The notes beneath the pieces are model-generated. The model was not told the origin of the DNA, did no database searches, and was given only the letters and a program-made list of their open reading frames with translations. Positions 1-33,647 of a stretch of 33,647 bases of DNA are shown here, piece by piece. Numbering within the stretch: position 1 is the stretch's first letter; the number at the start of each line of letters is the position of its first letter. Origin of the DNA: Prolixibacteraceae bacterium (GTDB lineage Bacteria; Bacteroidota; Bacteroidia; Bacteroidales; Prolixibacteraceae); the NCBI GenBank assembly GCA_025355875.1, contig JANXYV010000176.1:1-33647 (forward strand), given 5' to 3'. The position numbers were made by a program, and so were the translations under genes.

Positions 1-107
1 CTTCTGCTGAATCCTTTAACGCTAAAATAAAAGCTTTCAGAGCAACTCAGAGAGGAGTTACTGACATCCCATTTTTCTTGTTCCGTCTATCAAATATTTA
101 TGCTTAA
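1..107 (+). mobile_element. C-terminal fragment of a DDE transposase (IS204/IS1001/ISL3-like)
   Basis: Reading from base 3, the sequence encodes about 34 residues beginning SAESFNAKIKAF and ending RLSNIYA before a TAA at 105-107. The pattern AE-x-FNAKIK-x-FR followed by RGV and FFLFRL is what I recall at the extreme C-terminus of Bacteroidetes DDE transposases annotated as IS204/IS1001/ISL3-like; the glutamate of AESFNAK would be the last catalytic acidic residue. The rest of the gene lies outside the window. The terminal inverted repeat of the element should fall soon after the stop, but I cannot define it because the other end is not visible. The family name is from memory of the motif and is less certain than the transposase call. 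Confidence 0.6.
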
Positions 108-169
108 CAAACATCCGCCCACAACAATATCAACTGATCCAGTTTATATGCTCTGATTCGCATGAAAGT

Positions 170-221
170 AAAAAAGAAAACCTTCGGTTCGACTTCCATC
201 GAACCGGAGGTTTTCTTTTTT
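170..221. terminator. Strong bidirectional intrinsic terminator after fkp
   Basis: The arms 170-192 and 199-221 are inverted copies with one T/G mismatch and a 6-base loop. The inner core is CGGTTCGA / TCGAACCG. The outer part is A-rich on one side and T-rich on the other, so either strand gives a GC-containing hairpin with a run of U. It sits 14 bases beyond the fkp stop codon and would end the GDP-fucose operon while also stopping reads coming from the transposase side. Confidence 0.85.
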
Positions 222-235
222 CAAATTCCCGAAAA

Positions 236-3103
236 CTAACTTTTGGTCACCTGCAATCCGGTGTTGGAAACCCTGAAGTCGACCAGTCGGGCCCGATTGT
301 TTATTGGATTTGCCGAGAATTCCTGTTTAATGTAAGCAACTGCTTTTTCATCTTTAGCAATAATCAGCATAAATCCTCCACCACCAGCTCCCAAAAGTTT
401 GTGCCCAACCATCCAAGGCGAAATCTGATCTATAATTTTTTGAATTTCAGGAGTATTGGTTCCTGAATCTAATTTTTGGTTCAATTGCCAGCTGCGAAGT
501 ATGCTCCTGCCAAATCCTTCAAAGTCTTTTTCTGATATGGTACGGCTTGTGTTCACGGCATGCGATTTCAATTCTTCAAGCAAAGCCAGGTGTTTGGCCG
601 AATTCAGGAACATTCCCCGCACAATGTCGGCAAGAATGCTTTTTGCCACTCGGGTAATACCGGTATAATACAGCAATATACGGTTTTTGTACAACGGATC
701 GGTGAAAAGTGTCTCGGGAAGCCATTTGATGACTGGAGTTTGAAGTTTTCCGGGTGTGGTTTCCAGAAGTTTGATCCCTTCTAAAATTCCGCCAAACTGA
801 TCTTGCCAGCCACCACCAGTGGTCAGGAGTTGTTCGAGAGCAAGCGTCCGCCTCCCAGTTTCAATTTTATCCCATCCCAGGCAACAAACTTCGGAAATCG
901 TTCCAAGAACGGTGGCTGCCAGGATAGAACTTGTGCCTAGACCTGAGCCTTTTGGAACTGCTGAAAGGATAGAGATTTCAAGCCCGCCCCCGGAATCAGA
1001 AAGCTGATGATGTAATGAATTGAATTTCCGATGTGAAAATTCCGGAAGAAAACCGGCCAATGCCAGTGCAGCCTTTGGAATTGCAAATGGTGAACCAATA
1101 TTGTGAAATGCGCTCAGTTCTTCGAATGTGGTAATCGTTTCCTGAGCTCCCAAATCGATTGAACGAATAATGAATTCGGGCTTTTCAGAAGCTTTGATGT
1201 AACAGTGCAGAGGTGGCTGGCCATTTAATTCTACCGCCAGGTTTACCACTTTGCCTCCATATAAAAAACAATAGGGTGGGGTGTCGCTCCATCCTCCAGC
1301 CAAATCGAGACGGATCGGACTTCGTCCCCAGGCAATCTGATCAGAATAAAGTTGAATCTTTGGATCGACCAGATGATGGTGAAAATAATCGAGTACGGAA
1401 TCTCGCAGGTAGTGGAAGGCCAGTTTTTCTTCCGGCATAAACTCCTTTCCGCGCCGGCGTTCCACGCTTGCACGAAACATGTGGAAGTGAATAGGCAGCC
1501 AATCCGAGTTTTTTGCAGGAAGAGTTTCAGGCAAATCCAGATTTTCTTTTACAAAATCGTTGGCCAGTTTATCCAGGTCCAATTGGTAAAAAACTGAATT
1601 GGAATAATTGCGGGCAATAGCCGGGATTGCCTTCATGCGGTGCGCGGCAGCTTGCTTTTCGAGCAGAGATATCTGGCTGAGCTGTCCAATTTCTTCGGCG
1701 CTTACCCTTAGCGAACCGAGCCAAAGTTTTGCAAACTCAGGCTCCGGATTGGGCTGAAAGTCAAAAAGCCACTGAAGAAATTTGTCATTGATCTCCTCCG
1801 GTTTCATCACAGGAAACAGCGGCAAAAACTGGATGTCAGTTTCAGGATTAATTGGGTCGAAAGCGCCGGATAAACCGTGATTTATTAGCCAATCTGATAG
1901 GGAACAACCCATGAAACAGGTGGTTTTGCTTTGGAGATTTCCCCTGAAAGTATCTGAAAAACCGTAATTACGAACGATGATTTCCTCTTCGCTGATTGGC
2001 TGAATATCGAGACAATTTCCATGGTGCAGGTGAATATTCCAGTTGTTTTCGGGGATATTGGTCAGTGCATGGTTTTCAGTTAGTTTCCATGATGCGGGAA
2101 TCGACGAATTTTCGATCCAGATATTGGTGTGCCCGGAACTCAGGGCAGTACCAACGTTTGCATTCAGTACAAAAATGCTTGGATGGGGCTTGATTTGCCG
2201 GTGCCAGATTTCGCGCTGATCGGTGATCCGGTTCTGGATGGCCAAATTGGAACTGATCAGTTCTGACGTATTTCCCAAATGGTAAAATTCTCCGCCCTCC
2301 AGGTTGACCAATGTAACTTTTAGCTGATTAATTTCATCGTCATGACCGATTGGATTTTGCCCCAACGAAGCGCCAAAATCGGTGTACAAATCATAGAAAT
2401 CTGGCGATTGATTTTGATATTTACTTTCTTGCCAACCCGAGCGGTTCATCAGAATCCTGACGGCCTTCGGACTCAGCAACCAAATGCCGATGTCCATCAG
2501 GAAATAATACTCATGGATAAGTTCTTTAATATTTTCAGTCGAAGGCTTCTGCAGCATGAACTGCAGTTTTCCGGGAGTTTCGTGACTTGCAAAAAATACT
2601 CCGTGGTTAGTTGCTTTTTCAGGTTCAAGCCACATTCCGAAGCAAACGATGTCAGCATCCGGAATTTCAGGAATGTTCTTTCCTGAAAAGATCAGCGTAT
2701 CACCACTGGCCACCAGGGTATTGAGGTTTTCAGGAGCCCGCTCAAGAATCTGATCGAATAAAGGGGTCTGTAGATGAATCAGCCGTTGATTGAGCTGTTG
2801 TCCGCGAGACCAGCGAAAAACAGGCATTGGCAGTAAACTTTTTCCTAGAGCGGCATAGGCTGGAAGCCGTCGGCTCTGTCCACCGGCATGAATCAATACC
2901 CGCTTTTCTTTTTGAAGCCAATCTTCAAAATTCAATCCTTCTTCCTGATGATAACTTTCTGTAAGTAGATGTCCTGTTCCGCCGCCAGACCCTAACCTTT
3001 TTCCTTCAGGATCAGAGGATACAAACCAATCGTGAGGCGGTAATCCTGCAATCTGATGAAAATGTGAAATAACTTTGGGGGGAACCGAAATGAGATGTTT
3101 CAT
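236..3103 (-). CDS. fkp: Bifunctional L-fucokinase / L-fucose-1-phosphate guanylyltransferase
   Basis: Salvage enzyme that phosphorylates free L-fucose and then transfers GMP to form GDP-L-fucose for fucosylated capsules and glycoproteins; cytosolic. The 955 residues match the known size of Bacteroides Fkp (about 950). The N-terminal pyrophosphorylase half carries the nucleotide-binding motif HAGGQSRRLP followed by a lysine (residues 72-89). The C-terminal third is a GHMP kinase: SPIRLDLAGGWSDTPP near 595, the phosphate-binding PKGSGLGTSS near 715, and GAGGGGFML at 905-913. It is the last gene of the gmd-fcl-fkp operon, 19 bases after fcl, and is followed by a strong terminator. The family assignment is secure; both halves look intact. 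Confidence 0.96.
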   Translation of the reverse strand: MKHLISVPPKVISHFHQIAGLPPHDWFVSSDPEGKRLGSGGGTGHLLTESYHQEEGLNFEDWLQKEKRVLIHAGGQSRRLPAYAALGKSLLPMPVFRWSRGQQLNQRLIHLQTPLFDQILERAPENLNTLVASGDTLIFSGKNIPEIPDADIVCFGMWLEPEKATNHGVFFASHETPGKLQFMLQKPSTENIKELIHEYYFLMDIGIWLLSPKAVRILMNRSGWQESKYQNQSPDFYDLYTDFGASLGQNPIGHDDEINQLKVTLVNLEGGEFYHLGNTSELISSNLAIQNRITDQREIWHRQIKPHPSIFVLNANVGTALSSGHTNIWIENSSIPASWKLTENHALTNIPENNWNIHLHHGNCLDIQPISEEEIIVRNYGFSDTFRGNLQSKTTCFMGCSLSDWLINHGLSGAFDPINPETDIQFLPLFPVMKPEEINDKFLQWLFDFQPNPEPEFAKLWLGSLRVSAEEIGQLSQISLLEKQAAAHRMKAIPAIARNYSNSVFYQLDLDKLANDFVKENLDLPETLPAKNSDWLPIHFHMFRASVERRRGKEFMPEEKLAFHYLRDSVLDYFHHHLVDPKIQLYSDQIAWGRSPIRLDLAGGWSDTPPYCFLYGGKVVNLAVELNGQPPLHCYIKASEKPEFIIRSIDLGAQETITTFEELSAFHNIGSPFAIPKAALALAGFLPEFSHRKFNSLHHQLSDSGGGLEISILSAVPKGSGLGTSSILAATVLGTISEVCCLGWDKIETGRRTLALEQLLTTGGGWQDQFGGILEGIKLLETTPGKLQTPVIKWLPETLFTDPLYKNRILLYYTGITRVAKSILADIVRGMFLNSAKHLALLEELKSHAVNTSRTISEKDFEGFGRSILRSWQLNQKLDSGTNTPEIQKIIDQISPWMVGHKLLGAGGGGFMLIIAKDEKAVAYIKQEFSANPINNRARLVDFRVSNTGLQVTKS

Positions 3104-3122
3104 AAGAATAAATTAGCAGGCA

Positions 3123-4241
3123 TTATTGCTTCAAATACCAATGATACAATCTCTTGATTCCTTCTTCAATTTCAATTTGGTGATGCCATCCCAGTGCATG
3201 AAGTTTGGATGGATCGGTCAATTTACGCAAAGTGCCGTCGGGTTTCGAAGAATTAAAAACAAGTTCTCCAGAGAACCCTATAATTTCTCTGATCAATTTC
3301 GCAAGTTCACGGATCGAAATTTCAATCCCAGTTCCGATGTTGATATGTGTATTGCGGATTTCTTCAGAGTCAGAAGCATTTTGTATTTTGTTTGCCAAGG
3401 CAAGTTGTTTGAAATCCACATTTTCCATCAGGAATATGCAGGCATCTGCCATTTCTTCGCTCCAGAGGAATTCTCGCATGGGAGCTCCGGTTCCCCAAAT
3501 CTCGACAGAAAATGATTTTTCAGCTGTGGATTGGTTTTCGCGGATTCCGTATTTGGAGAGGATGGCTAAAATTTCTTCAGACTGATTCTTTCCGGAGATT
3601 CCTTCAATCGGGCGTTTGTTCAGGTCTTCATGAATTGCCTCCCAATTGTTTTCTTCCAAACATTTTCCCAGGTGCATTTTCCGGAGCATGGCAGGCAAAA
3701 CATGAGATTTTTCAAGATCGAAATTATCGTTGGGACCATATAAGTTCGTGGGCATCACCGAAATAAAGTTAGTGCCGTATTGTAAATTATAACTTTCACA
3801 GAGCTTGATTCCTGCGATTTTCGCAATGGCATAGGGTTCGTTGGTATATTCCAGCGGATCGGTCAACAGGCAATCTTCAGTCATGGGTTGAGGCGCATCA
3901 CGTGGGTAAATGCAGGTACTTCCGAGGAAAAGAAGTTTCTTGACATTATTCAGGTAGGCCGCATGAATTACGTTATTCTGAATCATCAGGTTCTCGTATA
4001 TAAATTGTCCGCGATAGGTATTGTTTGCTACAATTCCACCCACTTTGGCAGCTGCAAGAATCACATATTCCGGTTTTTCCTTTTCAAAGAAAGCGTTAAC
4101 CTCTTTGGTGTCCATCAGGTTTAATTCGTCAAGAGACCTTCCAATCAGGTTTGAATAGCCTTTTGACTGAAGGTTCTTCCACAATGCCGATCCAACAAGC
4201 CCAAGATGGCCAGCTACATATATTTTGCTTATCTTTTCCAT
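3123..4241 (-). CDS. fcl: GDP-L-fucose synthase (epimerase/reductase)
   Basis: Converts GDP-4-keto-6-deoxy-D-mannose to GDP-L-fucose using NADPH. It is an extended short-chain dehydrogenase of 372 residues. The Rossmann motif GHLGLVG is at 11-17. The catalytic set matches the E. coli enzyme closely: S108 and C110 in GSTCIYP, Y137 and K141 in the YAIAK motif, and H180. It is longer than the E. coli protein (about 321), mainly from an insertion around residues 200-245, which I believe is usual in Bacteroidetes versions. The ATG at 4241 directly abuts the gmd stop (TAG then ATG), so translational coupling is likely. Also called wcaG. Confidence 0.95.
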   Translation of the reverse strand: MEKISKIYVAGHLGLVGSALWKNLQSKGYSNLIGRSLDELNLMDTKEVNAFFEKEKPEYVILAAAKVGGIVANNTYRGQFIYENLMIQNNVIHAAYLNNVKKLLFLGSTCIYPRDAPQPMTEDCLLTDPLEYTNEPYAIAKIAGIKLCESYNLQYGTNFISVMPTNLYGPNDNFDLEKSHVLPAMLRKMHLGKCLEENNWEAIHEDLNKRPIEGISGKNQSEEILAILSKYGIRENQSTAEKSFSVEIWGTGAPMREFLWSEEMADACIFLMENVDFKQLALANKIQNASDSEEIRNTHINIGTGIEISIRELAKLIREIIGFSGELVFNSSKPDGTLRKLTDPSKLHALGWHHQIEIEEGIKRLYHWYLKQ

Positions 4242-5423
4242 CTATTCAAAATAGTTCAAAGTCCTGTATCCGCCTTCTTTCAGCCATGCGTCTTTTTTCA
4301 TGAGCTTGACATCCGATTGCATCATGTCAGAAACTAAAGCCTTCAAATCATATCTGGGTTCCCATCCTAATTTCGATTTTGATTTGGAAGGATCGCCAAT
4401 CAGCAGGTCAACCTCTGTTGGCCGGAAATATTTCGGATCGACCGCCACTATTGCTTTTGGTTTTTTCCCTTCAACCAAATCCGGATTCATGCGGGCTTTA
4501 ATTCCAGCCAGATAATGCGATCCGACTTTATCAACAAAGAGTTTTTCGTCGAGGGAGATCAGAAAACCCTTTTCATCCGCACCTTCACCATTAAAAGCTA
4601 TTTCCAGTCCAATTTCAGTACAGGCCATCTTAATGAAATCCCGGATGGTAGTCGTAATTCCGGTAGCAATGACATAGTCGTCAGGCTGATCCTGTTGAAG
4701 GATGAGATACATGGCTCTCACATAATCTTTGGCATGACCCCAGTCGCGCCTGGACGAAAGGTTTCCCAGGAAAAGTTGATCCTGCATTCCAAGCGCAATC
4801 CGGCTCAGTGCACGTGAAATTTTGCGGGTGACAAAAGTCTCACCCCGGATCGGCGATTCGTGGTTAAAAAGGATCCCGTTGCTTGCGTGCATTTGGTAAG
4901 CTTCGCGATAATTTACAGTAATCCAATATGCATACATTTTGGCAACTGCGTATGGCGACCGTGGATAGAATGGAGTCCTTTCAGTTTGCGGAACCTCCTG
5001 AACCATTCCATACAATTCGGAAGTTGAAGCCTGATAGATACGGGTTTTGTTTGTCAATCCGAGCAAACGGACAGATTCCAGTATCCGGAGAGTTCCCAAA
5101 CCGTCGGTATTTGCGGTATATTCGGGTGTTTCGAAACTGACCGCCACATGACTCATGGCAGCCAGATTGTAAATTTCGTCGGGCTGGGTTTCCTGAATAA
5201 TTCGGGTAAGATTCATACTGTCGGTCAAATCGCCGTAATGAAGCCTGAACTGCTGGTTCTCAACATGAGGATCTTCATAAATATGATCAATGCGATCTGT
5301 ATTAAACAAGGATGCACGGCGTTTTATACCGTGCACCAAATATCCTTTTTTCAGCAAATATTCGCTTAAATAAGCTCCATCTTGTCCTGTAACTCCGGTA
5401 ATCAATGCGGTTTTTTGTGTCAT
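4242..5423 (-). CDS. gmd: GDP-mannose 4,6-dehydratase
   Basis: First step of de novo GDP-L-fucose (and GDP-rhamnose or perosamine) synthesis: dehydrates GDP-D-mannose to GDP-4-keto-6-deoxymannose with bound NADP. The 393-residue protein has the nucleotide-binding motif GVTGQDG at 10-16 and the catalytic residues T134 and E136 (STSELYG), Y158 and K162 (SPYAVAK). The NADP-binding stretch [14 protein letters not shown] is also visible near 32-45. It is the promoter-proximal gene of the GDP-fucose operon and touches fcl without a spacer. Upstream lie 69 bases of AT-rich DNA before the response-regulator gene, so it may have its own promoter or be read from the two-component operon. Confidence 0.96.
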
Positions 5424-5492
5424 ATTTATGTTTTTTTTATTTATGCAAGATTAAAATAAAAAATTATGCATTCCTTTCCTAAAAATCGAAAG

Positions 5493-6920
5493 CTACTTTG
5501 ATTTTTCGCTTTTCGAAACCTGTATGCTGAATTTTTTCATCCTTCGGATTAATGAATCACGAGTGATACCAAGCAGTTCGGCTGATTTATTCTGGTTGTA
5601 GAATTTTTCTTTCAAAGCCAGGCGAATTAGGTTCAATTCATTTTCCTCCAGGTTAAAATTAACCTTTTCTCTCTGGGCTTCAGGTTCAGATTGTATTTTA
5701 GTCTGAAAATCATTGGCCGTAAGTGTATCACCTTTGCATAGAATGATGGCCCGTTCAATCATGTTTCTAAGTTCGCGAACATTCCCCGGAAATGGATAGT
5801 TTTTTAAATTGGCTATCGTATCCTTTCCTATCTGTGGAATAGGTTTGTTCAGTTTCCGGGCAAATTCAGAGACAAAATATCTGAGCAGTGGTTCAATATC
5901 ATCAATTCTTTCCCGGAGTGGAGGAATATGGATATGTATGGTATTCAGCCTGTGAAGCAGATCAAGTCTGAATTTTTTCTCCTCAATTAATTGGTCAATA
6001 TCGTGGTTGGTGGCGGCAATGATCCTGAAATCAGTTGAAACCGGATCAGTTTCACCAACTCGGGTTATGGTTTTTTCTTCAATGGCGCGCAATATTTTAG
6101 CCTGAAGATTAATTGGCATGTCTGCAATTTCATCCAGGAACAAAGTTCCCTGATCGCTCACCTCGAAAAAGCCTTTTTTGTCATTGATGGCTCCGGTAAA
6201 TGATCCCTTTTTATGTCCGAAGAATTCACTTTCAAGCAGCGAATCGGTAATGGCACTGCTGTTTACAGCGCAAAAAACATTATCCTTGCGATCGCTTTCG
6301 TAATGGATAATCCGAGCAATATTTTCTTTTCCGGTACCACTTTCACCGGTGATCAAAACGCTTGTATCTTTGTATTTTGATGCGGTTAAAGCCATTTCCA
6401 GTACATCCTTTATCTGATGACTTTCACCAATGAATTCACGTTTAATTTTCTCCTGAAGGGTTCTTGATATCAATGAATTCTTCTCTTCCATAGTTTTAAT
6501 AACACGGTGAAGATCAATAAACTTGCGAGTTCGCTGGATGGCAATTTGTATGTCGGTATGACGGAACGGCTTCTTCAGATAATCAATCGCACCATTTCTT
6601 AAGGCAGTAATTACGGTTTCCATATCACCATGCGCCGAAACAATAATTACTTCAAGCTTTGGATAATTTTCTTTGACTTCCTTAAGTATATCAAGACCGC
6701 TAACCCCCTTTAATCGGACATCCAGAATCAGCAAGTCAATATCCTGGTTTTTTAAGATAGTCCGACCCTTTTGAACGTTATTTGCAGTATACGAAATATA
6801 TCCCTGGTTTTGGAGAAATTCTTCTATTTCATCGGTAAAATTTGTTTCATCATCGATTACGAGAACTTTCATCTGAGCATTCAGTTGAGGATTTTCGGAT
6901 TTGCCTGAATTACTAAACAT
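5493..6920 (-). CDS. Sigma-54-dependent response regulator (NtrC family)
   Basis: Transcription activator for sigma-54 promoters, controlled by phosphorylation. The receiver domain spans about 17-130, with acidic pocket IDDE at 22-25, phosphoacceptor D67 and lysine in YLKKPF. The AAA+ domain spans about 160-400, with Walker A GESGTGKE at 192-199 and Walker B GTLFLDEI at 258-265. The sigma-54 contact loop reads GSFTGA (239-244) rather than the commoner GAFTGA; the F and T that matter are kept. A Fis-type helix-turn-helix ends the protein (SAELLGITRDSLIRRMKK). The first 16 residues are not part of the receiver, and Met17 is a possible alternative start. It is the third gene of an operon with two histidine kinases, its likely partners. 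Target genes are not evident. Confidence 0.93.
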   Translation of the reverse strand: MFSNSGKSENPQLNAQMKVLVIDDETNFTDEIEEFLQNQGYISYTANNVQKGRTILKNQDIDLLILDVRLKGVSGLDILKEVKENYPKLEVIIVSAHGDMETVITALRNGAIDYLKKPFRHTDIQIAIQRTRKFIDLHRVIKTMEEKNSLISRTLQEKIKREFIGESHQIKDVLEMALTASKYKDTSVLITGESGTGKENIARIIHYESDRKDNVFCAVNSSAITDSLLESEFFGHKKGSFTGAINDKKGFFEVSDQGTLFLDEIADMPINLQAKILRAIEEKTITRVGETDPVSTDFRIIAATNHDIDQLIEEKKFRLDLLHRLNTIHIHIPPLRERIDDIEPLLRYFVSEFARKLNKPIPQIGKDTIANLKNYPFPGNVRELRNMIERAIILCKGDTLTANDFQTKIQSEPEAQREKVNFNLEENELNLIRLALKEKFYNQNKSAELLGITRDSLIRRMKKFSIQVSKSEKSK

Positions 6921-7006
6921 GATTCAATGTTTTTATGGGTTATTCATTCGTTGTTGAAAATGATTTTCATTTTTGTTTATAATATTGACAACTAGTTTGT
7001 TGCATT

Positions 7007-8971
7007 TTAATGGATTGGAATTTTTATTTGTATGGTTGTTCCGGATTGAAGTTTACTTTGTATTCCAATATCTCCGCCCAATTCTTTAATTATTCCATAG
7101 GAAATTGACAGACCCAACCCTGTTCCACTACCCGGGGGTTTGGTCGTATAAAAAGGGAGGAGAACTTTATCAACATCTTCAGGTTTCATTCCGATACCAT
7201 TGTCTGTAATTTCAATATAGATTGCATGGTCAATTATTCTGGTGAATAAATCAATTCTTTGTCTGAATTTTTTACCCACTTTCTTCTTTTTTTCGTCAAT
7301 TGCGTCTTTTGCATTAACCAGGAGATTTAAAATGACTTGCTCGAAACGGTAAGGATTGCCTTTAATGGCTGGTATTTCCCGATCAGGAATGAAGGACAGG
7401 AAAATATCTTGGTGGTGCATCTGTTCCGAAATCATAGAAATACAATTGTTGATGCTATTGTTGATTTCAAAGGTCGTTTGCGCAAAATCCTCCTGATCCC
7501 TGGCAAATGTCCTTACATGATCTATTATTTTCTTAATCCTTGAAATATTGTCGAAGACCTTATTTATTTTTGTTTTTAAATAGATTTCCGTGATAGTCTT
7601 GTTTTCTAAAGAAACAACAATATTGTCAATTATCAACGAAATTGTATTTAGAGGTTGGTTAATTTCATGTGCCATTCCGGTTGCCAATTCTCCAATTCCA
7701 GACATTCGCTCTGAATGACGAAGTTGTTTCTCGATCAGTTTTCGTTCTGAAATATCCCTGATAACAGCCATAAAAGCTTTTAGTTCACCATTATTCCCTT
7801 TAATTTGGGAGGAACTAATTTCGCCGGTAAACTCCGATTTATCAATTCTGGAAAGTTTAATTTCAAGGTTTTGGGCCATTCCTTCATGAACAGTAGCTTT
7901 AAATATTTTTGCCAATGACCTTCTCGATGCCTTAGGAATGAATTCGCTAAAATGGTTTCCTTCAATATTGTCATCACTATTTTTAGCAAATAAATCGATT
8001 GCAATGTTGGAGGCTTCCTTGATTATTCCATCCAAACTGATGATTATGATCCCATCCGGTGAGGTTTTTAACAGCGAATGATATAAATCCTCCGATTCTT
8101 TCAAGGCTATCTGTGCCGTTTTCTGATCGGTAATATCCACCATCGAAAGCAGGCATTTTTGTTTGTCGTCGATCAAGGCACCTTCCAAGTAGATGAAAGT
8201 TGTTTTTTCATCCATTTGCCTCAGCCTGATTTCGATGCCAGATTGGGTATCGGTTTCAAATACCTGAAAAAGAAATTCATCCAAATCTGAAAGCATTTCA
8301 GAAGAGATGAATTCTTTAAAGTTACGATTAATCAGATTAGAGGGCTCTCCACCAAAGAATCTGGCGCCTTTGAGATTAATATCATGTATACTTCCTGATC
8401 TGCAAATGGTAAAGTATCCGGTTGGAGCAAAATCATACAGTTTGGTGAATTTTTTTCTGGACTCGTCAGTTTCCGACTGGGCTTTTTGGAGTTGAATATT
8501 TTGAAGTTCCAGTTCTTTTTGCTTCAGTTCAAGATCGGCTTTTGATTTTTGCAGTGATTCCTTGTTTGCGATCATCTTTCTCTTCTGAAGGTCCAGTTCA
8601 AGAAAGATCTTTACTTTGCTTATGAAAACTGTTTTATTTATTGGTTTTGTCAGATAATCAATTGCACCATTATCATACCCTTTAAACATCTGAATCTCAT
8701 CTGAGAAATAAGCCGTCAGGAAAATGATGGGCACAACATCCCTATTTTTTAAATCCTGAATGTGTTTGGCAAGTTCAAAACCGTCCATTTCAGGCATTTC
8801 AATATCAAGTATAGCTAAAGCAAAATCATTCTGATTAATTAAAGTTAGCGCCTCATTCCCGGAAGTTGCCATAAAAACCTCAACTTCAATGTTCCGAAGA
8901 ATTGCTTTTAGAACTGATAGATAAAAGGTATTGTCGTCAACAATTAGAATCTTGGATGTTGTTCTGTTCAT
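7007..8971 (-). CDS. Receiver-first PAS sensor histidine kinase
   Basis: Soluble signalling kinase of 654 residues with the receiver at the N-terminus instead of the C-terminus. The receiver spans about 6-125 (acidic pocket VDD, phosphoacceptor D56, lysine in YLTKPI). A charged coiled coil follows at about 130-172, then two PAS domains (about 175-285 and 292-412, each closed by an I-T/S-D/E-x-K/R motif). The dimerisation/phosphoacceptor helix has H435 in GMAHEINQPLN, and the ATPase domain has NLLVNAKDAID, DNGIGM and the G2 motif GSGTGLGLS. No membrane segment or signal peptide is visible, so it senses a cytoplasmic cue or takes phosphate from the upstream kinase. It lies 18 bases after the first kinase gene and 86 bases before the response regulator. 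Confidence 0.92.
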   Translation of the reverse strand: MNRTTSKILIVDDNTFYLSVLKAILRNIEVEVFMATSGNEALTLINQNDFALAILDIEMPEMDGFELAKHIQDLKNRDVVPIIFLTAYFSDEIQMFKGYDNGAIDYLTKPINKTVFISKVKIFLELDLQKRKMIANKESLQKSKADLELKQKELELQNIQLQKAQSETDESRKKFTKLYDFAPTGYFTICRSGSIHDINLKGARFFGGEPSNLINRNFKEFISSEMLSDLDEFLFQVFETDTQSGIEIRLRQMDEKTTFIYLEGALIDDKQKCLLSMVDITDQKTAQIALKESEDLYHSLLKTSPDGIIIISLDGIIKEASNIAIDLFAKNSDDNIEGNHFSEFIPKASRRSLAKIFKATVHEGMAQNLEIKLSRIDKSEFTGEISSSQIKGNNGELKAFMAVIRDISERKLIEKQLRHSERMSGIGELATGMAHEINQPLNTISLIIDNIVVSLENKTITEIYLKTKINKVFDNISRIKKIIDHVRTFARDQEDFAQTTFEINNSINNCISMISEQMHHQDIFLSFIPDREIPAIKGNPYRFEQVILNLLVNAKDAIDEKKKKVGKKFRQRIDLFTRIIDHAIYIEITDNGIGMKPEDVDKVLLPFYTTKPPGSGTGLGLSISYGIIKELGGDIGIQSKLQSGTTIQIKIPIH

Positions 8972-8989
8972 TATACCGCTAATGTTATA

Positions 8990-10618
8990 TTAATCTGTTG
9001 AATCTTGAAATGGAATTTTGAAAATAAATTTACTGCCAGTTCCTTGTTCGCTTTCAACCCAGATTGTTCCATTGTGTTTGTCGATAAACTCTCTGCAAAG
9101 GATCAGTCCAAGTCCGCTTCCAACTTCATCTGCTGTTCCGGGTAGTGAAACTCCTCCATTTATCTGAAAAATCCTCTTTCTTGTTTCTTCACTCATACCA
9201 GTTCCCATATCCGAAATCATCACTTCGATCTGATCATTTTTTTCTATTGCATTGACGGTAATCATTCCTCCCGGGTAAGAATATTTTATAGCATTACTAA
9301 TCAGGTTTCTGAAAATGGACGTTATCATATTGGTATCGGCAAACACCTTCTGTTCATCAGAGACCAGAATATTCAGATCAATTTGCTTGACTTGCAATGC
9401 TGATCCTAAAGTTTCTTCAACACCCCGGATTATGGGCAGAAGTTTCTGGATGAATGGCTGAAATGATATATTACCTGTCTGAATTTTAGCCCAAACCAAA
9501 AGGTTATCCAATAACTTCAGCGTCTTCTGTGCATCAATATTAATAAGCTTAAGATAACTTTTCTTTTCTGAATCATTCATCACATCAAATTGATTTTGCA
9601 AAAGATCTAGAAATCCAAGTATGCTATTAAAAGGGCTACGTAAATCATGAGCAATAATTGAAAAGAACTTATCTTTGGTAGCAACCAGGTCGGTCAGTCT
9701 TTTTTCATTTTCCGCCAAACTAGTAGCCAAAGCCCTGAATTTTTCTTCACTTTTGCGTAAATCCTCTTCTATTTTTTTTCGTTTTGTAATGTCGTTTACA
9801 ATGAGTTGTAGAGCAGGCAAATCGTGGAATTTTGCGGAGGTAACAGTGATTTCAGCATCATATTCCGAGCCGTCAGGTCGCACCAGTTTATCTTCAAATG
9901 TACCAACAGATTTTCCATCAGCAACTTCCTTAAATTTCTTTAATACCTGCTTTTTTGATTCCGGATGAATAATTTTCTCTACATTTTCACCATCCAGCTT
10001 TGATTCAGAATTTCCACATAATATCATTTTTCCAGCCAAATTTACGAAAGCAAATTCATTATCCTGAAGAATGGCCACCCCTGATGGAATTGATTGAATC
10101 AGACCCTGAAACTGTTCTTCCTTTTGTCGGAAGTTTTCTTCGGTTAACTTATATTTGGTAATATCCTGGATAGTCCCATAAGAACGGATTGGGTGCCCTT
10201 CCTGATCAAAATCAGTATTGCAAATTTCGTTGATCCATTTGATCCGGCCATCATCAAAAAGTAACCGGTAGTTGATTTCCATCGGCTTAAATGTTTTCTT
10301 CAGATTTTCCTGGGTCTGATTTTTTAAATCCCGATCATCAGGATGCACCATTTCAATGAAACTGGCGTAATTTGCCCCATACTTTCGGGCATCTAATTCA
10401 AGTATCTCAAAGACTCCATCCGACCATATCAATTGGTTGTACTCCTGATCTAGAAACCAACGTGCCATATGGGCATTTATCTGAGATTTTTTTAAGAATT
10501 TCAAATTAATTTCCTCATCACGCGGATCGGCAAACACGATCTCATATGGTTCTTGTTCTGGCAAAATACTCAGTTCAGGATCAATTGGTGACAAATTTTT
10601 GTTTTTAAGTTTTTTCAT
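8990..10618 (-). CDS. PAS-domain sensor histidine kinase
   Basis: First gene of the two-component operon; 542 residues, no transmembrane segment. After about 45 polar residues come two PAS domains (about 50-158, PAS_3-like with a PAC end YGTIQDITKYK, and 168-285 ending QLIVNDITKRK). A short coiled coil leads to the HisKA helix, with H324 in IIAHDLRSPFNSILGF. The ATPase domain has its N-box at RNLISNAIKYSYPGG, then SDMGTGM and GSGLGLILC. The kinase has no receiver of its own; a plausible relay is from this kinase to the receiver of the downstream kinase or straight to the sigma-54 regulator. The signal is unknown. Confidence 0.92.
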   Translation of the reverse strand: MKKLKNKNLSPIDPELSILPEQEPYEIVFADPRDEEINLKFLKKSQINAHMARWFLDQEYNQLIWSDGVFEILELDARKYGANYASFIEMVHPDDRDLKNQTQENLKKTFKPMEINYRLLFDDGRIKWINEICNTDFDQEGHPIRSYGTIQDITKYKLTEENFRQKEEQFQGLIQSIPSGVAILQDNEFAFVNLAGKMILCGNSESKLDGENVEKIIHPESKKQVLKKFKEVADGKSVGTFEDKLVRPDGSEYDAEITVTSAKFHDLPALQLIVNDITKRKKIEEDLRKSEEKFRALATSLAENEKRLTDLVATKDKFFSIIAHDLRSPFNSILGFLDLLQNQFDVMNDSEKKSYLKLINIDAQKTLKLLDNLLVWAKIQTGNISFQPFIQKLLPIIRGVEETLGSALQVKQIDLNILVSDEQKVFADTNMITSIFRNLISNAIKYSYPGGMITVNAIEKNDQIEVMISDMGTGMSEETRKRIFQINGGVSLPGTADEVGSGLGLILCREFIDKHNGTIWVESEQGTGSKFIFKIPFQDSTD

Positions 10619-10715
10619 GATGCAATGTAATTAATCCGGTTAAAATTTTGTGTTTGGTAGCTGCAATTCAGTATTTTAATTTACGAAAAAAATGGATTCA
10701 GGAAATGAAAAATGT

Positions 10716-12698
10716 TCAGTTTTTCGTTCCGTCAATGATTCTGCAATGAATTAAATCGTCAATATTCGAAATGATAGGTTCTGCAATGAATATTTTATAC
10801 AAAAGTTGAGTCGAAAGAATGGCTGCAATCGCCATCTGATCCACTTCTGCTACTATGTTTTGTCGCCTTGTTTTGGCGATCAGAGCATCTACTTTGATAA
10901 GGTTAAATATTCCAAATGATTTCAACAAATCTGCTGAAAGTACCTCGTTGATATAATTTGGAGCTCCGTCTTGACCAAGAATACTTGCAATGGGCGCACG
11001 GTATGGTTGTTTTGGTCTGTTCGTAATAGAATTTGGTATTTTTCCCTGACTTAGTTTTTTCAGGATAAACTTTTCATTCAAGCAATTTAGTTTCTGATTG
11101 TCTGGCAATTGGGAACAAAACTCGATAACGCGGTAATCCAAAAACGGATATCTCCCCTCGACGGAATTACCCATTGCCATCCGGTCGCCTTGAGAGGATA
11201 GCAAATATCCTGACATGAAGATCGTTGCCTCGAGATATTGAGATTTCGCCAAATCGCTCCATTTTTCAAAATGGTCAGGCAGGGTCTTGTAAACTTCATT
11301 GATCGGGTTATCGTTCTTTATTCTGTCAGCAAAATCGTCAGAAAGAAAAGACTTAATCCGGCTTGTGTTATTCCAACGCAGAATATGCGAATAGAGCGGG
11401 TCATCTGTTTCGTTCAGCTTATAGCCAAAGAACATTTTTAATGCAAAGTCAGGAGCGTCTTGCAGACGCTGCAGATAAGGATATAGTTTTGTCAACAGTT
11501 TGGGCCTGGATTTCGAATTTGGCTCATTAGCCCAAAATCTTCTGATTTTTGCTTCTTTGAAGATGTTATAACCTGCCAGAAATTCATCGGCACCTTCTCC
11601 AGTTATGACTACTTTGATGTTACTTTCACGAACCTTCTTTGAAAGCAGAAACATGGGAATCGGCGATGTGCGCAATATCGGAAATTCGGTATGCCATACT
11701 GTTTCAGCAAAATTGTCTGCTATTTCGTCGGTTGTGCAAGTGAAGGCTGTGTGATTGGTGTTAAAAAACCTGGCAGCCTCTTCCTGATAGGCAGTTTCAT
11801 CAAATGCTTTATCTTTGAAACCAATCGAAAAGGTATTGAGTACTTGTGGATCAATATCTTTGATGTATGCAGTGGTTACACTCGAATCTAAACCACCACT
11901 TAAATAGGCCCCAACAGGAACATCTGCTTTTAACCGAATCTTCACTGCATCATGTAATAATTCATCGAATTCTTCGAGAGAATCAGACAGGGTAGTGGCT
12001 TGTAATTCTTCTCGCGAAGGAAAGTTTAGGCTCCAGTATTTCTCAAATTGAATTCCTTCTGAATTCACGCACATAAAATGCCCTGGCTGTAATTCGAAAA
12101 TATTTGTAAATGGAGTTTTTGGAGTCAATGTGGTCCAGAAAGTAAAAATTTGTGCCAGATTATCCGGATTGAGAGATCTTTCAATCTGATCGAGGGAAAA
12201 AAGTCCTTTTATTTCTGAACAAAAAGCAAATGCACCATTTTGCGACCAGTAAAACAAAGGCCGGATGCCAACCCTGTCGCGGGCAAGGAACAACTCTTTC
12301 TTGACCTTATCCCAAATACAGAAAGCAAACTGACCATTAAACTGTTTCAGACAATCCGAACCATACAGGGCAAACATCTGAACAACCACCTCTGTATCAC
12401 AGTTTGTTTTAAGTCGTATCCCTTTCTTTAGCAAATCGGTTCTTAATTGCGGAAAGTTGAATATTTCGCCATTATAAACTATCCAGAATCGCTCGGTTTC
12501 ATCTGCCATAGGCTGCTGCCCGGATGATAGATCAATGATGCTGAGCCGGACACTGCCAATTCCAAGATTCCGGTCCAGATAAATTCCACTTTCATCGGGT
12601 CCACGGTGCCGGATCAAAGAAAGCATTTTCTTCACATTTCTTTCGGTAGAAGGCTCTTTTATCGATTGGTAGTTATAAACTCCAGCAATTCCACACAT
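10716..12698 (-). CDS. asnB: AsnB-type glutamine-dependent amidotransferase (asparagine synthetase family)
   Basis: Family members hydrolyse glutamine in an N-terminal Ntn domain, pass ammonia through a channel and amidate an acyl-adenylate, classically aspartate to asparagine. The nucleophile Cys2 is present (MCGIAG), as are RHRGPD at 30-35, YNGEIFN at 75-81, NGQFAF and the RDRVGIRPL motif. The synthetase domain has the PP-loop SGGLDSS at 267-273 and GEGADEFLAGY. At 660 residues it is about 100 longer than E. coli AsnB, closer to the amidotransferases found in polysaccharide and exosortase-associated clusters. It ends an apparent operon with a NadE-like enzyme, an ACP and an acyl ligase, 73 bases after the ligase, so the substrate may be a carrier-bound or sugar-linked acid rather than free aspartate. 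Family certain, substrate uncertain. Confidence 0.88.
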   Translation of the reverse strand: MCGIAGVYNYQSIKEPSTERNVKKMLSLIRHRGPDESGIYLDRNLGIGSVRLSIIDLSSGQQPMADETERFWIVYNGEIFNFPQLRTDLLKKGIRLKTNCDTEVVVQMFALYGSDCLKQFNGQFAFCIWDKVKKELFLARDRVGIRPLFYWSQNGAFAFCSEIKGLFSLDQIERSLNPDNLAQIFTFWTTLTPKTPFTNIFELQPGHFMCVNSEGIQFEKYWSLNFPSREELQATTLSDSLEEFDELLHDAVKIRLKADVPVGAYLSGGLDSSVTTAYIKDIDPQVLNTFSIGFKDKAFDETAYQEEAARFFNTNHTAFTCTTDEIADNFAETVWHTEFPILRTSPIPMFLLSKKVRESNIKVVITGEGADEFLAGYNIFKEAKIRRFWANEPNSKSRPKLLTKLYPYLQRLQDAPDFALKMFFGYKLNETDDPLYSHILRWNNTSRIKSFLSDDFADRIKNDNPINEVYKTLPDHFEKWSDLAKSQYLEATIFMSGYLLSSQGDRMAMGNSVEGRYPFLDYRVIEFCSQLPDNQKLNCLNEKFILKKLSQGKIPNSITNRPKQPYRAPIASILGQDGAPNYINEVLSADLLKSFGIFNLIKVDALIAKTRRQNIVAEVDQMAIAAILSTQLLYKIFIAEPIISNIDDLIHCRIIDGTKN

Positions 12699-12771
12699 AA
12701 TTTTATTTTTCTTTCACCAAATCGGAAAATATCCGACAGGTTGATCTGTTTTGCTCCTGAAAACTTGGCAG

Positions 12772-14340
12772 TTATGAACTGATCATTCTTTTCAGTTCTT
12801 TTTTATCAATCTTACCATTACTGCTTTTAGGCATTTCCTGTACAAAAACTATTTTTTGAGGTACCATAAATGGTTCTAGTTGCGACATACAATTTCGTTG
12901 AATTTCCTTGTCATTAATTTGTACCTGATCGTGCAGAGTGACATATGCTACAATCGCTTCACCCAGAATGACATCAGGAATACCAAAAACTGCTACTTCT
13001 TTAATTCCTTCAATCTTGTAAATGACGTTCTCAACTTCTATCGGACTTACTTTCTCTCCCCTTGTTTTAATGATATCATCATTTCTTCCCTGAAAGTACA
13101 AGAAACCTTCTTCATCCATTTTGAATAAATCATGGGCACATAAAATCCGTTCTCCGGGCAAAAAGCCAGGTTTTAACATGTCATTGCTTAATTCTTCGTT
13201 ATTCCAATAGCCAGCCATAACATGAGGTCCACGAACATGAAGAATTCCTGTTTCGCCGTGAAATACCGGTTTGCCATTGTCCGATAAAAGAAATACCTCA
13301 GTACCTGGAATTGCCTTGCCGACAGAATTTGGTTTTTCATCAATTAATTCAGGCTCCAAATAGCTGACCCTTTTACATTCCGTCAAACCATACATTTTAA
13401 AAATCAGTGCATTAGGGAATATTTTTTTTAATTCAGAAACAAATTCTTCAGGAAGTGCCGCAGCAGTGTTGGTTATTTTGGTGATACAATCAAATTTAAT
13501 TCCTGTCTTTTTATGAGTAGCAATCATCATTGCATAGATAGAAGGTACCCCGGGGAAGACGGTCGGTTTTAATTTCTCAATATGCCGGAATATGGTTGGC
13601 GGAAAATTAAACGACTGTTCTATAATAAGAGTTCCTCCTATGCTTACAGACATTAAAAGCTGGTAAAGCCCGTAGTCAAATGCCAAAGGCAGAACAAGCA
13701 TGATGCGTTCGACTTCGGTCAACCGCAAATATTCAATGAGACTCCATGAGGTAAAAACCATGGATTGGTGAGTCATCATAACACCTTTGGGAAAACCGGT
13801 ACTTCCAGAAGTATAGATCAGTGCTGCCAGATCATTCGGGATGATCTTCGGTAAGACAGTATTTTCGTAGGTTTTTAAGAGGACTTCATCAAAATCAGTA
13901 GATTCAAAAATCGTATCATGTTGCAATTCCTTTTTTCCTGAAAGAATTATCTCACTTACCTCATTTGGACCTTCCAAAGACTGAGACAATTCATGAAGAA
14001 GCTGACTTTCTGAAATTACTCCTTTCGCTCCACAATCATTTAAGATGAAGTTAAATTTGTTCGCTTTAGTTTGAGGATTAACGACCAAAAAAACACCGCC
14101 AGCAAAGGTAATTCCATAAATGGATACAATGCATTCCCAGGAATTATTCATGAAAATGGCCACACGATCACCTTTTTGAATTCCAGAATCAACCAGGTGG
14201 AAAGCTAATTTTTCAGCACTTTCCTTTAGGTCGGTATATGAAAACTCCTTTTCCTTAAAGATTGCACAAGTTTTTAATGGATGGTTCTGATAAGAGAACT
14301 CCAATGCTTCCCCCAATAAGCGTTGCGGTCTGGAGATCAT
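12772..14340 (-). CDS. AMP-forming acyl/aryl ligase (acyl-CoA synthetase family)
   Basis: ANL-superfamily adenylating enzyme of 522 residues that activates a carboxylic acid with ATP and passes it to a thiol. The P-loop YTSGSTGFPKG is at 176-186, A5 is MYGLTECKR, the A7/A8 hinge runs DLFKMDEEGFLYFQGRNDD then IIKTRGEKVSP, and the catalytic A10 lysine is K510 in SSNGKIDKKEL. All catalytic parts look intact. The ACP gene ends only 18 bases upstream, so the likely thiol acceptor is the phosphopantetheine of that ACP rather than CoA. The arrangement recalls the exosortase-associated acyl-CoA ligase genes of EPS clusters, but no exosortase is in the window. The acid substrate cannot be read from the sequence. 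Confidence 0.9.
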   Translation of the reverse strand: MISRPQRLLGEALEFSYQNHPLKTCAIFKEKEFSYTDLKESAEKLAFHLVDSGIQKGDRVAIFMNNSWECIVSIYGITFAGGVFLVVNPQTKANKFNFILNDCGAKGVISESQLLHELSQSLEGPNEVSEIILSGKKELQHDTIFESTDFDEVLLKTYENTVLPKIIPNDLAALIYTSGSTGFPKGVMMTHQSMVFTSWSLIEYLRLTEVERIMLVLPLAFDYGLYQLLMSVSIGGTLIIEQSFNFPPTIFRHIEKLKPTVFPGVPSIYAMMIATHKKTGIKFDCITKITNTAAALPEEFVSELKKIFPNALIFKMYGLTECKRVSYLEPELIDEKPNSVGKAIPGTEVFLLSDNGKPVFHGETGILHVRGPHVMAGYWNNEELSNDMLKPGFLPGERILCAHDLFKMDEEGFLYFQGRNDDIIKTRGEKVSPIEVENVIYKIEGIKEVAVFGIPDVILGEAIVAYVTLHDQVQINDKEIQRNCMSQLEPFMVPQKIVFVQEMPKSSNGKIDKKELKRMISS

Positions 14341-14358
14341 ATATTTGCCTCTGCTTGT

Positions 14359-14631
14359 TTAAGTTGATAAACAATTTGCTAACTGGATCTTGCGTGAAAC
14401 GAACTGAGCGATAGCATCGATTGACTCAAAGTTTGCTTCAATAAGTTCATTATCAGTAGCTGAAATTGAAAAACTATCTTCAATGAAATCAATGATCGAA
14501 ATAAAACCCATAGAATCCATAATACCCTGGGCAAAAATAAGAGTATCATTCTGAACCTGTTCAGCGGGAATATACGAAGTATTTATGATAAATTGTCTGA
14601 CTTTCTCTTGAACCTGATGTAAATTATTCAT
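14359..14631 (-). CDS. Stand-alone acyl carrier protein
   Basis: A 90-residue acidic helical protein with the phosphopantetheine attachment motif DSMGFISIIDFIE; Ser40 is the expected attachment site. The motif is the D-S-M/L-G form, and the surrounding helices fit the PP-binding fold (VQNDTLIFAQGIMDS before, FESIDAIAQFV after). It is not the fatty-acid AcpP, which would have DSLD or DSLDTVELVM and sit next to fabF. Its genes on either side, a NadE-like enzyme 45 bases upstream and an adenylating ligase 18 bases downstream, suggest that it carries the ligase product for transfer or amidation. Needs a phosphopantetheinyl transferase encoded elsewhere. Confidence 0.88.
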   Translation of the reverse strand: MNNLHQVQEKVRQFIINTSYIPAEQVQNDTLIFAQGIMDSMGFISIIDFIEDSFSISATDNELIEANFESIDAIAQFVSRKIQLANCLST

Positions 14632-14676
14632 AACTTTTTGATTATCATTTATATAAATTGATTACTATTTTTGAAA

Positions 14677-15669
14677 TTAATAGGTAATTGCCGCCATTCT
14701 TAAATATTCAGTTGTCTTTTGCTTCCTCCTTAGATTATTGTAAATTAATACTATTTCTTCTGCTTTTTTATTTAAAACCCTTCCAACTTCGTCTGCAGAA
14801 ATCTCATTTTCTAGGCCATACCAGATTAAATCCATTTCCTGATAAGGCATCTGAAAGAAAAACTCTTCCTGAGTTTGCTCAGCGGTGTACGTATCCGAAG
14901 TGGGTGTCCGGTTAATAATTTCCCTGGGGATCTCTAAATATTCAGCCAATTGATATACCTGGGATTTATATAAATGTGCAATAGGCATAATATCGGCCCC
15001 GCCATCACCATTTTTTACAAAAAAACCTTGTTCAACTTCATGCTTGTTAGGAGTGCCAATCATAGCATAGTGCATACGTTCAGCATGATAATACAACATC
15101 GACATTCTCGAACGCTGTTTAAAATTGGATGCAGCTACAATCTGAAGATATTCCTTAACCGGCAAGATTTTTCTTTTTTCAATTCCCTCCCAGTTGATGA
15201 TTGTGATCGAGAAAACCGGAGGTAAAAACTGACTCAATCCACTATGGTTGATCCCAATTTTCATCTTGTAATCTTTAGGATTATATTCCGGAAATACATT
15301 GGCAACTGCGGCATCTCTTCGTTCATAACAACCAAAACCATCCAACGCGCCGGTAATATTTTCTTCAATGGTCTGAACCCCGAATTTATTTGCGAGTTTT
15401 AAGGCCAATTCCTTACTTTCAGGGCTGGAATCTCTTTCAGGTAGCATTATTCCTGTAACTTTATCCGCTCCCAGCGCATTTACAGCCAGAGCAAGAGTTA
15501 CAGACGAATCAATCCCTCCGCTAATCCCGATTACTGCACCTTTTCGTTTCAGAACTCTTAAAATGTCGTCCTTAAGTTTTCCTGAAATTCGGGTTACTTC
15601 TTTTTCAACACTTTCAAAGTTTAATATGTTTTCCGAAAATGGTTTTAATGTATTGTTTTTCAGTACCAT
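14677..15669 (-). CDS. NadE-like ATP-pyrophosphatase (NAD synthetase paralogue)
   Basis: A 330-residue protein of the NH3-dependent NAD+ synthetase family. The PP-loop ISGGIDSSV and a NadE-like block TPNKHEVEQGFF then KNGDGGADIMPIAHLYKSQ are clear. It has no glutaminase (nitrilase) domain. It departs from standard NadE in two ways: an insertion of roughly 50 residues between about 100 and 170, and the late loop reading TPTSDTYTAEQTQEEFFF where classic short NadE has TPTADL followed by an acidic DE-rich loop. It begins the apparent operon nadE-like/ACP/ligase/AsnB. It may be a true NAD synthetase, but the context suggests a paralogue that amidates or ligates an adenylated acid in the cassette pathway. 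The product name is therefore a family call only. Confidence 0.8.
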   Translation of the reverse strand: MVLKNNTLKPFSENILNFESVEKEVTRISGKLKDDILRVLKRKGAVIGISGGIDSSVTLALAVNALGADKVTGIMLPERDSSPESKELALKLANKFGVQTIEENITGALDGFGCYERRDAAVANVFPEYNPKDYKMKIGINHSGLSQFLPPVFSITIINWEGIEKRKILPVKEYLQIVAASNFKQRSRMSMLYYHAERMHYAMIGTPNKHEVEQGFFVKNGDGGADIMPIAHLYKSQVYQLAEYLEIPREIINRTPTSDTYTAEQTQEEFFFQMPYQEMDLIWYGLENEISADEVGRVLNKKAEEIVLIYNNLRRKQKTTEYLRMAAITY

Positions 15670-16273
15670 AGCAATAATACTCTTTAGATTGGGTGGGCAA
15701 ACAGATTAATTTTATTGAATGTTATGGTTAGAGTTTTCAGAATAAAGGAATCAAACATCATCAGCTAAAAATATTACTTTTAATCAAAGTAAATCCTACT
15801 GTTATCCACATTAACTGTTTGATAACACCATTTTTTAACTATTTTCAAGAATAAAGGCATCAAGATAAGTACTTCTCGTCTGGATACTAAAATGTTGGTC
15901 ATTATTCTTAACGATTCTATGAATGAAATTATTACTAACCTAAACAATGAAGAAATCGGTGAAACCAAAATTTTCAATTGATAACCAATAACAATTCAGC
16001 TCGCATAAAGTTAACGTGATTTGGTCGATAAGATTCTTATTTTTGATCATTCAGAAAGCGAGTTTGATAAATGATAACGTACTTTGAAGACTTTCTTTGC
16101 AATTCAGAAAAAAGAAAGGAATTAATTTGAGATTCATGAATGGTGCAAAAATTACTTCGACAATAGCAGTTTAGACTTTCCAAGTTCTCAATTTAAAAGT
16201 ATTTTGATGGAAGCTAATTGTCGAAATTTAGAGAGACATGAGAAATCCCTTATCTTTGGTGCAAACTTACAAG
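15670..16273. other. AT-rich gap of about 600 bases with no convincing gene
   Basis: No reading frame with recognisable domains lies here. The longest open stretches are about 65 codons, and the minus-strand one (15780-15977) has no similarity I can recognise. On the plus strand the frame starting at 15826 contains protein-like pieces (for example DLVDKILIFDHSESEFDK near 16018-16071), but it holds seven stops in about 150 codons, close to what AT-rich DNA gives by chance. It could be a badly decayed gene. The right end holds the cmk promoter; the left end must hold the promoter of the NadE-like operon, which I could not define. Confidence 0.5.
16227..16258 (+). promoter_or_regulatory. Bacteroidetes-type promoter for cmk
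   Basis: TATCTTTG at 16251-16258 fits the TAnnTTTG -7 consensus exactly, and TTTA at 16227-16230 lies 20 bases upstream in the place of the -33 TTTG box (3 of 4). Transcription would start near 16265, just before the ATG at 16274. This makes the in-frame ATG at 16238 too early to be used. Confidence 0.65.
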
Positions 16274-16975
16274 ATGACTAATCATAAAATCACTGTTGCC
16301 ATCGATGGACATTCTTCCTGCGGAAAAAGTACGATTGCCAAAGCTTTGGCTGCCCGACTCGGATATGCTTATATTGACAGCGGAGCTATGTATCGTGCAG
16401 TTACCCTGTATGCTATGAGGTACAAACTGGTAAACAGCGGGAACGTGAAAGTACAGGAACTGATCGGTGTATTAACCGAAATTAAGATTGAATTCAAGTA
16501 CAATCCTTCAACACAAAAGAGTGAAACATACTTGAATGGCGAAAATGTTGAAGATGAAATCAGACAATTGACGGTTTCTCAAAATGTCAGTCCGATTGCA
16601 GCAATTCCTCAGATTCGTGAGGCAATGGTTCAACTTCAGAAAGAAATGGGTAAGAATAAAGGAATTGTGATGGATGGAAGAGACATTGGCACGGTCGTTT
16701 TTCCAGATGCGGAGTTGAAACTTTTTGTAACTGCCAGGTCTGAAATACGCGCCAAACGCCGCTTTGACGAGTTGACCAATAAAGGTGAAACAGTCTCGCT
16801 TGCTGATATTTTACACAATATTGAGGAAAGAGACCGAATTGATTCGACAAGGGAAGCAAGTCCACTTCGAAAGGCTGCCGACGCATTGATTTTGGATAAC
16901 AGCAACATGAATCAGGAAGAACAATTGGACTGGGTGATGAGGAAAGTAAGGGAGCGATTGGAAGGAAATTTTTAG
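16274..16975 (+). CDS. cmk: Cytidylate (CMP/dCMP) kinase
   Basis: Phosphorylates CMP and dCMP to the diphosphates with ATP; it also recycles the CMP released when CMP-Kdo-type sugars are transferred. The 233 residues match the family. The P-loop DGHSSCGKST is at 11-20, followed by the family signature IDSGAMYRAVTLYA, and later MDGRDIGTVVFPDAELK and the lid region KRRFDEL. I chose the ATG at 16274 over the in-frame ATG at 16238 because a TATCTTTG -7 box lies between them and because the family starts a few residues before the P-loop strand. Followed 79 bases later by ispH in the same direction, the usual Bacteroidetes neighbourhood of core metabolic genes. Confidence 0.94.
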   Translation: MTNHKITVAIDGHSSCGKSTIAKALAARLGYAYIDSGAMYRAVTLYAMRYKLVNSGNVKVQELIGVLTEIKIEFKYNPSTQKSETYLNGENVEDEIRQLTVSQNVSPIAAIPQIREAMVQLQKEMGKNKGIVMDGRDIGTVVFPDAELKLFVTARSEIRAKRRFDELTNKGETVSLADILHNIEERDRIDSTREASPLRKAADALILDNSNMNQEEQLDWVMRKVRERLEGNF

Positions 16976-17054
16976 ATATCGATTTGAGGGCATTCAGGCA
17001 GCGATATGTTCTTCACAGTGACGTAATAAATATTGAAGGCTATAAAAAGAACAA

Positions 17055-17909
17055 GTGATCATAGAAATTGACAGAAAATCGGGGTTTTGTTTTGGAGTGG
17101 TAAATGCCATCGAGAAAGCAGAAAAGATACTTGAAACAGATGGTTCTCTTTATTCTCTCGGTCAATTGGTTCACAACGAACTGGAAGTCAAAAGACTTCA
17201 GGAATTAGGATTGCAAACCATTACTCATCAAGAGTATTTCAATCTGAAGAACTGTAAGGTATTGATTCGGGCGCATGGCGAACCTCCAACTACGTATGAA
17301 TACGCCGATAAAAACAATATCACATTGATTGATGCAACTTGTCCGGTGGTTTTGAAGCTTCAGAAAAGAGTGAAAAAAGTTTCGGAGTCGATGATTCAGG
17401 AAAATGGACAGTTGGTCATATTCGGTCATCAAAATCATGCGGAAGTCGTTGGTTTAGTTGGACAGTCCGAACTTGAACCGATAATAATCGAACGACCTGA
17501 AGATTATCAGAAAATCGATCCGGAACGGTCCGTCGTGGTTTTTTCACAAACCACCAAATCTGTTGAAGGATTCAGAAATCTGGCTCAAAAATTAAAGGAA
17601 CAATCCGTTGCTGGCAAAGTTGAAACTCATGATACCATTTGTCGTCAGGTTTCTGACCGGGTTCCGCACTTGCAGAACTTTGCGGTTCGGTTTGAACGGG
17701 TTCTTTTTGTTGGAGGGCTTCGAAGTTCGAATGCGCAGGTACTTTTTGATGTGTGTAAAAAACAAAATGAACAAAGCTATTTCGTATCAACACCCGATGA
17801 AGTTCAGCCCGGATGGTTCTCAGGAGTTGAAACAGTGGGGATTTGCGGGGCAACTTCCACACCTCAATGGTTGATGGAAAAGGTCGCCGATAAGATCCGA
17901 CAATTTTAA
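17055..17909 (+). CDS. ispH: 4-hydroxy-3-methylbut-2-enyl diphosphate reductase
   Basis: Last enzyme of the MEP isoprenoid pathway; reduces HMBPP to IPP and DMAPP with an iron-sulfur cluster. The three cluster cysteines are present at C12 (GFCFGV), C96 (DATCP) and C196 (DTICRQVSDR), almost the same numbering as E. coli. The active-site histidines H40 and H74 (RAHGEPP) and the glutamate E130 in HAEVVGLVGQ are also there. 284 residues is slightly short of E. coli (316) because of a compact C-terminus. The start codon is GTG at 17055; translation gives MIIEIDRKSGFCFG, with the first cysteine at the usual distance, so this start is well supported. Likely cotranscribed with cmk. Confidence 0.96.
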   Translation: MIIEIDRKSGFCFGVVNAIEKAEKILETDGSLYSLGQLVHNELEVKRLQELGLQTITHQEYFNLKNCKVLIRAHGEPPTTYEYADKNNITLIDATCPVVLKLQKRVKKVSESMIQENGQLVIFGHQNHAEVVGLVGQSELEPIIIERPEDYQKIDPERSVVVFSQTTKSVEGFRNLAQKLKEQSVAGKVETHDTICRQVSDRVPHLQNFAVRFERVLFVGGLRSSNAQVLFDVCKKQNEQSYFVSTPDEVQPGWFSGVETVGICGATSTPQWLMEKVADKIRQF

Positions 17910-18011
17910 GACTTCATTAATCTAATTGTTAAATTTTCGTCGATTGTATTTTCACTAAAATACTTTGACTTACTTTAAACTGAATTTATTTTTCAGCATA
18001 AAAAACCGGCC

Positions 18012-19031
18012 ATGGCAATAAAAGATAGTAATTCGGAAGTCTCTTTAAAAAGAAAGAAATTACAAAAAATCGGAGTATTTACTTCAGGTGGTGACGCTCC
18101 CGGGATGAATGCGGCCATTCGCGCCGTTACACGGGCTGCCATTGCCAATAAGTTGAAAGTAGTGGGCATTCGGCGTGGTTATCAGGGAATGATAGAAGGT
18201 GATTTTATTCCGCTGAAATCAACCGATGTGAGCGGGATCCTTCAATTGGGCGGAACTATGCTGAAAACCGCACGGAGCGCTGAATTCCGAACTGCAGAGG
18301 GTCGTGAGAAAGCATATCAGCAGTTGAAAAAAGCCGAAATTGATGCCGTTGTGGTGATTGGAGGCGACGGGTCTTTTACCGGCGCTTTGGTGATGTCGCA
18401 GGAATACGACTTTCCGTTTATCGGAATTCCGGGAACGATCGACAACGATATTTATGGAACCGATTATACCATTGGGTACGACACCGCTTTGAACACAGTT
18501 GTTGAAGCAGTGGATAAAATCAAAGACACGGCCCGGTCGCATGGACGAATTTTCTTTGTCGAGGTAATGGGCCGTGAGGCTGGGTTACTGGCACTAAACA
18601 GCGGCATTGCCTGCGGTGCTGAAGTAATTCTGATTCCTGAAGCAAAAGGCGATTACAACCAGCTGAAGAAATTTTTGGATAAAGGCTATAAAAATAAGGA
18701 AACCAGCGGAATCATTATGGTTGCCGAAGGCGATGAGGCTGGTGGCGCAATAAAAATTGCGGAAGAAGTGCGCAAAGAACATCCGGATTTAGATGTGCGC
18801 GTTTCGATCCTGGGACATATTCAGCGTGGTGGAAGCCCAACTGCAAAAGATCGGGTGAATGCAACCAAAATGGGAGTTGCAGCAGTCGATGCGCTGCTTG
18901 ATGATCAAAAAAGCATCATGATTGGCCTTGATAATGAAAAAATTGTTCATGTGCCATTTAATAAGGCTGTTAAGTTGAATCACAGCATCGATACTAATCT
19001 GCTCGATATTCAGAAATTGCTCAATATCTAA
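18012..19031 (+). CDS. pfkA: ATP-dependent 6-phosphofructokinase
   Basis: Commits fructose 6-phosphate to glycolysis. The 339-residue protein has the ATP site TSGGDAPGMNAAIRA (24-38), GGDGSF at 117-122 and the catalytic PGTIDND at 140-146, then MGREAG and LGHIQRGGSPT. The glycine in GGDG and the glycine of PGTIDND mark the ATP-using type; PPi-using enzymes have GGDD and PKTIDND. It carries about 18 extra N-terminal residues that are lysine-rich and polar compared with E. coli PfkA (320). It follows ispH after 102 bases that include a TACTTTG sequence, so it may have its own promoter. Convergent with the chemoreceptor gene, 53 bases away. Confidence 0.96.
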   Translation: MAIKDSNSEVSLKRKKLQKIGVFTSGGDAPGMNAAIRAVTRAAIANKLKVVGIRRGYQGMIEGDFIPLKSTDVSGILQLGGTMLKTARSAEFRTAEGREKAYQQLKKAEIDAVVVIGGDGSFTGALVMSQEYDFPFIGIPGTIDNDIYGTDYTIGYDTALNTVVEAVDKIKDTARSHGRIFFVEVMGREAGLLALNSGIACGAEVILIPEAKGDYNQLKKFLDKGYKNKETSGIIMVAEGDEAGGAIKIAEEVRKEHPDLDVRVSILGHIQRGGSPTAKDRVNATKMGVAAVDALLDDQKSIMIGLDNEKIVHVPFNKAVKLNHSIDTNLLDIQKLLNI

Positions 19032-19084
19032 ATATTCAAATTGGCTCTGAAACTGGATCTACTGCTCAATACACTCAGAACACC

Positions 19085-20986
19085 TTAAGCTTCAATACGG
19101 AAATAAGCGATCAGTTTTTTCAGATTTTCTGCCTCTTTGCTGATGCTCGTCGAATTGATAGAAAGTTCGTACGATGATTCTGCATTTTGCTGCGTCACAC
19201 GGTTTAATTGCTGAATTCCCTGATTGATTTCCTCCGAACTCATTCTTTGTTCGGCACTTGATACTGAAATTTGTTTTACCAGTTCGGCTGTGTGTTCAAT
19301 ATCAGGAATAATGCTGAGCAATTTTTCACCGGTTTCACGGGCCTGCAGTAATCCCTGAGTCGATAATTCGTTGATCTCCTTTGCCGCCAGTTGAGATCTT
19401 TCGGCCAGTTTTTTAATTTCAGAGGCAACCACTCCAAATCCTTTTCCCTGGATGCCGTATCTCGATGCTTCGATGGCAGCATTGATTGCCAGTAGATTAG
19501 TTTGTTTGGCAATGTCACCAATCACCGAAATCTTCCGGGCAATATTGTTCATCGATAGAATTAATGCCTGAGTTGATTCATTTGCATCCTGAATTCCACT
19601 GGCAGCTTTCAATGCAATTCTTTCCGTTTCACGGGCACTTCGGTTATTTTGCTGAATTCGGGAAAGCATCAGATCCATGGCAGTCGATATTTCTTCAGAT
19701 GATGAAGCCTGATTATTGGCGCCTTCCGAAAGCTTCACCGATGAATTCAACAAATCCAGACTGCTTTCAGCAATGGTATCCGAACTTTGAATGATTTCAG
19801 TCATGATGGTGGTTAGTTTGGCCGCCATCAGTGTTAATGATTCGGCCAGATCACCAATTTCATCATTTCGTGAAATTGAAATTTTTGCATTCAGATCACC
19901 GGATGAGATTGTCTTCGCAAAATCTACTCCTTTTACGATTGGATCTGTAATTCGGGCCGCTATGAGATAGATGATGACATATAACAGAATTAAACCAAGA
20001 ACTCCTGTCAGGATGGTAGTAATCAGAACTTTATTCGCCTCTTTCAGGATAACTTCCGTGGGTACTTCGACACCAATAAGCCAGTTAGTTGGCGTATTTC
20101 CAATCAAAATAGGTTCGGTGGAAACAAAATATTCCCCGCCATCGCTAGTGTTTTTATACGTGAATGATTTTTCCGAATCTAAATTATTTTCAAAAACCTC
20201 ATTTTTAAATACCGACGAATCAGCAGCCAATGAACCTATAAAGTTCTTGCCTGTAAGCAAGTTGTTGGTGTGTGCAACAATAATCCTGTTTTTGGAGATA
20301 ATATAGGAAATTGCTTCTTCGTAAGGTTTGATGCTTGAGATAAGATAATTCATATGTGAAAGTGAGATATCAATTCCGACCATCCCCACAAACTGACCAG
20401 CTTCATTTTGAATGGGCGTTAGCAGACTTGTCATCAAAATTCCCTTCATTTCTTTGGTTGACTGATCGTAATAAGGATCAACGATTGTTTCCTTATTCAT
20501 TCTCCGTACCTGATAATAAGTGGTATTCAACTCCAGATTGGTTGTATCCTCAATTGCTTTTTGGTTAAAGATCTTTCCTCCTTCGCGGAAATAACCGTTC
20601 CAAAAACGACCATTTTTCTTTTTGTATGTTTGATCGAGTGCTTTCAATTCCCAATATACTCCAAGCGATAAATAATCCGGATTTTTTCCAAGATTGCTTA
20701 AAAGTATCTGATCAAAAAACGCATCACGTTGGGCAGGTTCATATTTTTTATAGTTAGCGAAAATATTTCGCAGGGTGCGGGAAGTTTGCATCATCACATT
20801 CAATTCTTCCGATATTTTATTCCGGTTTTCGCGTGTTATGCTTTTTACCAACTCAACCGAATTGGAGTAGGTAATTTTCTTGAGCTGGTAACTGATATAT
20901 CCTATTGCTACACAGTAAATTATTGTGGCTACACTCAGGATGTACACATTTAGTTTGACTTTGAGTTTAAATCTTCGAAGGCTCAT
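19085..20986 (-). CDS. Methyl-accepting chemotaxis protein with periplasmic Cache-type sensor
   Basis: Membrane chemoreceptor of 633 residues. A first transmembrane helix at about 13-33 is followed by a periplasmic region of about 280 residues that looks like a double Cache domain (for example [29 protein letters not shown]). A second membrane helix ([20 protein letters not shown]) leads to a HAMP domain and a long cytoplasmic coiled coil. The signalling tip is recognisable: [20 protein letters not shown] and [18 protein letters not shown]. No other che, flagellar or gliding genes are nearby, so its kinase partner is elsewhere. A perfect 18-bp inverted repeat lies 25 bases upstream of the start. 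Confidence 0.93.
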
Positions 20987-21011
20987 AACCAGATGGAATT
21001 AATTATTTCGA

Positions 21012-21061
21012 AATTTAGTCAGCGTTCAATCACGAAAAACGGGTTGAACGCTGACTAAATT
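21012..21061. repeat. Perfect 18-bp inverted repeat between kdsB and the chemoreceptor gene
   Basis: The arm AATTTAGTCAGCGTTCAA (21012-21029) returns as its exact reverse complement at 21044-21061, with a 14-base loop. It lies 25 bases upstream of the chemoreceptor start and about 155 bases past the kdsB stop. There is no clear T run beyond either arm, so it could be a terminator, a regulator-binding palindrome or a structured leader. The rest of the 231-base gap also holds a weaker pair (ACCTGGAA at 21120-21127 with TTCCAGGT at 21181-21188). Confidence 0.85.
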
Positions 21062-21217
21062 AGAATTATTAATTTGATTTTGTAAATATTCGGGAAAGTT
21101 CCTTGTGAAAAGTCGAAAAACCTGGAATTTCACCTCAGCCAAGCATTTTTCGAATTCAATGTTAAAGCGCTTCCGGAAATTTCCAGGTCCATCCGGAAAG
21201 AAGTATCTGACAGAGTT

Positions 21218-21958
21218 TTACAGACCCATCAGGCCTAACACCCGATCGATATCTTCAGGTGTGTCAATGCAATGACTGTCATGCCCGGTAACTGCAACTT
21301 TTATTTTAAAACCATTCTCCAGCCAGCGAAGTTGTTCGAGCGACTCTGCAATTTCGAGCGATGAAGGTTTTAATTGCGTGATTTTCTCTAAAATATCACT
21401 TCTGTAGCCATACAGGCCTACGTGCCTGTAATACGTGAATTTTTCGTACCATTCTTTTCGGTCAACTCCTTTGATGTATGGAATTACCATCCGGCTGAAA
21501 AATAAAGCTTCCATGTTCGAATTCAGCGTCACTTTCACTTCTCCTTCGCTGAAGAGTAAATCATACGAATCGACTGAAGTAACCAGCGTAGCCAGCTCGG
21601 TTGCTTCCTCCTGAAGAACATTGGCTAAAAGATCAATTTGAGAAGGGTCTATGAATGGCTCATCGCCCTGAATATTAATTACGTGACTGTATGAAACTCC
21701 TGATTTTTGAAGCGCTTCAAAACAACGATCAGTGCCGCTTGGATGTTCCGGTTGGGTCATGAAAGCGATGCCGCCAAACTCTTCCACATGCTTTTTGATC
21801 CGTTCATCATCGGTTGCTACAACCACTTCAGCCAGCATTCCTGACTTTTTTGCCTGCATATAGACTCTTTGGATCATGCTCATTCCTTTGATGTCGATCA
21901 AAGGTTTTCCGGGAAAACGCGAAGAAGCGTAACGTGCAGGTATAACTCCTAAAATCAT
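21218..21958 (-). CDS. kdsB: CMP-Kdo / CMP-8-amino-Kdo synthetase
   Basis: 3-deoxy-manno-octulosonate cytidylyltransferase: couples CTP and the octulosonic acid to give the CMP-sugar used by lipid A Kdo transferases. 246 residues, the usual length. The nucleotide-binding N-terminus MILGVIPARYASSRFPGKPL is almost consensus, and INIQGDEPF and the late metal-site region HCIDTPEDIDRV are present. It is the last gene of the six-gene operon and lies 6 bases after the KdsC-like gene. Because kdnA and kdnB lead the operon, the natural substrate is probably Kdo8N, as reported for the Shewanella enzyme; the sequence alone cannot separate that from Kdo. Confidence 0.93.
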   Translation of the reverse strand: MILGVIPARYASSRFPGKPLIDIKGMSMIQRVYMQAKKSGMLAEVVVATDDERIKKHVEEFGGIAFMTQPEHPSGTDRCFEALQKSGVSYSHVINIQGDEPFIDPSQIDLLANVLQEEATELATLVTSVDSYDLLFSEGEVKVTLNSNMEALFFSRMVIPYIKGVDRKEWYEKFTYYRHVGLYGYRSDILEKITQLKPSSLEIAESLEQLRWLENGFKIKVAVTGHDSHCIDTPEDIDRVLGLMGL

Positions 21959-21964
21959 CTGGAA

Positions 21965-22678
21965 TCAGGGATTTAGTTCAATTGTATTTCCGTTTTCGAA
22001 GGTGAAGTATTTCGTGGTTACTTCATTTCTGGTTGTAATGTATTCTCGGTATAAATCAGAGTAGGCCATACGTTCAGTAATTACTTGCTCAAACACTCCT
22101 TTCAAACCAATCATTAGTTCGCACGCTTCACGAACAGCGAAGTTCCCCGATTCAGAACCGGTAACGTAGTCAGCAATCTTGTTTTTAATCACAAACTGAT
22201 TGAACAAAGGATTTGCCTTGCGCTGGACGAATATCCGAAGCCCGGCCATCTCAGCAAACGAAAGATCAAGCACATCATCAAAAACGAAAGCAATTTCGCC
22301 CGGTTTTAGATTGAAATGTTCGCAAAAATGATTGAGCGCATCGGTTTTGTTTGCAATTTTATAATAGCATGCACTGAAACATTCACGCCTGGTCCACGAA
22401 AATGAGGCACTGTTTCTTTCTCCTGAAATCACTGCCACACAGGGTATCCGGCGATGAGTCATGTAACCTGAAAACCGCAAAAGGTTAGTTCCCATCGAAT
22501 CCACTTCGCTGAAAAGGCTGGTTCCGTCTTGATCTTTGGTGCCATTATTAAATACCCCATCCCAATCAAACACAAATGCTTTGATGCCATCCAGTTTGGT
22601 GGCAATATTTTCCGGAGGAATCACGAAAATCCCTCCGATTTTTGTAAAGGCGAGTGAGATATGATCGGTTTCAGTCAT
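21965..22678 (-). CDS. kdsC: KdsC-like HAD phosphatase (Kdo-8-phosphate phosphatase candidate)
   Basis: HAD-superfamily phosphatase of 237 residues expected to remove the phosphate from Kdo-8-phosphate. Motif I is FDWDGVFNNG with D38 and D40, motif II is S85 in VAVISGERN, motif III is K111 in NKTDAL, and motif IV is FVFDDVLDLS (D134, D135, D138). It is divergent from textbook KdsC: motif I is usually DVDGVLTDG, motif IV usually GDDLNDL, and here there is an N-terminal extension of about 30 residues and a C-terminal tail of about 50. It follows the transaldolase/CBS gene by 8 bases and precedes kdsB by 6. Position plus HAD motifs make the Kdo role likely. Confidence 0.8.
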   Translation of the reverse strand: MTETDHISLAFTKIGGIFVIPPENIATKLDGIKAFVFDWDGVFNNGTKDQDGTSLFSEVDSMGTNLLRFSGYMTHRRIPCVAVISGERNSASFSWTRRECFSACYYKIANKTDALNHFCEHFNLKPGEIAFVFDDVLDLSFAEMAGLRIFVQRKANPLFNQFVIKNKIADYVTGSESGNFAVREACELMIGLKGVFEQVITERMAYSDLYREYITTRNEVTTKYFTFENGNTIELNP

Positions 22679-22686
22679 GAATCGAT

Positions 22687-23697
22687 TTATCCTTTTAAAT
22701 CCTGAATGTCAAGCATCCCAATAGGGTTACCCTTGCTGGTAACTAAAATTGTATCCACATTGGTTTTTTTGAAAATCGCAGCAGCTTCGTTCAGTAAGGA
22801 ATCTGCATCCACCGAAATAGGATTGTTATATTTAAAATCGCTCATTTTTTTGTTCAAAAAGTCAGGTCCGCCTGCTGGCAAAGACCTGCGCAGGTCACCA
22901 TCAGTGAAAACTCCTTTCAACGAACCATTTTGATCAACAATAGTGATGCAGCCGAAACCATATTCAGTCATTTTGATGATCGCATCAGAAAGTTTGGTAT
23001 CGGCGCTAACCAATGGATTCTGGCCATTCATGGCACCCTTCACTTTGACTGTCATCAAACGGGTATCTGTAATAAACTGATCGTGACCAATCGTGGTGAA
23101 ATTATTCTCGGTAAGCTGTTTGAGAATCTTCATCGGAACAGTAATGTTATGGACACCCAGATTGATCGCATTCCGGACGTGTTCGGTGTGACGAACCGAT
23201 GAAAACATGATCTTGGTATCGTATCCGTAGTTTTTCACCGCTGCTACACACTGTTCCACTAAAGTTAAGGCATCGTGCCCCTGATCCTGCAAACGGCCAA
23301 CAAGGATACAAACATAAGTTGCTCCGGCTTGCATAGCCATGTATGCTTGCTGTAAAGTGTACACCAGATGCAGATTTACCATTATTCCTTTTTTGCGCAA
23401 CATGGCACAGGCACGGACTCCTTCGAGCGAAACCGGAATTTTGAATACTGTTTTCTTTGGATCCAGCCCCAGAGCCAACTGACGCTCAGCTTCTTTCAAA
23501 ATTTCTTCAGCGGTACTTCCCAATGCTTCGATCATCAGCACCGGAACAATTTTGGAGATTTTTACGATGGTACCGTCGATATCGGTAATCCCTTCGCGCT
23601 GCATGAAGGTAGGAGTGGTCGTCAAGCCGTTGAGGAAGCCTAGTCTAAAAGCTTCTTCGATTTCGGCTACGTTTGCTGAATCAAGATATAGTTCCAT
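22687..23697 (-). CDS. TalC-like transaldolase fused to a C-terminal CBS pair
   Basis: Residues 1-215 are a small (TalC/FSA-type) transaldolase: MELYLDSAN with Asp6, Schiff-base lysine K86 in VFKIPVS, AGATYVCILVGRLQDQGHD and SSVRHTEHV. Residues 220-336 form two CBS motifs (NPLVSADTKLSDAI to GVFTDGDLRRS, and NPISVDADSLLNEA to PIGMLDIQDL). Aligned by eye with E. coli FSA, the asparagine of TTNPS is Thr28, Thr109 is His110, and Tyr131 is Leu132, while the Gln59 position is Glu57 as in true transaldolases. So the catalytic lysine and aspartate are kept but the pocket is changed. It lies between kdsA and the KdsC-like gene, where KdsD, itself a SIS+CBS protein, would fit. It may supply arabinose 5-phosphate or a related precursor; this is inference. 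Confidence 0.85.
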   Translation of the reverse strand: MELYLDSANVAEIEEAFRLGFLNGLTTTPTFMQREGITDIDGTIVKISKIVPVLMIEALGSTAEEILKEAERQLALGLDPKKTVFKIPVSLEGVRACAMLRKKGIMVNLHLVYTLQQAYMAMQAGATYVCILVGRLQDQGHDALTLVEQCVAAVKNYGYDTKIMFSSVRHTEHVRNAINLGVHNITVPMKILKQLTENNFTTIGHDQFITDTRLMTVKVKGAMNGQNPLVSADTKLSDAIIKMTEYGFGCITIVDQNGSLKGVFTDGDLRRSLPAGGPDFLNKKMSDFKYNNPISVDADSLLNEAAAIFKKTNVDTILVTSKGNPIGMLDIQDLKG

Positions 23698-23772
23698 AAA
23701 TTCTGATTTCTAAGTTTATTTTAATTTATTGATAGAATTGTAAAACTGCGATGAAGCAGTTTGCAAAGATTT

Positions 23773-24603
23773 TTAGCGATATTTTACTTCCAGGAGGTGT
23801 ATTTCGATGAGCGGTTTCAGAAATTCCTCCAGATCATAGACACAAAGCTGGCTGGCCGCATCACACAAGGCTTTTTCGGGTTCGGGATGAGTTTCAATAA
23901 AAATGCCGTCCACACCGGCGGCAACACCCGATCTCGACAAAACCGGCAAAAACTCACGAGCGCCACCCTTTGCATCAGCGCTTGGGATTCCGTATTTGCG
24001 GATGGCATGAGTAATGTCAAAAACCACCGGGTATCCCAGATTATTCAAGTGAAAGAAGGCCCGGGGATCAACGATCAAATCGTTATAACCAAATGTATAT
24101 CCACGTTCTGTTAAAATTACCTGGTCGTTTCCTGCATCGATACATTTCTGCAGGGGATGTTTCATGTTATCCGGAGCCAGGAACTGCCCATGTTTGATAT
24201 TCACAACCTTACCCGTTTTTGCCGCCGCTACCAACAAGGTTGACTGCATGCACAGATAGGCCGGAATTTGTAATACATCGCAAACTTCGCCTGCAACTTT
24301 CGCTTGTTCAGGATAATGAATGTCGGTGAGAATAGGAAAGCCGAACTGTTCTTTTACCCTGGCAAGTATTTTTAATCCCACATCCAAACCCGGACCGTCG
24401 TAATATTTCAGACTGCTGCGGTTATCTTTCTGAAAAGAAGATTTATATATGATTTGAATCTTCATGCGTTCGGAAACTTCTTTAAGCTTCTCCGCAGTTT
24501 TCATCATGATCAGTTCGTCTTCGATCACACATGGACCAGAAATGACAAACAGATCATTGCTGCCACAATCAATGTTTCCGACTTTAACGATCTTCTTTTC
24601 CAT
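23773..24603 (-). CDS. kdsA: 3-deoxy-8-phosphooctulonate synthase (Kdo-8-phosphate synthase)
   Basis: Condenses phosphoenolpyruvate and D-arabinose 5-phosphate to Kdo-8-phosphate. 276 residues, family length. The motif YKSSFQKDNRSS (family: KSSFDKANRSS), LTDIHYPEQ, IPAYLCMQSTLL and the late HPEPEKALCDAASQL are all typical. The GPCVIED motif places a cysteine (C25) where E. coli KdsA has asparagine; this cysteine marks the metal-dependent class (as in Aquifex). It follows kdnB by 3 bases, implying tight coupling, and precedes the transaldolase/CBS gene by 75 bases. Confidence 0.94.
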   Translation of the reverse strand: MEKKIVKVGNIDCGSNDLFVISGPCVIEDELIMMKTAEKLKEVSERMKIQIIYKSSFQKDNRSSLKYYDGPGLDVGLKILARVKEQFGFPILTDIHYPEQAKVAGEVCDVLQIPAYLCMQSTLLVAAAKTGKVVNIKHGQFLAPDNMKHPLQKCIDAGNDQVILTERGYTFGYNDLIVDPRAFFHLNNLGYPVVFDITHAIRKYGIPSADAKGGAREFLPVLSRSGVAAGVDGIFIETHPEPEKALCDAASQLCVYDLEEFLKPLIEIHLLEVKYR

Positions 24604-24606
24604 GGT

Positions 24607-25686
24607 TTACAATCTCTTATATAACTCTTTTATTGAATCAACCGTCAACTTTTCCTTCCAATCCGATCCGAGGGCATGATTCCACATGTGCGGCAAATTA
24701 TATGCTACCAAGGCCATTTCAGTGATTTGTTCGTCAGTCCAGTTTCTGGATAAACCTTGTGGAAGTTCAACGTTATGGTGGGAAAGCATTTTTTTGAATT
24801 CGGAAACACTTTCTCCATAAAAATCGTCCAGGTGCTGAAAGGCAATACAATTGGCAAAGCAATGACGCATTTTCAGAATTTTGGAAAGGCCGTATGACAA
24901 AGCATGACATGCACCAACTTCGGAATAGGTCAGGCTAAGGCCACCCATCAGGGAAGCAACCATCAACTTTTCATTGTTTTCAGGTGTTTGTCCGCTTCCT
25001 TCATTGACGTAAATATCTCTGCAAAGCTTCAAGGCTTGTTCTGCATAGGCATGACTGAAGGCATTATTCAAAATACCGGTTTCAGATTCGATGCAGTGAA
25101 TATAGGTATCCATGCCGGTGTAAAACCACCAATCGAGCGGAACGGTTTCTGTCAGGTCAGGATCGAGAATGACCTGGTTAAACACTGTCCAGTCACATTT
25201 CAAACCCAATTTCTTTTCAGGACCTGTTAAAACAGCTGTCATGGAACATTCCGCACCTGTTCCTGAAATGGTTGGCACGCCCAGATGATAAATTCCTGGT
25301 TTTTTAATCAGGTTTAAACCCTGGTATTTGGTCGATGAACCTTCGTTGGTAAACATCAGCGAAACGGCCTTGGCAATATCCATGATGCTGCCACCGCCAA
25401 TTCCAACCACTCCGGAAGGTAATCCTTTTGAATTCAAAACCGAATCGCGAATCGTGTCGATTTGTTCGGTAGTTGGTTCCATCACATCCACGTCGATGAA
25501 TAAGATCATATCCTCATTTTTCAGAGGAATGCGGTTTTCCAGCGATTTTCCCTTGAAGTAATGATCGACTACAAAAAGAAAAAACTGATTGTTTTCAACC
25601 CGTTTTTCGGCAAGAATGGAGTCCATTTCATCAAAGCTGCCTCTGCCGAAAACTACTTTATCAATATTTTTGAAATTTTTATGCAT
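24607..25686 (-). CDS. kdnB: Iron-containing alcohol dehydrogenase-like Kdo 8-oxidase
   Basis: A 359-residue iron-dependent alcohol dehydrogenase-fold protein. The nucleotide motif IGGGSIMDIAKA begins at 96, and TISGTGAECS follows at 139-148. Metal ligands are visible as D193 and H197 (GMDTYIHCIES), H261 (GACHALSYGL) and H275. It sits directly between a DegT aminotransferase and kdsA, the gene neighbourhood of kdnB of Shewanella oneidensis, whose product oxidises C8 of Kdo to the aldehyde before transamination to 8-amino-Kdo. The family is certain from the sequence; the Kdo 8-oxidase role rests on the kdnA-kdnB-kds context. An alternative is another sugar or polyol dehydrogenase. Confidence 0.85.
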   Translation of the reverse strand: MHKNFKNIDKVVFGRGSFDEMDSILAEKRVENNQFFLFVVDHYFKGKSLENRIPLKNEDMILFIDVDVMEPTTEQIDTIRDSVLNSKGLPSGVVGIGGGSIMDIAKAVSLMFTNEGSSTKYQGLNLIKKPGIYHLGVPTISGTGAECSMTAVLTGPEKKLGLKCDWTVFNQVILDPDLTETVPLDWWFYTGMDTYIHCIESETGILNNAFSHAYAEQALKLCRDIYVNEGSGQTPENNEKLMVASLMGGLSLTYSEVGACHALSYGLSKILKMRHCFANCIAFQHLDDFYGESVSEFKKMLSHHNVELPQGLSRNWTDEQITEMALVAYNLPHMWNHALGSDWKEKLTVDSIKELYKRL

Positions 25687-25734
25687 AAGTAAATGAATTC
25701 AGGAAAATACAAATAGATTTTAAATTCAGGAAAA

Positions 25735-26943
25735 TTAACCCTTTTCGGTGGCCAACGCTTTGGTCACAGATTCCGAAATTTTTGAAGCTAAACCGGTCAC
25801 TTCTTCTATGGTCCAGGTGCAACGGATTCCAAACGAAATTAGCCGCCCGATTACTTGCTGAGATATTGGCAGCTGCAGATGGTTGTAATCCTGTGGTGCA
25901 CCAACCAGATGAATTGGAAGCTTCGATGCACTGTTCAGGTTTTTCAAATGTTCCCATTGGTTAATGAAATGGTACATATTGGTATGCCAATAATTAAAAC
26001 CTCCGACACCTGCTTTGTTCAGTTCAACAACCGTTCGCTTTGCCGCTTCAGTATCCGGGAGAAGAAGATTTAAAAATGTTGCAGAATCACCTTTTGGATC
26101 AGCTATATGAGCAAATTGGATACCCGGAACCTTTGACAGTTCAGATACCAGAATGGATTTGTTCGTTCTGTTCTTTTCGATAATTCCAGGAACCCTTCGT
26201 GTCTGGGCAACTCCGATAGCAGCGTGCAATTCACTGATCCGGTAGTTAAAACCGACGATCGGATGATTCTCCATACCGCGATTGTTCCCGATATGATCAT
26301 GTCCGTGGTCGGAATATGAATCTGCCAGGTGATAAACTTCTTCGTCATTGGTGACCAGAACGCCGCCTTCGCCTGCGGTGGCAATCTTAAAGAAGTCGAA
26401 TGAATAACTTCCGGTTTTACCAAACAAGCCAACTGCCGTTCCTTTATAACTCGAACCAAAAGCCTGCCCGGCATCTTCAACGAGTATCAGATTGTGCTCA
26501 TTCACAACCTTCATAATGGCATCCATGTTGGCCATTCCGCCGCACATATGGACCAAACATATTGCCTTCGTTTTTGGAGTTAGCGCATTTAGGATTCCTT
26601 CGGCGCTCAAACACAAGGTTTCATCAATTTCAGCAAAAACTGGTAGAGCACCAACCCATAGAACTGCTTCCACTGAAGCAATATAGGTAAACGGAGGAAC
26701 AATGACCTCGTCACCTGCCCCAATTCCTGCCGCGGCCAGGGCGGTGGCGATTGCGGTCGAACCACTCGATACAGCATGGGCATAGCGGGCACCGGTTATT
26801 TTTTTCACTTCAGCCTCAAATTCCAGTGCTTTCCAATGATTGTTGCGAATATGTTCGTGATTGAAGCGGAATAAACATCCTGATTCCATGACGTCATTCA
26901 CTTCTTTCCGCTCTTCAGCGCCAAATAATTCTGTACCCGGCAT
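25735..26943 (-). CDS. kdnA: DegT/DnrJ-type PLP aminotransferase, 8-amino-Kdo transaminase
   Basis: Transfers an amino group to a sugar aldehyde or ketone; here probably to the C8 aldehyde of oxidised Kdo, giving Kdo8N. 402 residues from the chosen start. The PLP lysine is K186 in GSYSFDFFKIATAGEGG, the cofactor aspartate is D157 in VEDAGQAFG, and SSGSTAIATAL (59-69) contacts phosphate. The frame is open upstream to an ATG at 27072, but I place the start at 26943: the protein then begins MPGTELFGAEERKEV as in relatives, and a TATCTTTG promoter box lies between the two candidates. First gene of the six-gene operon, 48 bases before kdnB and divergent from priA. Confidence 0.86.
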   Translation of the reverse strand: MPGTELFGAEERKEVNDVMESGCLFRFNHEHIRNNHWKALEFEAEVKKITGARYAHAVSSGSTAIATALAAAGIGAGDEVIVPPFTYIASVEAVLWVGALPVFAEIDETLCLSAEGILNALTPKTKAICLVHMCGGMANMDAIMKVVNEHNLILVEDAGQAFGSSYKGTAVGLFGKTGSYSFDFFKIATAGEGGVLVTNDEEVYHLADSYSDHGHDHIGNNRGMENHPIVGFNYRISELHAAIGVAQTRRVPGIIEKNRTNKSILVSELSKVPGIQFAHIADPKGDSATFLNLLLPDTEAAKRTVVELNKAGVGGFNYWHTNMYHFINQWEHLKNLNSASKLPIHLVGAPQDYNHLQLPISQQVIGRLISFGIRCTWTIEEVTGLASKISESVTKALATEKG

Positions 26944-26986
26944 AGTTGCTTGTTTTAAATCGATGCTTGTTGTTAAATAACGGGCA

Positions 26987-26994
26987 CAAAGATA
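26987..26994 (-). promoter_or_regulatory. Bacteroidetes-type -7 box upstream of kdnA
   Basis: The plus strand reads CAAAGATA, so the minus strand reads TATCTTTG, an exact TAnnTTTG match and identical to the box upstream of cmk. It lies 43 bases upstream of the kdnA ATG at 26943. A weak -33 candidate (TTTC, minus strand) is at 27012-27015, spacing 17. It would drive the whole Kdo8N operon. Confidence 0.55.
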
Positions 26995-27227
26995 AGAATA
27001 TTGTACTTCCCGAAAGTGATTTCTATCCACAATCCGGCTACTTTTTAACGAATCGTTCCAAATCCATGGCAAAAAGTGACTTTGCCGGAATAAAATTCAA
27101 TCGATTTAAGCTGAATTTGAAATTGCCACCTGAAATGCAAAATCAAGCACAACCGACGAAGCAGATTTTCTTTGACATTCTTTGAGGCTTGTATCCGAAT
27201 CAAAAATCTTTTTCGGTATTTTGCAGC

Positions 27228-29714
27228 ATGATTGAAGATGAACTTTTTGCCGATGTAATCCTGCCTTTGCCTTTCGACTACCGCTTTACTTACAGGGTGC
27301 CGTCTGCTTTCCAGCCGAAGATTAAAAACGGGATCAGGGTCGTTGTGCAGTTTGGTAAACGGAAATTTTTTTCGGCATTGGTATACAAGCTCCATCAGGT
27401 CAGGCCCGAAGGCGATTTCGAAATCAAAGATATTGATGCTATCCTCGACGATGAACCGATCATTGGAGAGAAGCAACTCCGGCTTTGGGAATGGATTGCC
27501 AATTACTATTGTTGTACAATGGGTGAGGTATTCAAAGCCGCCTTACCTTCCGGACTGAAACTCGAAAGCCAGACCAAAGTCAGTCTGAATCCGGATGCAG
27601 TTTTCGCGGAGGGCTTGAATGACAAGGAAAATGCAGTAGTTTTGTTGCTCGAAAGCCGTAAAACAGCCACCATTCAGGATTTGAAACAGTTTTTGGGCAT
27701 CCAGTCGTCGTTTGCCATACTCAAACTGCTGCTCGAAAAAAATGCCGTGATCGTTGAAGAGCAGCTTCGCGAAAGCTATAAACCAAAAAGTCTCTCTTAT
27801 GTCAGGCTGAATCCTGAATTTGCTTCCGAAGAAAAACTGAATGCTGCACTTGATGCGCTTAAAAAAGCAAAAAAACAAGAAATTCTCCTGAAGTTTTTTC
27901 TGGCGGAAACCATGTTTGCCGATCAGCCTCAGACTGAAATCAGTAAAAAAGATTTGCTTGAGTTGGCCGATGCTTCTGAATCGGCCCTGAAAGGTCTGGA
28001 GGAAAAGCAGTTTCTTGAAGTATTTCAGAAAGAAATCGGCAGGATCGAACGAGTGCTGAATACAGAACTGCTTATCAAAGAACTTTCAGAAGCTCAGCAA
28101 AAAGCTCATGACGAAATTCTTGCCCAGTTTGAAACCCAGCAAACGGTTTTGCTGAATGGTGTTACATCCAGCGGAAAGACTGAAATTTATATCCGCCTGA
28201 TCGAAGAACAGCTGAAAGCAGGCAGACAGGTTCTGTATCTGGTGCCGGAAATAGGACTGACCACACAGATTATTACCCGGCTGAAAACTGCCTTTGGCGA
28301 TCTGGCCGGCATTTACCATTCCAAATTTAACGACGCCGAACGGGTTGAAATCTGGTTCAATGTGCTGAACGAAAAAACCGGTAAAACCGGGCAGCAGTAC
28401 CAGGTGATTCTGGGGGCACGGTCGGCAATTTTTCTTCCGTTTAAAAACCTTGGACTGATTATCGTAGACGAGGAGCATGAGAATTCGTACAAGCAATTCG
28501 ATCCGGCGCCGCGCTACAATGCGCGCGACATGGCTATTCTGATGGGAAACATCTATGGGGCAAAAGTTCTTTTGGGTTCGGCAACTCCATCGTACGAAAC
28601 CTATTTCAATGCCCGAAGCAACAAGTACGGCCTGGTCAACCTGACCGAACGGTTTCAGGGAATCGAAATGCCTGAACTCATCACCGCCAATACCCAGGAA
28701 GCCCAAAAGCGCAAACAGATGCGCTCGGTTTTCACTCCTGAACTCTACGATGAAATTGCCGCTGCCCTGGTCAATAAGGAGCAGGTCATTCTATTTCAGA
28801 ACCGGCGCGGCTTTGCCCCGTTTGTTCAATGTGGAAAATGTGGCTGGATTCCGAAATGCAAGTATTGCGATGTCAGCAAAACCTACCATAAAAACCGTTC
28901 CAGCCTTATCTGTCACTATTGCGGTCACACCAGTTCCCTGATAATCAAGTGCGAAGAATGTGGCTCGGATGAAATCAAACCACGCGGATTTGGAACCGAA
29001 AAAATTGAAGACGAAATCCAGTTACTCTTTCCGGAAGCCCGTGTAGCGAGAATGGATTTGGACACGACACGGGCGAAAAAAGCCTACGAACAGCTCATCT
29101 GGCAATTCGAAACCGGAAAAATTAACATCCTGGTAGGTACCCAAATGGTAACCAAAGGGCTTGATTTTGACCACGTCCGGGTAGTTGGTGTTTTGAATGC
29201 CGATAATCTGTTAAATTATCCTGATTTCAGGTCGTATGAGCGTACCTATCAGCTTATTATGCAGGTAAGTGGCCGCGCAGGCCGGAAGAATAAGCGCGGA
29301 AGGGTAGTGGTTCAGACTACGCAACCGAACCATCCAGTGATTCAGGATGTGATCGCCAACGACTATTACCGGCTCTTCAGCAGACAAATGGCCGAACGGA
29401 AAATGTTCAGGTATCCGCCATATTTCAGGCTGATTAAAATTGTAGTGAAACATCAGAACAAAGAAAGGCTCGACTTGTCTGCCATGCATCTGGCAAACTC
29501 ATTCCGCGAGGTTTTCAACCGGAATGTACTTGGTCCTGAATACCCCTTAGTGGGAAGAATCCAGATGTGGTTTCAGAAGGAAATCCTGATTAAGGTTACG
29601 CGCGATGGAAAGATTCAGGAAGCCAAAACAAAAATTATGGAGATCATCCATCATGCGAAGGCATTGCCAAATAATTCAAACCTGATTATTTATGCAGATG
29701 TCGATCCAATGTAG
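27228..29714 (+). CDS. priA: Primosomal protein N' (replication restart helicase)
   Basis: 3'-to-5' DNA helicase that recognises stalled forks and reloads the replisome. 828 residues from the ATG at 27228 (MIEDELFADVILPLPFDYRF), the usual family beginning; an upstream in-frame TTG at 27189 is possible but unnecessary. The N-terminal 3'-end-binding domain includes VVVQFGKRKFFSALV. The helicase core has Walker A GVTSSGKTE near 310 and DEEHENSYKQ. Eight cysteines in CGKCGWIPKCKYCD and CHYCG then CEECG (about 535-590) form the paired zinc sites, followed by GFGTEKIEDE and VSGRAGRK. Divergent from kdnA with a 284-base gap; its stop is 8 bases from the convergent secreted-protein gene. Confidence 0.96.
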   Translation: MIEDELFADVILPLPFDYRFTYRVPSAFQPKIKNGIRVVVQFGKRKFFSALVYKLHQVRPEGDFEIKDIDAILDDEPIIGEKQLRLWEWIANYYCCTMGEVFKAALPSGLKLESQTKVSLNPDAVFAEGLNDKENAVVLLLESRKTATIQDLKQFLGIQSSFAILKLLLEKNAVIVEEQLRESYKPKSLSYVRLNPEFASEEKLNAALDALKKAKKQEILLKFFLAETMFADQPQTEISKKDLLELADASESALKGLEEKQFLEVFQKEIGRIERVLNTELLIKELSEAQQKAHDEILAQFETQQTVLLNGVTSSGKTEIYIRLIEEQLKAGRQVLYLVPEIGLTTQIITRLKTAFGDLAGIYHSKFNDAERVEIWFNVLNEKTGKTGQQYQVILGARSAIFLPFKNLGLIIVDEEHENSYKQFDPAPRYNARDMAILMGNIYGAKVLLGSATPSYETYFNARSNKYGLVNLTERFQGIEMPELITANTQEAQKRKQMRSVFTPELYDEIAAALVNKEQVILFQNRRGFAPFVQCGKCGWIPKCKYCDVSKTYHKNRSSLICHYCGHTSSLIIKCEECGSDEIKPRGFGTEKIEDEIQLLFPEARVARMDLDTTRAKKAYEQLIWQFETGKINILVGTQMVTKGLDFDHVRVVGVLNADNLLNYPDFRSYERTYQLIMQVSGRAGRKNKRGRVVVQTTQPNHPVIQDVIANDYYRLFSRQMAERKMFRYPPYFRLIKIVVKHQNKERLDLSAMHLANSFREVFNRNVLGPEYPLVGRIQMWFQKEILIKVTRDGKIQEAKTKIMEIIHHAKALPNNSNLIIYADVDPM

Positions 29715-29722
29715 GGAATCAT

Positions 29723-31399
29723 TTAGTTGAGCATAATTTTTTGAACCATCTCGCTTTTTCCGAGAATCGACTTTACCACATAAAGACCTGCCGGTTGATC
29801 TCTCACGTCAAACTCCTCTGAAATCTCATGAATCACTCGTGAAACAATTTTCTTACCCGACAGGTCTATTATTTCTATCGTTCTTCCCGGTTCGGGTATT
29901 TGTGAAAACCGGATAGTGATTATGTCCTTTGCCGGATTTGGAAAAACATCGAAATGAATTGAGTTTTCTATGCTTGCAATGCTTGTAGCGGTTGACTTCA
30001 ATTGCAGTTCGACGCTGGCCAATTTTTTATAGCTCATTTCGCCGGAATTGATTTCTGTCTGCATACTTGATTTTGTGCCGGTTGCTTTACTCCAGGAAAA
30101 CAGCTGGATGGAATGGCCCTCAACAAATCCATCCGGATTTTCAGGACTGGAGGCCGATGAAGCAATCAGACAGGCAAAGTCACGAATGAAATTATCAGTA
30201 TTCAACTTGACGGATCCCACACAAGCTGCTCCATCAAAAGCGGCCAGTTCATCACCAATTTGGAAGCCCGATCCAGTAAGTCCGACCAAATTATTATTCA
30301 TGTGGTTTAAGCCGTTTCCTTCATATACAGGAACAAAATAATCCATTCTTTCGGTTTGAGAACTGATCACTGCCGATTTTGGATAGCTTTTTTGTATGGT
30401 CAGGATACAAGCTGCGCTTACGGTCACTTTATATGCTTTGCCGGGCGTAAAGTTGCCAATGTTGTTTCTCCATACCCCTTTAATTTTTTCAATGGTCAAA
30501 CCTTTCTCGTCCTGAACTTTAACTAATTTATTCTGAGTGATTAACGGTTGAATGACAGTCATGGCATTTACCACATCCATTCGTGGATAGGAAATGAAGT
30601 TCGAAGTAGTTTTTAATGGAATATCAAGGGGCAGACCAACCAGCTTCCCAGTAATAATCAGATTGCAACTCATATTGGTCGTTATGCTGTAACCCTCAGT
30701 GTTTGTAAGAGATCCGATATTGTTGACCCAGGATTTTGTTGTGGTCGAATACTGGAACGACTTTCCGTTTTCATCCAAAATTTTACTGACAGCTCCCTGG
30801 TTGCAAAGTGCTTTCATTACGGCAGTCAGGTTTGTATTTAATGGAATCACATAGCTTGAGAATAGGTTTGTTCCTTTAATGAACGGAATAGTTTGAGTAT
30901 ATTCGGTGTAGGAAACGATTTCAACCACCGCAGTGGTTCCGGCCAAAAATCTCCCATTTGTGATCCAGGTGGGCATGTCGGTTCGGTATTTTACAGTCTT
31001 TGCCTGCATTTCACGAAGGTTTTTACTGTCCCTGAATTTGAAAACGATAGTGTCGTTGTCGTTAAAACCATTATTCGAGCCATCATTTTGAGAGGCTCTG
31101 AGATTAATAAAAGTGGTGTTATCAGTTACCAAGATCGGTTGAGTCAATCTTGCCTGACCAACGCAAAGGGCACCACTGAAAACGGCAATCTCATCATTGA
31201 CACCCAGTTGGACGTCGTCCAAAATGGCCGATGAGATTAAAAAATTCATGTGATTCTGGCCATTTTCGCTTTGCCAGACTGTGGTAAAATGTGCCGGGGT
31301 TGTTTGTCCATACCCATTGCCCGAAAGGGCTAATGTGCAGAAAATGAAAAGGGTCAAATGCCATTTTGTATTTGCCTTTTCCTTGCAAAATCGTTTCAT
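29723..31399 (-). CDS. Secreted protein with duplicated modules and T9SS sorting domain
   Basis: 558 residues. A signal peptide with hydrophobic core LTLFIFCTLALSG (about 15-27) ends near the YGQ at 30-32. The last ~80 residues are a type A type IX secretion signal: FDVFPNPAKDIITIRF, then IIDLSGKKI, QPAGLYVVK and a final QKIMLN. The export route is therefore the outer-membrane T9SS, with the protein left on the surface or released. Two copies of a module appear near 40-150 and 345-440, each with the pattern G-x-NHMN, then DEIAVFSGALCVG in the first and DELAAFDGAACVG in the second. A second pair of repeats lies between them (SWVNNIGSLTNTEGYS and GVWRNNIGNFTPGKAYK). No catalytic motif seen; function unknown, perhaps binding or adhesion. 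Confidence 0.85.
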   Translation of the reverse strand: MKRFCKEKANTKWHLTLFIFCTLALSGNGYGQTTPAHFTTVWQSENGQNHMNFLISSAILDDVQLGVNDEIAVFSGALCVGQARLTQPILVTDNTTFINLRASQNDGSNNGFNDNDTIVFKFRDSKNLREMQAKTVKYRTDMPTWITNGRFLAGTTAVVEIVSYTEYTQTIPFIKGTNLFSSYVIPLNTNLTAVMKALCNQGAVSKILDENGKSFQYSTTTKSWVNNIGSLTNTEGYSITTNMSCNLIITGKLVGLPLDIPLKTTSNFISYPRMDVVNAMTVIQPLITQNKLVKVQDEKGLTIEKIKGVWRNNIGNFTPGKAYKVTVSAACILTIQKSYPKSAVISSQTERMDYFVPVYEGNGLNHMNNNLVGLTGSGFQIGDELAAFDGAACVGSVKLNTDNFIRDFACLIASSASSPENPDGFVEGHSIQLFSWSKATGTKSSMQTEINSGEMSYKKLASVELQLKSTATSIASIENSIHFDVFPNPAKDIITIRFSQIPEPGRTIEIIDLSGKKIVSRVIHEISEEFDVRDQPAGLYVVKSILGKSEMVQKIMLN

Positions 31400-31729
31400 C
31401 TGCTTTGTCTTAAAATGAATAATCGCTGAATAAATCCATCCTCACCAAAATCCTACCTTGTGATATTTCTTGAATTATTGATCCTAAAAACAATATCAGT
31501 GGCATCTTTAATTTCTTTTCGGAATGACAATGCAGTTCCAAAACATATACCACTTTTTTGGAGTTTTTAAGTCTGAACCTGAAATAAGGATTAGAATGCT
31601 GGCCTTGAATTACATGAAGCAAATGAGCTTTTTTGTTCAATTCTTTTTACAGAAGGGAGCCGATTCACTTCCGGGACTGAATTTCATACAACTGTGCGAA
31701 ACAGTCGGAGATGTTTGTTCAAATAACAT
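31400..31729. other. Gap of 330 bases with no recognised gene
   Basis: Two overlapping open frames occur here on opposite strands (31410-31640 minus, 31524-31733 plus), neither with recognisable domains, and the second runs into the AraC gene end. The region must contain the promoter of the T9SS-sorted protein at its left and the end of the araC-type transcript at its right. I found neither an exact TAnnTTTG box nor a clear terminator hairpin. Confidence 0.5.
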
Positions 31730-32599
31730 TTAGTTTCGTCCGACTACTCTTTTGCGGTAGTTTCGAGGAGACAGGCCTATCTTTTTCTGAAAGTCTTTTG
31801 AGAAATAGTATGGGTCGGTGTATCCCATCATAAACGATATTTCCTTGATTTTAAACTTACTAAAGTCCAGATATTCGCATGCCTTGGTTATTTTCAGGTG
31901 AGAAAAATAGCTCAGAGGGCTGTATCCGGTCTTTTTCCGAAAAAGAGTGGTGAGATAGGATGGTGAATATCCGGCTTCATCGGCGATATCGCTCAGGATT
32001 ATCTTTTTATCCAGGTTTTGTTCCATAAACTGGATGGCGCGGGTAATTCCCGGATTTTCTTCTTCCAGAAAATCATCACTGGTTTTGCTTGCATAAATGA
32101 AGGTAGCAAGTAAGTGTCCGAACGTCAGATTGATATATTTGAAATTAGCATTGAAAAAGCCTTTGGTTAAGTTGCTAAAAAGCTCATCAAAAAGCATGAC
32201 CCGATTGGCAACCATGTTGTTCACCGATGGAATAATATCGCGGACCACTGTAAAATTCTTTTCCATGATCTTGCTTTTTTCGCCATTGAATTGGCAAGTG
32301 TAAAATATGGAAGGATCAGTTTCATCAGTCTGAATCTTGAAAACAAAACCTTCCGGAATGACGAAATATTGATTCTGCCTGAACGGAACCATGTCGTTAG
32401 CAATTTGCAAAATTCCTCCTCCTTTGGTACAAAAAATCAGAAAGTGGTTCTCCAACCTAACATTTTCGGACCATAAAGTTTCTTTTTTGATTAATATTTC
32501 TGATAACTCACACAAATACAGGTCTCTGGTAAGAGGGTTGTTTTGCTGTTCCGTAACAATATAGGGTGGTAATTTGAAATACCTTTTCCTGATGATCAT
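31730..32599 (-). CDS. AraC-family transcriptional regulator
   Basis: 289 residues. The N-terminal ~170 look like a cupin-type effector domain (NHFLIFCTKGGGILQI, RQNQYFVIPEGFVFKI). The C-terminal ~100 form the double helix-turn-helix: LSDIADEAGYSPSYLTTLFR with TGYSPLSYFSHLKITKA, then IKEISFMMGYTDPYYFSKDF and KIGLSPRNYRKR. The second half is the AraC signature and is well kept. It is divergent from the corrinoid-protein gene, with 118 bases between the starts, so it probably regulates that methyl-transfer operon and senses its substrate. The effector is unknown. Confidence 0.92.
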   Translation of the reverse strand: MIIRKRYFKLPPYIVTEQQNNPLTRDLYLCELSEILIKKETLWSENVRLENHFLIFCTKGGGILQIANDMVPFRQNQYFVIPEGFVFKIQTDETDPSIFYTCQFNGEKSKIMEKNFTVVRDIIPSVNNMVANRVMLFDELFSNLTKGFFNANFKYINLTFGHLLATFIYASKTSDDFLEEENPGITRAIQFMEQNLDKKIILSDIADEAGYSPSYLTTLFRKKTGYSPLSYFSHLKITKACEYLDFSKFKIKEISFMMGYTDPYYFSKDFQKKIGLSPRNYRKRVVGRN

Positions 32600-32664
32600 A
32601 GCTGGAAAGTTTAGTGGATCAAAAAAAGTAATATTTTACATCTTTATCAAAGAAATTACTATTT

Positions 32665-32691
32665 TTTGCTGTCAGGAAAGCCGTAAATTTG
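32665..32691 (+). promoter_or_regulatory. Candidate Bacteroidetes-type promoter for the corrinoid-protein gene
   Basis: TAAATTTG at 32684-32691 is an exact TAnnTTTG match 27 bases before the ATG. TTTG at 32665-32668 could be the -33 box, but the spacing of 15 is shorter than the usual 19-21, so the -7 box is the stronger half of this call. Confidence 0.45.
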
Positions 32692-32717
32692 AAAGCTAAA
32701 TATTTAAACTTTTAACC

Positions 32718-33386
32718 ATGAGCGAACTTCTTCAACAACTATCTGAATGTATTGAGTTTGGGAAAATAAATTTGGCTTCACCGTATCCACCGCAAATGAA
32801 AGGACAGGATGGCGCTGACGAGATTACCCGAAAAGCGCTTGAAACAGGAGTGAATCCTCAGGATATTTTAACAAAAGGCCTGATGCCGGGGATGGAACGA
32901 ATCGGAGTAAAATTTCGCGAGAACAAGGTATTTGTTCCTCAAGTGCTAATGTCGGCCAAAGCCATGAGCACTGCGATGTTGCACCTGAAACCTCACTTTC
33001 TTTCCGGGGCAGCCATACAAAAAGGAACCTTTATTATTGGAACGGTTCTGGGCGATTTGCACGACATCGGCAAAAACCTGGTTGGGATGATGGTGGAAGG
33101 CAACGGCTACAAAGTAATCGATTTGGGTACTGATGTAAGTTCAGAAAAATTTATCGAAGCGGTAAAGGAAAATCCAAATTCGGTGGTTGGACTATCAGCC
33201 TTGCTCACCACGACGATGGTCAACATGGAAAAAATTACCCGCGAAATTAAAGAAGCAGTTCCCGGAACCCTGGTTACAATCGGAGGTGCACCGGTGAATA
33301 CTGATTTCTGCATGAAAATTGGCGCCGATAATTATTCGCCTGATCCGCAAGGAGTTGTTGAATATTTGAATGTTAAATTTGACTGA
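32718..33386 (+). CDS. Corrinoid (B12)-binding methyltransferase protein
   Basis: 222-residue carrier of the MtbC/MtmC/MetH type that holds cobalamin and shuttles a methyl group between a substrate-specific methyltransferase and a second methyltransferase. The N-terminal helical cap spans about 1-95. The Rossmann B12 domain has the base-off motif D113-L-H115-D-I-G118, where H115 is the lower cobalt ligand, then GYKVIDLGTDV, VGLSALLTTTM and TIGGAPVN. Catalytic parts are complete. It is followed 9 bases later by a broken UroD/MtaA-like methyltransferase gene, its expected partner, and is divergent from an AraC regulator. Confidence 0.93.
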   Translation: MSELLQQLSECIEFGKINLASPYPPQMKGQDGADEITRKALETGVNPQDILTKGLMPGMERIGVKFRENKVFVPQVLMSAKAMSTAMLHLKPHFLSGAAIQKGTFIIGTVLGDLHDIGKNLVGMMVEGNGYKVIDLGTDVSSEKFIEAVKENPNSVVGLSALLTTTMVNMEKITREIKEAVPGTLVTIGGAPVNTDFCMKIGADNYSPDPQGVVEYLNVKFD

Positions 33387-33395
33387 AACTAATCC

Positions 33396-33557
33396 ATGCA
33401 TGGACTCTCATTAATTAAAAAGGTTATCCGGCTCGAACCCGTCGAACGTATTCCATGGGTGCCATTTGTTGGCGTTCATGGCGCATACCTGATCGGAGTT
33501 GATGCTGATCAGTTTCTTCTATGTTGTAATCCAAATTCTTTGAGCATTATTTTTTGA
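33396..33557 (+). pseudogene. Truncated UroD/MtaA-type methyltransferase, N-terminal fragment
   Basis: Begins 9 bases after the corrinoid-protein stop. The first ~40 residues (LIKKVIRLEPVERIPWVPF, then GVHGAYLIGVDADQF) look like the start of uroporphyrinogen-decarboxylase-family methyltransferases that work with corrinoid proteins (normally about 340-400 residues). After codon ~41 (about 33516-33525) the similarity stops, the frame runs through LLCCNPNSLSIIF and ends at TGA 33555-33557. The DNA beyond is AT-rich and unrelated. An insertion (for example of an IS) or a rearrangement at the junction would explain it; an assembly artefact at the contig end is also possible. Confidence 0.65.
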
Positions 33558-33647
33558 CTATTTTATTTCTGTGTATTTCTCAAACATTTTATTTTCAGAA
33601 TATTAACTTTACACATTGTAAAGAGGAAGGGGACACAGGCTCTGCTG

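Follow-up and report, generated by a model that had tools for sequence, protein, structure and literature searches.

The window analysed here is a stretch of 33,647 nucleotides of contig JANXYV010000176.1 from the genome of a Prolixibacteraceae bacterium. Its minus strand carries a run of genes in the order kdnA-like, kdnB-like, kdsA, a transaldolase/FSA-CBS fusion, kdsC-like and kdsB, with gaps of 48, 3, 75, 8 and 6 bp (Table 1). A preliminary description of this DNA had placed the fusion inside a Kdo-type operon, and it does lie between kdsA, 75 bp upstream, and the kdsC-like gene, 8 bp downstream. The plus strand of 22687-23697 is interrupted by stops. The names kdnA and kdnB are presumed from the Shewanella Kdo8N work and do not come from a family model. 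The listed reading frame of the kdnA-like gene starts at a TTG at 27072, the likely start, as judged by eye, being the internal ATG at 26943. For the kdsC-like protein, Pfam gives no family at E 1e-3, and its scores lie far under the KdsC cut-offs; from its sequence it is divergent and probably a Kdo8P phosphatase.

Table 1. Genes and domains of the Kdo operon in the window.
Feature	Coordinates	Strand	Evidence
kdsB (CMP-Kdo or CMP-Kdo8N synthetase)	21218..21958	-	NCBIfam
kdsC-like HAD phosphatase, divergent	21965..22678	-	PRK09484 (KdsC) 2e-13, below cut-off
Transaldolase/FSA-CBS fusion, 336 aa, ATG start	22687..23697	-	ORF list, Pfam/NCBIfam, survey
CBS pair of the fusion, residues 215-334, most like that of KdsD/KpsF/GutQ	22696..23055	-	Pfam, NCBIfam, solved chains
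TAL_FSA barrel of the fusion, residues 3-201	23095..23691	-	Pfam, AF2, Foldseek, residue invariance
kdsA (Kdo8P synthase), divergent subtype with KDNRSS and Met119	23773..24603	-	NCBIfam
kdnB-like iron alcohol dehydrogenase, proposed Kdo 8-oxidase	24607..25686	-	Fe-ADH by Pfam
kdnA-like DegT/DnrJ aminotransferase	25735..26943	-	Pfam

The presence of a TalC/FSA-like domain and two CBS motifs in one reading frame, as first described, is confirmed by Pfam, which finds TAL_FSA in residues 3-201 (E 4e-35, 122 bits against a cut-off of 27) and two CBS stretches behind it (E 1.1e-16). No SIS isomerase domain was matched by Pfam in the protein. Its membership of the TAL/FSA superfamily follows from the Pfam cut-off, the Schiff-base lysine Lys86 and Foldseek, where the top matches to the AF2 model (mean pLDDT 85.8, pTM 0.61, residues 198-214 below 50) are transaldolases. 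Among NCBIfam models the transaldolase part is nearest to FSA/TalC. The fold and the Schiff-base lysine would be expected of an ordinary transaldolase or fructose 6-phosphate aldolase sitting in the operon by chance. However, on the fructose 6-phosphate aldolase equivalog TIGR00875, the best equivalog score, the fusion reaches 162.6 bits against a cut-off of 245.95 and is not a member.

The CBS pair resembles that of the arabinose 5-phosphate (A5P) isomerases. The C-terminal part of TIGR00393 (KpsF/GutQ; E 3.1e-18), of which positions 149-261 align with residues 210-324 of the fusion, and the KdsD model PRK10892 (E 8.9e-14) outscore every other NCBIfam CBS protein on it. The best matches among solved chains, 4o9k, 3fna and 3k2v, are CBS pairs of proven or putative arabinose 5-phosphate isomerases. 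The best 80 of 238 relatives match the fusion across at least residues 1-334, at 75-82% identity, and this recurrence of the architecture in 80 loci excludes a chance fusion. Two records titled Azovibrio restrictus and Candidatus Saccharibacteria (L031 and L049) carry a Bacteroidota-type fusion and are probably misbinned contigs.

Within about 6 kb of the fusion in these best 80 of 238 loci, many of which end at contig ends, there is a kdsC-like gene in 58, kdsA in 44, kdnB in 41, kdnA in 40, kdsB in 34 and waaA in 16, the waaA representative being identified by profile scan. As neighbours, only Kdo genes occur in 16 or more of the 80 loci; the clusters ranking after them, each present in at most 13, look unrelated on visual inspection. 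In nine of the 80 loci a small ORF (about 138 aa, PIN-like by eye) lies just upstream of the fusion, for example about 440 bp upstream in L052.

In most Gram-negative bacteria the Kdo pathway starts with the formation of A5P. The preliminary description had proposed that the fusion replaces KdsD or supplies KdsA, and had named a normal kdsD in the same genome, with the fusion gene dispensable for LPS, as evidence that would refute this. The assembly that contains the window is 97.9% complete, with 5.18 Mb in 230 contigs, and no KdsD-type isomerase is recognisable in it by searches with PF01380 and TIGR00393. The SIS model PF01380 has five matches: two in one 625-aa frame (C44), which we take to be GlmS by size and layout, a MurQ-like protein (C193, by eye), GmhA and a double-SIS protein resembling GlmS/NagB-II. 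GmhA and the double-SIS protein were identified by profile scans, the C44 frame and the C193 protein by size or by eye. TIGR00393 has two matches, and the better (E 4.7e-18) is far below the cut-off and equal in strength to that of the fusion's own CBS part. A hidden KdsD or SIS-only A5P isomerase was likewise not found in the genome, the doubtful SIS proteins being GmhA and the GlmS/NagB-II-like protein. The genome has one KdsA, that of the window, with a second match far below the cut-off; one WaaA, by profile search; and a separate, ordinary TAL/FSA protein besides the fusion.

The absence of KdsD is not proof that A5P isomerase activity is absent, since eukaryotic enzymes of the GlmS/GFAT type are capable of this isomerisation, and GFATs complement an E. 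coli isomerase mutant (PMC11301363). It is thus conceivable, though quite improbable, that A5P comes from another isomerase, through a side activity of GlmS or through the double-SIS protein (C120), both kinds of protein being encoded in this genome, and that the fusion is an accessory that senses or controls Kdo flux. E. coli has GlmS. Its delta-kdsD delta-gutQ mutant nevertheless needs A5P (PMC11301363).

Two draws of Bacteroidota genomes, each at least 90% complete, were surveyed, 296 from the phylum and 326 from the class; a fusion split over contig ends could escape this survey. In the first, where KdsA was outside the survey, the fusion is found in five genomes, none with a KdsD over the cut-off, while KdsD is found in 208 of 296. 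A KdsD over the cut-off is also lacking from 83 of the 291 fusion-free genomes. Four of the five fusion genomes recur in the second draw. There, matches to the fusion that reach the CBS pair occur in 63 genomes, 62 from residue 1 and one (G504) only from residue 106. The 58 genomes with at least 52% identity were counted, and five of family f59 (37-41%) were kept apart.

A survey of the linkage of this architecture to kdsA had been suggested at the outset, and full KdsA (E <= 1e-94) is present in 57 of the 58 fusion genomes from the class; G363 has KdsA in two pieces on two contigs. KdsD is over the cut-off in two of the 58 (G486 and G543), compared with 176 of the 268 others (Fisher test, 4e-20). 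Among KdsA-positive genomes the figures are 2/57 with the fusion and 171/194 without it (Fisher test, 3e-34). Counted by eye from tables, KdsA (E <= 1e-84) is present in 251 of the 326 genomes, 244 over the curated cut-off and seven of f92 just below it. Of these, 55 have only the fusion, two have the fusion and KdsD, 171 have only KdsD, 22 have a weaker TIGR00393 match and one has none, so that the fusion, KdsD or a weaker KdsD-family match is present in 250 of 251.

To allow for kinship among the genomes, labels were permuted within families only, this stratification being the sole correction for non-independence. For the KdsA-positive members of the 18 families holding the close fusion (121 genomes), 10.1 co-occurrences are expected and two are seen (exact P 1.6e-8). 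Seven families (f4, f10, f12, f61, f67, f88 and f100) have both fusion-only and KdsD-only members. The fusion and KdsD are near-completely mutually exclusive among KdsA-bearing genomes, also inside families. An accessory role of the fusion beside another isomerase gives no reason for such an exclusion within families.

Neither the fusion nor a KdsD over the cut-off is present in 87 of the 326 genomes, comprising 63 without full KdsA, one with a KdsA fragment, 22 with the weaker match and G494. That KdsD is often missing where there is no fusion either counts against the replacement reading, as does the presence of both genes in G486 and G543. The 22 KdsA-positive genomes with only a weaker TIGR00393 match, at 1e-40 to 1e-59 (G230, G238, G380, G454, G537 and 17 others), perhaps have SIS-only, divergent or fragmentary A5P isomerases. 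G494, an assembly of 250 contigs, has a canonical-type KdsA (45%) and lacks both the fusion and a KdsD over the cut-off. This is probably due to a gap in the assembly, as its genus mates G442, G508 and G551 have KdsD. Among the 75 genomes outside the 251, five have KdsD (G337, G396, G399, G472 and G507), six have the fusion (G363 and the five of f59), one (G308) has a fragment of a window-type KdsA (residues 1-150), and 63 are without KdsA, fusion and KdsD over the cut-off.

The fusion is not confined to Kdo8N operons. A kdnB-like gene (E < 1e-90) is present in 55 of the 326 class genomes, including 43 of the 58 with the fusion. In the survey 15 of the 58 fusion genomes have no kdnB-like gene, and 12 of the 55 kdnB-like genomes have no fusion, 11 of these 12 having KdsD; a Kdo8N-specific role as the sole explanation was rejected on these two counts. 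In 12 of the 15 fusion genomes without kdnB that were viewed, kdsA is in the fetched stretch in 11 and adjoins the fusion in 10.

A site from which kdsD may have been lost can be recognised. KdsD is encoded directly upstream of recQ in all three controls (G249, G033 and G150), and it is absent from the 1.5 kb upstream of recQ in each of the 27 fusion genomes examined. In the genome of the window (L247, contig C55) tatC adjoins recQ with no kdsD between them. The two genomes that have both the fusion and KdsD, G486 and G543, have the order tatC-kdsD-recQ, recQ being named by eye. The tatC-recQ junction is therefore apparently, from this gene order, the emptied ancestral kdsD slot, and the two genomes with both genes may represent an intermediate stage or else contamination of the bins.

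A natural exchange of the two genes is seen in G249, a genome of one 7.03 Mb contig. It has the window's gene order, with kdnA at 71% identity, kdnB at 70%, kdsA at 74%, the kdsC-like gene at 52% and kdsB at 54%, and the fusion is absent both between kdsA and the kdsC-like gene and elsewhere in the genome. A KdsD with SIS and CBS domains (320 bits) is encoded away from the Kdo operon. The KdsA of G249 is of the window's subtype and is its only one, being the single match at E <= 1e-40, a threshold that would reveal a canonical KdsA. No other single observation argues as strongly that the fusion would form the product of KdsD, A5P.

The KdsA proteins linked to the fusion form, by sequence, a distinct subtype with nine near-fixed differences between 66 window-type rows and 46 other KdsA rows. 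The motif KANRSS is changed to KDNRSS (Ala to Asp), Arg119 to Met and Lys138 to His, with six more. Together with the remodelled donor pocket of the transaldolase domain, described below, this might be taken to mean that the fusion makes a different aldose phosphate, from which the divergent KdsA forms a Kdo isomer or analogue, in which case it would belong to a variant of the pathway instead of standing in for KdsD. A different KdsA substrate is unlikely, however, because in G249, where the fusion is absent, the sole KdsA is of the same subtype and occurs together with KdsD. In addition, G418 and G388 carry the fusion, no KdsD over the cut-off and both KdsA types, the second being canonical-type (42%), and KdsB-like, WaaA and often KdnA/KdnB-like genes are held in common.

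The active site was compared in 127 fusion rows, 111 of them distinct and several being copies of the window's own, after rows not spanning residues 5-325 were dropped. Asp6, Glu57, Lys86, Asn108, Arg135, Ser167 and Arg169 are invariant in 127/127, and so are Thr28, His110, Cys130 and Leu132. The Asp6 and Lys86 of the preliminary description are thus at their named positions in every row. In all 22 plain Bacteroidota TAL/FSA proteins kept for comparison Asp6 and Lys86 are accompanied by Asn28, Thr110, Ser130 and Phe132, so the changes at 28, 110 and 132 that had been pointed out at the start hold throughout. The fusion does not match the transaldolase/FSA donor site (Asn28, Thr110, Ser130 or Ala, Phe/Tyr132), FsaA having Ala at 130 (A129 in PMC3962226) and Tyr at 132. 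We take Arg135, Arg169 and Ser167 to hold the acceptor phosphate and residues 28, 110, 130 and 132 to shape the donor and proton-transfer side, as in transaldolases. PMC3962226 describes a phosphate site of two arginines and one serine, and names R181, F178 and S176/A129 of TalB/FSA. As the phosphate residues are kept and the donor-side residues changed, a phosphorylated acceptor such as glyceraldehyde 3-phosphate (G3P) would be retained and the donor side rebuilt.

The replacement of Asn28, Thr110, Ser130 and Phe132 in every fusion row, the separate ordinary transaldolase in the same genome, the low equivalog score and the tight association with KdsA make an ordinary transaldolase placed in the operon by chance very improbable. 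The invariance of the catalytic residues in 127/127 rows also counts against a merely accessory protein. In the first CBS motif Thr265 is present in 127/127 rows. Asp268, presumably the usual ribose contact, is Asp in only 89/127, and no CBS ligand is argued for this reason.

The five f59 homologues (L157, L158, L159, L160 and L161, in genomes G336, G390, G365, G435 and G414; 37-41%) come from genomes without KdsA. They have Arg or Ser at position 86, have lost Arg135 and Arg169, and keep the CBS pair. The Thr26-Pro29 motif is wholly lost in four, and L159 keeps Thr27 and Pro29. Judged by these residues, the catalytic site is decayed where KdsA is gone, and the f59 proteins are probable non-catalytic descendants. 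They adjoin genes for an M61-like peptidase and an alkaline-phosphatase-like protein, both named by eye.

The best explanation is that the fusion is probably a non-orthologous replacement of KdsD and the A5P source for KdsA, acting by class I aldolase chemistry. The original proposal of KdsD replacement and KdsA supply is upheld by the comparative evidence of mutual exclusion, the recQ site, G249 and the lack of a recognisable KdsD in the source genome. What is shown directly is gene content, linkage, the exclusion of KdsD and the invariance of the catalytic residues, while A5P as the product, the donor and the role of the CBS pair are inferred. The fusion would supply D-arabinose 5-phosphate to the neighbouring KdsA, which would then make Kdo (and, with KdnB/KdnA, Kdo8N) for placement on lipid A by WaaA. 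Lys86 would form the Schiff base, Arg135 and Arg169 would bind the phosphate of a G3P-like aldehyde, and the donor pocket would be rebuilt through Thr28, His110, Cys130 and Leu132. The bond made or broken is most likely C2-C3 of A5P.

Aldol addition of glycolaldehyde to G3P is a possible route, and the likeliest of those considered. That FSA accepts glycolaldehyde as donor with G3P to give A5P, as stated in the preliminary description, is borne out by PMC6298115, in which FsaA and FsaB have glycolaldehyde as the preferred donor, G3P as the preferred acceptor and A5P as the product. The fold and its stereochemistry therefore suit A5P. The weakness of the aldol version is that there is no evident source of glycolaldehyde in quantity, and no glycolaldehyde-making gene recurs among the neighbours present in 16 or more of the best 80 loci. 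More tentatively, the same enamine could serve to epimerise ribose 5-phosphate (R5P) at C2. Lys86 would then form its Schiff base with R5P, and the C2-C3 bond would be cleaved and re-formed from the opposite face; in a variant, His110 would deprotonate and reprotonate C2 in the enamine. A5P would be released to KdsA without free glycolaldehyde. According to PMC9947464, FsaA, unlike TalB F178Y, yields no R5P by-product; the R5P formed by TalB F178Y implies that both C2 epimers are within reach of the TalB scaffold. Some other A5P-forming chemistry is unlikely. A Schiff-base isomerisation of Ru5P to A5P was rejected on chemical reasoning, as a C2 imine cannot pass to C1 and hydrolyse to the aldose.

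The KdsD-type CBS pair would be an inherited module for regulation or oligomerisation, and may sense a nucleotide or the product. It has 28-36% identity to the CBS pairs of eleven Bacteroidota KdsD proteins over 107-124 columns, far above shuffles. The fusion may therefore stem from a KdsD CBS pair joined to TalC. Trees of the fusion and of recQ from 24 genomes disagree by eye (G388, G091 and G553), and the Spearman correlation of the identities is 0.34. Transfer is therefore likely, and vertical inheritance only was rejected on this disagreement, which was judged by eye, without support values or a formal test. The history suggested is one in which the fusion moved between genomes by transfer and KdsD was then lost.

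The fusion shares with KdsD/KpsF/GutQ (TIGR00393) the type of C-terminal CBS pair, the partner KdsA and the proposed product A5P. These proteins have a SIS domain, whereas the fusion has a TAL/FSA barrel with a Schiff-base lysine, so its chemistry must differ from that of KdsD. With FsaA/FsaB and the TalC-type transaldolases (TIGR00875, PF00923) it shares the fold, Asp6, Glu57 (TAL-type), Lys86, Ser167, Arg135 and Arg169. These have Asn, Thr, Ser and Phe for Thr28, His110, Cys130 and Leu132, and the fusion alone has a C-terminal CBS pair and a Kdo operon. The Kdo8N operon, for which we take Shewanella kdnA/kdnB as the comparison, is like that of the window in having kdnA-like and kdnB-like genes with kdsA and kdsB, and unlike it in that the window's operon carries the fusion, which also occurs without kdnB (15/58). 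The A5P isomerase of Bacteroides fragilis, a SIS isomerase not known to have CBS domains, similarly departs from the canonical KdsD in Bacteroidota but is not an aldolase. It served as the positive control in PMC11301363.

In the open-access literature (subscription journals being mostly outside the search), no paper was found that joins transaldolase, arabinose 5-phosphate and a CBS domain, and nothing that joins A5P isomerase, kdsD and Bacteroidetes. Among the Kdo and transaldolase papers listed, no transaldolase-CBS protein appears in a title or abstract. To our knowledge, the A5P-forming enzymes described so far are SIS-type ketose-aldose isomerases. If the proposed role is correct, the TAL-CBS enzyme would be a second, chemically different solution to A5P formation, and would account for Kdo in the 55 of 251 KdsA-bearing class genomes without a recognisable KdsD. 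Were the epimerase reading correct, the reaction would be new to the TAL/FSA family and would give Kdo synthesis a second natural entry. Synthetic carbon-conserving pathways obtain A5P by borrowing FSA (PMC6298115, PMC9947464). The fusion is perhaps an aldolase already shaped by nature for A5P.
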